From NCBI GenBank assembly GCA_902777385.1, contig CACYTP010000017.1:1-60708 (forward strand): 60,708 nt of DNA, read 5' to 3'. Positions 1 to 60,708 of this stretch are shown here, piece after piece. This DNA comes from an uncultured bacterium (lineage in GTDB: Bacteria > Cyanobacteriota > Vampirovibrionia > Gastranaerophilales > Gastranaerophilaceae). The notes beneath the pieces are model-generated. The model worked only from the letters and a program-made list of their open reading frames with translations, was not told where the DNA came from and did no database searches. How positions within the stretch are numbered: the first letter of the stretch is position 1; every line of letters begins with the position of its first letter. Both the position numbers and the translations under genes were made by a program.

Positions 1-156
1 GTCGGGAGAGGGCAGAAAATCAACTTGAGCAAAGCGAAAGTCAGATTTTCGGGTGAGGGGTCAGACCTTTCAGATAGTGTTAAATCTTTAGTATCAACAG
101 TCGAAAAAACGGCTGGATTGCCGCGGTCGCAAGACTTCTTGCTCCCTCGCAATGAC
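1..156 (+). repeat. Pilin leader repeat, copy A (cut by window edge)
   Basis: This stretch is nearly identical to 22763-22918 (about 7 differences in 156 bases by eye) and to 43061-43216 (about 9). Each copy lies directly before a pilin-like gene and ends in CTCGCAATGAC. It contains a hairpin with arms GAAAATC/GATTTTC and remains open in frame with the following pilin from the first base of the window. The upstream part of the leader, with any promoter, lies outside the window. Confidence 0.85.
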
Positions 157-855
157 ATGAGTAGTAAAGCCGCCTTTACTCTCGCTGAAGTTCTAATCAC
201 CCTCGGTATAATCGGTGTAGTTGCGGCGTTGACTTTACCGACACTTATGGCTAATCATAGAAAACAAGTTGTAGAAACAAGATTGGCAAAATTTTATTCA
301 GTTATTAATCAGGCAATAAAAATGGCAGAAGTGCAATATGGGGACAAAAACTACTGGGAGCCTTTGGGCGAATATTTTGTATTGGATGAAAATGGACAAC
401 CTACGACTGAATCTATACCTCTTGCTTGGGTAAATAAATATATTATGCCTTATCTCAACGGTGCGGAAGTATCTGCCCATGAAAGAGGGGGGCAGGCAAT
501 AATTAAATTTTCAGATGGAAGTTTAGCTAAATTTGAAAGAGCATCTATTCTCTTTTATCCTGAGGCTAAGAATTATACGGGTAAAGATAAAAAAGAAGAT
601 GCTGGTATTCAATATTTTTTATTCTTTTTTAATCCATCTGCATCAAGTTCAGAATACGCATTGCATTACAATAAGGGTATTGAACCATACGCTTATGGAC
701 CTGCAAGTCGAAATCCAGATAATGTATCAATATTAAAAAACGATTCGGGTTTTGGGTGTTCAAAAGAAATACCACGGAACGCCAGGGCATATTGTACAAG
801 ACTAATCCAACTGAATGGGTGGAAAATACCAAAAGATTATCCGTTAAAGTTTTAA
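157..855 (+). CDS. Prepilin-like secreted protein A (type IV pilin/pseudopilin N-terminus)
   Basis: A 232-residue protein with a short leader MSSKAA, then FTLAEVLITLGIIGVVAA, the type IV prepilin cleavage/methylation motif and hydrophobic helix. Cleavage would fall before Phe; the preceding residue is Ala rather than the usual Gly. The exported part ends with the family signature seen in all five window pilins: a Cys, an aliphatic stretch, then GWKIPKDYP. ATG157 has no Shine-Dalgarno sequence, because the bases before it are the repeat end CTCGCAATGAC. An in-frame TTG at 25 would add 44 repeat-encoded residues. Likely a minor pilin or pseudopilin; the exact role is unknown. Confidence 0.85.
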   Translation: MSSKAAFTLAEVLITLGIIGVVAALTLPTLMANHRKQVVETRLAKFYSVINQAIKMAEVQYGDKNYWEPLGEYFVLDENGQPTTESIPLAWVNKYIMPYLNGAEVSAHERGGQAIIKFSDGSLAKFERASILFYPEAKNYTGKDKKEDAGIQYFLFFFNPSASSSEYALHYNKGIEPYAYGPASRNPDNVSILKNDSGFGCSKEIPRNARAYCTRLIQLNGWKIPKDYPLKF

Positions 856-980
856 ATATAAATTACCGGTCAAATAAAAGTTTAGGATGATGTTAGGTGA
901 GGATGTTTGCAGTTTATTGGTCACTTAATATTCAAATAAAACACCGAATAGTATTGTATGTATTGAATTTATACAACTAC

Positions 981-1009
981 TTGCGAAAAATTTATTTATA
1001 TTATATGAT
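981..1009 (+). promoter_or_regulatory. Sigma70-type promoter of the rpoZ-like gene
   Basis: TTGCGA and TATGAT are separated by exactly 17 bases, about 35 bases before the start codon at 1044. Confidence 0.6.
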
Positions 1010-1043
1010 TGATTTATCTTGAAACAGAAATGAGAGGTTTACA

Positions 1044-1283
1044 ATGGATCAGATTATAAAAGTAGCATGGGAATTGAATGAAAATACTGAAAACAGATAT
1101 CAGTTAGTATATGAAATTGCTGAACTTGCGAAAAAGTTGGTTGATGAAACTCAGGCAAAGAAAGCTCATGATGATTTTGTTTTTGAGGAAAATTTTGAAA
1201 CAGGTTATACAAGAGAAAATCCTGTAGAACATGCTATTATGGTTAAAGCGTCAGAAGCTGACGATAACAGATTAGTAGGTTAA
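1044..1283 (+). CDS. rpoZ: Probable DNA-directed RNA polymerase omega subunit
   Basis: A 79-residue protein whose pattern matches omega: an N-terminal helix, then NRYQLVYEIAELAKKLVDE (the NRF-x-LV-x-x-A-x-x-A-R core), and ENPVEHAIMVKASE (the later K-P-x-x-x-A-x-x-E region). Omega helps assemble and stabilise the beta-prime subunit. The start has a GAGAGG ribosome site, a clear promoter lies upstream, and a strong terminator follows, so the gene is monocistronic. The assignment rests on the short motif pattern and overall size, so a different small helical protein remains possible. Confidence 0.65.
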   Translation: MDQIIKVAWELNENTENRYQLVYEIAELAKKLVDETQAKKAHDDFVFEENFETGYTRENPVEHAIMVKASEADDNRLVG

Positions 1284-1290
1284 TTTTCAG

Positions 1291-1333
1291 AAGACACAAG
1301 CCGCTGTTCTTTGTTGCAGGCTTGTGTCTTTTT
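1291..1333 (+). terminator. Rho-independent terminator after rpoZ
   Basis: A 12-bp perfect stem, AAGACACAAGCC/GGCTTGTGTCTT, with a 16-base loop and a trailing T run. Confidence 0.85.
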
Positions 1334-1369
1334 ATGTGTAAATAATGACTTAATGGTCCGAGGGGGGTT

Positions 1370-2176
1370 ATGGAAGAAACGATAAAATATATAAATGAAA
1401 AAACAAATAATTTTATGCCTCAAATAGGAGTAATTTTGGGTTCCGGTCTTGGTGAACTGGCTGATGAATATTGTGATACAGCCATTTCATATAACGATAT
1501 CCCTAATTTTATTAAATCAACTGTTAAAGGTCATAAAGGCAGACTCGTTTTTGCAGAAATTGCAGGGAAAAAAGTCGTAATGATGCAGGGCAGAAATCAT
1601 TTTTATGAAGGTCATTCCATGCAAGAAATTACATACCCCGTAAAAGTTATGAAAAAACTCGGAGTAAAAACCATTATTTTAACCAATGCTGCAGGAGGTG
1701 TAAATCCTGATTTTAAAGCAGGTGATTTGATGCTTATAACTGATCATATAAACTTTATGGGTGCAAATCCTCTTGTAGGAAAAAATGATGATACTCTCGG
1801 TGAACGTTTCCCTGATATGACACAAATTTACAGAAAAAATTTAATAAATTTGTCAAAAAAATGTGCTGAGAATTTGGGTATAAGTCTTAAAGAGGGTGTT
1901 TATCTGGCAAATTCAGGACCTTCCTATGAAACTCCTGCTGAAATCAGAATGGCGAGAATTCTTGGTGCGGATGCTGTAGGGATGTCGACTGTGCCTGAGG
2001 CAATCGTTGCAAATTATTGCGGTCTTGAGGTGCTTGGAATTAGTTGTATATCAAATCCTGCAAGTGTTGCCGGCGGTGAAAAACTTTCTCACGAAGATGT
2101 TATAAAAGCTACTGACGGAGCAAAGCTTAAATTTGAGTCATTAGTGGTGAAAATTATTAGTGAATTGCAGGGCTAA
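1370..2176 (+). CDS. punA: Purine nucleoside phosphorylase
   Basis: 268 residues, typical for the trimeric PNP family. The enzyme splits purine (deoxy)nucleosides with phosphate to free base and (deoxy)ribose-1-phosphate in the cytoplasm. Visible motifs are GVILGSGLGEL (phosphate-binding loop, about residues 20-30), GRNHFYEG (about 80), TNAAGGVNP (about 110) and SGPSYETPAEIRM (about 185), with the base-pocket region SCISNPASV near 225. The start is preceded by a G-rich ribosome site (GAGGGGG). It follows the rpoZ terminator and appears to be transcribed alone. Confidence 0.93.
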   Translation: MEETIKYINEKTNNFMPQIGVILGSGLGELADEYCDTAISYNDIPNFIKSTVKGHKGRLVFAEIAGKKVVMMQGRNHFYEGHSMQEITYPVKVMKKLGVKTIILTNAAGGVNPDFKAGDLMLITDHINFMGANPLVGKNDDTLGERFPDMTQIYRKNLINLSKKCAENLGISLKEGVYLANSGPSYETPAEIRMARILGADAVGMSTVPEAIVANYCGLEVLGISCISNPASVAGGEKLSHEDVIKATDGAKLKFESLVVKIISELQG

Positions 2177-2264
2177 TTCTTAGTAAATTTTTATTAACTT
2201 AGTAGCAAAAATAATAATTTTTGGGTTTTCCAATATGGTATACTGTACTAATAGGAGAATCTTA

Positions 2265-2666
2265 ATGAAACTTTTTAGATTATTATTCGCTCCCAGAACT
2301 TTAGGTAAAGGTATGCAAAGAGTAGTCAGACGTACTGCGGCAAATTCTTCTGTCCAAGACGGTTCTACGAAAACTGAGATTACGGGTATATATTCTAAAA
2401 AGTATTTAGGACGTGGTGTTGTTGCCGAAATGACTACTGATTTTTATGGAAATACAAGGTTTATGATTTCCTCGGAAAATGGTAACAACATTCTCGGAAG
2501 TGTTATAGAAAGAGGTAACCAAATCTGGAAAAAAATGTCTTGTAATATCTTTAATTTAAAAAAGAGAATAAGAATACAAGCAGATGGAATGCTTCATGAT
2601 TATAAAGAATCATTTGAGCCTGAAACTATTGAAGCAGAAATGAGAGAAATTAAAAAATATATATAA
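2265..2666 (+). CDS. Unrecognised 133-residue basic protein
   Basis: I do not recognise a family. The N-terminus MKLFRLLFAPRTLGKG is basic and hydrophobic, then a middle region rich in beta-type residues (ITGIYSKKYLGRGVVAEMTTDFYG, in part) and a helical C-terminus. An ATG 30 bases upstream (2235) is in frame, but ATG2265 has TAGGAG at good spacing and the upstream ATG overlaps a -10-like TATACT, so 2265 is preferred. A TAGCAAAAA element at 2203 resembles those upstream of three other genes in this window. Confidence 0.65.
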   Translation: MKLFRLLFAPRTLGKGMQRVVRRTAANSSVQDGSTKTEITGIYSKKYLGRGVVAEMTTDFYGNTRFMISSENGNNILGSVIERGNQIWKKMSCNIFNLKKRIRIQADGMLHDYKESFEPETIEAEMREIKKYI

Positions 2667-2693
2667 ATATAAAATTGTTATAAGGAGAGCGTA

Positions 2694-3506
2694 ATGGATA
2701 AAATAGGCGTTTTGAGTATACAGTATAATCCTATTCTGGGAGATAAATCAGGTAATCTGGAAAAAGTTGAAGAAATTATTAATCAGTATAGTGACAGCAA
2801 GCTGGATTTGGTTGTATTGCCGGAATTCTTTTCTACCGGAATTTGTGATAAATCTTTTATAAATGAGCCGGAAGATGTTAATGGCGGTGAAACAATAAAA
2901 GAAGTTCAGAAAATGTCAAAAAGATACAATACCAATATAATTGCGGGTAGTGTTATTACTCTTGTTGACGGAAAAAGATATAATACATCTTTTGCTGTTA
3001 ACCGTAGCGGTGAAACTATTGCAAAATATAACAAAATTCACCTTTATGATTTTGGCGGCGGTAATGAAGACAAATATATTACCCGAGGAAACGAAATTGT
3101 TATTGCTGATTTTGATTTTGGAAAAGTCGGTATGAGTGTATGTTTTGATATAAAATTTCCTATGCACTTTAAGAAACTGATACAGCAGGGTGCTGAAATT
3201 ATTACAGCTCCTGCCGGCTGGGTTACGTTGTCAGCATTTTCGGAAAAAGTAAAATCCGATTTCATAAAGACCTGGCAGGGTATGAATATGTGCAGAGCTT
3301 CAGAAACTCTTACATATTTTGTGTCTGCAAATCTGGTTGGTCTGGCAGGTAAAGAGTTATATTGCGTTGGTAATTCAATGATATGTGATCCTTTGGGTGC
3401 GGTTGTTGCAGGTGCTGATACTTATGAATCAGGTATATATGCAGAGCTTGATATGAGTGTCGTAAGAGATTTCAAAAAACTATATCCTATTGCCGAAATG
3501 GAATAA
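2694..3506 (+). CDS. Carbon-nitrogen hydrolase (nitrilase superfamily amidase)
   Basis: 270 residues, the usual size for an omega-amidase/Nit-type hydrolase. The catalytic triad is visible: Glu44 in LPEFF, Lys114 in YNKIHLYD, and Cys150 in MSVCFDIKFP. These enzymes hydrolyse amides or nitriles through a cysteine thioester; the substrate cannot be read from the sequence, though similarity to deaminated-glutathione or omega-amidases is plausible. ATG2694 has AAGGAGAG upstream. It follows the 2265 gene by 27 bases and may be co-transcribed with it. Confidence 0.9.
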   Translation: MDKIGVLSIQYNPILGDKSGNLEKVEEIINQYSDSKLDLVVLPEFFSTGICDKSFINEPEDVNGGETIKEVQKMSKRYNTNIIAGSVITLVDGKRYNTSFAVNRSGETIAKYNKIHLYDFGGGNEDKYITRGNEIVIADFDFGKVGMSVCFDIKFPMHFKKLIQQGAEIITAPAGWVTLSAFSEKVKSDFIKTWQGMNMCRASETLTYFVSANLVGLAGKELYCVGNSMICDPLGAVVAGADTYESGIYAELDMSVVRDFKKLYPIAEME

Positions 3507-3609
3507 CGGTTGCGAATGTTAAACTTATGTAAATTTTGGCGTTATTTATATAAAGTTTTGTGGAATATATCCGTATAGTAACTTGTGAAGTTTTTAAGGA
3601 GACCGATTT

Positions 3610-3774
3610 ATGAGTTATGAAGGATTAATTACAGAACACAAAAAAGAAGCTAATTATGAAAATTTGCAGAATGATTTGAACAAAGTTGAAGCATTTATTG
3701 ATAAATGTCTGAAGTTCGTTTGTGAATCTACAAGTTCTGTTGCAGAAAGAGATTTCAACGTTACTTCACTGTAG
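3610..3774 (+). CDS. Small unrecognised protein (54 residues)
   Basis: An ATG with AAGGAGACCG upstream opens a 54-codon frame starting MSYEGLITEHKKEANYENL and ending in NVTSL. It is acidic and helical with two cysteines and no signal peptide. Ribosome site, spacing and lack of overlap with other genes support it as real. Function unknown. A 12-bp inverted repeat starting 25 bases after the stop may act as its terminator. Confidence 0.6.
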   Translation: MSYEGLITEHKKEANYENLQNDLNKVEAFIDKCLKFVCESTSSVAERDFNVTSL

Positions 3775-3798
3775 CATTTATCTAAAATACAGGCTTTT

Positions 3799-3839
3799 AA
3801 AGTTTTCCATGCTATTATACTTATTGTATGGAAAACTTT
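3799..3839 (+). promoter_or_regulatory. Leaderless-type promoter inside a 12-bp inverted repeat
   Basis: AAAGTTTTCCAT (3799-3810) and ATGGAAAACTTT (3828-3839) are perfect inverted repeats separated by 17 bases. Between them lies the -10 box TATACT (3816-3821), ending six bases before ATG3828; the second arm contains the start codon. It could be an operator or a terminator for the small upstream gene. No clear -35 box is visible. Confidence 0.5.
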
Positions 3840-4685
3840 TTGCTTGAAATCAGAAAATTTATTTTGTCAAAGGTATTACATAAGCATTATTATCGTACGG
3901 GAAAATGTAAAGCGTGCGGAAAATGTTGTACAAAAATTTATGTAAAACATTTCAAACATGTTATTCAGGACGAAGAAGAATTTAAAAAACTGCAATATCT
4001 GCACAGATTTTATACATACCTGAAAGTTATAGATAAAGATGAAACCGGATTGGTTTTTGAGTGTCAAAATCTTGATAAAGAAACTCATAAATGTAAAATT
4101 CATAAATCTCGTCCGGGTATATGCCGACGTTATCCGCAGGAAGAATTATTTTCTATGGGCGGGGCTTTGTCTGATGATTGCGGATATAAAATGCTCCCTA
4201 TTGTTCCTTTTGAAAAGGTTATGAAAAAATTATCCAAAAAGAAAAAAATTTTGATTTTATTGTTGTTATTTTTTGTAGGTTCGCAGGCATTTGCTTTTAA
4301 CGGATTTTCAGATGATTTTATCGAAAATTTTAAAACCTGTAATTTGTTTGCCGAAGAAAATTCCGTAAATAATAAAGGTACAGTTTTTAATGATATGAAA
4401 TTTTTTGCACCTAACGGAGATGGCAGGTGTTGCTATCATCAAATTATACAGTCGCAATATGGTACAATAAACCTGCATTGCAAATTCAATAATGAACAAG
4501 TCTCAAACTTATATAACACAATGCTTACAAATAATCCCCCGTATTTTTATAGTGCGGAAGCCGAAAATTTATGGAATAGTTATGTAAATGACGAAAACGT
4601 CTGTAAACTGGATATTCATACAATATGGGACTATAAAGCTCTCGTTCCTGACAGATACCTTCCGTGGAAACTGCCTCAGGAATAA
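3828..4685 (+). CDS. YkgJ-type cysteine-cluster domain fused to a secreted-type domain
   Basis: 285 residues in one frame with two unlike halves. Residues 1-125 carry the CxxCxxCC cluster (Cys27, 30, 33, 34) followed by Cys79, 89, 99 and 118 and RPGICRRYP, the pattern of YkgJ/UPF0153 metal-cluster proteins, which are cytoplasmic. Residues 132-156 then read as a signal peptide (MKKLSKKKK, a Leu-rich core, and SQAFA), followed by about 130 residues of unrecognised exported-type sequence with several Cys. An ATG at 4221 could start the second half as its own gene, but its ribosome site (AAAAGG) is too close. Either a real fusion, a membrane-spanning protein, or two genes joined by loss of a stop. 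Confidence 0.75.
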   Translation: MENFLLEIRKFILSKVLHKHYYRTGKCKACGKCCTKIYVKHFKHVIQDEEEFKKLQYLHRFYTYLKVIDKDETGLVFECQNLDKETHKCKIHKSRPGICRRYPQEELFSMGGALSDDCGYKMLPIVPFEKVMKKLSKKKKILILLLLFFVGSQAFAFNGFSDDFIENFKTCNLFAEENSVNNKGTVFNDMKFFAPNGDGRCCYHQIIQSQYGTINLHCKFNNEQVSNLYNTMLTNNPPYFYSAEAENLWNSYVNDENVCKLDIHTIWDYKALVPDRYLPWKLPQE

Positions 4686-4855
4686 ATTTTTGTGTGAAAA
4701 AACTTTTATAAATTTTTTGTAAACTTTTGTAAATATTTGGATAATGTTAGGCAAATATGAATCTTGAGGACTATTAATAAAAGTACCAAATTGAAATTAA
4801 TAATTAACACATATAACCATAACAATACTATAACATAACCAAAATAACCAACCTT

Positions 4856-4883
4856 GACCTCGAGATACAGAGGTCTTTTTTTT
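4856..4883 (+). terminator. Rho-independent terminator
   Basis: GACCTC and GAGGTC form a 6-bp stem with an 8-base loop, followed by eight T. It lies about 170 bases after the 3828 gene; the AT-rich stretch between holds no other recognisable gene. Confidence 0.7.
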
Positions 4884-4963
4884 GTGCTTTCAAGAAAGGA
4901 AAATTACGGCACAAAAAAATATTTGTGCGTTATGTTCCATGTTTATACCGTTACATTAAAATA

Positions 4964-6955
4964 CTATACATTAGTTGCTAATGACGGAGCGATAGCAATA
5001 AAATGTCTGACTAAATCTGCATCCCAAAGTTTGCCTGCACCTTCCTGTAGAATTTGACAGGCTTTTTCTACCGGCATGCCTTTACGATAAGGTCTGTCAC
5101 TGATAAGTGCGTGATATGTGTCAGCAACCGCAACAATTCTTGCAGTGAGCGGAATATCATTCCCTTTTAATCCTTCCGGATATCCGCTGCCGTCTATATG
5201 CTCATGGTGATATTTTACAATTGGAATTAAGTGTGCCAAAGCTTCATTCGGTGCAAGTACCTTTTCTGCTCCAATTACAGGATGTTGTTTCATTATTTCC
5301 CATTCATCAGGTTCTAATTTACCCGGTTTTCTTAATACTGTTTCAGGAATACCGATTTTACCTACATCATGAAGTAATCCGCCTAATCTTATTTTCTGAA
5401 CTTCATCTTCAGGCAGATTTATTGCTCTTGCAAGTGCTTCAGAATATCTGGATACACTTGTTGAGTGACCTTTTGTATATGGATCTTTAGCATCAATTGC
5501 ACCTGCTAATGATGTTACCATTTCAATCAGGTGGTTTTGTGAAATAATTTCTTCATTATTAAACTTGTGTACAAGTTCGTCTTCAAAATTTATTCCCAAT
5601 TGTGCATGTCGTTTTGCGATTACTTCAGCAAAAGAATTTAATGCTGTATCATCCCAGAAGTTAAAATCTGAAGAACTTATAATTGCAGACATTCCTTCTT
5701 TGTATCCTTTTGCTTGTGATATAAACATTGCCTGTTCCGCAAGAATAAGTAATTTTTCCTGATCTTTAGTGTTGTCAGGGTACGTTGAAATACCTACAGA
5801 AACTTTTACCGGCCCTACATCATCAACAAAGCAGCATGACAGGGTGTATGTAATATATTCTGCAAGATATTTTGCATCGGATGTTGATGTATTAGGTAAA
5901 ATTACCGCAATCTCATCACCGCCATAACGTCCTGCTTTATCATTTGTTCTTATATTATGTTTGATTTTTTCTGCAAGTAATTTGATTACTTCATCACCTT
6001 TTGCATGCCCTAATTCACGGTTAATTTTTGAAATATTGTTGATGTCAAACATAACAATTGAAAGTTCGGTATCTGTTTCTTTGGCTTTTTGCAGTTCGCT
6101 TGCCAGAACTTCCTGAAAACCTCTGTGGTTATACAGGTTGGTTAAATTATCAGCATTTGCGTATTTGTTTGTTCTTTCTTTCAGCTCAATATTCTGCATA
6201 TACATTGCAGCATAGTTTGAGATAAATGAAAGTATTTCCAAATTACAGTCTTCGTCTTCTTTACCTATAAGCATTACCCCTATAGGCTGATTTAATGATA
6301 TCAACGGTAACACAATAGTGGAAGACTCTTTCATATATGGTATATTTAAAAATTTATTATCACTCTTTACAACGGCAGAAGAATTCATAAAGCTTTGTAT
6401 TATCGGATTTTCGATCTCTGATAAGAATATTTTTGATGAGTATGTTCTGCCTAATGTATCTGTCAATTTCAGGTTAATACACTTCGATTTTTCGTGATAT
6501 GTCCCAAATGCAACAAAGTTACAGTGTAATTTTGTCATCAAAACGTTATTAAATGCACTAAACAAATCATTTAACGTATTTTTGTTTATCAGTGCTGTAT
6601 TTAATTCTCTTATTATTGAAATATAATCTACTGTTTTGCTTTGTGGTGACAGAGTGTTTTTTATAAATCCGCCGTACATTTTGTTGGAGGATTTAATCAT
6701 GTTTGCATTACTTATCCTTGCAACAATCTCTCTGTTTCTGTTTATAGGATTTTCTGTCGGAGTCAGATTTTTAGGATGATTAGAAGGAATATGAGTACTT
6801 TCGGAATTTTTCTTAGTCCTTGAGTTCTTTTTCCGAATATTTTTTTCAGAATTTTCAGGCATGCTGTTTGCAGCCGCCGGATTTGTAACCGGTGCTGTCA
6901 GATTTTCCTTTAATTCAGTATTTTCGGTATTATTCGTTCTAACCTTATTACTCAA
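4964..6955 (-). CDS. GAF-GGDEF-HD-GYP cyclic-di-GMP signalling protein
   Basis: 663 residues. Residues 1-110 are polar and disordered (Asn/Lys/Ser-rich). Residues 115-255 look like a GAF sensor domain. A GGDEF diguanylate cyclase domain spans about 265-425, with the signature GGDEI at 345-349 (I replaces the usual F). The C-terminal 470-655 is an HD-GYP phosphodiesterase, with HDVGKIG from 529 and HHEHIDGSGYP at 583-593. It may therefore both make and break c-di-GMP, switched by the GAF ligand. There is no membrane segment. The start is TTG with a modest AGG ribosome site. Such proteins often control pili and motility, relevant given the pilus genes here. Confidence 0.9.
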   Translation of the reverse strand: MSNKVRTNNTENTELKENLTAPVTNPAAANSMPENSEKNIRKKNSRTKKNSESTHIPSNHPKNLTPTENPINRNREIVARISNANMIKSSNKMYGGFIKNTLSPQSKTVDYISIIRELNTALINKNTLNDLFSAFNNVLMTKLHCNFVAFGTYHEKSKCINLKLTDTLGRTYSSKIFLSEIENPIIQSFMNSSAVVKSDNKFLNIPYMKESSTIVLPLISLNQPIGVMLIGKEDEDCNLEILSFISNYAAMYMQNIELKERTNKYANADNLTNLYNHRGFQEVLASELQKAKETDTELSIVMFDINNISKINRELGHAKGDEVIKLLAEKIKHNIRTNDKAGRYGGDEIAVILPNTSTSDAKYLAEYITYTLSCCFVDDVGPVKVSVGISTYPDNTKDQEKLLILAEQAMFISQAKGYKEGMSAIISSSDFNFWDDTALNSFAEVIAKRHAQLGINFEDELVHKFNNEEIISQNHLIEMVTSLAGAIDAKDPYTKGHSTSVSRYSEALARAINLPEDEVQKIRLGGLLHDVGKIGIPETVLRKPGKLEPDEWEIMKQHPVIGAEKVLAPNEALAHLIPIVKYHHEHIDGSGYPEGLKGNDIPLTARIVAVADTYHALISDRPYRKGMPVEKACQILQEGAGKLWDADLVRHFIAIAPSLATNV

Positions 6956-7118
6956 TTTTACCTGCCTAACACTTACATCTTAAAACTCATCAATATATTA
7001 AATTGACAAATTTTGATATGTTTTTAACATTACTTAAAACTATTCTACACTTTAACGTATAAAATACAATCCATCATTCAGATGGCAACCTCATTCAATC
7101 CTTTCTACTACATACATC

Positions 7119-7136
7119 ATACTACATTTGTAGTAT
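7119..7136. promoter_or_regulatory. 18-bp near-perfect palindrome upstream of the GGDEF gene
   Basis: ATACTACA-TT-TGTAGTAT has 8-bp perfect arms. It sits in the divergent region between the c-di-GMP gene (start 6955) and the 7246 gene. Position and symmetry suggest a repressor site; no T run favours a terminator. Confidence 0.4.
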
Positions 7137-7210
7137 AACACTTTTTTTTATATTTTTAAACCCTAAATTCAGTTTTTTTTACAATAATTCATTATATTAA
7201 ATAAAAAATC

Positions 7211-7239
7211 TTGCCAAAATCGCTTGATTATCGTAAAAT
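7211..7239 (+). promoter_or_regulatory. Promoter of the 7246 gene, leaderless type
   Basis: TTGCCA (7211-7216), 17 bases, TAAAAT (7234-7239), then six bases to ATG7246. No Shine-Dalgarno sequence can fit between. Confidence 0.6.
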
Positions 7240-7245
7240 TATATT

Positions 7246-7446
7246 ATGTACAGATGTAAAGAATGTAACAAAATATATCCATCTAGGGTTCAATATTGTG
7301 AATGTGGCAGTAGTGAATTTGTAACAATTCAGCCGAAAAGTAAACAGCAGCCAAAGAAAGAATTAAAATTAGACTCAAATCAGATTATATCTTGGGGCAT
7401 ATTTGCCGTGTGTCTGATTGCTGCTGTTGTTATACTTTGCTTGTAA
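7246..7446 (+). CDS. Small zinc-ribbon protein with C-terminal membrane anchor
   Basis: 66 residues. The N-terminus has four cysteines in two pairs (YRCKECNK and QYCECGSSEF), typical of a zinc ribbon, then a Lys/Gln-rich linker and a single C-terminal hydrophobic segment (about residues 48-66), so the ribbon would face the cytoplasm on a tail-anchored protein. Function unknown. The promoter places the start codon at or next to the transcription start. The 3' end overlaps the convergent 7430-8026 gene by 17 bases. Confidence 0.7.
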   Translation: MYRCKECNKIYPSRVQYCECGSSEFVTIQPKSKQQPKKELKLDSNQIISWGIFAVCLIAAVVILCL

Positions 7447-8026
7447 TATTTTTATTAAAAAGTCTGGTAATCTTTTCTATTATTGGCGGAATAGGTGAAA
7501 TGATTATCTGTTCGATTAAATCGTCGTTCAAATTTTTGATTTCAGTGCCGGCATTTGTTATATCTTCGTTGTTGTTTGTATAGTATTTTTTGGTATATCT
7601 AAGCAGCATCATTCCTTTTTTGGGATGAGGTTCGTATTTATAGATGTTATGTTCTATGAATGGTTTACCGTTATCTTCTCCGGCATCAATAAAGCTAAGT
7701 ATAGCTTTGTTTTGTTTTTTGTTTGCGATAAATTTTAAGAGAATTACTCCTGCTCTTGTTTCAATCTCTTTGTCGGCATTTTCTGCAAATTTTATCGGAT
7801 TTTTGATTTCAGGGTAATAGTAAATGCCAATCATTTTTTCGGAGTTATTTTCTTTGTTATTATCGACATAGTATTCATTTTCGTATCCTTTGTTAATTTC
7901 GGAAAAATTTATATTTTTCAGGGTATAAATATCATTGTTAAAATGTATATTTTCTGCTCTTGTATATTGTGCAAAGACAATAAATGCGAACAATAAAATC
8001 ATATATACTAAAACATTCAGTTTCAT
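7430..8026 (-). CDS. Unrecognised secreted protein
   Basis: 198 residues with an N-terminal signal peptide (MKLNVLVYMILLFAFIVFAQ, likely cut near YTRAEN) and an exported portion rich in Asn, Lys and Tyr. No known domain was recognised. The start has an AGAGGTG ribosome site. It converges on and slightly overlaps the zinc-ribbon gene and shares no operon with neighbours. Confidence 0.75.
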   Translation of the reverse strand: MKLNVLVYMILLFAFIVFAQYTRAENIHFNNDIYTLKNINFSEINKGYENEYYVDNNKENNSEKMIGIYYYPEIKNPIKFAENADKEIETRAGVILLKFIANKKQNKAILSFIDAGEDNGKPFIEHNIYKYEPHPKKGMMLLRYTKKYYTNNNEDITNAGTEIKNLNDDLIEQIIISPIPPIIEKITRLFNKNITSKV

Positions 8027-8057
8027 AATTCACCTCTGGTAATAATTTTAATATTAA

Positions 8058-9557
<1,500 letters not shown>

Positions 9558-9572
9558 TAGTAAGAGGGTAAG

Positions 9573-9965
9573 ATGCATTTAAAAATTATTACGCACCAAA
9601 AACTTGTATTTGATGAAGATGTGGATGAAATCTACACAAAAGGTACTGCCGGCGAGTTCGGCATCCTGCCTAATCATATTCCGATAATGTCCGCATTGGA
9701 TATCGGAGTAACTAAAATCATACAAGACGGGAAGGCACGTTACTTTACCACAATGGGTGGCGTTTTGCAGTTTAAGGATAATGAAGCAATTATCCTGACC
9801 CCAACGGCTGAAGACGGTAACGATATTGATGTTGCAAGAGCAAAAGAGGCTTTGGCAAGGGCAAGAGCAAAACTTGCGGAACGTGATGCAGAATTAGATG
9901 TTAAACGAACAGAAGCAGCTGTAGCCAGAGCATTAGCAAGACTAAAAGCTACTATGACTAATTAG
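9573..9965 (+). CDS. atpC: F1F0 ATP synthase subunit epsilon
   Basis: 130 residues. An N-terminal beta-sandwich carries the family pattern GEFGILPNHIPIMSALDIG (about residues 28-46), and a C-terminal helical hairpin (VARAKEALARARAKLAERD and after) is the part that can inhibit rotation. It forms part of the central stalk with gamma. The gene lies 15 bases after atpD with its own AGAGGGT ribosome site, so the two form one transcription unit. Confidence 0.93.
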   Translation: MHLKIITHQKLVFDEDVDEIYTKGTAGEFGILPNHIPIMSALDIGVTKIIQDGKARYFTTMGGVLQFKDNEAIILTPTAEDGNDIDVARAKEALARARAKLAERDAELDVKRTEAAVARALARLKATMTN

Positions 9966-9988
9966 TATTTCATCTAAAATAAAATCTA

Positions 9989-10651
9989 TTATTTCCAACA
10001 AGGATTATCTCTTGATATTTGCCAGCCGTCTACCATAATAAGGGCTGCACAATAGTTTCTTTCGATTAATTGTTCTCTGGTTAATGGGTTGGTATATTGT
10101 AATCCACTAAAATTAAGACCTTTTTTTGTAGAATCATTATTGCTATCAATCCCACCATTTTTAAAAGTAAATTTCATAGCAAATATATCTTTATTTAATT
10201 CATTTGGTCTTTGATTAGGACCATTAACATCAACATAGATCCACCCCCCAATATTCAATGGGCAATCTACATACAAAAGAAAGGAATATCCGCTTGTTGT
10301 AATAACTGCAATACCTTTACTGTAATTCGATTCTCTTACAGAAATACATTCTGGAGATGCCGGCTCACATAATTTTATTGTTTTTATATAAGGCAAAAAG
10401 TAGTTATCTGCGAAATATTTGCTTCTTTCATATTGATTTTCATAACTTGAAAAATCCCAGGTATCCATGGTTTCATGGTCTGCTTCCGCACGCTGAAATA
10501 TCTGAGAAATTTCTGAATATGCCTTTTTTAACTGTGCTATTGTTTGCTGTTTTTGATAGTTATTAATGAGTGTCGGCAAAGTCATCGCAGCAACAACACC
10601 AATTATACCAAGTGTAATCAGAACTTCTGCAAGAGTGAACCCTTGTTTCAT
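9989..10651 (-). CDS. Prepilin-like secreted protein B (leader-free copy)
   Basis: 220 residues: MKQG then FTLAEVLITLGIIGVVAAMT, a canonical G-F cleavage site and N-terminal pilin helix. The exported region has DVNGPNQRPNELNKDIF, a short motif also seen in the pilins at 22919, 35003 and 42959, and ends with Cys, an aliphatic stretch and GWQISRDNP. Unlike the others, it has a normal AGGAGG eight bases or fewer before its ATG, and no repeat leader. It is divergent from an XRE regulator and has a strong promoter overlapping a palindrome. Likely a minor pilin or pseudopilin. Confidence 0.87.
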   Translation of the reverse strand: MKQGFTLAEVLITLGIIGVVAAMTLPTLINNYQKQQTIAQLKKAYSEISQIFQRAEADHETMDTWDFSSYENQYERSKYFADNYFLPYIKTIKLCEPASPECISVRESNYSKGIAVITTSGYSFLLYVDCPLNIGGWIYVDVNGPNQRPNELNKDIFAMKFTFKNGGIDSNNDSTKKGLNFSGLQYTNPLTREQLIERNYCAALIMVDGWQISRDNPCWK

Positions 10652-10731
10652 ATGTCCTCCTAGTATATTTTATTAGCTAACATTTGTGTAATGATACATA
10701 TTTATAATTTAAAATCAGACTACTAATCTAT

Positions 10732-10760
10732 ATTATACGATTATTAGGCAATTTTGTCAA
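10732..10760 (-). promoter_or_regulatory. Sigma70 promoter of pilin B
   Basis: On the minus strand TTGACA (10760-10755), a 17-base spacer and TATAAT (10737-10732): a perfect consensus promoter about 80 bases upstream of the pilin start. Confidence 0.7.
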
Positions 10761-10781
10761 TACTGATTATGCCTAATAATC
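10739..10781. promoter_or_regulatory. 12-bp inverted repeat, probable operator between pilin B and XRE regulator
   Basis: GATTATTAGGCA (10739-10750) and TGCCTAATAATC (10770-10781) are perfect inverted repeats 19 bases apart. The first arm lies between the -35 and -10 boxes of the pilin B promoter, so a bound protein would block it. The XRE regulator encoded just downstream is the obvious candidate. Confidence 0.55.
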
Positions 10782-10828
10782 TATTTATATGCTGATAGAA
10801 ATGAATTATTATAATTAAGAGGTTAATT

Positions 10829-11152
10829 ATGGATAATTTAAAAATCCGTTTGGGCAGAAGAATTAAAGATTTGAGAAAATCTAAAAATATTACTCAAGAG
10901 AAACTTGCAGAAATTATCAGTATGGATATAACGAGCTTGAGTAAAATAGAAACAGGGCGTAATTATCCGCAGCCGGAAACCGTTGAAAAGTTGGCAAATG
11001 CACTAAATGTAAGTATTGATAAATTATTTTTATTTCGGGATGATTTTTCAAAAGAAGAATATCTCAGAGAGATAAATAACAATATTAAGTTTATAAGTAA
11101 TGATATTAATAAATTAAAAATTTTGTATCGAGTATCTTCATCTTTGTTATAA
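10829..11152 (+). CDS. XRE-family helix-turn-helix regulator
   Basis: 107 residues. Residues 5-65 form a Cro/CI-type HTH: IKDLRKSKNITQEKLAEII, then ISMDITSLSKIETGRNYPQP and VEKLANALNVSIDKLF. The remaining 40 residues are helical and may dimerise. The ribosome site is GAGG. Divergent from pilin B with a palindrome between them, which suggests autoregulation and control of the pilin (inference). The chromate transporter pair starts 25 bases after its stop but appears to have its own promoter. Confidence 0.88.
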   Translation: MDNLKIRLGRRIKDLRKSKNITQEKLAEIISMDITSLSKIETGRNYPQPETVEKLANALNVSIDKLFLFRDDFSKEEYLREINNNIKFISNDINKLKILYRVSSSLL

Positions 11153-11171
11153 CCGTTTTTTTCGTTATAAT
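11144..11171 (+). promoter_or_regulatory. Promoter of the chromate transporter pair, leaderless type
   Basis: TTGTTA (11144-11149), 16 bases, TATAAT (11166-11171), then six bases to ATG11178 with no ribosome site. It overlaps the end of the XRE gene. Confidence 0.55.
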
Positions 11172-11177
11172 AGAACT

Positions 11178-11726
11178 ATGCAAAAATCAGTTTGGAGTAT
11201 TTATAAAACCTTTTTTAAGATAGGAACATTCTTGCTCGGCGGCGGATATGTTATTTTGCCTCTATTGCAATCAGAAATAGTTGATAAAAAAGGTTGGGCA
11301 AATTCTGAAGATATTGTTGAGTATTTTGCATTATCTCAAAGTCTTCCGGGGATTATTGCGGCAAATATTTCCATATTTGTAGGACATAAATTGCTTGGTT
11401 TACGAGGAGCATTCGCTGCAGTTTGCGGAGTAATTACTCCTGCGTTTCTTGCAATTGTATTGATAGCAAATATTTTATCAGAGCTTGTTACAAAACATCT
11501 TGTTCAGGGGATTTTTGCAGGTGTAGGGGTTGGCGTTGTAGTACTTGTCCTTTTAACCATAAAAGAAATGTGGGGCAAAAGTATTGTTGATAAGTTTACT
11601 ACGGTTATTTTTATTGCGGCAATGGTTCTTGCTTGTCTGAAAATTTCGCCTGTGTGGATTATAATCGGAAGCGTAATTTGCGGCATATTGTACAGAATTT
11701 GCTGTCGTAAGGAGGCTGAAAAATGA
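11178..11726 (+). CDS. Chromate transporter family protein, first half (short CHR)
   Basis: 182 residues. It carries the CHR-family start FKIGTFLLGGGYVILPLL and LSQSLPGIIAANISIFVG, with about six membrane segments. Short CHR proteins work as pairs equivalent to one long ChrA, and export chromate or a related anion; the physiological substrate in an anaerobe is uncertain. Its stop overlaps the start of the second half by four bases (ATGA), indicating translational coupling. Confidence 0.88.
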   Translation: MQKSVWSIYKTFFKIGTFLLGGGYVILPLLQSEIVDKKGWANSEDIVEYFALSQSLPGIIAANISIFVGHKLLGLRGAFAAVCGVITPAFLAIVLIANILSELVTKHLVQGIFAGVGVGVVVLVLLTIKEMWGKSIVDKFTTVIFIAAMVLACLKISPVWIIIGSVICGILYRICCRKEAEK

Positions 11727-12253
11727 TTTATTTTCAGCTAATTTATGAATATATTAAAATAGGGTTATTTTCTTTTGGAGGCGGATATGCAACGATTCCG
11801 TTTTTGTATCATCTTGCAGAAAATTATGACTGGTTTACTACAAAACAACTGTCTGATATGATTGCGGTTGCATCAATTACCCCCGGTCCTGTCGGGGTAA
11901 ATGTTGCAACGTTTTCCGGATTTACTACCGGCGGAATATTTGGGGCTTTAATTGCTACAGGAGCATTAATTTTACCGTCATTTGTAATTGTTGCTGCGGT
12001 TGCCAAATTGCTTGCAAAATTTCGGGAAAATAAATATGTTCAGGGAGCAATTTATGCTTTAAAACCTGCGGGATGCGGGTTGTTGGCAGCCGTTGCAATA
12101 GGCTTATTCAGGGAAAACGTATCACAATTATGGGCTTATATATTATTTGGTACACTCTTTTTAATGAGTATAAAGGTCAAAAAAGATCCTCTTATATATT
12201 TAGGTCTGTCAGGTGCTATCGGATTAGTTTTAGGCATATTGAAAATATTATAA
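11723..12253 (+). CDS. Chromate transporter family protein, second half (short CHR)
   Basis: 176 residues, paralogous to the preceding gene: IKIGLFSFGGGYATIPFL and ITPGPVGVNVATFSGF mark the CHR domain, followed by several membrane helices. AAGGAGG lies within the end of the upstream gene, and the ATGA overlap couples translation. Together the pair should assemble as a heterodimer with inverted topology (known for short-chain CHR pairs). Confidence 0.88.
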   Translation: MIYFQLIYEYIKIGLFSFGGGYATIPFLYHLAENYDWFTTKQLSDMIAVASITPGPVGVNVATFSGFTTGGIFGALIATGALILPSFVIVAAVAKLLAKFRENKYVQGAIYALKPAGCGLLAAVAIGLFRENVSQLWAYILFGTLFLMSIKVKKDPLIYLGLSGAIGLVLGILKIL

Positions 12254-12359
12254 TAATATGATATTTGCTGTTTACTTTAAATATTGAGCATGTTAGTATT
12301 TTGTCATAGAATAGATTTTCTATATTTAGGTGATTATTATAAACATGGAAAGGAAAACT

Positions 12360-15029
12360 ATGACAGAAAAAAGAGTATGGCTTTTCCGCGAAGGTGACGC
12401 TACTATGCGTAATCTGTTAGGCGGAAAGGGTGCAAACCTTGCAGAAATGACTAATTTAGGTCTTCCGGTTCCTCCGGGATTAACAATTACTACCGAAACT
12501 TGTATGGATTACATCAACCATGGTAATAAAATGCCTGCAGGTTTGATGGATGAAGTAAAAGAAGCTTTAAAAGATGTTGAAGCAAAAGCAGGTAAAAAAT
12601 TCGGTGATACTACAAATCCGCTTTTAGTTTCTGTTCGTTCAGGTGCAAGAGTTTCTATGCCGGGTATGATGGAAACTATTTTGAACCTTGGTTTGAATGA
12701 TGAAACAGTAGAAGCTATGGTTAAATTAACTAATAATCCTCGTTTCTGCTATGATTCATACAGAAGATTTTTAACAATGTTTGGTTCTGTTGCTTGGGAA
12801 ATGGACAGACAAAAATACTTCGAATCTGAAGTTGAAAAAGTTAAAGCAAGAGAAGGCGTTACAGAAGATACACAAATCTCTGCCGAAGGTTGGAAATCTT
12901 TGATTCCGATTTATAAAGCTACTATTAAAGAAGTTACCGGAAAAGAATTCCCGCAAGATCCGTACGTTCAGTTGCAAGAAGCTATTGAAGCCGTATTCCG
13001 TTCTTGGAATATTCCTCGTGCCGTAGCTTACAGAAATATGAACAAAATTGATCATAATTTCGGTACTGCAGTTAATGTTCAGACAATGGTATTCGGTAAT
13101 ATGGGTAATGACTGTGCTACAGGTGTTTCATTTACTCGTAACCCTGCTACCGGCGAAAATAAATTCTATGGTGAATATTTGGTAAATGCACAAGGTGAAG
13201 ACGTTGTTGCAGGTATCAGAACTCCTAAGCAAATTGCTGAACTTGAAACAGATATGCCTGACATTTACGAACAATATGTAAGTATTGCAAAACAGCTTGA
13301 AAAAGGTTATCACGATGTTCAAGATATGGAATTTACCGTAGAACGTGGTAAATTATGGATTCTTCAAACTCGTAACGGTAAGAGAACAGCTAAAGCAGCT
13401 ATCAAAATTGCCGTTGATATGTGCAATGAAGGTATCATAACTAAAGAAGAAGCTATTAAACAAGTTGATCCGTATTCGGTATATCAAGTATTGTTACCTT
13501 GCTTTAACCCTGATAAAGTAAAACATTCTCACAAAGTTTCAAAGGGTGTAAACGCATCTCCGGGTGCAGCTGTAGGTAAGATTGTATTTGATACCGAAGA
13601 AGCAGCTCGCCGTGGTGAAGCAGGTGAAAAAGTTATCTTGGTAAGAATTGAAACCTGTCCTGATGATATTCACGGTATGGCAGTTTCTCAGGGTGTTTTG
13701 ACTCTCAGAGGCGGTGCTACTTCTCACGCAGCTGTTGTTGCAAAAGGTATGGGTAAACCTTGTGTAAGTGGTTGCGAAGACTTGAAGATTGACCTTGCTA
13801 ACGAAACAATCACTTGTTCAGACGGAACAGTATTCCACAAAGACGATATTATTTCTCTTGACGGTGGTACAGGTGAAGTTATGGAAGGTGCTATTGAGCT
13901 TGTTCAGGCAGGTCTTGATGCTGATTTTGAAACCTTCTTCGGATGGGTTAACGAATATAAAACTTTGAAGGTTGAAGCTAACGCTGATACTCCAAAAGAT
14001 ATTGAAAACGCAATTAAATTTGGTGCTGAAGGTGTTGGATTGTGCAGAACAGAACACATGTTCATGGATCCTGACAGATTGCCTTGGGTACAAAAAATGA
14101 TTATTGCAGGTACTAAAGAAGCAAGAAAAGAAGCATTGGATAAATTGTTACCTATGCAGTATTCAGACTTCTATGCAATGTTCAAAGCATTGGGCGACAA
14201 ACCTCTAACAGTTCGTTTGTTAGATCCGCCTCTTCACGAATTCTTACCTTCAAAGATAGAATTAGTAGAAAAAGTTGCTACTAAAAAGGCTTTAGGTCAG
14301 GATTATGCAGAAGACGAAAAAATGCTTGAAATCGTTGAAAACTTGTCTGAATCAAACCCTATGATGGGCTTGAGAGGCTGCCGTTTAGGTTTAACTTATC
14401 CGGAAATTAACGAAATGCAAGTTAGAGCAATCTTTGAAGCTTGCTGTGATTTGACTAAAGAAGGTCATCATATCCAACCTTGGATTATGGTTCCTCTTAT
14501 CGGTCATATTAATGAACTTAAAACTGCAAAAGAAACATTGGTTGCAGTTGCAGAGCAAGTTATGAATGAAAAAGGCGTAAGAGTTGATTATAAATTCGGT
14601 ACAATGATTGAAATTCCTCGTGCAGCATTGACTGCTAAGGAAGTCGCAACAGAAGCCGAATTCTTCTCTTATGGTACAAACGACTTAACTCAGATGACAT
14701 TTGGTTATTCAAGAGATGATGCTGAAGGTAAATTCTTGAAGAATTATGTTGAACAAAAAATCTTACCTTCTAATCCGTTTGTAACATTAGATGTTAACGG
14801 TGTTGGCAGATTAATTGAAATGTCTATTGACGAAGGTCGTGAAGTTAATTCTTCATTAGTAGGCGGTATTTGTGGTGAACACGGTGGCGATCCTGATTCT
14901 GTAAAATATGCACACAGAATTGGTTTGAACTACGTTTCTTGCTCACCATACAGAGTTCCGCAAGCAAGATTGGCTGCTGCTCAGGCTGCTATTGATTGTA
15001 AGAAAAAAGAACTTGCTGGCTGCTGTTAA
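12360..15029 (+). CDS. ppdK: Pyruvate, phosphate dikinase
   Basis: 889 residues from ATG12360, the usual length. It interconverts pyruvate, ATP and phosphate with PEP, AMP and PPi. Visible parts are the ATP-grasp domain (LLGGKGANLAEMTNLGLPVP and VSVRSGARVSMPGMMETILN), the phosphohistidine motif GGATSHAAVVAKGMGKPCVS (about 450), and the C-terminal PEP-binding TIM barrel with GICGEHGGDP, whose Cys is catalytic. ATG12360 has GGAAAGGA upstream; two earlier in-frame ATGs lack one. With pgk and fba in the window it fits a PPi-linked glycolysis, as in many anaerobes. Confidence 0.96.
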   Translation: MTEKRVWLFREGDATMRNLLGGKGANLAEMTNLGLPVPPGLTITTETCMDYINHGNKMPAGLMDEVKEALKDVEAKAGKKFGDTTNPLLVSVRSGARVSMPGMMETILNLGLNDETVEAMVKLTNNPRFCYDSYRRFLTMFGSVAWEMDRQKYFESEVEKVKAREGVTEDTQISAEGWKSLIPIYKATIKEVTGKEFPQDPYVQLQEAIEAVFRSWNIPRAVAYRNMNKIDHNFGTAVNVQTMVFGNMGNDCATGVSFTRNPATGENKFYGEYLVNAQGEDVVAGIRTPKQIAELETDMPDIYEQYVSIAKQLEKGYHDVQDMEFTVERGKLWILQTRNGKRTAKAAIKIAVDMCNEGIITKEEAIKQVDPYSVYQVLLPCFNPDKVKHSHKVSKGVNASPGAAVGKIVFDTEEAARRGEAGEKVILVRIETCPDDIHGMAVSQGVLTLRGGATSHAAVVAKGMGKPCVSGCEDLKIDLANETITCSDGTVFHKDDIISLDGGTGEVMEGAIELVQAGLDADFETFFGWVNEYKTLKVEANADTPKDIENAIKFGAEGVGLCRTEHMFMDPDRLPWVQKMIIAGTKEARKEALDKLLPMQYSDFYAMFKALGDKPLTVRLLDPPLHEFLPSKIELVEKVATKKALGQDYAEDEKMLEIVENLSESNPMMGLRGCRLGLTYPEINEMQVRAIFEACCDLTKEGHHIQPWIMVPLIGHINELKTAKETLVAVAEQVMNEKGVRVDYKFGTMIEIPRAALTAKEVATEAEFFSYGTNDLTQMTFGYSRDDAEGKFLKNYVEQKILPSNPFVTLDVNGVGRLIEMSIDEGREVNSSLVGGICGEHGGDPDSVKYAHRIGLNYVSCSPYRVPQARLAAAQAAIDCKKKELAGCC

Positions 15030-15053
15030 GTTAGTTAAAAATCGTACAAAATT

Positions 15054-15085
15054 AAAAGGTGCGTACTATGTGTATGCACCTTTTT
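15054..15085. terminator. Bidirectional terminator between ppdK and glycosyltransferase
   Basis: AAAAGGTGCGTAC/GTATGCACCTTTT forms a stem with one G-T pair and a 5-base loop, with A and T runs on both sides, serving the two convergent genes. Confidence 0.85.
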
Positions 15086-15090
15086 AATAT

Positions 15091-16401
15091 CTACATATCT
15101 TCACTCACAACCTTTTTAATTGTATCTACAATAATGTTTGTACATTTTTGCCAGCTAAACTGTTTTGACCGTTCAAGAGCTTTTTCACGGCATTGATGCC
15201 TAAAATCATTATCATAATACATTTTTCTATATGCCTCAATCATTTCTTCATCAGATTTCGGATTGACCTGAATACCTGCATCACCTATAACTTCAGGAAT
15301 TGATGTAACATTAGAGGTTATACAGGCACAACCGCATTGCATTGCTTCCAATACAGGCAATCCAAAGCCTTCATACAGTGACGGATATACAAAAATTTCA
15401 CTTGCACTATACAGTCCAGGTAAATCTTCATCATCCACATAGCCTGCTTTTATTATTTTGTCTTTGTAGTTTGTCCCTGACAACTCTTTATCCAGCAAGT
15501 CCAAAAATGCCTGCCAGTGACCACCGCCCATTACAAACACCAAATCATCAATATTATTATCATTTATAAATTTTACAAAATTTTTAACCGCAAATATCAG
15601 GTTTTTTCTCGGTTCAATTGTACACAGACTGAATATAAACTTTTTATCGGACGGAATATTATATTTTTCTCTTACGGAACGTAATATATTCTCATCTTTT
15701 ACGGGATAAAAATTTTCATTTGCACCAAGCAACGTTGTTGTAATGTGTTCAGGATTCAATTTATCACAATATTTTATAAAATCCTGTTTTGTGTATTCAG
15801 AATTTGCAAAATAATAATCATTTCCGTTTAACGTGTCGTATAGCTGCCTAAACCATGTATTTTTTATTTTCATATTGAAAAAATAATCTTCAAGTGCCAG
15901 TGGAATTGCATCATGCAACAATACAAATCTGTGGATATTATCAGAAGTTAATATTTGTTTTGGCGGTGCCTGATTTGGAGAAAAATAAATATTCCATTTT
16001 GAAAGTTCTTTTTCGTTAATTTTTGAGACAAAATTATATTGCATAGAAAAATTTAAAATTCTAATTGCAAAAAACCTGACAAATTTCTTAAAGAAGTTAT
16101 CTTTTTTATCTAATTTCCGACAGCTGTATTTCCATTGTTCCAATAAACCAAGGAAATATGTTATAAACGTAGTTTTGCAGATAATTGGTATATTAGAAAA
16201 TTCAGAATTTGTTTCGACAAATTTATGTATTCCTAATATATTAGAGGGTTTTACATAAAATCCTATTTCTATATTATCGTATTTAGTTAATTCTTTCATT
16301 AAATTATATGCTACAAAAAATATTCCGCTTCTTGCACCGGTTTTTTGATAATCGTAGGATAATATATTTGCATCAAATAGTAGTCTAATCTTCTCTTTCA
16401 T
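15091..16401 (-). CDS. Glycosyltransferase family 4 (GT-B fold)
   Basis: 436 residues. The C-terminal half shows the GT4 signature: [11 protein letters not shown] (about 285), [20 protein letters not shown] (about 340), and [19 protein letters not shown] with the catalytic EX7E, then [11 protein letters not shown]. Retaining sugar transfer from a nucleotide sugar, probably in cell-surface polysaccharide synthesis. The start has GGTGGAG upstream. It overlaps the end of the preceding glycosyltransferase gene by 17 bases, so the two form an operon. Confidence 0.9.
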
Positions 16402-18073
16402 ATATCTCCACCAATTTTTGATATTTGTTTAAAATATTTTTGAATTGAATATCACTCTCAGAAATTCTGTTAATCTTGTATAATGTATAATCATTATTTA
16501 AATTAAGTTCTCTGTCAATATTAATTATTGTCAGATTGTTAATTGCATCATTTGCAATACGAATTTTAGTATTATTAAGTACTGCCATGGCCCAGAACCA
16601 GATGTCATCATTAGTCTGGCATAAATTTAAAAATATATTTTTATCTGTAACATCTTTATACAGTGAGTTCGGCGGATAAAGAACCCCTCCGACACCCATT
16701 AAAAGATTATTATAAGAAGCACATTTTTCAATATTATCAGTCCATAGTTTATATGGAAGAGGGTTGTTGTCATTGAACTTTATATTCTTGTGCTTGTGAG
16801 TAATAATATCATCAGGATATTGTTTATGTGTTTCTACAAGCTTTTTCAGCCAGTCTTGTTCATAAAAAATATCATCGTCTGCCGTAACAATCGTTTTATC
16901 CTTAAATTCATCCAGAGCCGGTACAAGTTTTGTAAATGAGCGGACATCTTCTACAAACCTGAATTCCAATCCGTATTTTTTAAAATCAATAACCCTTTGG
17001 GGAATATCGTTTTCTCCGTTTGGGAATTTGTCCCTGCCAAGATATAAAATAAATTTTTCGGGTTTTATACTTTGTTTAATTATGGAATAGATTGCATAAT
17101 GGATATCTTGCATTCTGTCAGGTATTGTAGTCATAGATATTATAGTATTTTCAGCTGTTTCTTTATCGTTATTGTTTTCTGTTTCTATAAATCTGTGGAT
17201 TTCTTTTTCTAATTTGTTCTTGTTAATACGTTTGATATCAGGATACAAGTTAAATACATTTATTGTAATTTTATAATATATTTTTCTCAGGATTTTTTTT
17301 ATGGTTTTGAGTGTTGGTTTTATGTTGTAAAGCCCGTTTTCGATTATTTTAAATGTTAAAGGTAAAAATATTTTGAAAAAATGCTTTTTATACAAATCTT
17401 TGTGGAGTTTGATAATATTTTTTCTTATTTCTATGTATTTTGTAAATTTTAGTGCTTCTTGCGTTCTTGTGGCAAGATGTTTCCTGTAAAAAAAGAGTGT
17501 TTCAGGTATTTTATATGTTTCATAACCGGCTTCAATAAATGAAAGCCATAAGTCCCAGTCTTCACAGCCTAATTCAGCTTCTCCTTTGTAACCGCCAATT
17601 TTTTCAAAATCAGATTTTCTGAACATTGATGTTGCAAATATTCTGTTTTGAACAAGCATATTACTAATCGTTGCCGGTTTCAAATTCCACTTACCCGACT
17701 TTGTTCCAAAATATTCAGCTTCACAATATACAACTCCGATTTTTGTATTTTCATCGAGAATTCGTACTGCTTTTTCTATATATGAAGGTTCAATCTTATC
17801 ATCAGCATCGAGTGGTAATATGTATTCTCCGCTTGCGATATTTATTCCGTTATTTCTTGCTTTGCATACTCCTTGATTGTTCTGATGAATAATTTTGATA
17901 TTGCTAAAATCATTCAGGAGATTATTTAAATCTTCAGGTTTTATGTCTGAAGAGCCGTCATTAATTACTATTATCTCAACATCCTGAAATGTTGAGGCTT
18001 TTACTGATTGTATTGCCTCGGATATGAATTCGGATTGGTTGTAACAGGGAATAATAACGGATACTTTATTCAA
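16385..18073 (-). CDS. Two-domain glycosyltransferase (GT2 plus second GT-A-like domain)
   Basis: 562 residues from TTG18073, which has GAGG six bases upstream; an in-frame GTG at 18085 would add four residues. Residues 1-215 are a GT2 domain: VSVIIPCYNQSEFISEAIQS, VINDGSSD, and LPLDADD with the metal-binding DxD. After a basic linker, residues 310-560 look like a second GT-A-type domain with SMTTIPDRM, VTADDDIFYEQDWLKKL and TNDDIWFWAMAV. It probably adds two sugars to a surface glycan. First gene of a two-gene operon with the GT4 gene. Confidence 0.85.
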   Translation of the reverse strand: MNKVSVIIPCYNQSEFISEAIQSVKASTFQDVEIIVINDGSSDIKPEDLNNLLNDFSNIKIIHQNNQGVCKARNNGINIASGEYILPLDADDKIEPSYIEKAVRILDENTKIGVVYCEAEYFGTKSGKWNLKPATISNMLVQNRIFATSMFRKSDFEKIGGYKGEAELGCEDWDLWLSFIEAGYETYKIPETLFFYRKHLATRTQEALKFTKYIEIRKNIIKLHKDLYKKHFFKIFLPLTFKIIENGLYNIKPTLKTIKKILRKIYYKITINVFNLYPDIKRINKNKLEKEIHRFIETENNNDKETAENTIISMTTIPDRMQDIHYAIYSIIKQSIKPEKFILYLGRDKFPNGENDIPQRVIDFKKYGLEFRFVEDVRSFTKLVPALDEFKDKTIVTADDDIFYEQDWLKKLVETHKQYPDDIITHKHKNIKFNDNNPLPYKLWTDNIEKCASYNNLLMGVGGVLYPPNSLYKDVTDKNIFLNLCQTNDDIWFWAMAVLNNTKIRIANDAINNLTIINIDRELNLNNDYTLYKINRISESDIQFKNILNKYQKLVEIYERED

Positions 18074-18133
18074 TATTTGCCTCACTTTTCTTCAATGATA
18101 GCATATTGTATTGTGATTGTGAAGATTTTTATG

Positions 18134-20794
18134 CTATTTTTTGAATACAAGTGCATTGTTTTCACAGTCAACAGTGATTGTATCTCCTGTTTTAAATTCA
18201 TTTTCAAGAATTTTCAAAGATAATGGGATTTCTACAATATTCCTGATAACTCTTCTGAGTGGTCTTGCCCCATATAGCGGTTCATATCCTTCATTTGCAA
18301 GGTAGTTTTTCGCATTATCGGTTATAACAAAATTCATTCCCTGCTCTTCTATACGTTTTTTCAAAGATGCTGTCTGTATATCAACTATCTTACTCAAATT
18401 TTCTATAGTAAGCGGTTTGAATGTTATTATTTCATCAATTCTGTTTATGAATTCAGGTTTGAATTTTTCTCTTAATATTTGATTTACTTGAAGTTTTTTG
18501 TCGTTGTCTGTTAATTGGTCGTTCAGAAGGATATCACTTCCGAGATTACTTGTCATAATAATTACGGTATTTTTAAAGTCAACAAGTTTACCCTGACCGT
18601 CAGTTAACCTCCCGTCATCAAACATTTGCAGCATAATATTAAATATATCCGAGTGAGCTTTTTCTATTTCATCAAACAGAACAACGGAATAAGGTTTTCT
18701 TCTGACGGCTTCGGTGAGCTGTCCGCCCTCGTCATAACCTACATATCCTGCGGTTGTTCCTGTAAGGCGGGAAATGGATTGTTTTTCCATAAATTCACTC
18801 ATATCTATTCGTATAAGTGCATCTTCATCGTTGAATAAAAATTCAGCAAGAGTTTTACCTAATTCTGTTTTTCCTACGCCTGTTGGTCCTAAGAAAAGGA
18901 ATGAGCCAATAGGGCGTTTGCCGTCACGAAGTCCCGAACGTGATAATCTAATGGCATTTGCTAACTTGTTAACTGCCTCATCCTGTCCTATAAGACGTTT
19001 ATGCATGTATTCTTCCATCTTTATTAGCTTTTCAGATTCGTTTTCGACAAGTCTTGTTGTCGGAATGCCCGTCCATTTTGCAACAATTTGAGAGATGTCA
19101 TCCCCGTCAAGATATTCTTTCAGAAGATGTTTTTTAGAATTATCAGATTGCAATTTCTTTAGTTTTTCTTGCATTTCCTGCATTTCTTTAAGCTTTGCTT
19201 CAAGTGAGGATGTTAATTCACCTTGTTTTTTTGCTTTTTCTATCTGTGAATTTAGTGCTTCAAGGTTTTCCTTAACTTTTGTTGTAGCTTTTATTATCTT
19301 CTTTTCTTGTTCCCATTGATATTTTAGCGTTCCGATTTTTGCTTCAAGCGAATCTATTTTCTTTGATAGCTTGACTATCTTGGAATCACTTGAATTTTCT
19401 TCATTTAGAGCTTTTCTCTCTATTTCAAGCTGCAATTTCTCTCTTGTGCAGTTATCTATTTCTTCCGGCATGGTATCAATATTTATTCTTAAAGAACTTG
19501 CCGCCTCGTCAATAAGGTCAATGGCTTTATCCGGCAAGTATCTCTCGGAAATATATCTGTGTGAAAGCTTGACTGCCTGAACTATTGCATCATCAAGAAT
19601 TTTTATTCCGTGGAAAACTTCGTAATTATGTTTCAATCCTCGAAGAATACTTATTGCAACATCAATCGGAGGTTCGTCCACTAATACAGGCTGAAAACGT
19701 CTTTCCAATGCTTTGTCTTTTTCTATATATTTTCTGTATTCATCAAGTGTTGTTGCTCCGATAACCCTTATTCTGCCTCTTGCTAACATAGGTTTAAGCA
19801 TGTTGCCTGCATCTACTGAGCCTTCAGACGCACCCATGCCCATAATCGAATGAATTTCATCTATAAATAGCATTAAGTCGTCTGTCTTGTCTTCAATTTC
19901 CTGCAAAACTTTTTTAAGCCTGTCTTCAAATTCACCCCTGTATGACGCTCCTGCAAGTAATGAACCCAAATCAAGCGAAAGAATTTTATCATTTTTAAGA
20001 CTATCAGGAACCTCTCCGCTAATTATTCTTTGGGCAAGTCCTTCTATAACGGCAGTTTTACCTACTCCGGGTTCTCCAACTATTACCGGATTGTTTTTTG
20101 AACGTTTGTTCAAAATCTGTATAACTCTTCTGATTTCGTCATCTCTTCCTATAACCGGATCAAGTTTGTTTAATGCAGCTATTTTCGTAAGGTCTGTTGT
20201 ATATTTTGCAAGAGCCGATTCGGAGTCTTTTGACTCTTTGTTTGACGATTTCTTTTCGCTGTTAGCACTTTGGGATGCTGAAATTTTTTCAGAATTATTG
20301 TTGTCAGACTTTTTGCCTTTTGAAACAACTTGTCCGTTAATAATATCCACCCGTTCAATTCCCTGTACAACTTCGCACATTTTGTTATAAAGTTCACCGA
20401 GTGTTATTCCGTATGCTTTAAATACGCTCCTCATTGTGTCGTTTCCGGATTTGAACAGTGCCATAAACATATATTCAAGTCCTACAATATCATCATCAAA
20501 TGCCAGTCCTTCTTTTTCGGCATTTTCCATTAATATTATTGTTGTGGGAGATAATGGAATATCCCCGGAACGTGTCTGGCGTATATTGTTTGATCTTGGA
20601 ATACTGTCATTAAAATCCCTTATTAATCGTGGATTATTCAGCCCGATTTTTTCCAGTATAAGCTTTGGTAAATCATTTTCATCCATAAATAAAGCCAGCA
20701 TTATGTGTTCAGGTTCTACAAACTTGAAATCTCTGGCGTAGGCTATCGTTTTAGCCGAATGAATAATATACTGTAAATGCTCGGTAAGCTGCAT
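18134..20794 (-). CDS. clpB: ClpB-type AAA+ disaggregase
   Basis: 886 residues. An N-terminal Clp repeat domain (1-150), a Ser/Lys/Asn-rich linker (about 165-200, longer than usual), then AAA-1 with GEPGVGKTAVIEGLAQRI, a long coiled-coil middle domain (about 430-570) that points to ClpB rather than ClpC, and AAA-2 with GPTGVGKTELGKTLAEF. It unfolds aggregates with DnaK. ATG20794 has AGAGGTG at proper spacing; GTG two codons earlier overlaps that site. No HrcA/CIRCE-type repeat was seen upstream. Confidence 0.9.
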   Translation of the reverse strand: MQLTEHLQYIIHSAKTIAYARDFKFVEPEHIMLALFMDENDLPKLILEKIGLNNPRLIRDFNDSIPRSNNIRQTRSGDIPLSPTTIILMENAEKEGLAFDDDIVGLEYMFMALFKSGNDTMRSVFKAYGITLGELYNKMCEVVQGIERVDIINGQVVSKGKKSDNNNSEKISASQSANSEKKSSNKESKDSESALAKYTTDLTKIAALNKLDPVIGRDDEIRRVIQILNKRSKNNPVIVGEPGVGKTAVIEGLAQRIISGEVPDSLKNDKILSLDLGSLLAGASYRGEFEDRLKKVLQEIEDKTDDLMLFIDEIHSIMGMGASEGSVDAGNMLKPMLARGRIRVIGATTLDEYRKYIEKDKALERRFQPVLVDEPPIDVAISILRGLKHNYEVFHGIKILDDAIVQAVKLSHRYISERYLPDKAIDLIDEAASSLRINIDTMPEEIDNCTREKLQLEIERKALNEENSSDSKIVKLSKKIDSLEAKIGTLKYQWEQEKKIIKATTKVKENLEALNSQIEKAKKQGELTSSLEAKLKEMQEMQEKLKKLQSDNSKKHLLKEYLDGDDISQIVAKWTGIPTTRLVENESEKLIKMEEYMHKRLIGQDEAVNKLANAIRLSRSGLRDGKRPIGSFLFLGPTGVGKTELGKTLAEFLFNDEDALIRIDMSEFMEKQSISRLTGTTAGYVGYDEGGQLTEAVRRKPYSVVLFDEIEKAHSDIFNIMLQMFDDGRLTDGQGKLVDFKNTVIIMTSNLGSDILLNDQLTDNDKKLQVNQILREKFKPEFINRIDEIITFKPLTIENLSKIVDIQTASLKKRIEEQGMNFVITDNAKNYLANEGYEPLYGARPLRRVIRNIVEIPLSLKILENEFKTGDTITVDCENNALVFKK

Positions 20795-21215
20795 AATCAC
20801 CTCTGTTTTTAAGTTCTATTCTGAAATTTTATCATATATACGCCAAAAGCCGTTCATATAATTGGTGTAATTTTAGTACCCGAAATTTACTTTAAGTCTT
20901 TTTTATAAATATCATCCATTTGTAGGAACAAATTTATTAAATTATAGTTTATTTTATAACTGTGATTATTTTTTGCACATTAAATTATAAAAATTAGGGA
21001 ATATATCTGAAAGCATGGGTATCTAACGGATTGTTACAGAATGTTAACTAACTTTTAAGAAATATTAAAATCCGCAAAAGCATGTGTTTATCATGGTTTT
21101 GGGGAAACGGACAAGGGGAATTTAAGTGTGAAAAATAAAATAGTTGTCCATATCATGACGATAAGTTAGAATTAAAATATGCTCGTTATGGGCAGATTCT
21201 TGTAGGGGTAAGATA
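20795..21215. other. 421-base divergent intergenic region, no gene seen
   Basis: AT-rich spacer between clpB (minus) and yggS (plus). It holds the yggS promoter (21144-21172) and presumably the clpB promoter. A 13-codon frame at 21128 has a fair ribosome site but overlaps the yggS -10 region, so it is not called. No riboswitch or repeat recognised. Confidence 0.5.
21144..21172 (+). promoter_or_regulatory. Probable promoter of yggS-sepF
   Basis: TTGTCC (21144-21149), 17-base spacer, TAGAAT (21167-21172), about 44 bases before the yggS start. Confidence 0.45.
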
Positions 21216-21878
21216 ATGCAATACAGAGTCAGTGAAAATCTTAAACAAATACAAGAAGAAATCGTACCTTATAAACCGAATATCATTGCAGTTACAAAGT
21301 ATTTTGATGAAAATGCTATTGTGGAAGCATATCAGGCAGGGTTGAGAAATTTTGGAGAATCAAGAGTAATTGAGGCGACCGAAAAAATCAGCAGATTGCC
21401 TGAAGAAGTCCGTAATAATTCAAAATTCCATTTTATAGGACATCTTCAGAGTAACAAGGCCAAAAAAGCAGTATTAAGATTTGATGTTATTCACTCGGTT
21501 GATACATTCAAATTAGCTGATGTAATTTCTGATTGTGCTTCTGAAATAGGCAAAAATCAAGATATATTGTTGCAGTTGAATAATGCAAACGAAGTTCAGA
21601 AATCCGGATTTTCAAAAGAAGAAATTTTTGAAACGTTTGAAGCGATTAGAAAACTTCCGAATTTGAACATACTGGGTTTGATGAATATGGCACCTCTGGG
21701 AGCGGATGAAGGAAAGTTGAGAGAGCTTTTTTCTGAAGTAAGGAAAGTGAGAGATGAATTAGAGAGAGAGTTTGATTGCAGCTTGCCTGAAATTTCAATG
21801 GGAATGAGTCAGGATTACAAAATTGCAGTGCAGGAAGGTTCGACTATGCTCAGGATTGGGCGAAAATTATTTAGTTAG
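21216..21878 (+). CDS. yggS: YggS/PLPBP family pyridoxal phosphate-binding protein
   Basis: 220 residues, the normal size. Family marks are AVTKYFDENAI with the PLP-binding Lys (about residue 28), LRNFGESRV, FHFIGHLQSNKAK, and the C-terminal SMGMSQDYKIAVQEGSTMLRIG. It binds PLP without a known catalytic reaction and helps vitamin B6 and amino-acid homeostasis. AGGGGT precedes ATG21216. It is followed 48 bases later by sepF, a gene order common in Gram-positives and cyanobacteria near cell-division genes. Confidence 0.93.
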   Translation: MQYRVSENLKQIQEEIVPYKPNIIAVTKYFDENAIVEAYQAGLRNFGESRVIEATEKISRLPEEVRNNSKFHFIGHLQSNKAKKAVLRFDVIHSVDTFKLADVISDCASEIGKNQDILLQLNNANEVQKSGFSKEEIFETFEAIRKLPNLNILGLMNMAPLGADEGKLRELFSEVRKVRDELEREFDCSLPEISMGMSQDYKIAVQEGSTMLRIGRKLFS

Positions 21879-21926
21879 CAGAAGAGAGTTAAAAATAAAT
21901 TAAAATAAAGGACGGAGGCAAATACG

Positions 21927-22436
21927 GTGGCAGCAGTTACAGACAAAATCAAATCAGTAGTAGATTTCTTTGTAAAAGGATTTGAACCAAAGGATGAAGA
22001 TTTTTGGGATGAAATGGATGAAGATATGGAAGGTGAAGAAGGCTATGAAGTAGATAGAAATTTAGCTGTTGATCCTGCATATTCTTATCAGCCGAAACAA
22101 GAACCGACAAATGATTTGAAGGTTGTTAATCACCCTAACTATAAAGGTTATGAAGTAATGGTTATGGAACCTCGTTCTTTTGATGATGCTGCCCAAATCG
22201 TTCAATACTTAAAAGAAAGAAAGACCATTGTTTTGAACCTTCACTTGTTAGATAAAGAACAATCTCAAAGAACTATCGATTTCGTTTGCGGTGCAGCTCA
22301 CGCACTTAACGGTAAACCTCAAAAAGTCGGTGATTTGGTATTCGTATTTACTCCAAGTAACGTAACTTTATCGGTAGATATGAATGAAGTTCAAAATAAA
22401 TTCAGCGATTCATTGTGGAGAGCTCCTTTACAATAG
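21927..22436 (+). CDS. sepF: Cell division protein SepF
   Basis: 169 residues: an amphipathic N-terminal helix for membrane binding (AVTDKIKSVVDFFVKGF), an acidic linker (about 22-70), and the SepF core (about 72-160) with VMEPRSFDDAAQIVQYLKER and VDFVCG-type IDFVCGAAHALNG. SepF anchors FtsZ filaments to the membrane and binds the FtsZ tail. The start is GTG with GGAGG eight bases upstream. ftsZ follows about 2.3 kb later, with a pilin gene and nadK between. No ftsA was seen nearby. Confidence 0.93.
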   Translation: MAAVTDKIKSVVDFFVKGFEPKDEDFWDEMDEDMEGEEGYEVDRNLAVDPAYSYQPKQEPTNDLKVVNHPNYKGYEVMVMEPRSFDDAAQIVQYLKERKTIVLNLHLLDKEQSQRTIDFVCGAAHALNGKPQKVGDLVFVFTPSNVTLSVDMNEVQNKFSDSLWRAPLQ

Positions 22437-22514
22437 TTGCTATATGGATTTAATCACAATAATCTTGTAAAGAGAGAAAATTAGTAAGAAGAGATAGAGG
22501 ATAGTTTAATTTGT

Positions 22515-22539
22515 AAGCCGTATTTTATGCGGCTTTTTT
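22515..22539 (+). terminator. Terminator after yggS-sepF
   Basis: AAGCCG/CGGCTT stem with a 9-base loop and a run of six T. Confidence 0.8.
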
Positions 22540-22590
22540 ATTTTGTTTTTGTTTCGTAATTGTTAATTTATAATTTGCCTGTGAGACCTC

Positions 22591-22619
22591 TTGAATAGTA
22601 ATTAAAAACATGTTAAAAT
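22591..22619 (+). promoter_or_regulatory. Promoter of pilin C leader
   Basis: TTGAAT (22591-22596), 17 bases, TAAAAT (22614-22619). GGAGG follows at 22631. The arrangement and sequence match the pilin D leader promoter at 34670-34698. Confidence 0.6.
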
Positions 22620-22644
22620 AATAAAAAACAGGAGGATTAAAACT

Positions 22645-22695
22645 GTGATTATATCTGAATTTAAGCATAGGGGGAGGGAGCGAATCCTCTCATAG
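22645..22695 (+). CDS. Short leader ORF of pilin C (16 codons), out of frame with the pilin by one base
   Basis: GTG22645 lies nine bases after GGAGG, the same spacing as ATG34724 and TTG42959 in the other leaders, which supports real initiation. The frame crosses a purine tract AGGGGGAGGGAG and stops at 22695. From 22682 the +1 frame is open without a stop into the pilin at 22919, so loss of one base in the G tract would join leader and pilin. Function unproven. Confidence 0.4.
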   Translation: MIISEFKHRGRERILS

Positions 22696-22918
22696 CAAGG
22701 ATTTACAGGATTTTATAGCTGAGAAATTCAGCTATTTTGGAATAGGGAATTTTCCCTCTACCGTCGGGAGAGGGCAGAAAATCGACTCGAGCAAAGCGAA
22801 AGTCAGATTTTCGGGTGAGGGGTCAGACCTTTCAGATAGTGTTAAATCTTTAGTATCAACAGTCGAAAAAACGGCCGGATTGCCACGGTTGCAAGGCTAC
22901 TTGCTCCCTCGCAATGAC
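22682..22918 (+). repeat. Structured repeat leader of pilin C
   Basis: The region holds successive hairpins: AATCCT/AGGATT (22684-22705 area), TAGCTGA/TCAGCTA (about 22715-22733), AGGGAA/TTCCCT, CCCTCT/AGAGGG and GAAAATC/GATTTTC. The last 156 bases match the leaders of pilins A and E. It ends CTCGCAATGAC followed by the pilin ATG. There are no stops in the frame of the pilin. Confidence 0.7.
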
Positions 22919-23647
22919 ATGGGAAAGAAAGTCGCCTTTACTCTGGCTGAAGTTTTGATAACCCTCGGCATAATCGGTGTAGTTGCTGCGATGACGTTGC
23001 CAACGTTGATTAATAATTACCGAAAACAGGAAACTATTGCAAAATTAAAAAAAGTTTATTCGGTACTGGGTCAGGCGTCTTTGTTGGCTCAGGCAGAATA
23101 TGGAGAAACTTCGGGTTGGGTGTTTGATAGCGGTAAATCACGGGCAAAATCCAAAAATTTTTCAGAAAAATATCTTATACCATATCTGAAAGTTGTAAAA
23201 AAATGTGAAGATTACAGTACTTCGGATTGTAATTATCCTATATATAAACTGAACGGTCAAAGGTATAGTGTAAATGATTTTAATAATTGGACTTATCGTT
23301 TTTATCTTGCGGATGGTACTTTTCTTATTGTATATTCATTATATGATTCAAACGAGGCAAGACACCCTAAGTATGCTTCTATAATCTTTGATATTAACGG
23401 GGAAAAACGTCCTAATAAGTGGGGTATAGATGTTTTTAAACTTCAGTATATTTTACAGACCAAATTGGATAATTCAAAATCGTTTGAGGGTAAAATGACT
23501 CCAGCCTGGGCTGATGCCGATTCACGAACACAACTGTTAAGTGTTGGCAATAGTGAATATTGTAATAAAAATAAAGAGGGTGTAGCTTGTCTTGCAGTTA
23601 TATTAATGGATGGCTGGGAAATAAAAGATGATTACCCTTGGGAATAA
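22919..23647 (+). CDS. Prepilin-like secreted protein C
   Basis: 242 residues starting MGKKVA then FTLAEVLITLGIIGVVAAMT and LPTLINNYRKQETIAKLKKVY, the latter shared with pilin B. The exported region contains FDINGEKRPNKWGIDVF and ends with Cys, an aliphatic run and GWEIKDDYP, both family motifs. No Shine-Dalgarno precedes ATG22919; the preceding bases are the repeat end. Translation would need readthrough or reinitiation from the leader start at 22645, or may be off. Sits between sepF and nadK. Confidence 0.85.
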   Translation: MGKKVAFTLAEVLITLGIIGVVAAMTLPTLINNYRKQETIAKLKKVYSVLGQASLLAQAEYGETSGWVFDSGKSRAKSKNFSEKYLIPYLKVVKKCEDYSTSDCNYPIYKLNGQRYSVNDFNNWTYRFYLADGTFLIVYSLYDSNEARHPKYASIIFDINGEKRPNKWGIDVFKLQYILQTKLDNSKSFEGKMTPAWADADSRTQLLSVGNSEYCNKNKEGVACLAVILMDGWEIKDDYPWE

Positions 23648-23680
23648 TTTTTGATTATTGTAAATGTATCTAAAATTGAA

Positions 23681-23709
23681 ATGCCACGTTTTTTTATTCG
23701 TGGTATATT
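23681..23709 (+). promoter_or_regulatory. nadK promoter region with inverted repeat, leaderless type
   Basis: TATATT (23704-23709) ends six bases before ATG23716. A weak -35 (ATGCCA) lies 17 bases upstream. CCACG and CGTGG (23684-23703) flank a T-rich loop in the spacer and could bind a regulator or terminate the pilin transcript. Confidence 0.45.
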
Positions 23710-23715
23710 TAGCGT

Positions 23716-24516
23716 ATGAGTCTGAATAATTTTGCAGTTGTATATAATAACAATATTTCACATTCAGTTGAGGTGAAGGATGCAGTAATTTCTGTTCTTG
23801 TCAAAAATAATGTCAAAGCGGAAGCACTTGATGTAGATAATTTGAAAAACGGTTTTGATTTTGTAATTGTTGTAGGCGGTGACGGGACTATACTCAAAAC
23901 TTCAAGATTTTATGCAAAATATAAAACTCCTATTTTTGGTATAAATCTTGGCAGATTAGGCTTTCTTTCTCAGTGTTCTGCCGAGAATATCACGCAGGCA
24001 ATAGAGAAAATACTTTCAGGAAATTACAAACTTGAAGATAGGATTATGCTTGAATTTGGTAATTATACGGCATTGAATGATTTTGTTATAAAAAGTTCAC
24101 TTTCCGGCAGGACTTCAAAGTTTTCGCTAAAAATTAATGATAAAAAGGTGTGTGATTACCTCGCAGATGGAATAATTATATCAACTCCTACCGGTTCTAC
24201 AGCTTATGGGCTGTCTGCAGGCGGTCCTGTTCTTGTTCCGTCACTTGATGCTTTTGTAATTGTTCCAATTTGCCCTCATACCCTTACTGCACGTCCTATT
24301 GTAGTTCCTGATACGGAAAAGATTACTATTTGCGGTTTGGAGAATGAGTCTACATACTTCTTTTCGGCTGACGGACAGGAGTTTATGGAAGTGAATTCTG
24401 AAATTAATATTTCTAAGTCTAAATATTCCGTAAAACTGGCACTGCTGAACGGAAACGAGTTTTATTCCGTGTTAAGAAATAAGCTGCACTGGGGTATTCC
24501 GCCTGCTAAAATATAG
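23716..24516 (+). CDS. nadK: NAD kinase
   Basis: 266 residues. It phosphorylates NAD to NADP. Signature motifs: VVGGDGTIL (GGDGT at 54-58), FGINLGRLGFLS (about 75-86), the region LNDFVIKSS (where many family members have NE), and STPTGSTAYGLSAGGP (about 155-170). No Shine-Dalgarno is present; the -10 box six bases upstream suggests a leaderless transcript. Confidence 0.95.
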   Translation: MSLNNFAVVYNNNISHSVEVKDAVISVLVKNNVKAEALDVDNLKNGFDFVIVVGGDGTILKTSRFYAKYKTPIFGINLGRLGFLSQCSAENITQAIEKILSGNYKLEDRIMLEFGNYTALNDFVIKSSLSGRTSKFSLKINDKKVCDYLADGIIISTPTGSTAYGLSAGGPVLVPSLDAFVIVPICPHTLTARPIVVPDTEKITICGLENESTYFFSADGQEFMEVNSEINISKSKYSVKLALLNGNEFYSVLRNKLHWGIPPAKI

Positions 24517-24698
24517 CAAATTCTGTCTGTATTTGATAGCTTTTGGTTAATTATTAACTTTTGTTCATAATTCTTAGAAATTTATTGTACTTTTTTTTTA
24601 TTTAAAATAGTATGTTAGTATATAATTAAGATACCTAATGTAGAATTGGGTGTAAGGTATGGAAATCTAAGTAATATTAATATAAGAGGTATGTATCA

Positions 24699-25907
24699 GT
24701 GGAAAATTTCGTATCAGATATCTTTGCGAAAAAAGATGAAACTCAGACAAGTTCAACTTCAGACCAAACGTCTCGTTCAAGTGTTAACCCTACAAAAATA
24801 AAAGTTGTTGGTGTAGGTGGCGGCGGAGGAAACGCTGTTAACCGAATGATTAAATCAGGTCTTTCAGGTGTTGAATTTTGGCTAATGAATACAGATTTAC
24901 AAGTTCTGGAATATGGTCAGACTAAAAATAAAATTCAGTTGGGTGCAAAATCAACTGAAGGTCTTGGTGCCGGCGGTGATCCGTCTGTAGGTGAAAAGGC
25001 TGCAGAAGAAGCTCAACAAGAAATTACAGAAGCATTAGATGGTGCTGATATGGTATTTATTACTGCAGGTATGGGCGGCGGTACAGGTACCGGTGCTGCT
25101 CCTGTTGTTGCCAAAATTGCCAAAGAATTGGGTATTTTAACAATTGCGGTTGTTACAAAACCTTTCTCTTGGGAAGGTCGTAAAAGACAAAATCAGGCTG
25201 AACAAGGTTTGGAAAAACTTAGAGAGTCAGTTGATGCCGTTATTGTTGTACCTAACGATAAATTGTTGCAGGTTGTTGACAGACAGGTTTCATTGACTGA
25301 ATCATTCCTAATTGTTGACGAAGTATTATTAAGAGGTGTTCAAGGTATCTCTGATATAATCACAATTCCTGGTATGATAAATGTTGACTTTGCTGATGTT
25401 AAGAGTGTAATGCAGGGTTCAGGTTCAGCATTAATGGGTATCGGTCGTGCTCAGGGTGAAGGCAGAGCAATTAAGGCTGCTGAAATTGCTATTAATTCTC
25501 AATTGCTTGAATCTTCAATCAACGGTGCAACAGGTGTAATCGTTAATATTACAGGCGGACCTGATATGACATTGCACGAAATTTCTGATGCTGCAAATAT
25601 CATTCATGATGCAGTTACTGATGATGCTACTGTTATCATTGGTACAGCAGTTAATGAAAACATCCAGAATGAAATTAATGTTACTGTTATTGCAACAGGC
25701 TTCAAAGTTAAGAAAGAAGAACTTACTAAGGCTGATGTTAAACAGCTTAATGCAGCTGATTTCTTTGGCGGCACTTCATTCTCAAGTAATTTGGGTGCAA
25801 GCTCAAGTTCATTAAGCAGCAGTTCTGCTTCTCCTAAGAGAAGTTCTGTTCCGCAGTTCTCATCAGGATTTTCAAATATTGAAATCCCTGATTTCTTGAA
25901 AAAGTAG
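24699..25907 (+). CDS. ftsZ: Cell division protein FtsZ
   Basis: 402 residues. The tubulin-like GTPase that forms the division ring. GTP-binding motifs: [14 protein letters not shown] (about 38), [13 protein letters not shown] (about 127) and the T7 loop [12 protein letters not shown] Ser-rich linker (about 355-390) leads to the conserved tail IPDFLKK, which SepF binds. Start is GTG with AGAGG upstream. A strong terminator follows. Lies downstream of yggS-sepF-pilin-nadK. Confidence 0.98.
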
Positions 25908-25950
25908 TTTATCATTAATTGATATATAAATATGAAGTATGAAAAAATTT

Positions 25951-25985
25951 ACGGGTAATCTTTTTTGATTACCCGTTTTATTTTT
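25951..25985 (+). terminator. Terminator after ftsZ
   Basis: ACGGGTAATC/GATTACCCGT, a 10-bp perfect stem with a T6 loop and T-rich tail. Confidence 0.9.
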
Positions 25986-26056
25986 GTTCAGGTAGCAAAA
26001 AATATTTTTACAGGTTTTAGTATTCATATCTCAAGAAATAATGAAAGGATTTTTTT

Positions 26057-26338
26057 ATGAACATTGGTCTAAAATTTGATGTAAGGGCATTCGCAAAAAA
26101 ATATAATTATGGTATCGGTAATTTCGGGTTGAAAGACGGTTCGAGTGTAAAAATTCTGAGTGATGCGAAATCAGGTCTTACCCATATCTGGCAAATGAAA
26201 GATGGTGCAATAATATCTGCTCAAGGCGGCAAGGGGGATGAGAATATTTCTTCAATGTTGTACGCATTCAAGGATAGAGCCATAAATTCTGATGATATTT
26301 TGGCGGCTTATAGCAAAAGCTTTCATATAGAAAAATAA
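26057..26338 (+). CDS. Unrecognised 93-residue protein
   Basis: Begins MNIGLKFDVRAFAKKYNYG, with no signal peptide or membrane segment; the middle is beta-like (SSVKILSDAKSGLTHIWQMK). AAAGGA precedes the ATG. A TAGCAAAAA element at 25993 resembles the elements before the 2265, 40115 and 43985 genes. Monocistronic, ended by a bidirectional terminator. Function unknown. Confidence 0.65.
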   Translation: MNIGLKFDVRAFAKKYNYGIGNFGLKDGSSVKILSDAKSGLTHIWQMKDGAIISAQGGKGDENISSMLYAFKDRAINSDDILAAYSKSFHIEK

Positions 26339-26354
26339 ACTTATTTTAAAAGGT

Positions 26355-26393
26355 AAAAAATAACCCTGTCTTTTTAAGGCAGGGTTATTTATA
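26355..26393. terminator. Bidirectional terminator
   Basis: TAACCCTGTC/GGCAGGGTTA (one G-T pair) with A-rich and T-rich flanks on each side, between the convergent 26057 gene and fba. Confidence 0.85.
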
Positions 26394-26412
26394 TTAATTA
26401 ATTTTTTATAAA

Positions 26413-27372
26413 TTAGTCTTTAGCATGACCTGCTGTACCAAGAACGTCACGCATTTTGTGCATAACCATTTCTTTAACAGCTGTTCTTCCAGGTCCCATA
26501 TATTCTCTAGGGTCGAATTTTTCAGGATGTTCAATAAAGAATTCTCTGATAGTAGAAGTCATTGCTAATCTCAAGTCAGTATCAATATTGATTTTAGCAA
26601 CGCCGTGTTTAGAAGCGTAATTAAGCATATCTTCAGGAACACCTTGTGCATCAGGTAAGTTGCCGCCGAATTTATTACATTTTTCAACAAATTCTTTAGG
26701 AACTGATGATGAACCGTGAAGAACGATTGGATAATCGCCAAAACCTGCTTCTTTCAAAGCATCTTTAATTTCTTTCAATCTTTCAAAGTCTAATTTAGCT
26801 TCGCCTTTGAATTTGTATGCACCGTGTGAAGTTCCGATAGCGATAGCCAAAGAATCACAACCTGTTTGTTTAACAAATTCAACAGCTTCTTTAACGTTAG
26901 TATATTTAGCATCTTTATCAGAAACGTTAACGTCATCTTCAACACCTGCCAATTTACCCAATTCAGCTTCAACTGAAACTCCTCTTTCGTGAGCATATTC
27001 AACAACTTGTTTTGTTACTCTAACGTTTTCTTCAAACGGGAATCTTGAACCGTCAATCATAACTGATGAAAAACCGCCATCAATACATGCTTTACAAATT
27101 TCAAAATCAGCACCGTGGTCTAAGTGAAGAGCGATAGGCACGGTAGTTGTAGCTAATGCAGCTTCAACCAACTTGATTAAGTAAGTTTGGTTAGCATATT
27201 TTCTTGCGCCTGCTGAAACCTGCAAAATGATAGGTGATTGAGTTTCTTCAGCAGCTTCTGCAATACCTTGCAAAATTTCCATGTTGTTTACATTGTAAGC
27301 ACCAATAGCATATCCGCCGGCAAGTGCCTTTTTGAACATTTCGTTTGTTCCGACTAATTTTCTTTCAGCCAT
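26413..27372 (-). CDS. fba: Class II fructose-1,6-bisphosphate aldolase
   Basis: 319 residues. Zinc-dependent aldolase of glycolysis and gluconeogenesis, splitting fructose bisphosphate to DHAP and glyceraldehyde 3-phosphate. Motifs: YAIGAYNVNN (about 20), LHLDHGAD with zinc ligand His (about 83), AIGTSHGAYKF (about 175), VLHGSSSVP with a zinc His (about 213) and KINIDTDLR. The start has AAGGAGA upstream. Transcribed alone. Confidence 0.95.
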   Translation of the reverse strand: MAERKLVGTNEMFKKALAGGYAIGAYNVNNMEILQGIAEAAEETQSPIILQVSAGARKYANQTYLIKLVEAALATTTVPIALHLDHGADFEICKACIDGGFSSVMIDGSRFPFEENVRVTKQVVEYAHERGVSVEAELGKLAGVEDDVNVSDKDAKYTNVKEAVEFVKQTGCDSLAIAIGTSHGAYKFKGEAKLDFERLKEIKDALKEAGFGDYPIVLHGSSSVPKEFVEKCNKFGGNLPDAQGVPEDMLNYASKHGVAKINIDTDLRLAMTSTIREFFIEHPEKFDPREYMGPGRTAVKEMVMHKMRDVLGTAGHAKD

Positions 27373-27607
27373 TTTGTTTGTTCTCCTTCTTTATAACTTT
27401 GTCAGATTTGTAATCCGACCTACAATTAAGCATACTTTCATGTTCAGAATATAACAAACATAAAGTAGTTACAAGTACAGGATTAATCTTTTTGCTTGTT
27501 ATGAAATAAATCTGTAAACATTTATTAAAATAGTATATATAATTTGCAAAAAATTTGTTTCAGCTGTTATAATCTGTCTAAGTGTAGTTTATTAATGAGG
27601 GGTATGT

Positions 27608-28858
27608 ATGGCAATAACACCTGTGTCTAACTTGATTTCCGCAAACAGGATAAGTCCGGTAAATTTTGGAAACAGAAGGAGAAACATTGAGCCTAAGCAG
27701 TATCCTGTTCAAAGTGAAAGCAGGAGTGCCGCATATAAAAGAGTGCCTGTAATTGTTATGTTAGCGATGAGTCCTCTTACGGCTAGTGATTCATTTTCTA
27801 AATCTCCGGCAGAATACAGTTATCCTGAAATTGAGCTTATAGAGCATCAGCGTCAAAAGACTCAAAATAACATTATCGGTCAAAAGACTGTCGATAGCAA
27901 TTATGAGCATTGTACATTCATGAAATATGATTCTGATAAAGTAAGAAGTGATGCTGAACTTTTGGCATTTAAATATAATTTCCAGTCAGAGGGTGGATAT
28001 AAAGGTTTGTTGGATGGCTTTTTCTATTCTGTTTGCAACACTCCAAACTCTGACGGCAGAGTATTAGCGACTTATGTTGGTGTAGCAGATAATAAATTTG
28101 ACAGTAATGTTAGATTATGTACTATCCCGTCAGGTTTTGCAAAATATATTTTAAATTTTGCTAATTCAGGGCAAAACAATGATGCAGTAAAGGTTGCGAG
28201 AAAATCGGATTATATAGCTTCCTTTGGCAGGGATGTGGTTGTGAATGTTCCAAAAATTGAAGATGAAGTTAACCGAATTCAGGACTGGGATGGAACTATA
28301 AGGGTTATAACCAGACCATCCGAGCAAAACAGAGTATCTGCGAAAAAAACTCACGGCAATAATGTTAAACGTACTCAGCAGGGACAAAATGACCCGTTCA
28401 AGGGTTTGATTTTGCTTGCCGGTGATACAAAAACAATAGGCAATGAAAAATATGATTTTAAAGCCTATACTGCGGACGCTAATTCCGCTAATTACGAAGT
28501 AATTGGTTTTGATTACAACGTAAATATCAAAAATGGTTACATTGGCAGTATGAAGGGAGCTTTTCAGGCTATTTGTCCGACAAAAGCATCAGATGGACGA
28601 TATGTAGTTGTATATACTCTTGTAAAATCCGATGGTACTCAGGTTAAAAATCAGATATGTAAAGTGCCTTCTTCTATAGGAAATTATTTATTGCAGCTGG
28701 CAGAATCTCCTATGAATAATAATGCTATTGTTCCAATGTCAAAGAAAGATTTATCTTCCGTATTTGGTACTTCCGGAGTAAATAATGCACCAAAGATTGA
28801 CGATGCCATAAAAGTATATAAGCATCCAAACGGATCTGTAGTTATTAAAACGAAATAA
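27608..28858 (+). CDS. Unrecognised 416-residue protein with two tandem copies of one domain
   Basis: N-terminus MAITPVSNLISANRISPVNFGN, then a hydrophobic patch (VPVIVMLAMSPLTA, about 48-61) that is weak as a membrane segment. Two regions align with each other, about residues 118-230 and 298-410: FKYN..GGYKGLLDGFFYSVC..SDGRVLATY pairs with FDYN..GYIGSMKGAFQAIC..SDGRYVVVY; LCTIPSGFAKYILNFA pairs with ICKVPSSIGNYLLQLA; VPKIEDEV pairs with APKIDDAI. Two Cys are conserved per copy. Good ribosome site (GAGGGG). Function unknown. Confidence 0.75.
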   Translation: MAITPVSNLISANRISPVNFGNRRRNIEPKQYPVQSESRSAAYKRVPVIVMLAMSPLTASDSFSKSPAEYSYPEIELIEHQRQKTQNNIIGQKTVDSNYEHCTFMKYDSDKVRSDAELLAFKYNFQSEGGYKGLLDGFFYSVCNTPNSDGRVLATYVGVADNKFDSNVRLCTIPSGFAKYILNFANSGQNNDAVKVARKSDYIASFGRDVVVNVPKIEDEVNRIQDWDGTIRVITRPSEQNRVSAKKTHGNNVKRTQQGQNDPFKGLILLAGDTKTIGNEKYDFKAYTADANSANYEVIGFDYNVNIKNGYIGSMKGAFQAICPTKASDGRYVVVYTLVKSDGTQVKNQICKVPSSIGNYLLQLAESPMNNNAIVPMSKKDLSSVFGTSGVNNAPKIDDAIKVYKHPNGSVVIKTK

Positions 28859-28976
28859 GATTTAATATAATTAATATATAAATTGTAAATATTTATTACA
28901 ATATCCATTAAATGGTGAAATTCCTTGCCATAACATGTTTTTACATGTTTAGAGAGAATAATCAGAGGATGTTTAT

Positions 28977-31900
28977 ATGGTCAATGAGGAAGTAAAATTA
29001 GATTTAAATGTGCAAGCTGTGCGTGCCGGGCAGAGTTCCCAGAAAGTTTCTCCTGCAAAATCTCAGACTGTTACAAATATTTTTGAGGGATTTAAGAAGT
29101 ACGCAAAAAAATTAGGCTTTGAACTTTCTACAGAAAAAGTCCAAGAATTCATCAATGCAAATCCTGATATTTTGACCAAAACTCCTGAAGAATTAGATAA
29201 AGCATTCAGAAATTTTATATCTTCCCAGAAAAATACAGAACCAGCTCCTACTGCGGAAGCTCAACCGGCTGTTGAAAGTGAAGCAGCATCTTCTAAAACA
29301 GAAGATGCACAACCGGCAAATCCTTTTGGTTCAGCTTCTGATACTGATATAGAAGCGTTACTTACCAATTTAGAAAAAGCTGAAAGTGCTGCAGAAGAAA
29401 ATCCTGCACCTGCCGCAAAGAATTTATTTGCGGCAAAAGCTGATACTCAGCCTGCTTCTGCTGCTCAATCAGAAGCTGAAACACAGCAGGCATCAGCTGC
29501 AAAACCGGAGTCTGAAACTCAGGCTGCGGCTAAAGAACCTGCAAAAGCAGAGGATACACAGAAAAAAGATGCTGCTGTAGGTTCTAAAGACGGTCAGAAA
29601 AAAGACGAAACTATAGCAGAATATTTTGATCGTCAGGTAGATTTTGATACAAAAACTTACAGTGAAAAATTAACAAAAGCTGAAATGGAACAGGTTTATG
29701 TTCGTCAGTATGCAAAAAATATGTTCCTTTTCGGAAATTCTGATGAACCTAAATCAGATGCTGATTGGGTAAATTTACCTGAAGATGAAAAGCAAAAATA
29801 TATTGAGCAGGCAAAGCATGAAGTTTATGCGGATAAATCATTCTCTTCAGCTATGGATAATGAGATTACAGCAAAAATAATGCTGAATTCCCGTATGAGG
29901 CATTTGCAAGCAGCTTCAGCAAATGGTACTACTTTGTCAGAATTTAATAAGCAAGATCAAAATGCCAAAAATTCTGCAATATATGAAATGCTTGATACGA
30001 AGCGTAAAACTAACGAGAAGTATTCAGAATCTCAAGATGCTAAAGATTATGATTATTCTCAATTTTCAGCTTCAGAAAGATTATTTATGGATAAAGCTGA
30101 TACTTCTTTATCAGCATTACAGTATTACGCAAAGAAACAAGGTTTGGCAGGTGCTGATGGGCTTTGCCATGATAACATAACAGAGTATGTAAAGCATAAT
30201 AAAGTAAATATGGCTATTGCCACAAAAGAATATTTGACCGAGAAATCAAAATCCGGCAATTTAACTGCTTTTGAGAAATTGGAACTGGCTGCACTAAATA
30301 AACTTGAGCCGGCTTTAATTGAAGCTTATGGCAGTGAAAGCGGTCCATCTTTTATTGATAATGAAATTGCTTCTGATGCAAAATATGCGGACAAATTTAA
30401 TAATGCCAATTCTGCTTTGCGTCAGATATATAAAGTGCAATATATTACAGAAAAATATAAAGATAATCCTGAGAAGATTAAAGAGTTAATACAGGATGAA
30501 ATTAGGCACAGTAATATAGAAACAGCGTTGGCTATTCATGCTCTTGCAGGTAATGACGAAAACCTTTCAAAAGAATTAGCCGAAACAAGAGATAATAATA
30601 TTGCTGTTTTAAATGCTTCAGGTCTCGGTAATTTAAAACCGGAACACATGCAGACAGCTATAAAATTAGGTGCTTCATTGTTAGGTGAAGAAAATGTTGT
30701 AAACTTGTTTAATCATTATGGTATAAATACCGTTAAGGATAAAGATTTGGGTACTGCTGCAGATGCAATTGGTACTAATGTAAAAGATCAAAAATTGTTA
30801 GATACCAGTATGTCACTTGTTTTTGACAGATCTAACCATTGTGAAAACGTAGAAGATGGTTTGAACGGTATTAACAGAGCGAAAGAACATGCCTCTCAGG
30901 GATGTCAACAAGAAGCATCTTTAGGTACTGTAGGTTCTCCGCACGAAGCAGAATATGGTGCTGAGTATGCAAAAGATAACGGTGCAACAGCTGCTTTCAT
31001 GGTTGAACATGATATTCCTGCAAAATATAATAAAGAAAACCAAACAAAGATGTTCAAGGTTTTAAAAACCAGCATTGAACAAAATTTACCTGAAGATAAG
31101 GCTGTAGCTTCTTTAAATAAATTATCCGATCAGATTGCAAAATGTGATGCTTCAAATCAACTTGAAATGCACAAAGAAATTTCTAAATCTAAATATAGTG
31201 CAGTAGTTGAGCATGCAGCAAAAAACATTAGCAACTATGATTCATCTGTACAGGCTGAAGCAATACGGACAACATTATCTTCCGGTAACGTTGCTGCTAT
31301 AGAAGCTGTTATTTCCAATCTTGACAAAATTTCAGCTGTAGCATTATCTGAGGTTAGAGCTGAAATTAATGCACAGATTGAGGCTATGGAAAGTCGTCAT
31401 CTTGATGACTTGTTGAGCGATTATGCAAAACAGAAGCTTGGCAGATCACTTGAAGGTTTAAAGCCTAAAAGTGCTGAGTATTCTGACAGAATGCAGGCAT
31501 ATATTGCAGAATTAAAGAAATTACCTCAGTCTGAAATCTATCAGAGAATTTGTGCAGATTTCAAAACTTGGCCATCTTCATTGCAAACTATGATTTTAGA
31601 CAAGATTGCAAAATATAGTCCGACATTGCTTGCAATGTTTATTGACAGATACGGAATCAAACTTTTAACAGGTTTTGGACAGGTAAATATTGCTACAAAA
31701 AATCAGATATTAACAGAAATGCTGAAAACTCCGAGTAAACGTGCTGAAGCTATGGAATACATAAAATTTAATCATGGCGGTAATTTTAGTGATTCTGTAA
31801 AAGATATGTATAACAAGATTGTTGCCGAAAGAGAAGGCGATGATTATGATAATGTAAAAGCAAGAAGACAGTCGGAAACCGAAGAAGCATCTTACCAATC

Positions 31901-32009
31901 TGCCCCTGCAGCTTTCGGTTCTCAGTCAGGTGCTACAAGAACTAATCTGAGCAGTGGTGAAGGTGCATACTGGAAAACAAAAGCTAACCTGAATTCGTAC
32001 CTTGCTTAG
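28977..32009 (+). CDS. Unrecognised 1010-residue helical protein with low-complexity linker
   Basis: No signal peptide or membrane segment. Residues 30-85 form a small helical region (FEGFKKYAKKLGFEL...). Residues 88-220 are low-complexity Ala/Glu/Gln/Pro/Lys-rich. The remaining 790 residues look entirely helical, with a repeat-like character in 690-800 (VVEHAAKNISNYDSSVQAE, VAAIEAVISNLDKISAVAL), and end in a disordered tail. Good AGAGGA-type ribosome site. No enzyme motif seen. Separated from the 27608 gene by 118 bases; possibly related in function. Confidence 0.75.
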   Translation: MVNEEVKLDLNVQAVRAGQSSQKVSPAKSQTVTNIFEGFKKYAKKLGFELSTEKVQEFINANPDILTKTPEELDKAFRNFISSQKNTEPAPTAEAQPAVESEAASSKTEDAQPANPFGSASDTDIEALLTNLEKAESAAEENPAPAAKNLFAAKADTQPASAAQSEAETQQASAAKPESETQAAAKEPAKAEDTQKKDAAVGSKDGQKKDETIAEYFDRQVDFDTKTYSEKLTKAEMEQVYVRQYAKNMFLFGNSDEPKSDADWVNLPEDEKQKYIEQAKHEVYADKSFSSAMDNEITAKIMLNSRMRHLQAASANGTTLSEFNKQDQNAKNSAIYEMLDTKRKTNEKYSESQDAKDYDYSQFSASERLFMDKADTSLSALQYYAKKQGLAGADGLCHDNITEYVKHNKVNMAIATKEYLTEKSKSGNLTAFEKLELAALNKLEPALIEAYGSESGPSFIDNEIASDAKYADKFNNANSALRQIYKVQYITEKYKDNPEKIKELIQDEIRHSNIETALAIHALAGNDENLSKELAETRDNNIAVLNASGLGNLKPEHMQTAIKLGASLLGEENVVNLFNHYGINTVKDKDLGTAADAIGTNVKDQKLLDTSMSLVFDRSNHCENVEDGLNGINRAKEHASQGCQQEASLGTVGSPHEAEYGAEYAKDNGATAAFMVEHDIPAKYNKENQTKMFKVLKTSIEQNLPEDKAVASLNKLSDQIAKCDASNQLEMHKEISKSKYSAVVEHAAKNISNYDSSVQAEAIRTTLSSGNVAAIEAVISNLDKISAVALSEVRAEINAQIEAMESRHLDDLLSDYAKQKLGRSLEGLKPKSAEYSDRMQAYIAELKKLPQSEIYQRICADFKTWPSSLQTMILDKIAKYSPTLLAMFIDRYGIKLLTGFGQVNIATKNQILTEMLKTPSKRAEAMEYIKFNHGGNFSDSVKDMYNKIVAEREGDDYDNVKARRQSETEEASYQSAPAAFGSQSGATRTNLSSGEGAYWKTKANLNSYLA

Positions 32010-32036
32010 AAATATTGCTTATTTCAAAACCATTTA

Positions 32037-32065
32037 TTGACAATTTTTTTTAATCTGTCTATAAT
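32037..32065 (+). promoter_or_regulatory. Consensus sigma70 promoter of hisS, leaderless type
   Basis: TTGACA (32037-32042), 17 bases, TATAAT (32060-32065), six bases, ATG32072. A perfect consensus promoter that leaves no room for a Shine-Dalgarno sequence. Confidence 0.8.
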
Positions 32066-32071
32066 TTTCGT

Positions 32072-33307
32072 ATGGCTAAAATTATAAATGTAATTAAGGG
32101 AACGAAAGATATATTACCTCAAGATGTCGGTGAATGGCACAGATTGGAAGAAACAGCATTAAAAGTTTTTTCAAAATACGGATATCAGGAAATAAGAACA
32201 CCTATTTTTGAGGCTACTGAACTTTTTGCCCGTGGGGTTGGTGATACTACTGATATTGTTAACAAAGAAATGTACACTTTTGAAAAAAGTGAACGTTCTC
32301 TTACGTTAAGACCGGAAAATACCGCAGGGGTTGTTCGTTCATTTATTGAAAACGGAATGTCAAGATTGTCTGCACCTGTCAAATTATGGTATAAAGGTCC
32401 TATGTTCAGATATGAACGACCTCAGGCAGGTCGTCAACGTCAGTTTCATCAGGTCGGGGTAGAAATGTTTGGTATCAAACAGCCGGCTGCAGATGCTGAA
32501 GTTATATTATTGGCTATAAATTATTTGAAGGCTTTAGGGTTGAATGATTTGGAAGTAGAATTGAATTCTTTGGGTTGCCCTAAATGCAGAGAAGAATATA
32601 AGGCTAAAATTAAAGAAGTTTTGAAGCCTGAATTTAATAATTTGTGCGAAGATTGTCAAACAAGATATGAAAAAAATCCGTTGAGATTGCTGGATTGCAA
32701 GGTCGAATCCTGTCAGGCAATATTCAGTAAGCCGGAAATAAAAGAAGTTATATTTTCTGATTTCTTGTGTGAAGAATGTGCGGAACATTATTCACAATTA
32801 AAAGAGTATTTAGATAAAGCTAAAGTAAAATATACGGAAAATAAACTTTTGGTTAGAGGATTAGACTATTATAACAGAACTGTTTTTGAAATTAAATCAA
32901 ACGATTTAGGTTCTCAAAACGCCGTATGTGGCGGCGGCAGATATGACAGTCTGGTTAAAAATCTCGGGGGAGAAGATACTCCTGCTATTGGGTTTGCAAT
33001 GGGAATGGAAAGATTAAACGCTCTTTTACCTAAAGTTGAACCAAAACTATTAGACGGATATATTGTTTCAAATTCTCCGGTTGAGGCTTTTGCTTTGGCT
33101 GAGGAGTTAAGGGCTGCAGGTAAAAATGTTGAATTTGATTTGGCAAATAAAAAGTTTACAAAACAATTGGAAAAAGCATCAAAAGTTGCTCGTTATGCTT
33201 TAATCCTTGGTGAAGATGAAATCAAAGAAAATGCAGTATCTGTAAAAAATCTTGAAACATCTGAGCAAATAAAAGTTTCGAGAGAAAATGTTTCTGAAAT
33301 GGTGTAA
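32072..33307 (+). CDS. hisS: Histidyl-tRNA synthetase
   Basis: 411 residues. Class II synthetase charging tRNA-His. Motif 1 and entry: IRTPIFEATELFARGVGDTTD; motif 2: MFRYERPQAGRQRQFHQVG; histidine-specific VRGLDYYNRTVFE; motif 3: GFAMGMERL. The insertion has paired Cys (GCPKCREEY, CEDCQTRY), normal for bacterial HisRS. The start codon is six bases after a perfect -10 box, so the mRNA is probably leaderless. Heads a likely operon with three downstream genes. Confidence 0.97.
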   Translation: MAKIINVIKGTKDILPQDVGEWHRLEETALKVFSKYGYQEIRTPIFEATELFARGVGDTTDIVNKEMYTFEKSERSLTLRPENTAGVVRSFIENGMSRLSAPVKLWYKGPMFRYERPQAGRQRQFHQVGVEMFGIKQPAADAEVILLAINYLKALGLNDLEVELNSLGCPKCREEYKAKIKEVLKPEFNNLCEDCQTRYEKNPLRLLDCKVESCQAIFSKPEIKEVIFSDFLCEECAEHYSQLKEYLDKAKVKYTENKLLVRGLDYYNRTVFEIKSNDLGSQNAVCGGGRYDSLVKNLGGEDTPAIGFAMGMERLNALLPKVEPKLLDGYIVSNSPVEAFALAEELRAAGKNVEFDLANKKFTKQLEKASKVARYALILGEDEIKENAVSVKNLETSEQIKVSRENVSEMV

Positions 33308-33334
33308 TAAGTATAAGGGGTTTACGGTATAAAT

Positions 33335-33670
33335 ATGTCAAATAAGGTTCATGAAGTAATAAAACTGCTCTCGGGTGCATTTAGAAGAAGATTTAATGAC
33401 TATAAGGGGTTATATCTTTTCGGTGCTTATGTTGACGGGCAGGAGCATGAAGATGAAGATATTGAAATAGTCGCTCTTTTTGATAATACTGACAAAGCGA
33501 AAAGAGAAAATATTTGGCCTGTTATAGGCAAAATAGAAACTGAATTAGACGTATCATTAGACGTGTATCCGTACACAGATGAAGAATTTAAGAATGATGA
33601 TGTCTTGTATGATGAAGTTATTTCGGAGGGAATATTTTATAACCCTTTGGGAATTGCACAAAAAGATTAG
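33335..33670 (+). CDS. Small nucleotidyltransferase-like protein
   Basis: 111 residues. YLFGAYVDG followed by EDEDIEIVALFD resembles the active-site strand of minimal nucleotidyltransferases (G-x-x-x-x-G then D-x-D), but the second Asp is Glu here (DIE) and the Ser of the GS motif is Ala. It could be a degenerate or non-catalytic member. Starts 27 bases after hisS, so likely in the same operon. Confidence 0.55.
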   Translation: MSNKVHEVIKLLSGAFRRRFNDYKGLYLFGAYVDGQEHEDEDIEIVALFDNTDKAKRENIWPVIGKIETELDVSLDVYPYTDEEFKNDDVLYDEVISEGIFYNPLGIAQKD

Positions 33671-33705
33671 TACATAATTAGTTAAGCTAACAGAAAGGAA
33701 AAACA

Positions 33706-33894
33706 ATGGATAAGATTACAATTCGTTCAGACAGAAAAGAAGATTACAAATTTATGTATAAAGGAGAGGATGTTATTCTTGGTGCAGGTAAAATTATCAG
33801 TATTGCTGACGGATTAGAACATGTTGTTCTTCCGACTTGTGCTATGAAGATTATGAACAATCTTATTGTTATCAAAGAAGACGTTAAAAAGTAA
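33706..33894 (+). CDS. Unrecognised 62-residue protein
   Basis: Begins MDKITIRSDRKEDYKFMYKG; compact, charged, probably a small beta-rich domain with no signal peptide. GAAAGGA precedes the ATG. Lies between the nucleotidyltransferase-like gene and pgeF, seven bases before the latter, and appears to belong to the hisS operon. Confidence 0.65.
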   Translation: MDKITIRSDRKEDYKFMYKGEDVILGAGKIISIADGLEHVVLPTCAMKIMNNLIVIKEDVKK

Positions 33895-33901
33895 TATATA
33901 A

Positions 33902-34636
33902 ATGTTTTATTTCGAGAAAATTAGTGATAAAAAGGTTTTGAAATCAGATTTAATCAAAGCCGAGCATTTTTTTACGACCAGACAATGTTGTATCAAGTCT
34001 AAAGAACCTGATATGTTCGATTTTGTTGCAGATAACAGGCAAGCTGTTTGTAACTATCTGAAAATTGATTTGGAAAATCTTATATATCCTTCGCAAACAC
34101 ATACTTCTAATGTTGTTTTGGCACAAAAGGGTAAATCGGATTATCCTGAAACAGACGGGTTAATCGTAAATGAACCTGATATTGCGGTATTTTTGAATTT
34201 TGCTGATTGTACTCCTTTGATTTTCTATGATGAAGTAAAAAAAATCGGAGCAATTTCTCATGCAGGATGGCGAGGTACTGCGGCAAATATAGCAACAAAA
34301 ACCATTCATAAAATGATTGATGAATTTGGCTCAAATCCCAAAAATATATCGGCTGCCGTTGGTCCTGCAATCGGAATTTGTTGTTATAATGTCGGGGAAG
34401 AAGTATATGACAGGTTAAGGACTACAGTATCTGATTTTAGCGGTTTGTATGAAATTCGTAACGGTGAAATATATGTGGATTTAAAAAATATAAATGCCCG
34501 TCAGATTTTGGAATGTGGTGTTGAAAATATTGATATTGCCCCATATTGTACATGTTGTAACAATGATTTGTTCTTTTCATACAGAAAAGAAAATGCAACA
34601 ACAAACCGCCACAGTGCAGTATTAAAAATAGGCTAA
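33902..34636 (+). CDS. pgeF: Laccase-domain protein PgeF/YfiH family
   Basis: 244 residues. Family motifs: PSQTHTSNV (about 63), LNFADCTPLIFYD (about 100), SHAGWRGTAANIA (about 120), and GPAIGICCYNVGEEV (about 157), containing the metal-binding His/Cys residues. Members remove wrongly inserted serine from peptidoglycan precursors or act on purine nucleosides. The C-terminal CTCCNNDLFFSYRKE is typical. Likely last gene of the hisS operon. Confidence 0.93.
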   Translation: MFYFEKISDKKVLKSDLIKAEHFFTTRQCCIKSKEPDMFDFVADNRQAVCNYLKIDLENLIYPSQTHTSNVVLAQKGKSDYPETDGLIVNEPDIAVFLNFADCTPLIFYDEVKKIGAISHAGWRGTAANIATKTIHKMIDEFGSNPKNISAAVGPAIGICCYNVGEEVYDRLRTTVSDFSGLYEIRNGEIYVDLKNINARQILECGVENIDIAPYCTCCNNDLFFSYRKENATTNRHSAVLKIG

Positions 34637-34669
34637 TTTCTGCGTTTGAAACTTATTAAGAATGTACCC

Positions 34670-34698
34670 TTGAATAACTGTAGAAAATATGTTATACT
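34670..34698 (+). promoter_or_regulatory. Promoter of pilin D leader
   Basis: TTGAAT (34670-34675), 17 bases, TATACT (34693-34698); GGTGG follows at 34710-34714, nine bases before ATG34724. Closely similar to the pilin C promoter region. Confidence 0.65.
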
Positions 34699-34723
34699 AA
34701 TAAAAAACAGGTGGATTAAAACT

Positions 34724-34762
34724 ATGAGTATATCTGCATTTGACCTAAGGAGGTGGGGGTAA
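34724..34762 (+). CDS. Short leader ORF of pilin D (12 codons)
   Basis: ATG34724 opens MSISAFDLRRWG and stops at 34762. Its start lies nine bases after GGTGG, exactly as in the other pilin leaders. The DNA encoding its end contains AAGGAGGTG, a perfect match to the anti-Shine-Dalgarno sequence. May control translation of the downstream pilin or be a relic of the original pilin start. Confidence 0.4.
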   Translation: MSISAFDLRRWG

Positions 34763-34806
34763 ATCCTCTTGTAGTAAGGATTTACAAAATTTTGATAATA
34801 TAGTTG

Positions 34807-35005
34807 CATGTCATTACGAGCTAATCAAAGGCTTAATTTGCGAAGCGGATTTCTGTACGGTACTTGTACCGGATAGCGACGATATTGAGCGATTTGCACA
34901 TAGTGCAGGTAGCGAAACTCTCGGAGCGTGGAAGAAATCCAAGGCAGTAATCCAGCCATTAGACTACAGAAATATAAAGGAATGTTTGCTTCTCGCAATG
35001 ACATG
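34807..35005 (+). repeat. 199-bp inverted-repeat element whose right end is the pilin D start codon
   Basis: CATGTCATTACGAG (34807-34820) and CTCGCAATGACATG (34992-35005) are 14-bp inverted ends with one mismatch. Such MITE-like ends ending CGCAATGACA are widespread in bacterial genomes. The final ATG is the pilin D start. The three other leaders end in the same CTCGCAATGAC. Just upstream (34760-34784) lies the hairpin TAAATCCT/AGGATTTA shared with leaders C and E. Confidence 0.75.
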
Positions 35006-35761
35006 GGAAAGAAAGCCGCATTCACTCTTGCAGAGGTGTTAATCACACTCGGAATAATCGGTGTAGTTGCGGCAATGACGTTACCTGCATTGATACAGAA
35101 TTACCAAAAAGGTGTAGTACTAAATCGTTTGAAACAGACTTATGCACAGGTTCAGACGGCTATAGATACCGTTGCGGCAAGAGATTTTGACGGACTTCCG
35201 CTGCATCAGTGGAGTTGTGATGATCAGACAAAATTTAGTGGTGTTGAATCTTGGGGTGATAGAGCCGGTGATTCTTGTCTTTATCTTGCGATACAAGAGA
35301 TTGCAACAAAAATGTATAGAACAACTAATGTGGAACAGGCTATGTGTTATGAGGAAGGCAGAGCGTATAGACCTTATACATGTTTAGATGGATCTTCTTG
35401 GTGTTTTGAGAATGGAAAAGCTATTTCAACTGCAGGTATTGCCGCATTGCTTCCAAACGGGGCTTGTGTGCGTTGGCATTGGGCTGCACATGCAGGGGAT
35501 GCAAGAGGAAGTTTAGTTATAGATGTTGACGGACCGTATTCAGGATACAATCGATTAGGCAAAGATGTTTTTTCATTTTATTACTCTACTCCTAATACCG
35601 GTATTGGTATGGGAAATAATGGAAGAACAATAGTTCCGTATGCTCAGGGAAATACCAGAGCTCAACTTTTAAATACTTGTAATATACGGAGTTCCGGTAT
35701 GAAATGTGCCGCTTTAATTATGAATGACAGTTTGCAGATGAAGTCTGATTATCCTTGGTAA
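35003..35761 (+). CDS. Prepilin-like secreted protein D
   Basis: 252 residues: MGKKAA then FTLAEVLITLGIIGVVAAMT, then LPALIQNYQKGVVLNRLKQTY. The exported part is richer in Cys, Trp and Gly than its relatives, includes DVDGPYSGYNRLGKDVF, and ends Cys-aliphatic-SLQMKSDYPW. The ATG belongs to the right terminal repeat of the upstream element and has no ribosome site of its own. A GTG at 34928 would extend the frame 25 residues into the repeat. Follows the hisS-pgeF operon but has its own promoter. Confidence 0.85.
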   Translation: MGKKAAFTLAEVLITLGIIGVVAAMTLPALIQNYQKGVVLNRLKQTYAQVQTAIDTVAARDFDGLPLHQWSCDDQTKFSGVESWGDRAGDSCLYLAIQEIATKMYRTTNVEQAMCYEEGRAYRPYTCLDGSSWCFENGKAISTAGIAALLPNGACVRWHWAAHAGDARGSLVIDVDGPYSGYNRLGKDVFSFYYSTPNTGIGMGNNGRTIVPYAQGNTRAQLLNTCNIRSSGMKCAALIMNDSLQMKSDYPW

Positions 35762-35780
35762 TGGTATATTTATATATATT

Positions 35781-35815
35781 AAAAGAGGTCGGAACTAAGT
35801 TTCGACCTCTTTTAA
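35781..35815. terminator. Bidirectional terminator after pilin D
   Basis: AAAAGAGGTCG/CGACCTCTTTT, an 11-bp perfect stem with both A and T flanks, between the convergent pilin D and the 35838 gene. Confidence 0.88.
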
Positions 35816-35837
35816 GTTTAGTATATTAATTTAAAAA

Positions 35838-36458
35838 TTAATTACCTGTTTGAATGAAAAGGCTGATAATATCGTTAATAGCTGCGAATTGTCTTTGATA
35901 TTTCTGAGCCTGAACTTCAAGCATATTAATTTGTTTTTTGTATTCAAGAACATTATTCTGGCAATCTTTAACAGATTGAGTTAAGGTTTCCTGTACTTGT
36001 TGAGCTTCCTGCAAAACATTAGTCATAGAAATTCCAAGAGCTTCCATTGTTTGTTTAATAATTAATGCACCTGTTTGTTTTGAAACCCCTGCCGGAATTT
36101 TAGTGATTAATTGTTTTAAAACCGCAACATTAGCAGGCAAATCCATATCATCAACAGCAGCTAAATTTGCATCCTGATTGTTTTGTCTGAAATTCATCAT
36201 AGTGCGGTTAAATGCGTTATCTATAGCATTTGCCATATTCAAAGATGATGTTATATTGCTGTTAGCTTCATCGAAAGAATTGATTGAAGGTTGTACACTT
36301 GGTGTAAATTCTTCATTATTAACAATACTTTCTTCTGCAGATAAATTAGGTGTTTCTGCAGGTTCTGAAACAGGAATAATATCAACATCTGATGATTGTT
36401 GTTTTAAAGCTTCAACAATTTTTTTCCCAACACCTTCAGTCATTTTATTGCTACTCAT
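35838..36458 (-). CDS. Unrecognised 206-residue coiled-coil protein
   Basis: Residues 1-100 are polar and probably disordered. Residues 105-145 form a conserved-looking region (NVAVLKQLITKIPAGVSKQTGALIIKQT in part), followed by a long C-terminal coiled coil (about 145-200, QQVQETLTQSVKDCQNN onward). No signal peptide or membrane segment. AAGGA precedes the ATG. It could be a cytoskeletal or scaffolding protein; that is speculation. Confidence 0.7.
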   Translation of the reverse strand: MSSNKMTEGVGKKIVEALKQQSSDVDIIPVSEPAETPNLSAEESIVNNEEFTPSVQPSINSFDEANSNITSSLNMANAIDNAFNRTMMNFRQNNQDANLAAVDDMDLPANVAVLKQLITKIPAGVSKQTGALIIKQTMEALGISMTNVLQEAQQVQETLTQSVKDCQNNVLEYKKQINMLEVQAQKYQRQFAAINDIISLFIQTGN

Positions 36459-36590
36459 ATTTCTAAATCCTTTTTATTTACTTCCGTACTTCTGCATTAT
36501 ATTAAAAAGGTAAAATTATTTCAACCGACAATTTTATAATTTTACAAAAGAAGTTCTTTATGGTATGTTTTTCACATAAGAGGGATGATT

Positions 36591-37586
36591 ATGGCAAAAA
36601 AAGCAAGTATAAAAGTTTATGATAACTTGAATGAAATGTTGAGTTGGGAATTGGAAACTGATAAAGAGTTTACGCCTTTATGGGATATGTATTACGGTGA
36701 AAATCCCCAGCAGCGTGCAGGTATTTTGCAAACCGACGGAATGGCTGATTTTGAAGTTATGTTTGGCAAGACTCTTTCCTATAATGAGGTATTGAGTTTA
36801 ACGGAATTGGCAAATATTTTGTGTGAATTTTATGATGTGTGTGCCGTTGCTATTGTAAAACATGCCGCACCTTGCGGTGTTGCTCTTGCTCCGACTATCG
36901 GGGAAGCATACACAAAAGCTTTTGATTGCGATCCGATAGCTTCTTTCTTTGGTTCTATCGGATTTACAAAAACTGTTACGGCAGAACTTGCAAAGCATCT
37001 TAATTCAATGTCTGTAAAAATGGTTTTTGCTCCCGAATTTGAAGAAAAAGCTCTGGAAATTTTCAAAGTTAATCCTCTGATAAAGATTATAAAATTAAAT
37101 ACTCCTTTACAGGAATTCAAAACATTGTTGCAAAAGGATATTCATGTTACTCCATTTGGAACTTTGTATCAGGATGCTAACAAAAGTCGTCTCGGGAAAA
37201 ATTCATTCAGAGTTGTAACGAAAACTAAACCTACAAAAGAGCAAATAGAAGATTTAGTATTTGCGTGGAAGGTTTCAAAGTATGCCCGTTCAAATTCAAT
37301 TGTTATTGCAAAGGATTTTAAAACAGCAGCAATTACTCAAGGTTTTATTACACCTGTTACTGCTGTTGAAGTTGCAATGGATACAGCCTGTGATGCGGCA
37401 AAAGATGCTGTGTTGTCTTCTGATACCGTGTTACCTACTGTGGATTGTGTTTATGCGGCAGCACAGGGCAGAATTTCTGCTATAATTCAACCGGGTGGTG
37501 CTGCTAACGAAGATAAAATTATTGAATTGGCTGATAAATACAATATTGCAATGATATTAACCGGTATAAAAAATTATAAACATTAA
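36591..37586 (+). CDS. Stand-alone AICAR transformylase domain (PurH C-terminal domain), variant
   Basis: 331 residues. Aligns with the transformylase half of PurH: YGENPQQRAGIL, GKTLSYNEVLSL, VAIVKHAAPCGVAL (catalytic Lys-His), FDCDPIASFFG, IIQPGGAANEDKIIELAD, and the ending MILTGIKNYKH. The IMP cyclohydrolase (MGS-like) half, about 200 residues, is absent and not encoded next door. The usual GxGAGQxSR segment is replaced by AAITQGFITPVTAVEVA. It may formylate AICAR with a separate cyclohydrolase elsewhere, or have another role. ATG36591 has AGAGGG at good spacing. Confidence 0.85.
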   Translation: MAKKASIKVYDNLNEMLSWELETDKEFTPLWDMYYGENPQQRAGILQTDGMADFEVMFGKTLSYNEVLSLTELANILCEFYDVCAVAIVKHAAPCGVALAPTIGEAYTKAFDCDPIASFFGSIGFTKTVTAELAKHLNSMSVKMVFAPEFEEKALEIFKVNPLIKIIKLNTPLQEFKTLLQKDIHVTPFGTLYQDANKSRLGKNSFRVVTKTKPTKEQIEDLVFAWKVSKYARSNSIVIAKDFKTAAITQGFITPVTAVEVAMDTACDAAKDAVLSSDTVLPTVDCVYAAAQGRISAIIQPGGAANEDKIIELADKYNIAMILTGIKNYKH

Positions 37587-37604
37587 AATATAAGGACTAA
37601 GATT

Positions 37605-38048
37605 ATGGAAATTAAAAGTTGGGAAGAATATTTTTTGGATTTGGCGAGAACTTGTGCCAGCCGTTCTAATTGTTTGAGAGCTCAGGTAGGTGCGGTTATT
37701 GTTGGTGATGATAAAAAGATTAAGGCTACAGGTTATAACGGTACTCCGTCAAAAGTTGAATCCTGTTACGAACGAGGCAAATGTTACCGTATTGAAAATA
37801 ATATTGAATCCGGCACAAGATATGAAACTTGTCGTTCAATTCATGCAGAGCAGAATGCAATTATTCAGGCAGGACAGGACAGATGCAAAGGTGCTACCAT
37901 GTACATCTGGGGACATAATTTTATTTGTATCTTGTGTAAAAGATTTATTGTGCAGTCAGGAATAAAAGATGTTTACCTTAAAAAAGATGAAAATACTCCT
38001 GTTGTTCATGTAACTGTAGAAGACATACGCAGAGAATTGGAAGCATAA
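37605..38048 (+). CDS. Deoxycytidylate (dCMP) deaminase
   Basis: 147 residues. Converts dCMP to dUMP for thymidylate synthesis. Zinc site: His80-Ala-Glu82 and Cys108/Cys111 (ICILCKR; the usual Pro before the first Cys is Ile here). GAVIVGDDKKIKATGYNGTP (about 29-48) is the substrate-binding region typical of the ComEB/dCMP class. AAGGA ribosome site. Starts 18 bases after the AICAR transformylase-like gene, suggesting a nucleotide operon. Confidence 0.93.
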   Translation: MEIKSWEEYFLDLARTCASRSNCLRAQVGAVIVGDDKKIKATGYNGTPSKVESCYERGKCYRIENNIESGTRYETCRSIHAEQNAIIQAGQDRCKGATMYIWGHNFICILCKRFIVQSGIKDVYLKKDENTPVVHVTVEDIRRELEA

Positions 38049-38223
38049 TTACTGAAATTGTATTGTTTTTTATATTATATTGACGGGTTGAAGCAAATTG
38101 TTCAACTAATCCTACCTGTCTGCTGAATGTGTAAATTTTTATTTAGTTCTTCATTTTTAATGGCAAATATTTCACAGTAAATATTTTAATATATTTAAGT
38201 AGTACAAATGTAGGTAAAATTTT

Positions 38224-38607
38224 ATGGTAGATGCAGTTAATTACGCAAATAAGTTAAACTCTTGCCCTTGTCCAAAACCGCAAGTAGCATTTAAAGGTGA
38301 ACAAGTGCCTGTCGATATGGAGCAAAAAACCGATACTTTTGAAAAAGACGTAAAAAATAATAAGATATATCCAATTAAATCCGCTGTTTTAGGCGGGCTT
38401 TTATTGGGTGGTATAGAAATCGGAACGGACTTCTTACTCAGAAAATTTACGAAACTTGATATGTATCCTAAAAAGATATCTTTTATAGTGGGTGGGTTAA
38501 CTGCTTTAATAGGAGGAGTTTTTACATATTTTAATGCAAAGAAAATTCAAAAAAATGATAATATAAAAAATTACGAAGATTTGTTTAACTCACAAATTAA
38601 CAAATAA
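38224..38607 (+). CDS. Unrecognised small membrane protein
   Basis: 127 residues. The N-terminus includes SCPCPKPQVAFKGEQ. Two hydrophobic segments, about 52-68 (AVLGGLLLGGIEIGTDFLL) and 86-104 (ISFIVGGLTALIGGVFTYF), suggest a hairpin membrane protein with Lys-rich ends. The VAFKG stretch resembles SPVNFGN in the 27608 protein. TAGGT precedes the ATG. Function unknown. Confidence 0.65.
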   Translation: MVDAVNYANKLNSCPCPKPQVAFKGEQVPVDMEQKTDTFEKDVKNNKIYPIKSAVLGGLLLGGIEIGTDFLLRKFTKLDMYPKKISFIVGGLTALIGGVFTYFNAKKIQKNDNIKNYEDLFNSQINK

Positions 38608-38765
38608 TAACAACATATTGAATAGAGAGAATACGATTTGAAATTATGAAAAAGTTTATAATAATTGGTTTATTCCGGTTTTAATTTAAAATTTGATAAT
38701 CTTTTATGTTTCTTGTACGATTGACATGCGAGAGATGTTTATTTGTTATAAATAAGGAGAAAATT

Positions 38766-39968
38766 ATGAAAAAATCTATCAATGATTTGGGTGACGTTAG
38801 AGGCAAAAGAGCGTTAGTCAGAGTTGACGTTAATGTACCTCTTGATGCTGATAAAAACGTTACGGATGACACAAGAATTCAAGCTATTGTACCTACCGTA
38901 AGAGCATTACAGGAAAAAGGTGCAAAAATTATTTTAATGGCACATTTAGGCAGACCTAAAGGAGAATGGAATCCTGAATTTACTTTAGCACCTGTTGCAA
39001 AGCACATGTCTAAAGTTTTGGGCGAAGAAGTTTTATTCGTATCAACTCCTGTCGGAGAAGGTGCAGAAAAAGAACTTGAAGGCTTAAAAGACGGTCAGGT
39101 AGCTTTATTGGAAAATATCCGTTACTACAAAGCTGAAGAAGCAAAAGACGATGATATGACATTTGCAAATGAATTGGCAAAATTAGGCGATTTCTATGTG
39201 AATGATGCGTTTGGTGCTGCTCACAGAAATCATACTTCAACAGCAAAATTGGCAAAGGTTCTTAAACCTGCGGTTTCAGGTTTGTTGATGGAAAAAGAAT
39301 TAAGATGCTTATCTCAGGCTCTTGATAATCCTACACGTCCTTTCACTGCGGTTGTTGGCGGTGCTAAAGTTTCTTCTAAAATCGGTGTTTTGGAAAACTT
39401 GTTGGATAAAGTTGATAACATGATTATCGGCGGCGGTATGGCTTATACATTCGTAAAAGCTAACGGCGGTAAAATCGGTAATTCAATTTGTGAAGATGAC
39501 CAAATAGAAGTTGCTAAAGCTATCGAAAAGAAAGCACAAGACAAAGGCGTAAAACTTGTTATGGCAACTGATGTTCTTGTTACTGATGATTTCTCAGGTA
39601 ACGGAACAAACAAATTCGTTAAAATCAACGAAATTCCTGACGGATTTGAAGGTGTTGATGCAGGTGAAGATTCAAGAAAAGCGTTTGCAGAAGTACTAAA
39701 ATCTTCAAAAACAATTTTGATGAACGGACCTGTTGGTGCATTTGAAAATCCAAAATTCGCAGAAGGTACAAAAGCTGTATTGGCTGCTGTTGTTGATGCG
39801 ACAAAAAATGGTGCAACTTCTGTTATCGGCGGTGGTGATTCCGTTTCAGCTGCTAAGAAATTCTTTAAAGCTGAAGATTTCACCCACGTTTCAACAGGCG
39901 GCGGCGCTTCATTAGAATTTATTGAAGGTAAAGTACTTCCGGGTGTTGCAGCTTTGGATGAAGCTTAA
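38766..39968 (+). CDS. pgk: Phosphoglycerate kinase
   Basis: 400 residues from ATG38766, which has AAGGAGA upstream; an in-frame ATG at 38706 lacks one and would add 20 unrelated residues. It transfers phosphate from 1,3-bisphosphoglycerate to ADP. Motifs: [13 protein letters not shown] (about 15), MAHLGRPKG (about 60), [13 protein letters not shown] (about 145), and the nucleotide-site [12 protein letters not shown] with [14 protein letters not shown] near the C-terminus. Ends with a strong terminator. Confidence 0.97.
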
Positions 39969-39987
39969 TCTTAAAAACGATATAAAT

Positions 39988-40020
39988 AAAAGAGGCAGGA
40001 TTGTTGTACTGCCTCTTTTT
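39988..40020 (+). terminator. Terminator after pgk
   Basis: AAAAGAGGCAG/CTGCCTCTTTT stem, 11 bp, 10-base loop and a T run. Confidence 0.88.
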
Positions 40021-40053
40021 AATGTAAAATTTTATTAATATTTCTATATAACC

Positions 40054-40082
40054 TAGCAAAAATTTATTTTTAGATGTATTAT
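40054..40082 (+). promoter_or_regulatory. TAGCAAAAA-type promoter element
   Basis: TAGCAAAAATTTATTTTT (40054-40071) followed by TATTAT (40077-40082). A very similar stretch at 43905-43933 has the same 23-base distance from TAGC to TATTAT, and related TAGCAAAAA tracts precede the 2265 and 26057 genes. Confidence 0.45.
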
Positions 40083-40114
40083 ACACGATAAATAAATATA
40101 CAAGGAGTATAGGC

Positions 40115-40528
40115 ATGGCAATAGATCCGATAAGTTCATTAAGAATAATAACCCCTCAAAAAACAAATCAGGGCAATGATTATAAGAAATCCAATGCAGG
40201 TAAATATGTCGGTGGATTAGTTGGTGCAGGTTTGGCTGCCAAGTGGGTTTATGGGGCTTCAAAAGTTTCAAAGTCCGTTGATTTGAAGCGTATGTTTATT
40301 CCTATTTTTGATTCTATTGCAAAATCAGTTGATGATTTTACTAAAACAGAACCTATGCCGAGAGCAGATTTTAGAGCGGTAAGAAAAACATCTTTTGTTA
40401 ACGGTCTAAGAATAGGTGTTCCGGCTATTGCTGTTTTGAAATTTGGTGCAGGTTTAGCAATAGGTGCTATCGGTGACGGCATCGCTAACTACTTTTCAAG
40501 AAAGAGTGCGGACAAAGCTAACGTATAG
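40115..40528 (+). CDS. Unrecognised small protein with Gly/Ala-rich hydrophobic segments
   Basis: 137 residues opening MAIDPISSLRIITPQKTN. Hydrophobic stretches near 31-46 (GGLVGAGLAAKWVYGA) and 108-125 (GVPAIAVLKFGAGLAIGAIG) could be membrane-embedded. The opening resembles MAITPVSNL of the 27608 protein. CAAGGAG precedes the ATG. Function unknown. Confidence 0.65.
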   Translation: MAIDPISSLRIITPQKTNQGNDYKKSNAGKYVGGLVGAGLAAKWVYGASKVSKSVDLKRMFIPIFDSIAKSVDDFTKTEPMPRADFRAVRKTSFVNGLRIGVPAIAVLKFGAGLAIGAIGDGIANYFSRKSADKANV

Positions 40529-40629
40529 CTGAAATTAATTCAATCTTGATATTTATGTTTGTTTGTGATGTAATGTTCTTACCGCAGATATTTTGTTTGC
40601 GAGTCCAATAGAAAGAAGACAATTAAAAG

Positions 40630-41490
40630 TTGCCTAAAAATATTAAACTAGCCAAATTTGCAGGTTTTTGTTACGGAGTAAAAAGAGCTGTAGAAACTGC
40701 AAAAAAATTAAAATCTGAAAACCCTGATAAAAATGTTTTTGTATTAGGTGAGCTTATTCATAATACTGATGTTATAAATGAGCTTGAGCAGCTTGGTATA
40801 AAGACAATAAATGAAGTTCCCGATAAAGGGGACGGAATTTGTGTTGTGAGAAGTCATGGGGAGAGTCCTGAAATTATTGATAAGATTCGTAGAGCAGGAT
40901 TTGAGCTTGTTGATTTGACGTGTCCCGATGTAAAGAAGGTTCAGCAAAAGGCTATAGAGTTAGCTAAGGACGATTATTTCGTAGTAATTGTTGGTAAGTC
41001 TGAGCATCCCGAAGTTGTGGGAATAAACGCTAACGCAAGATTATGGAGTAATAATGTTGTAGTTGCAAGTTCGGTAGAGCAATTAAAAGATTATGAAAAA
41101 GCAATAAAGGCACATAAAAAAGTCGGTGTTGTTGTGCAGACAACTCAAATGCTCAGAACTCTAAATCCAATTGTTGAATATTTAACTTCAATATCAAAGG
41201 AATTGCATGTAGCGAATACTATTTGCCAGAGTACAGCTATGCGTCAGTCAGAAGCAAAAGAGCTGGCTAAGGAAAGTGATTTAATGATTGTGGTGGGTTC
41301 AAAAAAGAGTGCAAATACTACGCATTTGGCGGAAATTTTGAAAAATATTACAAAAACAATTCATATAGAAAATGATACAGAGCTTGATAATTACAAAGAT
41401 GTAATTGGCAGTTCGGCTAATATATCAATTACGGCAGGAGCGTCAACTCCGCAAAATGTAATAGAAAAAGTTATAGAAAAAATAAAATAA
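40630..41490 (+). CDS. ispH: 4-hydroxy-3-methylbut-2-enyl diphosphate reductase
   Basis: 286 residues. Last step of the non-mevalonate isoprenoid pathway, an iron-sulfur enzyme. The three cluster cysteines are visible: AGFCYGVKRA (Cys14), LVDLTCPDVKKV (about 100) and ANTICQSTAMRQ (about 197); conserved His lie in GELIHN and VRSHGESP. The start is TTG with only a weak purine-rich site. rpsA follows 20 bases later; in many Clostridia IspH and S1 are fused, and here they are adjacent but separate. Confidence 0.95.
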   Translation: MPKNIKLAKFAGFCYGVKRAVETAKKLKSENPDKNVFVLGELIHNTDVINELEQLGIKTINEVPDKGDGICVVRSHGESPEIIDKIRRAGFELVDLTCPDVKKVQQKAIELAKDDYFVVIVGKSEHPEVVGINANARLWSNNVVVASSVEQLKDYEKAIKAHKKVGVVVQTTQMLRTLNPIVEYLTSISKELHVANTICQSTAMRQSEAKELAKESDLMIVVGSKKSANTTHLAEILKNITKTIHIENDTELDNYKDVIGSSANISITAGASTPQNVIEKVIEKIK

Positions 41491-41510
41491 AGAAAAGGAG
41501 AAAATAAAAA

Positions 41511-42584
41511 ATGACAACAACTTTAGAAAAAACAAACATGGATGAATTTGAAAAATTATTGGAAGAATCTTTTTCAAAATCATACTCTGTAGCAGATATC
41601 GTAGAAGGTACTGTTATGAAAAAAGATAACGACGGATATTTGGTAAGTGTTCGTGGTGCAAAGACAGAAGCTTTCTTACCTAACAGAGAATTGTCTTCAG
41701 CAGAAGGTGAAGATACACTTGAAGTTGGGGATGAAAAGGAATTCTATGTATTAAAAGAAGAAAATGATGAAGACGGAATGCTTCTTTCATTGAAGAGATT
41801 GGCATTTGCTCAGGCTTGGGCTCAGTTGAATGATGCAAAAGTTCAGGGTGATACAATTCTTGCAAAAGTTGTTTCAATCGTTAAAGGCGGTGTGTTGGTT
41901 GATGTAGCTGATTTAAAAGGCTTCATTCCTTCAAGCCAATTGAGAACAGGACAACCGTTTGACGGTTTGATTGATACAAAGATTGAAGTAAAAGTTTTGG
42001 AAGCAGATCCTAAGAAGAATAAATTAATCCTGTCTCAGAGATTGGCTGTAGCTGAACAAAGAGATCAGGTTGTAGATAATATTCTTTCTACTCTTGAAGA
42101 AGATCAGGTAGTTAAAGGTGAAGTAGTCAGAATTGCTGATTTCGGTGCATTTATCGACATCAACGGTATTGACGGTTTACTTCCTATTTCAGAAATTTCT
42201 TGGCAGAGAATTAAACATCCTTCAGATGTTATTTCTCTCGGTGAAACTTTAGAAGTTAAAATCATTAAGATTGACAGTGAATTAAAGAGAATTTCACTTT
42301 CATTAAAGAGAATGGGCGAAGATCCTTGGCAGCAAATTGAAGGACAATTTGAAGAAGGTCAGGTAATCACAGGTACTGTTAATAAAGTTACAGGTTTTGG
42401 TGCATTTATTAACATCTTCCCTGGAGTAGAAGCATTGTTACCTGTTTCAGAAATGAGTGACGAAAACGTTAATCCGTTCAATGAATTCAAAGTTGGTGAC
42501 AGCGTAGAAGTTCTTATCAAGAAATTCACTCCGCAAGAACACAGAATTGCATTGAGCATCAAAGATATTAAGAAAGAAGCGTAA
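41511..42584 (+). CDS. rpsA: Ribosomal protein S1
   Basis: 357 residues with four S1 RNA-binding repeats at roughly 22-90, 105-172, 190-260 and 278-350; the third and fourth carry clear cores (GEVVRIADFGAFIDINGIDGL in part and TGTVNKVTGFGAFINIFPGV in part). It helps mRNA binding on the 30S subunit; with four repeats it is shorter than the six-repeat proteobacterial form. AAAGGAG precedes the ATG. Co-transcribed with ispH. Confidence 0.92.
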   Translation: MTTTLEKTNMDEFEKLLEESFSKSYSVADIVEGTVMKKDNDGYLVSVRGAKTEAFLPNRELSSAEGEDTLEVGDEKEFYVLKEENDEDGMLLSLKRLAFAQAWAQLNDAKVQGDTILAKVVSIVKGGVLVDVADLKGFIPSSQLRTGQPFDGLIDTKIEVKVLEADPKKNKLILSQRLAVAEQRDQVVDNILSTLEEDQVVKGEVVRIADFGAFIDINGIDGLLPISEISWQRIKHPSDVISLGETLEVKIIKIDSELKRISLSLKRMGEDPWQQIEGQFEEGQVITGTVNKVTGFGAFINIFPGVEALLPVSEMSDENVNPFNEFKVGDSVEVLIKKFTPQEHRIALSIKDIKKEA

Positions 42585-42603
42585 GTTTCTAATATCAAAT
42601 GTT

Positions 42604-42639
42604 AAAAGCAGGACGGTAATTATACCGCCCTGCTTTTTT
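42604..42639 (+). terminator. Terminator after ispH-rpsA
   Basis: AAAAGCAGG-A-CGG/CCG-C-CCTGCTTTT with one internal mismatch and a T6 tail. Confidence 0.87.
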
Positions 42640-42660
42640 ATGACGGGATATATGAAACAA

Positions 42661-42826
42661 CATCTCCCCTATGGGGAGAAAAGAATTTCAATTTGAGGCG
42701 ATAGCCGAAAATCAGAAATTCAAGAGAGGGTAAAAATACGATGAGCAAGGAAATCCTAACCCTCTCTCAAATTGCTAAGCTCAACTCCGTTTCGCCAAGC
42801 AATTTTTCTCTCTCCGAGGAGAGATG
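42661..42826. repeat. About 166-bp inverted-repeat element, copy 1
   Basis: Left end CATCTCCCCTATGGGGAG and right end TCTCTCCGAGGAGAGATG are imperfect inverted repeats that also fold on themselves. The right half (CTCAACTCCGTTTCG then TTTTTCTCTCTCC) matches 58088-58249. It encodes nothing recognisable. It fills the gap between the rpsA terminator and the pilin E promoter. Confidence 0.65.
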
Positions 42827-42897
42827 GCAGGCAAGCATGCCTTTATAGATGCTTCGCTCGTTTGATGCAAAGGTTAGTCGTGATAAAAATAAAAGGG

Positions 42898-42925
42898 TTG
42901 CAGAAGTAAAAAAAAATGTTATAAT
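42898..42925 (+). promoter_or_regulatory. Promoter of pilin E leader
   Basis: TTGCAG (42898-42903), 16 bases, TATAAT (42920-42925); GGAGG follows at 42945-42949, nine bases before TTG42959. Confidence 0.6.
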
Positions 42926-42958
42926 GATAATGTATAAAAACCACGGAGGATATTATAA

Positions 42959-43873
42959 TTGAACATAGGGGGGGGGGTAAAATCCTCTCGTAGCAAGGGT
43001 TTACAAGGTTTGACGGCTGAGAAATTCAGCTGTTTTGGAATAGGGAATTTTCCCTCTACCGTCGGGAGAGGGTTGAAAATCGACTTTAGCAAAGCGAAAG
43101 TCAGATTTTCGGGTGAGGAGTCAGACCTTTCAGATAGTGTTAAATCTTTAGTATCAACAGTCGAAAAAACGGCTGGATTGCCACGGTCGCAAGGTTACTT
43201 GCTCCCTCGCAATGACATCGCCTTTACTCTCGCTGAAGTTCTAATCACTCTCGGTATAATCGGTGTGGTTGCGGCGTTAACTTTACCGACTTTAATGAAT
43301 AAAATTAACAACAGTGAAAAAACGGCAAAATTAAAGAAATTTTATAGTGTTATGACTCAAGCTTATACCATGGCAGAACAAGAATTTGGTTCAGGTGCAG
43401 ATTGGGAAAAAGAAGCTCCGCTCAGAGATGATGATAATAAATTGATTGACCAGCCGGATGCCGCACTTGTGTTTTTTAAAAAATATTTTGCACCATATTT
43501 AAAGGTTACTGATATGGGTATTAAGGATTTGTATAATAACGGTGTTTTGGAAAATAAAGCGTATGTCGCATTTGCTGACGGCTCAATGGTTTATCTTACA
43601 AATGGTAATTGTATTGATTTTATTTATGATGTAAATGGTGCTAGTGTTCCAAATAAGTTTGGTTATGACCAGTTTGATTTTTTATATTGTAATAAAACTT
43701 ATAGCAATTCATTTTTTGGAAATGAAAACAGATATTTTGGAACTTATGTGCAAAAATATACGGAGCAAGGACGAGATTATAATAAAGAAATATGTGCAGC
43801 CAACGGTATTTATTGTACGACATTATTATTAATTGATAATTGGGAGTTCAAAGATGACTATCCATGGAAGTAG
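42959..43873 (+). CDS. Prepilin-like secreted protein E with in-frame repeat-encoded leader
   Basis: 304 residues from TTG42959, which has GGAGG nine bases upstream. About 87 leader residues encoded by the repeat precede IAFTLAEVLITLGIIGVVAA, the prepilin motif; normal prepilin leaders are 5-25 residues. The ATG present in copies A, C and D is lost here (GACATCGCC), so the next possible start is TTG43199, with a weak AAGG. The mature part has DVNGASVPNKFGYDQF and ends Cys-aliphatic-NWEFKDDYP. Reading depends on the G10 run at 42968. Confidence 0.7.
   Translation: MNIGGGVKSSRSKGLQGLTAEKFSCFGIGNFPSTVGRGLKIDFSKAKVRFSGEESDLSDSVKSLVSTVEKTAGLPRSQGYLLPRNDIAFTLAEVLITLGIIGVVAALTLPTLMNKINNSEKTAKLKKFYSVMTQAYTMAEQEFGSGADWEKEAPLRDDDNKLIDQPDAALVFFKKYFAPYLKVTDMGIKDLYNNGVLENKAYVAFADGSMVYLTNGNCIDFIYDVNGASVPNKFGYDQFDFLYCNKTYSNSFFGNENRYFGTYVQKYTEQGRDYNKEICAANGIYCTTLLLIDNWEFKDDYPWK
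42968..42977 (+). repeat. Ten-G homopolymer just inside the pilin E reading frame
   Basis: Ten consecutive G directly after codons TTG AAC ATA. With ten G the frame continues to the pilin; nine or eleven would break it. Such tracts are typical of slipped-strand phase variation. It is an obvious outlier in this AT-rich sequence. Confidence 0.75.
43061..43216 (+). repeat. Pilin leader repeat, copy E
   Basis: Same 156-base unit as 1-156 and 22763-22918, here wholly within the long pilin E frame. Upstream, 42978-43060 carries the AAATCCT/AGGGTTT, GGCTGA/TCAGCT and GGGAA/TTCCC hairpins shared with leader C. Confidence 0.85.
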
Positions 43874-43904
43874 TTTAATAATTATTAACAATTAACCTAA
43901 AACC

Positions 43905-43933
43905 TAGCAAAAAAATAATTTCTGGTGTATTAT
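43905..43933 (+). promoter_or_regulatory. TAGCAAAAA-type promoter element of the uridine-kinase-like gene
   Basis: TAGCAAAAAAATAATTTC then TATTAT at 43928-43933, 23 bases from the start of TAGC, as at 40054. Confidence 0.45.
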
Positions 43934-43984
43934 TCTAAACATCACTTTGTTTATATAAATACTCGTTGTTTGGAAATTATAATA

Positions 43985-44860
43985 ATGAAATCGTTAATTG
44001 AAAAAGAATTACAATCTGCCGATAAAATTTTAAAACCTGATTTTAGCTCAAAAAGCGGAAGGGAATTGCTTGTATTTTATTTGCAATCAAAGTTTAAGCA
44101 GATACTTTCTTATGACGGACGTTGCGAAAATCCTATATTTAAAGGTATAAATCCGAATTTTGCAAGTAAATTTTCAAGAAGATTGATTGATAATCCGTCA
44201 AAACGTTTGTTGATAGGTATTACCGGAGAATCTGCATCAGGTAAATCAACTATTTGCAGAGAAATAAAGAAAGATATTGAAAAATTCGATTTACCGGTCT
44301 CAATTTTAAGTACAGATAACTATTTTAATGATATTTCTAAAGAAATAAAAGAATACGGCGGATTCGATAATTTGCGTGATGCGGGATACGATTTGGATGC
44401 TCCGTCAAATTTTCAGCTTGATATTTTGAAAAATGATTTAATCAGCTTATCAGAAGGTTTTGATATAAAAGCTCCTATGTATCTTCCTAACGGAACGGGG
44501 ATTTCAGTTCCTAACGCTCAGGATATTAAATCAAATAAAATCATTGTAGTTGAAGGTATTGCAACAATGTATGATAATGTGCAGGATGTATTCGATATAA
44601 AGATTTATGTTGAAACTGAAAATGGCATCCGTAAAGAAAGATTTATTACAAGAGCATGTAAAGAACGCAATCAGGACGAAGAAAATGCTATCAAACACTG
44701 GAATTATTTAATAGATGTTGGCGACAGATATGTTAAGCCCTTTAGAAATCAAGCGGATATCGTTTTGAATGGTAATGCGGATTTGGAATATTTTGCAGAT
44801 ATTTTAGAATATATACATGCTTTTACTAATAATTATGAGCAATCTCCCGTTCCGGCTTAA
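43985..44860 (+). CDS. Uridine kinase-like P-loop kinase
   Basis: 291 residues. LLIGITGESASGKSTICREI (about 73-92) is the Walker A of the uridine kinase/phosphoribulokinase family, followed by STDNYFNDISKE (substrate Asp) and VVEGIATMYD. These enzymes phosphorylate uridine or cytidine, but an N-terminal extension of about 70 residues not usual for Udk makes the substrate uncertain. The start is unclear: ATG43985 has no good ribosome site, and in-frame codons lie upstream to 43925. Confidence 0.75.
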   Translation: MKSLIEKELQSADKILKPDFSSKSGRELLVFYLQSKFKQILSYDGRCENPIFKGINPNFASKFSRRLIDNPSKRLLIGITGESASGKSTICREIKKDIEKFDLPVSILSTDNYFNDISKEIKEYGGFDNLRDAGYDLDAPSNFQLDILKNDLISLSEGFDIKAPMYLPNGTGISVPNAQDIKSNKIIVVEGIATMYDNVQDVFDIKIYVETENGIRKERFITRACKERNQDEENAIKHWNYLIDVGDRYVKPFRNQADIVLNGNADLEYFADILEYIHAFTNNYEQSPVPA

Positions 44861-45184
44861 TATAACTTAATATAAAAATACTATATATATAACTCTGAAG
44901 GGACACTTATTTATTGCTATTTGGCATGTACTTGCTTTTTTTGATATATTTACTGTTGTCCGAAGCATGCAGAAAATAATGTGTTTTGCCAAAATTTCTA
45001 ATATATGGTATTATACGAAGTATGATAATGTTAGTATTATTATGATAATTTCGAAATAAATACACTAAAAGATTGATACATAATTTTACTAATTCTTATA
45101 TAATCAAAATGTCAAATGTACTATTTGAAAAAAAAGAGAGAAATGGATTAAATTAAAAGTATGGGAAATATTACAGGAATGCTT
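44861..45184 (+). promoter_or_regulatory. 324-base upstream region of the pilus operon with a promoter
   Basis: TTGCCA (44986-44991), 17 bases, TATTAT (45009-45014) makes a good promoter about 165 bases before the lipoprotein start; a second candidate, TTGATA near 45074 with TATATA, lies closer. No gene or terminator recognised in the rest. Confidence 0.5.
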
Positions 45185-45847
45185 ATGAAGAGGAAATTTT
45201 GGGCAATTTGTGGTACTGTTGCCTTCGCATTTGTAGTGGCATTGAACCTTACCGGATGTACTCCGGGAGGTGGAACGGAGGATTTGACAGACAGTATTCC
45301 TCAGCAAGAGGTTGATATACCGGTGTCTGAAGATAATCAGGAACAGACAAGCTCCAAGGAAATTAATATTCCTGACGATGCTGATATGGATAAAATGGTT
45401 TCAGTATCTTTGGATAATGTAGGAAGAGCAAATCCGTTTATGCCGCCTGGAGAAAAACCGGAATTGAGTGAAGCGGCTAAAAATGCTGTAGCAGCAATTC
45501 CGCAACAGCGTTTACAATATGACGTTTTGCCTCCGTTGGAAACTCCTTCCGCATCAGTTGATGAAAATGCTAGAAGAGCGGCAACAACGAGAATTTCCGG
45601 TATAATGTATGATAAAAATAATCCATCTGCAATATTGAATATAGATGGCATGGATTATTTCGTAAGATCAGGTGACGTTCTTAACGGATATAAGGTATTA
45701 TCTATAAGCAAATCTGTTGTAACGGTTCAGGTTGGAGCAAACGTTTATAAAGCGGGTGTAGGTCAGCTTGTAGAAGAGGGTAAGAACCTCGTTAACTATA
45801 ATACCGTCGCAAATTTATCGACTAAGTTCGGCGGTAACAAAAAATAA
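45185..45847 (+). CDS. PilP/GspC-like lipoprotein of the pilus/secretion operon
   Basis: 220 residues from ATG45185 (AGGA seven bases upstream; earlier in-frame ATGs at 45161 and 45179). A signal peptide with lipobox LTGC is followed by an acidic linker, then GRANPFMPP, a sequence typical of PilP/GspC-type proteins, and a C-terminal beta domain (about 133-200) with ISGIMYD, DYFVRSGDVLNGYKVLSI and VTVQVG, the HR-like fold that contacts the secretin. First gene of the operon with the secretin, ATPase and platform protein. Confidence 0.75.
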   Translation: MKRKFWAICGTVAFAFVVALNLTGCTPGGGTEDLTDSIPQQEVDIPVSEDNQEQTSSKEINIPDDADMDKMVSVSLDNVGRANPFMPPGEKPELSEAAKNAVAAIPQQRLQYDVLPPLETPSASVDENARRAATTRISGIMYDKNNPSAILNIDGMDYFVRSGDVLNGYKVLSISKSVVTVQVGANVYKAGVGQLVEEGKNLVNYNTVANLSTKFGGNKK

Positions 45848-45880
45848 TGTAATAAAATAAGAAGATAAGCAGGAGCAGTA

Positions 45881-47749
45881 ATGAGAAATTCGATTAAAAA
45901 ATTAATGGCATTAACTATGTTGTTATCATTTACATTAACAACACAAGTTTCTTCATCAATGGTGTTTGCCGCAGGTGGGGATGCAATGGGTTATAGCATG
46001 GACTATATGCCTGAGATAAGAGGTAGTCAACCGTCAGTAGTTTCATTTGAAACTGCAAGCGGAGTTATTTCTACTCAAAATCCGACAGTGAGTTTGAGCC
46101 TGAGAGATTCTGATGTAAAACAGGTTCTTAGAATGTTTGCTGACAAGGCCGGTAAAAATATTATTTTCAAAGGTGATGTTGGTAATAATTCGTCAGGTGC
46201 AGGCAGTGATAAATCAGGAAAAGGTAAAATTACAATGGACTTAGTTAATGTTCCGTTGAATTCTGCTTTTAATATGGTTTTGACGGCTTCTGATTTAACA
46301 TATACAATCAAAGATAATACAATTATAATTGCCGATGCAAAGGATTTTGCTAATATAGGCAAGCAGGAGATGGGTGTTATTCCTGTTAAGTATATAAATG
46401 CAGCTCAGCTTGCAAATTTCTTGAACAAGAACATCTATGCTATGCAGAAACCCGGACTTTCCGGTTCTAATATAGCATCAGTTAATCCTGCAACAAATGA
46501 GATTTTAATTTTTGGTAGTGATAATGATGTTAACATTGCCCGCAGAGTAATTTATCAATTCGATAAAAAACCTTCGGTTACTTCATTCAAAGTAAACCAC
46601 ACTACTCCGCAGCAAATGGCTGACATGATATGCAGTATGTTGCTTCCTAGTACAGGTGATGTAAAGGGTAAAGCTACAGGTGGTGCTGCAGGTATTATGA
46701 CTGGTGGTGCAAGCGAATCAAGCGGAAGCGGAGATTCAATTACTCTTGGTGAAGGTGCAATTGCTTGCTCCGGTTCTGTATCTGAATCCGGCGGAAGTGG
46801 CAGTAGCGGTACAGGTTCAGCTTCATCATTAGGTCTGAATGGTATAACAGTTGCTTATTATACTCAGTTAGGTACTATCAATCTTATTGGCGGTTCTCCT
46901 CATCAGGTAGAATTAATAAAAGAATTTATTGCAGCAAATGATAAACGTCAGCCTCAGGCTTACATTGAATTTTCTATCATTGAGTTGTCTGAAACAGGTA
47001 CAAGAGAATTCAATAATGAATGGTCATTTGTTAGTAAACACTTTAACTTCAACTTCAACTCAAGTACAAGTCCCGGAAAAGTTAGTTTCGGTGACAAAGG
47101 TATAGCAATATTCGGTGATAAACCTACATATACAACAGGTAATACTACTCTGTTATATACATTGAGTTTAATGTTGCAGAACGGTAAGGCGAGAACAATT
47201 TCAAATCCGAGAGTTCTTGTAACAAACGGACAGGAATCTACAGTTGATATGACTGAGGATTATGTTAAAACTGTAACTTCTCAGATTGTACAAGGTTCAT
47301 ATTCAAATGTTCCTACTGTTGAAAGAACTTATGAAATTGGTGATGATATGGGCTTGAAAATTACTGTAACCCCATTTATCTCACCGGATGGATTTGTTTA
47401 TTTGAATGTAAAACCTGATTATACAACTAAAGCAGGTGATGTAAAGGTTAAGAATGCTGAAACAGGTGATGAAGACTTGCAGGCTACTTTACTTAGAAAG
47501 AATAATATAGAATTAAAGAATATCAGAATCAAAGATGGTGATACTCTTGTAATAGCAGGTATGATGAAGGAATCTGAATCAAAGTCTGTTAGTAAGATAC
47601 CTTTCTTAGGTGATATTCCGGGACTTGGAACTTTCTTCAGAAGTTCTAGTACTGAAAAATCAAAGACTGAATTAGTTATTTTGATTACTCCTAAGATTAT
47701 TACTGATAATGATGCTCCTTCTACTGCAATGGAAAAAACTACTCTGTAG
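45881..47749 (+). CDS. pilQ: Type IV pilus/type II secretion secretin
   Basis: 622 residues. Signal peptide (1-30, ending SMVFA), short N0/STN-like domain (about 65-150, SLRDSDVKQVLRMFADKAG), N1-type repeats (VIPVKYINAAQLANFLN, about 165), a Gly/Ser-rich loop (about 260-310), then the secretin pore domain: ISNPRVLVTNGQES, GLKITVTPFISPDGFVYLNV, and KDGDTLVIAGMMKE with IPFLGDIPGLGTFFR. Forms the outer-membrane channel. Starts 33 bases after the lipoprotein gene. Confidence 0.93.
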   Translation: MRNSIKKLMALTMLLSFTLTTQVSSSMVFAAGGDAMGYSMDYMPEIRGSQPSVVSFETASGVISTQNPTVSLSLRDSDVKQVLRMFADKAGKNIIFKGDVGNNSSGAGSDKSGKGKITMDLVNVPLNSAFNMVLTASDLTYTIKDNTIIIADAKDFANIGKQEMGVIPVKYINAAQLANFLNKNIYAMQKPGLSGSNIASVNPATNEILIFGSDNDVNIARRVIYQFDKKPSVTSFKVNHTTPQQMADMICSMLLPSTGDVKGKATGGAAGIMTGGASESSGSGDSITLGEGAIACSGSVSESGGSGSSGTGSASSLGLNGITVAYYTQLGTINLIGGSPHQVELIKEFIAANDKRQPQAYIEFSIIELSETGTREFNNEWSFVSKHFNFNFNSSTSPGKVSFGDKGIAIFGDKPTYTTGNTTLLYTLSLMLQNGKARTISNPRVLVTNGQESTVDMTEDYVKTVTSQIVQGSYSNVPTVERTYEIGDDMGLKITVTPFISPDGFVYLNVKPDYTTKAGDVKVKNAETGDEDLQATLLRKNNIELKNIRIKDGDTLVIAGMMKESESKSVSKIPFLGDIPGLGTFFRSSSTEKSKTELVILITPKIITDNDAPSTAMEKTTL

Positions 47750-47798
47750 TATTCCCTGCCAAATGTAATCAGACAGTAATTTTCAAATAAGAAGAACG

Positions 47799-49859
47799 AT
47801 GAACGAAATACAAAACAGATTAAGAAATAGTATAAATAAACAAATATTAAATCAAGTCGATAAAACACTGATGGAACAACTTAAGTTTGTTCCAGTCAGT
47901 GTAAAAGACGGGTATTTGTTTGTCGTTGTTAATTCTACTTCCGATAAGGATACTGTAAGTGAAAAGTTACGAGCTACATTCCATTATCAAATAAAATTTA
48001 TTCAGGTTCCTGATAAAGATTTAGATGAGTTAATAGAAAGTTTGTTGCCAAAAGATGGAGCAAGCGGTGGTAGTTCTTCTGATGAGAAAAATCTTACGGA
48101 TTTGCCATCTTCATCGTCTGAAAATGTTGTATCTCAACCACAGTCAAAATTAGGTGAATTATTTATTGAGCGTGGATATATTACGGATGTCCAATTATTA
48201 CAGGCTCTTGCAGAAAGTAAAAGACAAAAAATACCTGTAGGATCTATGCTCTTCAAGTTGGGATTTATTACTCTTGAGCAGTTAAAAGAAGTTTTGCATA
48301 ATCAGACAGGTTTTGATGTCGTAACGGCTGATCAGCTTGCAAAACAATCTGCATTTATTAATATATTACCTGAAGATTTTATCAAGAATAACAAAGTTGT
48401 TCCGGTGTCTTCTGATGGTAAAAACTTAGTTCTCGGTGTTGTTGCTCCGGTCAAGCCTGATGTTCTGAAAGAAATAATTTATTTAACAGGTCAAAATCCA
48501 AAACAGTTATTAATGACTCACTTTGAGTTTATGAACTGTATGGAAACATTCTTCTCGGAACATAAAAAAGAAACCCAAAAAATTATTAAAGATATTCAGG
48601 ATGAAACGGCTGCACTTCAGGTAGAAGAATCGTTATGGCAGCAGGTAGATAAGGAGCTGGAAGACTCAAGCGGTTCTATTGCAAAGTTTGTAAACCAAAT
48701 TATTACAACGGCAATTGATACCCATGTTTCCGATATTCACATTGAACCAAGACTGTCAGGTTATATTGTAAGATACAGAAAAGATGGTATGTTGTCAAAA
48801 GTTTTGGATATACCATCTAAGGTAGAGACCTCTGTTATATCTCGTTTCAAAGTATTATCAAGAATGAATATTGCTGAACACAGACGACCTCAGGATGGTA
48901 CGTTTTCAATTAAATATAAAAATCAGTCGTTTGATTTCCGTATTAATACGTTGCCTGTTTCCGGTAAAGAGAAGGTCTGTATTCGTGTATTGGCACCTGC
49001 AGTATCTTTGAATTCGGCTGATAAAGATATAAGTCTTGTTGGTGGTACTCCTGAGGATATTGATAAGATTAAGAATATGATTTCATGTCCGAATGGTATT
49101 ATTCTTACATCAGGTCCTACCGGTTCCGGTAAAACAACTACATTATATTCTGTATTAAAGAGTTTGAATAATGAAGACGTAAATATTACAACCATTGAAG
49201 ACCCTATAGAAATTAAACTTGAGGGTATAAACCAATCTCAAATTAATGCGAAAGCAGGCATTACATTTGCTTCTTGTATGAGAGCTATTTTACGTCAGGA
49301 CCCTGATATTATACTTGTCGGTGAAATCCGTGACTATGAAACATTGGAAATTGCAATTGCGGCAGCACTTACTGGTCACCTTGTATTAAGTACTGTCCAC
49401 ACAAACTCAGCTGCAGCAACAGTTACTCGTTTGGTTGAAATGGGAGCTAAAGATTACCTTGTTGCTTCAACTTTATCAGGTGTCATCGCACAAAGACTTG
49501 TAAGAAGACTTTGTGATGATTGTAAAGAAGAGTATTATCCTACAAGGGAAGAGGTAGAAAAAATTTCTGTAGATGAAGAAGAAATTGAAAGATTAATGAA
49601 AACGCCTTTATACAGACCTGTTGGCTGTAATAAATGTAACTTCTCCGGTTATAAAGGACGTTTAGGTGTATATGAAATTATGGCAATAACCAAGGGTATC
49701 CGAAAGTTAATAGCTTCAGGTGCTCATGATATTGAAATTGAAGACTTGGCTGTGAAGAATGGAATGATAACATTGAATAATTCTTGTAAAGGTCACATCA
49801 TAAACGGATTGACAACAATTGACGAGTTTGTCCGTGTACTTGGTATTGTAAATGAATAG
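47799..49859 (+). CDS. pilB: Type IV pilus/type II secretion assembly ATPase (PilB/GspE)
   Basis: 686 residues. N-terminal region 1-100 is variable; the GspE-N domain (about 105-265) includes GELFIERGYITDVQLLQALAE. The motor domain has Walker A GPTGSGKTTTLYSVL (about 445), Walker B ILVGEIRDYETLEIAIAAA and STVHTNSAAATVTRL, and the zinc tetracysteine CDDC/CNKC (about 575-610). Powers pilus extension or secretion. No PilT-type retraction ATPase is encoded nearby. Confidence 0.95.
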   Translation: MNEIQNRLRNSINKQILNQVDKTLMEQLKFVPVSVKDGYLFVVVNSTSDKDTVSEKLRATFHYQIKFIQVPDKDLDELIESLLPKDGASGGSSSDEKNLTDLPSSSSENVVSQPQSKLGELFIERGYITDVQLLQALAESKRQKIPVGSMLFKLGFITLEQLKEVLHNQTGFDVVTADQLAKQSAFINILPEDFIKNNKVVPVSSDGKNLVLGVVAPVKPDVLKEIIYLTGQNPKQLLMTHFEFMNCMETFFSEHKKETQKIIKDIQDETAALQVEESLWQQVDKELEDSSGSIAKFVNQIITTAIDTHVSDIHIEPRLSGYIVRYRKDGMLSKVLDIPSKVETSVISRFKVLSRMNIAEHRRPQDGTFSIKYKNQSFDFRINTLPVSGKEKVCIRVLAPAVSLNSADKDISLVGGTPEDIDKIKNMISCPNGIILTSGPTGSGKTTTLYSVLKSLNNEDVNITTIEDPIEIKLEGINQSQINAKAGITFASCMRAILRQDPDIILVGEIRDYETLEIAIAAALTGHLVLSTVHTNSAAATVTRLVEMGAKDYLVASTLSGVIAQRLVRRLCDDCKEEYYPTREEVEKISVDEEEIERLMKTPLYRPVGCNKCNFSGYKGRLGVYEIMAITKGIRKLIASGAHDIEIEDLAVKNGMITLNNSCKGHIINGLTTIDEFVRVLGIVNE

Positions 49860-49873
49860 GAATTTGTTGAAAA

Positions 49874-51097
49874 ATGGCAATATATAATTACGAAGCATTA
49901 AAAGACGGAAAAGAAATTGTAAAAGGTAAAGTTGAGGCAGAAGACGTCCAAGAGGCGAAGGACAATGTCCGAAAACTTGGGTTTATGCCTACAAAGATTT
50001 ACGAAGAGCGTCTTGGGAAAGATGCTAAGGAAGATGCTGCAGCTGCTGTCAAAACAGGTCAGATGAAAGCTTTAGGGCTTACTGATAAGATTGAATTTAC
50101 TTCAACTCTTCAAATCTTAGCTGCTTCAGGTATTCCAATGATTGAGTCTTTGTTATTTATTGAACAGGATGCTGCAAAACTCAAAATCAGACTTGTTGCA
50201 AGAGAATTAAGAACACAGATTATGGCAGGTTCTACTTTTGCGGATACTTTGGCAAAATATCCTGCACAGTTTGGTCAAATTTATATTGGTCTTTGTAAAG
50301 CCGGTGAAGATGCCGGTGAATTGGAAAAAACACTTGATCGTTTGTTGGAAATTTTAGGTAAACAGCAGGCAATTAAGAGTAAGGTTATAGGTACATTGAT
50401 GTATCCGGCATTCGTAATATGTTTGGCGGTACTTATTGTACTTGTCATGTTGATGTTCGTATTTCCGGTATTCGAAGATATGTTCAAGAGTATGGGTAAA
50501 GAATTACCGTTAATTACGGCTACATTAATGGAAATCGGTAAAAAATTAAAAGAATTTTGGTATATGGTGCCGTTATTATTGGGTTCTATTACTTACGGTA
50601 TAATTTATTTGTTCAGATGGGAACCAAGCCGTAGAAAAATAGATAAAATTTCGTTAGAAATTCCTTTACTAAAAGATTTAATGCACTTTTCAAACTATGC
50701 AAACTTTGTTGCGGTAATGCAGGTTGCTTATGATGCGGGTGTTCCGATTGTTGAATGTTTGCATCTTGCTGTGTTAACATTGACAAACTATACTTTGAGA
50801 GAAAAAATCAATTCTGCAACCGAATTGGTACAACAAGGTCAGCATTTATCTGTTGCTTTGCGTTCAACAGAGGCAGTTCCAAAGATGATTTTGTTTATGA
50901 TTGCGACAGGTGAACAATCAGGTCGTTTGGGTGAAATGTTGTTGCAGGCTACAAGATATATTGATAAAAAACTTGATGACATTGTAGATACAATGACTAA
51001 GATGATTGAACCGTTGATGTTAATCGTAATCGGTTCTATCGTATTAACTTTGGCACTGGCATTGTACTTACCACTGTTCGGTTCTTATGTAGACTAG
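49874..51097 (+). CDS. pilC: Type IV pilus/type II secretion inner-membrane platform (PilC/GspF)
   Basis: 407 residues, normal length. Two GspF domains (about 70-195 and 270-395), each opening with a helical cytoplasmic bundle (FTSTLQILAASGIPMIESL; FVAVMQVAYDAGVPIVECLH), and three membrane segments near 173-200, 223-243 and 375-400. It couples the ATPase to pilin assembly. Starts 14 bases after pilB. PilM, PilN, PilO and a prepilin peptidase are not in this operon. Confidence 0.95.
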   Translation: MAIYNYEALKDGKEIVKGKVEAEDVQEAKDNVRKLGFMPTKIYEERLGKDAKEDAAAAVKTGQMKALGLTDKIEFTSTLQILAASGIPMIESLLFIEQDAAKLKIRLVARELRTQIMAGSTFADTLAKYPAQFGQIYIGLCKAGEDAGELEKTLDRLLEILGKQQAIKSKVIGTLMYPAFVICLAVLIVLVMLMFVFPVFEDMFKSMGKELPLITATLMEIGKKLKEFWYMVPLLLGSITYGIIYLFRWEPSRRKIDKISLEIPLLKDLMHFSNYANFVAVMQVAYDAGVPIVECLHLAVLTLTNYTLREKINSATELVQQGQHLSVALRSTEAVPKMILFMIATGEQSGRLGEMLLQATRYIDKKLDDIVDTMTKMIEPLMLIVIGSIVLTLALALYLPLFGSYVD

Positions 51098-51102
51098 AAA
51101 GA

Positions 51103-51930
51103 ATGTGTATGAGTAAAAAAGTTGTCGTAATTACAGGTGCTACTTCCGGTATTGGCAGAGCTATTACTGAAAGTTTGGCAGATGATTATACGGTTTTTGC
51201 CGGCTATAGAAATCCCGATTATGAACGTGATTTGCTTAAAATTTCGTCAAATGTAATACCGTTTTTCATTGATATGGAAAAAACTTCAATAATTGATGGG
51301 GCGGCTATATATATAAAGCGGCAGGTTGAAAAAATAGATTTGCTGATAAATGTTGCGGGCTGCGTTATGGCAGGGGCTATGGAAAATATGTCATTAACAA
51401 AGCTAAAGACACAATTTGATGTTAATACATTTTCGCATCTGCGTTTTACCCAAAAACTTATGGATAAACTTGACGGTGCAAGAGTTATCAATATCAGTTC
51501 TATGGCAAGCTTTGGCATATTCCCTTTTGTTGCTCCTTATTGTGCGTCAAAAAGAGCATTGGATATATTGTTTAATGCGTTAGAAATTGAAACTAATCAT
51601 AAGATAAAAGTTGTTTCCGTGAAACCTGGTGTTATTGCTACTCCTTTGTGGCATAAATCTATTGAAATTAATAAAGACAGTATTTCGGAAGACAAAGCCT
51701 ATGCCAAACAGATGGATTATATGAAGCGTAATGCCATGAAAAATGGTCAGCGTGGATTACCTGTAGAAAAAGTTGTTGATGTTATAAAGAAGATTATTGC
51801 ATCTGAAAATCCAAAGGCATCATATACTGTGGGACTTGATGCAAAAGCTGCGGAAATCGTATCAAAATTACCTCAGGACTGGGTGAATTGGATGGTTGAT
51901 ATTGGAATGAAGAAAAGAGGATTAATATAA
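51103..51930 (+). CDS. Short-chain dehydrogenase/reductase
   Basis: 275 residues. Rossmann glycine motif TGATSGIGRAI (about 9-19), NVAG (about 80), INISSMAS with catalytic Ser, and YCASK with Tyr and Lys (about 147-151), followed by SVKPGVIATPL. Substrate unknown. It starts five bases after pilC and may be in its transcription unit, but the function is unrelated as far as can be seen. ATG51109 is an alternative start. Confidence 0.9.
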   Translation: MCMSKKVVVITGATSGIGRAITESLADDYTVFAGYRNPDYERDLLKISSNVIPFFIDMEKTSIIDGAAIYIKRQVEKIDLLINVAGCVMAGAMENMSLTKLKTQFDVNTFSHLRFTQKLMDKLDGARVINISSMASFGIFPFVAPYCASKRALDILFNALEIETNHKIKVVSVKPGVIATPLWHKSIEINKDSISEDKAYAKQMDYMKRNAMKNGQRGLPVEKVVDVIKKIIASENPKASYTVGLDAKAAEIVSKLPQDWVNWMVDIGMKKRGLI

Positions 51931-52042
51931 TATTATTACGGTATCAATCTTAACATTCGGCAAAAAACTATCGACAAACGGTTTTCTTTGTTGTAATATT
52001 TTTTCACGGTTAGAAATATAAATAGAAAAAGGAGAATAAGAA

Positions 52043-52546
52043 ATGCAAGTTATATTAAAAAAAGACGTTCAAAATCTCGGTGAAGCCGGTGATATGGTAA
52101 ACGTTAAAGACGGTTATGCAAGAAACTTTTTAATCCCTCAGAATGCTGCTGAAGTAGCTACTGAAGGTGCTATCAAAAACAGAGAAAAGAATATTGCAAG
52201 AATTAAAGCTAAACAAGAAAAATTACATCAGGAGGCTCTTGCTACTGCTGAACAAATCGAAAAATTCGGTGAATTAAAATTGTCAGCTAAAGCAGGTGAA
52301 TCAGGCAAATTGTTTGGTACAATTACTACTAAGAAATTGACTGAAGAATTGCAATCTCAAGCCGGTATTACAGTAGATAAGAAAAATGTTTCTTTGAATG
52401 CTCCTATTAACAAAGTTGGTGCATATAAGATGCTTATTAAGTTAACTTCAAAAGTAAAATGCGAATTAGCAGTTACTGTTACAGCTTCTGAAATATTAAA
52501 AGAATCTGTTGAAGAAGTTGTTGAAAGCACTGAAGCAGAAGCATAG
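52043..52546 (+). CDS. rplI: Ribosomal protein L9
   Basis: 167 residues. The N-terminal domain is classic L9: MQVILKKDVQNLGEAGDMVN then VKDGYARNFLIPQNAA, a long connecting helix (about 40-75), and the C-terminal domain with GKLFGTITTKKL. An acidic tail of about 20 residues extends beyond the usual end. AAAGGAG precedes the ATG. The next three genes follow in tight order. Confidence 0.95.
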   Translation: MQVILKKDVQNLGEAGDMVNVKDGYARNFLIPQNAAEVATEGAIKNREKNIARIKAKQEKLHQEALATAEQIEKFGELKLSAKAGESGKLFGTITTKKLTEELQSQAGITVDKKNVSLNAPINKVGAYKMLIKLTSKVKCELAVTVTASEILKESVEEVVESTEAEA

Positions 52547-52568
52547 GTTATCGTCGAACGAGGTATAG

Positions 52569-53648
52569 ATGGGTGCGGATATAAAAGAACTAAAACTTGA
52601 ATGTTTGGCAATTGGTTCTATGCCCCATAATAACTTGAATGATGCAATGGAGCTTGTTGAAAAATTTTTCGGTAATGTTCCGTTCTGGCCTCAGATGGTA
52701 AAGGTATCAAAAAACGAAGACATGATAATCCAATTTTTGGAGGGTATGCCTTCGTTTTTTGCTGATAAATCTTATTTAGATACAGATTATGAGAATTTCT
52801 ATGAAGATTTAGAAACCTTTTTTATGGATTATGAAATGATAATTTCAGGTCAGGATGATAACGGAGAAATTATTTCAAAATACGGAATATCTCAGAAAGC
52901 GGCATCATCATTTGGCAGTTTTCTTAATTTGGTTTCAAAATCGAAATTTGCAAAAGGTCAGATAGTAGGCCCGTTTACTTTGGCGACAACCCTTGTGGAT
53001 AAGGATGGACGTTGTGCAGTATATGATGAAACTTTAAAAGAAATAATCCAAAAAACGCTAACTATAAAGGCACTTTGGCAAATACGGGAAATGAGAAGGG
53101 TTAATCCGGAGATTACGCCTGTGATATTTATTGATGAACCTTCAATTTCTCAGTTAGGAACATCTGCTTACGTTACAATATCAGAGGATGATGTTTTATG
53201 TATGCTTAAAGAGGTTTCAGACGTAATAAAATCGGAAGGTGCTTTGAGTGCTATTCATTGTTGCGGAAAATGTGACTGGAAGGTTCCTATGGACAGTGGT
53301 GTAGATATGCTGAATTTGGATGCTTACGGTTACGCAAAAAATTTGAGTGTATATTCAAAAGAAGTTGAAAAATTCTTGTTGCGTGGCGGTAAAATTGTTT
53401 GGGGTGTTGTTCCGACTTTAGATAAAGCTGCACTTGAGGCTGCTGATGTTAAGATTATTGAAAATAAATTTCATCAGGCTGTAAAATATTTGACTGATAA
53501 GGGTATTAATGAGAAACTTATAATAACTAATTCTTTGGTATCAACGTCATGTGGTGCAGGAAGTTTGAGCATTGATTTGGCAAATAAAGCTTTTATGCTG
53601 ACTCGGGAGATTTCAAATTACTTAAAAGAGAGGTACAATGACTTATAA
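52569..53648 (+). CDS. UroD/MetE-superfamily protein, probable methyltransferase
   Basis: 359 residues with a TIM-barrel pattern of the uroporphyrinogen decarboxylase/methionine synthase superfamily. AIGSMPHNNLNDAMELV at the start, VGPFTLATTL (about 140), VIFIDEPSISQL (about 195) and IHCCGKCDW (about 230), whose His and Cys fit the zinc site of cobalamin-independent methionine synthase-type enzymes. Likely moves a methyl group from a corrinoid or folate to a thiol. Starts 22 bases after rplI with ACGAGG, and overlaps the next gene by 11 bases. Confidence 0.75.
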   Translation: MGADIKELKLECLAIGSMPHNNLNDAMELVEKFFGNVPFWPQMVKVSKNEDMIIQFLEGMPSFFADKSYLDTDYENFYEDLETFFMDYEMIISGQDDNGEIISKYGISQKAASSFGSFLNLVSKSKFAKGQIVGPFTLATTLVDKDGRCAVYDETLKEIIQKTLTIKALWQIREMRRVNPEITPVIFIDEPSISQLGTSAYVTISEDDVLCMLKEVSDVIKSEGALSAIHCCGKCDWKVPMDSGVDMLNLDAYGYAKNLSVYSKEVEKFLLRGGKIVWGVVPTLDKAALEAADVKIIENKFHQAVKYLTDKGINEKLIITNSLVSTSCGAGSLSIDLANKAFMLTREISNYLKERYNDL

Positions 53649-54399
53649 ATTAGCAATAACAGGTAAAAGTGGAAGTGGAAAAACAACTATTACAAAAGCT
53701 TTTTTGAGAATATTTCAGGAGATGTTTCCGGAAAAGTCTATTTTGCTGTTTGATAATGATTTAACGAGTGAATTGGGACATAGTTTCGGTTTGGATGTGA
53801 GAAATACCATATACGGTATCAGAAGCGGAAAGCACGAGTATAAAACAGGTATTCCGGATGATATGTCAAAACAGGAATTTATCGAATGGGCTATGGAGGA
53901 TATTCTGGTTTCTCTAGATGAAAATGTAGATTTAATTGTTTCATGGTTTGTTGGTGCAAAAGACTGCAGATGCCCGATTACAGGTCAGATTAATTATGCC
54001 GTTCAAAAGCTTATTGACAGGTATGATATAGTAATTTTTGACTGTGAATTTGATTTGAAGTATTTAAATCAGCTTGTTGATACTCAGATAGACTCTACTC
54101 TCATTATAGCAAATCCTACGGAGGATTCTGCTCATTTGGCAAAACGTATTGAAGAGTTTAGTGCGAAGTATGCCGCAGGCAATCAACTGGGTGTGATTTT
54201 GAATAAGGTTGATAATAGTGCGTTGGAGCATGTTTACGGAATGTTAAAGAGATTTGATTTGGAAGTTCTCGGAGTTATTCCTTTTGATAATGACTTGAAG
54301 CAAAATGCAATGTCCAGAGAGTCTGTCATTATTCAAAATGCAATTAAGCAGTTTTATTATCGTCTGAATTTACCTCAGAGTAATAGTGAAAATGCGTAA
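53638..54399 (+). CDS. CooC-type ATPase (MinD/SIMIBI family) with CxC motif
   Basis: 253 residues. Deviant Walker A GKSGSGKTT (9-17), FDNDLT, and Cys110-Arg-Cys112 (KDCRCPITGQINYAV). In CooC proteins a CxC pair at this place binds nickel at the dimer interface for CO dehydrogenase maturation; related proteins reactivate corrinoid proteins or other cofactors. No CO dehydrogenase is in the window. It overlaps the methyltransferase-like gene by 11 bases and precedes folD by 14, so the three are one operon. Confidence 0.8.
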   Translation: MTYKLAITGKSGSGKTTITKAFLRIFQEMFPEKSILLFDNDLTSELGHSFGLDVRNTIYGIRSGKHEYKTGIPDDMSKQEFIEWAMEDILVSLDENVDLIVSWFVGAKDCRCPITGQINYAVQKLIDRYDIVIFDCEFDLKYLNQLVDTQIDSTLIIANPTEDSAHLAKRIEEFSAKYAAGNQLGVILNKVDNSALEHVYGMLKRFDLEVLGVIPFDNDLKQNAMSRESVIIQNAIKQFYYRLNLPQSNSENA

Positions 54400-54413
54400 T
54401 AGGAGGTGTTATT

Positions 54414-55274
54414 TTGGCAGTAATTTTGGATGGAAAAGCTTTAAGAGATAAAATCCTTCTAAACTTAAAAAAAGATATTGATTTGTTGACAGAAAAACCA
54501 AAGTTGTCTGTGATTTTGGTTGGAGAGAATCCTGCAAGTGTTTTGTATGTCAATAACAAGAAAAAAACTGCCGAAAAACTTGGTATTATATCCGAAGTTA
54601 TCAAATTCCCTGCCGATGTAGAGGAGGAAATTTTACTCGATAAGATTAAAGAATTAAATAATGACGATAAGGTAAATGCAATTCTTGTTCAGTTGCCGCT
54701 GCCGGAACATATAAATAAGCAGAAAGTTATAGATACAATTAACCCTAAAAAAGATGTTGATTGTTTTACGTCTGTAAATTACGGCAGGCTTGCAGCAGGT
54801 CTTAAACCCTATGTTTATCCTTGTACTCCAAAAGGAATTTTACTTTTGCTGGATGAATACGGTATTGATTTGGACGGGAAAAATGTTGTTGTAGTCGGAC
54901 GTTCAAATCTTGTAGGTAAACCAATGTCTTTAATGGCTCTTGGGAGAAATGCAACTGTTACAACTTGTCACAGTCATACAAAAAATCTCTCCGGCATAAC
55001 AAAAACTGCAGATGTATTAATTTCTGCAGTAGGTGAAGTATTAATAGAAGAAAATATGGTTAGAGAAAATAGTGTCGTAGTAGATGTTGGTATTTTCCGT
55101 GATGAAAACGGAAAAGTAAGAGGGGATGTAGAATTTAATGATGTAGAAAATGTGGTTTCTTATATTTCACCCGTTCCGGGTGGTGTAGGTCCAATGACTA
55201 TTGCTTCTTTGATGTTGAATACTTATGAATTATATATGGTTCAAAAAAGCGAAGTTCATAGCGACCTGAAATAA
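54414..55274 (+). CDS. folD: Methylenetetrahydrofolate dehydrogenase/cyclohydrolase
   Basis: 286 residues. Oxidises methylene-THF and opens methenyl-THF to formyl-THF. Motifs: SVLYVNNKKKTAEKLGI (catalytic Lys, about 50), LVQLPLPEHI, PCTPKGILLLL (about 140), VVGRSNLVGKPMSLM (about 165) and the ending SPVPGGVGPMTIASLM. The start is TTG, supported by AGGAGG and similarity of MAVILDGKALRDKI to family members. Last gene of the one-carbon operon. Confidence 0.95.
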   Translation: MAVILDGKALRDKILLNLKKDIDLLTEKPKLSVILVGENPASVLYVNNKKKTAEKLGIISEVIKFPADVEEEILLDKIKELNNDDKVNAILVQLPLPEHINKQKVIDTINPKKDVDCFTSVNYGRLAAGLKPYVYPCTPKGILLLLDEYGIDLDGKNVVVVGRSNLVGKPMSLMALGRNATVTTCHSHTKNLSGITKTADVLISAVGEVLIEENMVRENSVVVDVGIFRDENGKVRGDVEFNDVENVVSYISPVPGGVGPMTIASLMLNTYELYMVQKSEVHSDLK

Positions 55275-55302
55275 CTCAGGAGCAACACCACAAACTTCGC
55301 TT
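55247..55302. terminator. Inverted repeat at the end of folD, possible terminator
   Basis: AAGCGAAGTT (55247-55256) and AACTTCGCTT (55293-55302) are perfect 10-bp arms enclosing a smaller hairpin CCTGA/TCAGG. The folD stop lies inside. It sits between convergent genes; a T-rich stretch follows but no strict T run. Confidence 0.45.
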
Positions 55303-55342
55303 ATAAATTTTTATAAATTACTTGATTCAGGTCGTACGGCTA

Positions 55343-55690
55343 TTATTTGCCACCGTTGAATGTCATACCGCAAGAATCTTTGATGCCATTTTCAACTTGA
55401 CTTTTCATTGTCTGAGCTAATGTGTTAATAGCATTATTTAAATTTTCGTAGCTTTCAACACTTCTGCTCAGGTGGTTTGATTCTTTTTCCAGATATCTGT
55501 AATACGCTTCATCATCAGGATTATATTCTCTTGTATCAGTGATACCCAGTGAATCATACATCTGTTCCAATTCGCTACGCTCTGTATCTAATTGCATCAT
55601 ACGTTTTTGGGCAATCATCATTTTATGCTGAATTTCGCTTTGCTCTAATTTAAGTAACATAAATTGTGAATATTGTGCTAAAAATGTCAT
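55343..55690 (-). CDS. Unrecognised 115-residue coiled-coil protein
   Basis: Begins MTFLAQYSQFMLLKLEQSEI; two long amphipathic helices (about 10-45 and 65-105) with an acidic turn (GITDTREYNPDDEAYYRY). No signal peptide. AAGGAGAG ribosome site. The helical-hairpin plan resembles the 58270 protein, without clear sequence identity. Function unknown. Confidence 0.7.
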   Translation of the reverse strand: MTFLAQYSQFMLLKLEQSEIQHKMMIAQKRMMQLDTERSELEQMYDSLGITDTREYNPDDEAYYRYLEKESNHLSRSVESYENLNNAINTLAQTMKSQVENGIKDSCGMTFNGGK

Positions 55691-55822
55691 AATGCTCTCT
55701 CCTTATATTTATTTTACTCTCTTGTATATATAAAGTATTTTTTATAAGGTGAATTTCAAAGAGTATTATTTTTTGTAATAAAACTTAATACAAAACGCAA
55801 AACCGAGTAATACTAAGGGTTT

Positions 55823-56155
55823 CTAATCTTCGGGTTTCCATTTTTTAGTATCAAATTTCAGGTCATTAACCTTTATTTTAAGAGATTCCAGATATGGTTT
55901 GAATTTGACGAGCAGCTGAGTTTTTTTCAGCATTAATTCTTGAGCTACAGCAGGACTTTCGCAAGAAATAACCATTACTCCGCCTGCCTGCATAGAATAG
56001 GGTTTTGATTTTTGTGAGAATTTTGCTCCGGCAACTCTCCCCCAAAATTTGTATAAATTTGAACGTGTAATTGCCTTTTTTATTTCTTTATTACCCATTA
56101 ACTCAGACATGAGGTCTTCAGTAGATACAAAATCTGTGTATAAAATTTTTCCCAA
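55823..56155 (-). CDS. DUF721/DciA-like protein
   Basis: 110 residues. LYKFWGRVAGAKFSQKSKPYSMQ followed (in part) by GGVMVISCESPAVAQELMLKK and LLVKFKPYL is the DUF721 pattern: a Trp-containing helix, a strand-rich KH-like core and a final helix. In other bacteria DciA-type proteins help load the replicative helicase. The start is TTG. Divergent from nrnA, with 36 bases between. Confidence 0.75.
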   Translation of the reverse strand: MGKILYTDFVSTEDLMSELMGNKEIKKAITRSNLYKFWGRVAGAKFSQKSKPYSMQAGGVMVISCESPAVAQELMLKKTQLLVKFKPYLESLKIKVNDLKFDTKKWKPED

Positions 56156-56156
56156 T

Positions 56157-56185
56157 TTGCGTCACCGTGTTTTTTCTGATAATAT
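56157..56185 (+). promoter_or_regulatory. Promoter of nrnA, leaderless type
   Basis: TTGCGT (56157-56162), 17 bases, TAATAT (56180-56185), six bases, ATG56192. It begins next to the start of the divergent DUF721 gene. Confidence 0.55.
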
Positions 56186-56191
56186 TAAGGA

Positions 56192-57157
56192 ATGGATTGT
56201 CAGCAATTAGATAATATCATAAAATCGTCAAAAAATATATTAATTATTTCACACATAAATCCCGACGGGGATACATTAGGCAGCATGTGCGGATTATATT
56301 CTGCAATATATGATAATTTCAAGAAAAAAGCGGATATGCTTTTGATGTCAAAATTGCCTGCTATATATACATTTTTACCTGATATTGAATTGGCAAAACA
56401 TATAAGTAATTACGACTTGTCAAGAGAATATGACTTGGTTATTAATGTCGATGTAGCATCATACGACAGAATGTTTGACTCAAGGACTTTGTATGATAAA
56501 GCAAAGTACAAGGTAAATATTGATCATCATATAACAAATGATAACTACGCTGATTTAAATATTGTATGTCCGGATGCAAGCTCAACAGGTGAAGTTTTAC
56601 TCGATATAATGGAAGCATTAAATTGGAAAATAAGTCTGAATACCGCAAAGAGTTTATACACGGCGATATTAACAGATACAGGCTCTTTCAAGTATAATAA
56701 TACAACTCAAAAGGCTCTTAATTCTGCCGCAAAATTAGCCGGAGCAGGTGTTATTCCTTCCGAAATATATAAGTATTGTTATGAGTCAAATTCAAGAGAA
56801 CATGTACAATTTCAGGCACATTGTATTAGTAATGCCGTATTTTCTGAGGATAATAAGATTGCATACATTATTGTCTACAAAAAAGATATGGAAAGATATA
56901 ACGTGGCAGAGGATTGTACGGAGGGTTTAACAGAAAAATTACGGGCAATAAAATCCGTTGAAGTTGCGTTTATTGCTAAGCAGCTTGGGGCTTCATTATC
57001 CAAAATTTCAATGAGAAGTGAATCTGCGGATATTTCTTCTGTATGTGCAAAATTTGATGGCGGCGGACATAAATTAGCGGCAGGATGTATGATAAAATGT
57101 TCTGTGGAGGATGCCGCAAGAAGAGTTTATGAAGAGGTTAAGAAGTTAAAGCTATGA
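56192..57157 (+). CDS. nrnA: DHH phosphoesterase, NrnA-type
   Basis: 321 residues. DHH domain: SHINPDGDTLGSMCGLYSAI (about 20-39), VDVASYDRM, NIDHHITNDN (the DHH, about 110), ILTDTGSFKYNN (about 155), and DHHA1 at the C-terminus with FDGGGHKLAAGCMI. NrnA degrades short RNA and pAp, and relatives cleave cyclic dinucleotide products such as pGpG. No separated ribosome site is present. Overlaps yihY by four bases. Confidence 0.92.
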   Translation: MDCQQLDNIIKSSKNILIISHINPDGDTLGSMCGLYSAIYDNFKKKADMLLMSKLPAIYTFLPDIELAKHISNYDLSREYDLVINVDVASYDRMFDSRTLYDKAKYKVNIDHHITNDNYADLNIVCPDASSTGEVLLDIMEALNWKISLNTAKSLYTAILTDTGSFKYNNTTQKALNSAAKLAGAGVIPSEIYKYCYESNSREHVQFQAHCISNAVFSEDNKIAYIIVYKKDMERYNVAEDCTEGLTEKLRAIKSVEVAFIAKQLGASLSKISMRSESADISSVCAKFDGGGHKLAAGCMIKCSVEDAARRVYEEVKKLKL

Positions 57158-58050
57158 GAATAAAAGGTCAGTACGGTTTCATAGAAGGTGTAAAACGTCT
57201 TATCTTTTCGATAATTGATAACGATTTTTTCGGTATGTCTGCGGAGATGGGATTTATGCTTGTAATCGGTATATTCCCGTTCATGTTGTTTTTAATGGCA
57301 ATCTTTGGCTGGTTGGGAAATCAGTCTTTAATGGAGCCGATAATGATATTTTTGGGCAATTTTATGCCTGAGCAGGCAATGAATCTTATAAGAACAGTTC
57401 TATCCGAAGTTATGATTTTTGATCAGGGTGGGATAATGGCTATTATAGGTATTATAGCTACAACTTTTCTTTCAATGAATGCGATGGCAGTAGTTCTAAA
57501 AGGCTTAAATCGTGCGTATAAGGTCAAAGAAACCAGAAACCTTATATATACAAGAATACTGTCATTATTGATGCTTTTGGTGGATGTAATGGTGTTGTTT
57601 TTGTCAATTAACCTTATTATATTCGGCAGAATTATAATAAATTTCTTGTTCAACCACTATTATATAACAACATCTATAGCAAAAATGCTAATGCTTTTAC
57701 GTTGGCCGATAGCATTTGCAGCATTATTTTTAATGGCATTTTTAAGCTATTATATATTACCTGATTTAAAGGGAAATGAGCAATTCAAAAGGAAGAGTGC
57801 AATTCCGGGTTCATTTTTCTTTGTAATATTTTGGTTGGCTGCGTCTTGGGGCTTTTCTATATATGTAAATAATTTAAAAACATATAATATGGTATATGGT
57901 ACAATCGGTGCGTTTGCGGTGCTGATGGTTTGGTTGTACTATACTTCAATACTTATTCTTATTGGCGGTGAAATAAATTCGCAGACATATAACAGACTGA
58001 ATGACAAGGCTGATGAAATTCAGGCTGATTTTGATGCGTTAAAAAAATAA
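57154..58050 (+). CDS. YihY/BrkB family membrane protein
   Basis: 298 residues with about six membrane segments. Family marks: SAEMGFMLVIGIFPFMLFLM in the first helix, MNAMAVVLKGLNRAYKV, YYILPDLK, and the last segment GTIGAFAVLMVWLYYTSILI. Function not firmly known. ATGA overlap with nrnA shows translational coupling. The inverted-repeat element 58088-58249 follows. Confidence 0.9.
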   Translation: MRIKGQYGFIEGVKRLIFSIIDNDFFGMSAEMGFMLVIGIFPFMLFLMAIFGWLGNQSLMEPIMIFLGNFMPEQAMNLIRTVLSEVMIFDQGGIMAIIGIIATTFLSMNAMAVVLKGLNRAYKVKETRNLIYTRILSLLMLLVDVMVLFLSINLIIFGRIIINFLFNHYYITTSIAKMLMLLRWPIAFAALFLMAFLSYYILPDLKGNEQFKRKSAIPGSFFFVIFWLAASWGFSIYVNNLKTYNMVYGTIGAFAVLMVWLYYTSILILIGGEINSQTYNRLNDKADEIQADFDALKK

Positions 58051-58087
58051 GGTAATTATATGCTATGTTACAGTAAATATAGCCGAA

Positions 58088-58249
58088 ACCTCTCCGTAGG
58101 GGAGAGGATAGAAAATCAAGTTGAGTTTACGAAACTTAGATTTTCAGGAGAGGGTGTTGTCCCGTTAGGAAAATCATTTCCCCTCTCTTGAATTTTTAGA
58201 ACTCAACTGCGTTTCGTCCTAAAATTCTTTTCTCTCCAAGGGAGAGATT
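58088..58249. repeat. About 162-bp inverted-repeat element, copy 2
   Basis: Left part ACCTCTCCGTAGGGGAGAGG plus GAAAATC..GATTTTC hairpin; right end TTTTCTCTCCAAGGGAGAGA. Same family as 42661-42826 by its right half. Its left half matches the pilin leader unit (CCTCTaCCGTcGGGAGAGG then AGAAAATC and AGATTTTC, lower case marking differences), linking the pilin leaders to this mobile repeat. Confidence 0.7.
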
Positions 58250-58269
58250 GTGTATAAATACCAAAATAA

Positions 58270-58611
58270 TTACAGAATTTGAGCATTAATCCGGTTTTTG
58301 GCTTGTTCCATCTGATTAATTTTAGCTTCACGTTGTAAAATCATATTGTTGAGCGTATTAATTCTGTTTTCAATAACAGATTTTCTTTCAGGATCTTCTT
58401 CTGATTTTAATTGAGTTGTCATATCTGCAATAATAGATTGCATTCTGCTTATTGCACTATATTCGGCAGCCATGTCAAAAGAAATTGCCATGCTTTGTTC
58501 TTCGTTGAATTTTTTTTGTTGTTCATTATTTATTTGAGGCTGCGGATTTACCCCACAGTTAGGTGCTGTAACATAACCTTGCTGAACAGGTTGTATCGGT
58601 TGATTCATCAT
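58270..58611 (-). CDS. Unrecognised coiled-coil protein with Gln/Asn/Pro-rich head
   Basis: 113 residues from ATG58611, chosen for AGGAG ten bases upstream; a longer in-frame start at 58635 lacks support. The first 40 residues are Gln/Asn/Pro-rich (NQPIQPVQQGYVTAPN), followed by a helical hairpin (about 45-110). No signal peptide or known motif. Function unknown. Confidence 0.65.
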   Translation of the reverse strand: MMNQPIQPVQQGYVTAPNCGVNPQPQINNEQQKKFNEEQSMAISFDMAAEYSAISRMQSIIADMTTQLKSEEDPERKSVIENRINTLNNMILQREAKINQMEQAKNRINAQIL

Positions 58612-58727
58612 TGAACAATATCTCCTATAATACACATAACTTCTATAAATTTAATAAGGTAAATTTACAGTGAAAATTGCGTGTAATTATTTGATTATTT
58701 CATAATATTAAGTAAAAATTTCCGGAA

Positions 58728-59513
58728 TTATAATTCGTGAAATATAGGTTGCATCTTTTTAAATGTTGTAAAATACCTGTAGCCTAAGGATTTAAGTATA
58801 TCTCTGACGTACGGGATTTTGTTTCCGAGTTGGGCTTCTCTGTGTGAATCCGAACCTATTGTGATAATTTCGCCGCCTAATTCTTTATATAATTTAAGTA
58901 TAGGGGTTGCAGGGGTAAGGTCGTTTAAGTTGTATCTAAACGAAGATGTGTTCACTTCTATTCCTTTTTCTGCAGCAATAAGATATTTTAAAATCTCTTC
59001 AATTTGCTCTTTTGATTTTTCAAACGGGTATTCTCCGTATCTGTCATATCTTCTCATTAAATCCATGTGAGCAAGAACGCTGTAATTTTCAAAGGCTTTC
59101 ATGGAATTGAACATTTCTTCAAAGTATATTCTATTGTATTCTGCCTGTGTTTTGCCTGCTTGAAAATCCCCGTTCCATAATTCTTTGTCTTCAACCTGAT
59201 GAAATGACATCAGAACAAAGTCAAACGGATATTTGCGGAAAATATTTTCAAAATAATTTCTGTGATGAGCCTGAACTCCAAATTCAATTCCGAACTTGAG
59301 TGTAATTTTTTTCTGATATTTTTCTTTGTATAAATTGAACCCCTCAAGGTAACTGTCACAGTCGCAGCAAAAAGAAGTAGGACACCCGTGATCAATGTGT
59401 TCCGTAAAGCATATTTCATCAAAACCGAGTGAAATAGCCCGATTAATACAATCCTCCATGGGATATATAGAGTCATCACTATAGCTTGTATGTATATGGT
59501 AATCAGCCAGCAT
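58728..59513 (-). CDS. PHP-domain phosphatase, histidinol-phosphatase (HisJ/HisK) type
   Basis: 261 residues. PHP metal motifs: ADYHIHTSYSDDS (HxH, about 4), FTEHIDHG (about 36), FGIEFGVQ (Glu), SVLAHMDLMRRY (His), and IGSDSHREAQLGNK (DxH) near the C-terminus. Length and pattern match monofunctional histidinol-phosphate phosphatase of the PHP type, though other PHP phosphoesterases look alike. AGGAGA precedes the ATG. No his genes adjoin. Confidence 0.85.
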   Translation of the reverse strand: MLADYHIHTSYSDDSIYPMEDCINRAISLGFDEICFTEHIDHGCPTSFCCDCDSYLEGFNLYKEKYQKKITLKFGIEFGVQAHHRNYFENIFRKYPFDFVLMSFHQVEDKELWNGDFQAGKTQAEYNRIYFEEMFNSMKAFENYSVLAHMDLMRRYDRYGEYPFEKSKEQIEEILKYLIAAEKGIEVNTSSFRYNLNDLTPATPILKLYKELGGEIITIGSDSHREAQLGNKIPYVRDILKSLGYRYFTTFKKMQPIFHEL

Positions 59514-59540
59514 AAATTTTCTCCTGATAAAATTATATAC

Positions 59541-59570
59541 AAAAAGACCGCATTATTAAATACGGTCTTT
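59541..59570 (-). terminator. Terminator of the beta-solenoid gene
   Basis: On the minus strand AAAGACCG/CGGTCTTT forms an 8-bp stem followed by a T run. Confidence 0.75.
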
Positions 59571-59591
59571 ATAATATATAAAATTTATTAA

Positions 59592-60149
59592 CTAAACGCC
59601 GCAGCAAGAAGTTTCTTCAGAGTTAACGCTGCAAAATTCGAAGTTGTTAGCAGAAACGCTTGAATAAACTGTTCCGTCGATTTCAAATGTTTCACAGCTT
59701 CTAATTGCAGAAAGCGGCATATTTTTAGCAGTTTTAGAATCTACAACCAATCTTTTAACTCTCAATTCTTTAGGTAAAGTTTCTACTTTTGAATTTTTCA
59801 TGCAGAGAGTATTGCATCTTACGTCAGTATTAAGTTTGGAAATACTGCTTTTTGAAATATCAAAATAATTAGTATATACATGTTCAGGCAATTTTTTGAT
59901 AGCAGCACCTGTCATAATAACACTTTCTGCGTCAATCGGATTTGTAATATTTTTGATTTCAGCACCGCTCATGTTTAATTCGTTGCTAACCCAACCGATA
60001 GTCAGTGTACCAATAGTAGATTTAGAAAGGTTAAGACTTCCGCTAACGTGATCTAATACAAGATGTTTGATGTCACAGCCTGATAAATCTAAATCCCCTT
60101 CAGTATAATTTCTGATTAATTCTTCGTATCTGTTACTTTTGCCTCGCAT
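59592..60149 (-). CDS. Unrecognised beta-solenoid-like repeat protein with Cys tail
   Basis: 185 residues built of roughly 20-23-residue units such as DLDLSGCDIKHLVLDHV, SLNLSKSTIGTLTIGWV, ELNMSGAEIKNI, VIMTGAAIKKL and YFDISKSSISKL, with a consensus of two hydrophobics, Ser/Thr, Ala/Ser, Ile and Leu. This resembles pentapeptide/LRR-like right-handed solenoids. No signal peptide. Ends in TSCCGV. Good GGAGG ribosome site. Function unknown. Confidence 0.7.
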   Translation of the reverse strand: MRGKSNRYEELIRNYTEGDLDLSGCDIKHLVLDHVSGSLNLSKSTIGTLTIGWVSNELNMSGAEIKNITNPIDAESVIMTGAAIKKLPEHVYTNYFDISKSSISKLNTDVRCNTLCMKNSKVETLPKELRVKRLVVDSKTAKNMPLSAIRSCETFEIDGTVYSSVSANNFEFCSVNSEETSCCGV

Positions 60150-60354
60150 TTAAATTACCTCCATATTTTGTCTAACGTACTACTTATATCTCAATGCTTG
60201 GATTATGAAATCATCTATATATATGTTTTTTGGATTAAAAGTATTTCCCTGTAGTAATCTGAAATTTATCGAGATTTATTGCAAAATAAAAAATTTATGC
60301 TATCATTGAATAAGTGAGGGGGGAAACCCTTTTGCATGACAAATTAATAAAGAA

Positions 60355-60443
60355 GGAAAAGTGGCCGAGTGGCTTAAGGCGGCACCCTGCTAAGGTGTTG
60401 TGTGGGGCTACCTGCACCGTGGGTTCAAATCCCACCTTTTCCG
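60355..60443 (+). tRNA. tRNA-Ser (anticodon GCU)
   Basis: 89 bases. Acceptor arms GGAAAAG/CTTTTCC, discriminator G, D-arm with GTGGCTTAAGGC, anticodon stem CACC/GGTG around loop CTGCTAA (anticodon GCT, reads AGC/AGU), a long variable arm as in serine tRNAs, and T-arm GTGGGTTCAAATCCCAC. The 3' CCA is not encoded. Confidence 0.96.
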
Positions 60444-60483
60444 AATGATAGCCGATATATCTTTAGATATGTCGGCTATCATT
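60444..60483. repeat. 18-bp inverted repeat abutting the tRNA
   Basis: AATGATAGCCGATATATC and GATATGTCGGCTATCATT pair along 18 bases (one G-T) around a TTTA loop, starting directly after the discriminator base. No T run follows, so it is more likely a processing or structural element, or a factor-assisted terminator. Confidence 0.6.
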
Positions 60484-60505
60484 GTGTATAGAGGGATTAG
60501 AATTT

Positions 60506-60538
60506 AACCCACACAAAACGAAGTTTTGTCAGTGGGTT
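60506..60538. repeat. Second hairpin downstream of the tRNA
   Basis: AACCCACACAAAAC and GTTTTGT-CA-GTGGGTT form a 14-bp stem with a 2-base bulge around GAA. The remaining sequence to the window end shows no gene. Confidence 0.5.
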
Positions 60539-60708
60539 CAACGCGAGGGTGCTGAGTGCGGAGGACTTTTGACGAAAGTACAAATAATCATCTGGAGTGT
60601 GTCTTTACATTTATTGTGGATTTGCCTAATTTTAGGGCAATAGAGGCAAGTTTATAGTGTAGAGATTTACCGGACTATTCTTGCACTTTTGTCATAATTT
60701 TTGCACTA

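Follow-up and report, generated by a model that had tools for sequence, protein, structure and literature searches.

Promoter-like elements just before start codons in the window

The hisS gene examined here is preceded by a -10 hexamer that ends six bases before its ATG (spacing N6), and the first-pass annotation had proposed that six genes with this layout form a leaderless class in the window, namely the whole 60,708-nucleotide stretch of DNA analysed. The question is whether this arrangement marks a real class of genes and, if so, how such genes would be transcribed and translated. As contig 17, the window comes from a Candidatus Gastranaerophilales MAG (Melainabacteria/Vampirovibrionia; 2.32 Mb, 34.6% GC), which belongs to a lineage of non-photosynthetic gut bacteria related to cyanobacteria. 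In Candidatus Gastranaerophilales and Melainabacteria MAGs, a large number of which come from animal guts, hisS shows 74-93% identity to that of the window. We consider it highly probable that the elements are sigma-70-type promoters with the -10 ending six bases before ATG, from which a leaderless mRNA would start at the A of ATG.

All six hexamer-N6-ATG arrangements, as well as three -35 hexamers at 17 bp, were present in the sequence where the annotation had placed them (Table 1).

Table 1 Promoter-like elements upstream of the six window genes (positions in the window).
Gene	Element	Strand	Layout	Evidence
hisS	32037..32074	+	-35 TTGACA 32037-32042, 17 bp spacer, -10 TATAAT 32060-32065, 6 bp, ATG 32072 (inferred +1)	sequence; conserved in about 60 species
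nadK	23701..23718	+	extended -10 TGG-TATATT (TATATT 23704-23709), 6 bp, ATG 23716	sequence; relatives
nrnA-like	56177..56194	+	TTGCGT 56157-56162, extended -10 TGA-TAATAT (TAATAT 56180-56185), 6 bp TAAGGA, ATG 56192	sequence; relatives
chromate-transporter subunit gene	11166..11180	+	-10 TATAAT 11166-11171, 6 bp, ATG 11178	sequence; relatives
short ORF at 7246	7211..7248	+	-35 TTGCCA 7211-7216, -10 TAAAAT 7234-7239, 6 bp, ATG	sequence; relative L244
CxxCxxCC-domain gene at 3828	3810..3830	+	TATACT 3816-3821 at N6 overlaps TGC-TATTAT (TATTAT 3813-3818) at N9	sequence; L184

The six elements differed in how well they were kept among relatives. For nadK, most relatives of the family have a -10 at N6, or in some cases at N7, and TGn frequently accompanies it. 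For the nrnA-like gene, whose product is a DHH/DHHA1 phosphoesterase, TGnTAnnnT-N6-ATG was kept in most closer relatives, whose discriminators are purine-rich and lack the usual T at -1. In roughly half of its relatives, the chromate-transporter gene had the box at N6 or N7; in the others it adjoined the upstream gene directly. The layout of the short ORF at 7246, for which no Pfam match was obtained, was matched only in one relative of the same genus (L244), other relatives being different. The proposed six-gene membership holds in part: the class itself is real, as described below, but the 7246 layout is confined to its own genus, 11178 is less conserved, and 3828 is doubtful. Likewise, of the three -35 boxes described as clear, that of hisS is conserved, whereas the TTGCGT of the nrnA-like gene was not conserved among the relatives compared.

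At 3828, TATACT at N6 was rejected as the likely promoter box, the overlapping TGC-TATTAT at N9 being likelier and shared by the window and L184, a relative of the same genus. More distant relatives have their start 2-3 codons downstream of this ATG, with a -10 at N6 relative to that start. The gene would have a leader of 0-3 nt and was not counted as a clear N6 gene. Its product (window 3828-4685) is 285 aa long, as is that of one same-genus relative; most family relatives match it over the first ~140 residues only, and the remaining half is similar to short ORFs that stand separately elsewhere. It may have arisen by fusion of two proteins.

Promoters at N6 exceed chance at ATG gene starts

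The spacing between promoters and starts was examined in the window and 40 stretches of 20 kb (861 kb in total, 577 genes called). A stringent promoter had to have a well-scored -10 accompanied either by TGn or by a -35 mismatched at no more than two positions, and spacings 2-5 and 7-12 were used for comparison with N6. Among the 552 genes with ATG starts, 33 had a stringent promoter at N6, whereas the mean for the neighbouring spacings was 3.2, an approximately ten-fold excess. The -10-like box that characterizes bacterial leaderless (TA-led) genes, some 10-12 bp ahead of the start codon, is present here at a fixed spacing above chance. The excess amounts to 30-37 of the 552 genes (about 5-7%), from which we estimate 80-150 leaderless-type genes genome-wide, or ~5-7% of genes. 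A minor excess was also seen at N7 in the sample.

The peak was confined to ATG gene starts. Under the stringent scoring of the sample, N6 was not favoured at GTG/TTG starts (4/448), and no N6 peak was observed at 27,462 non-start ATGs (72 versus about 70). Furthermore, independent loci from the family showed the peak again (13/235 genes; 23/304 with hisS excluded), their neighbouring spacings mostly having 0-9 genes, and it was absent among 57 genes examined from other families.

The stringency of the -10 was decisive for detecting the peak. An earlier loose threshold let in almost any TANNNT and blurred the peak, and was superseded by the stringent scoring. Genome-wide, the enrichment of TANNNT-N6-ATG that the first-pass annotation had put forward as a check did not materialize (2192 versus 2162 for the reversed pattern). 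This loose test is flat since TANNNT is frequent and only a minority of ATGs are starts; the signal therefore requires a good -10 in combination with genuine gene starts. The exact TATAAT-N6-ATG was found 163 times in the whole genome, versus 82 for TATAAT-N8-ATG.

The start choice within the gene calls is a prediction, and the N6 ATGs might not be true starts, the promoters instead feeding leadered mRNAs with an SD-led start codon downstream. Single cases of this kind are possible, as at 3828, where the start of the relatives lies 2-3 codons downstream. However, misassigned starts would not fix the -10 to an in-frame ATG at one-base precision, and the hisS ATG lies within a few codons of the SD-led hisS start in sister lineages. 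We thus regard general misassignment as improbable.

Features of the N6 genes

The N6 genes carry further marks of promoters. TG one base before the -10 was observed in 30 of the 83 genes in the loose N6 set versus 22/469 elsewhere. T occurred at -1 in 67% of this set versus 47% elsewhere, forming a pyrimidine-purine initiator. From -18 to -4 relative to ATG, an SD core was found in none of 43 stringent members versus 337 of 487 other genes, a contrast that is partly built in because the -10 occupies the SD site. In the nrnA-like gene, one of the six described as lacking an SD, AAGGA abuts the ATG and so lies nearer to it than a normal SD would. Most of the remaining genes have SD leaders; the claim that all other confident starts have purine-rich sites was nevertheless too strong, the SD core being present in 69% of other first ATGs in the sample and window starts such as 2235, 38224, and 38706 having no purine-rich site.

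AT-rich upstream signals of translation are known in Bacteroidetes and others (PMC3160421, PMC5397173), and the hexamer could be read as such an element (an S1-binding or AU-rich site) of SD-less leadered starts. The one-base-exact spacing, a TGn positioned as in an extended -10, and the hisS TTGACA 16-17 bp upstream are instead promoter features, and this reading is very improbable.

Many of the members are genes of core biosynthesis, replication, and translation. Besides hisS, nadK, and nrnA in the window, they include ribE, hemW, proB, mutS2, dxr, metF, folK, dnaG, gmk, purD-like, panE-like, kdsA, purB, era, hom, aroK-like, and dnaE. Close packing (≤25 nt) behind a co-directional gene was rare (3% of members versus 25%).

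Leaderless initiation would explain jointly the sharp N6 peak, the TGn offset, the absence of SD, and T at -1, all of which, together with the hisS conservation described below, support the interpretation given by the first-pass annotation. Since the -10 ends six bases before the start codon, we infer that RNA polymerase would initiate at the A of ATG to give an mRNA without a 5' leader; T at -1 indirectly favours a transcript start in or very near the start codon. Such an mRNA would be unable to make the Shine-Dalgarno contact, and its 5'-terminal AUG may be recognised by 70S ribosomes, by analogy with studied leaderless mRNAs (PMC9031893).

Comparison with known leaderless systems

Across bacteria, leaderless genes have been described that carry a TANNNT box some 12 bp upstream (PMC3160421), and GeneMarkS-2 placed leaderless genes in 21.6% of bacterial species, as quoted in PMC9581028. 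In Deinococcus-Thermus, about 30% of ORFs are leaderless with a -10 motif beside the ORF (PMC12340547). The genes described here resemble these in having the -10 ~12 bp before the start codon and, by prediction, no or a very short leader, alongside SD-led genes (PMC12340547; PMC3160421), but they represent only about 5-7% of genes and carry a fuller TATAAT, often with TGn, instead of TANNNT, in a low-GC genome. As in Actinobacteria such as mycobacteria (PMC4633059, PMC3898074), transcripts would start at the start codon without an SD. Leaderless starts in E. coli prefer AUG, whereas Actinobacteria tolerate GUG and use it efficiently (PMC9031893); the restriction of N6 to ATG in this genome fits the E. 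coli preference rather than the actinobacterial tolerance.

Within the phylum, few leaderless transcripts (19 gTSSs) have been reported in Synechococcus elongatus UTEX 2973 (PMC6091082), and Zheng et al. state that many genomes of cyanobacteria rely neither on SD-led nor on leaderless genes (PMC3160421). Leaderless transcripts do occur in the phylum, but those of Synechococcus are few and not described as a conserved class. No relevant work on leaderless genes or promoters in gut bacteria or Melainabacteria, and no paper linking leaderless genes to Melainabacteria/Vampirovibrio-type names, was found in a search that reached only a minority of subscription papers; genomes of this kind may be present, unnamed, in large surveys such as GeneMarkS-2. 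Gastranaerophilaceae would be a new lineage using a known leaderless mode, with an informative evolutionary pattern. An uncultured cyanobacterial relative from animal guts would join the regular leaderless users, in a phylum thought to have few, and the N6 geometry provides a usable start-codon rule for Gastranaerophilaceae genomes.

Conservation of the hisS layout and its distribution

The -35/-10/N6/ATG geometry of hisS was kept in about 60 species. The leaderless label, which itself requires T-12, A-11, and T-7, was given to 62 hisS genes. Beyond the label, A-8 was fixed in these genes, T-10 and A-9 were each present in at least 90%, and T-1 in 61/62; a TTGACA-like -35 (at most one mismatch, 16-17 bp spacing) was found in 52. 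The remaining spacer and positions -6 to -3 were variable. In hisS, nadK, and nrnA alike, the geometry stays constant while the intervening bases drift. Coincidence in an AT-rich genome, with which the unenriched loose TANNNT-N6-ATG and the low-stringency count (83 genes at N6 versus 60 in shuffles) would agree, is refuted for the class by the ten-fold stringent excess, its absence at other spacings and ATGs, and this cross-species conservation; it has a negligible probability overall, though it may hold for single genes.

The hisS genes of the window's family are leaderless except for a 15-member clade and L005, L051, L059, and L078, which have spacings of N7-N9 or an unclear upstream region and count as leadered under the strict label. 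The hisS of L005 has its box at N7 which, with the N7 excess in the sample, suggests that some leaders are 1 nt long. The 15-member clade (L058, L061-L063, L065, L066, L069, L071-L074, L076, L077, L081, and L082) is preceded by a short leader in which an AAAGGA-type SD is present. It may represent either a reversion from the leaderless state or a retained ancestral leader, the hisS tree being compatible with both. In families f2-f7 of the same order, which fall outside the window's family in this tree, hisS is leadered and usually preceded by a clear SD, and the leaderless label requires at least four changes on the tree. Because hisS is SD-led in sister families as well as in one subclade of the family, it offers a natural system for leadered/leaderless switching.

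The TATAAT N6/N8 ratio was 2.1 in the family, 0.75-0.94 in f2-f5, 1.2 in f6, 1.65 in f7, and 1.7-2.1 in f9 and f14, where f7, f9, and f14 rest on small counts and the sums of f1 and f8 come from partial sets. N6 thus exceeds N8 also in f7, f9, and f14 of the same class, suggesting that these may be separate leaderless lineages. By these ratios across the families of the class, leaderless use would have been gained or lost more than once.

Bacteria in general tend to lose leaderless genes. A tentative and rather unlikely extension of our interpretation is that leaderless initiation spread within Gastranaerophilaceae from SD-led ancestors and became fixed for a core housekeeping set, which would form a translationally co-regulated group answering to the state of the ribosome (e.g. 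70S pools or initiation-factor levels).

Two records whose hisS falls inside Gastranaerophilales are titled Fusobacterium sp. CAG:439 (L016, FR900466.1) and uncultured Acinetobacter sp. (L074, CAMZGT010000009.1); judging from these hisS placements, both titles look mislabelled.
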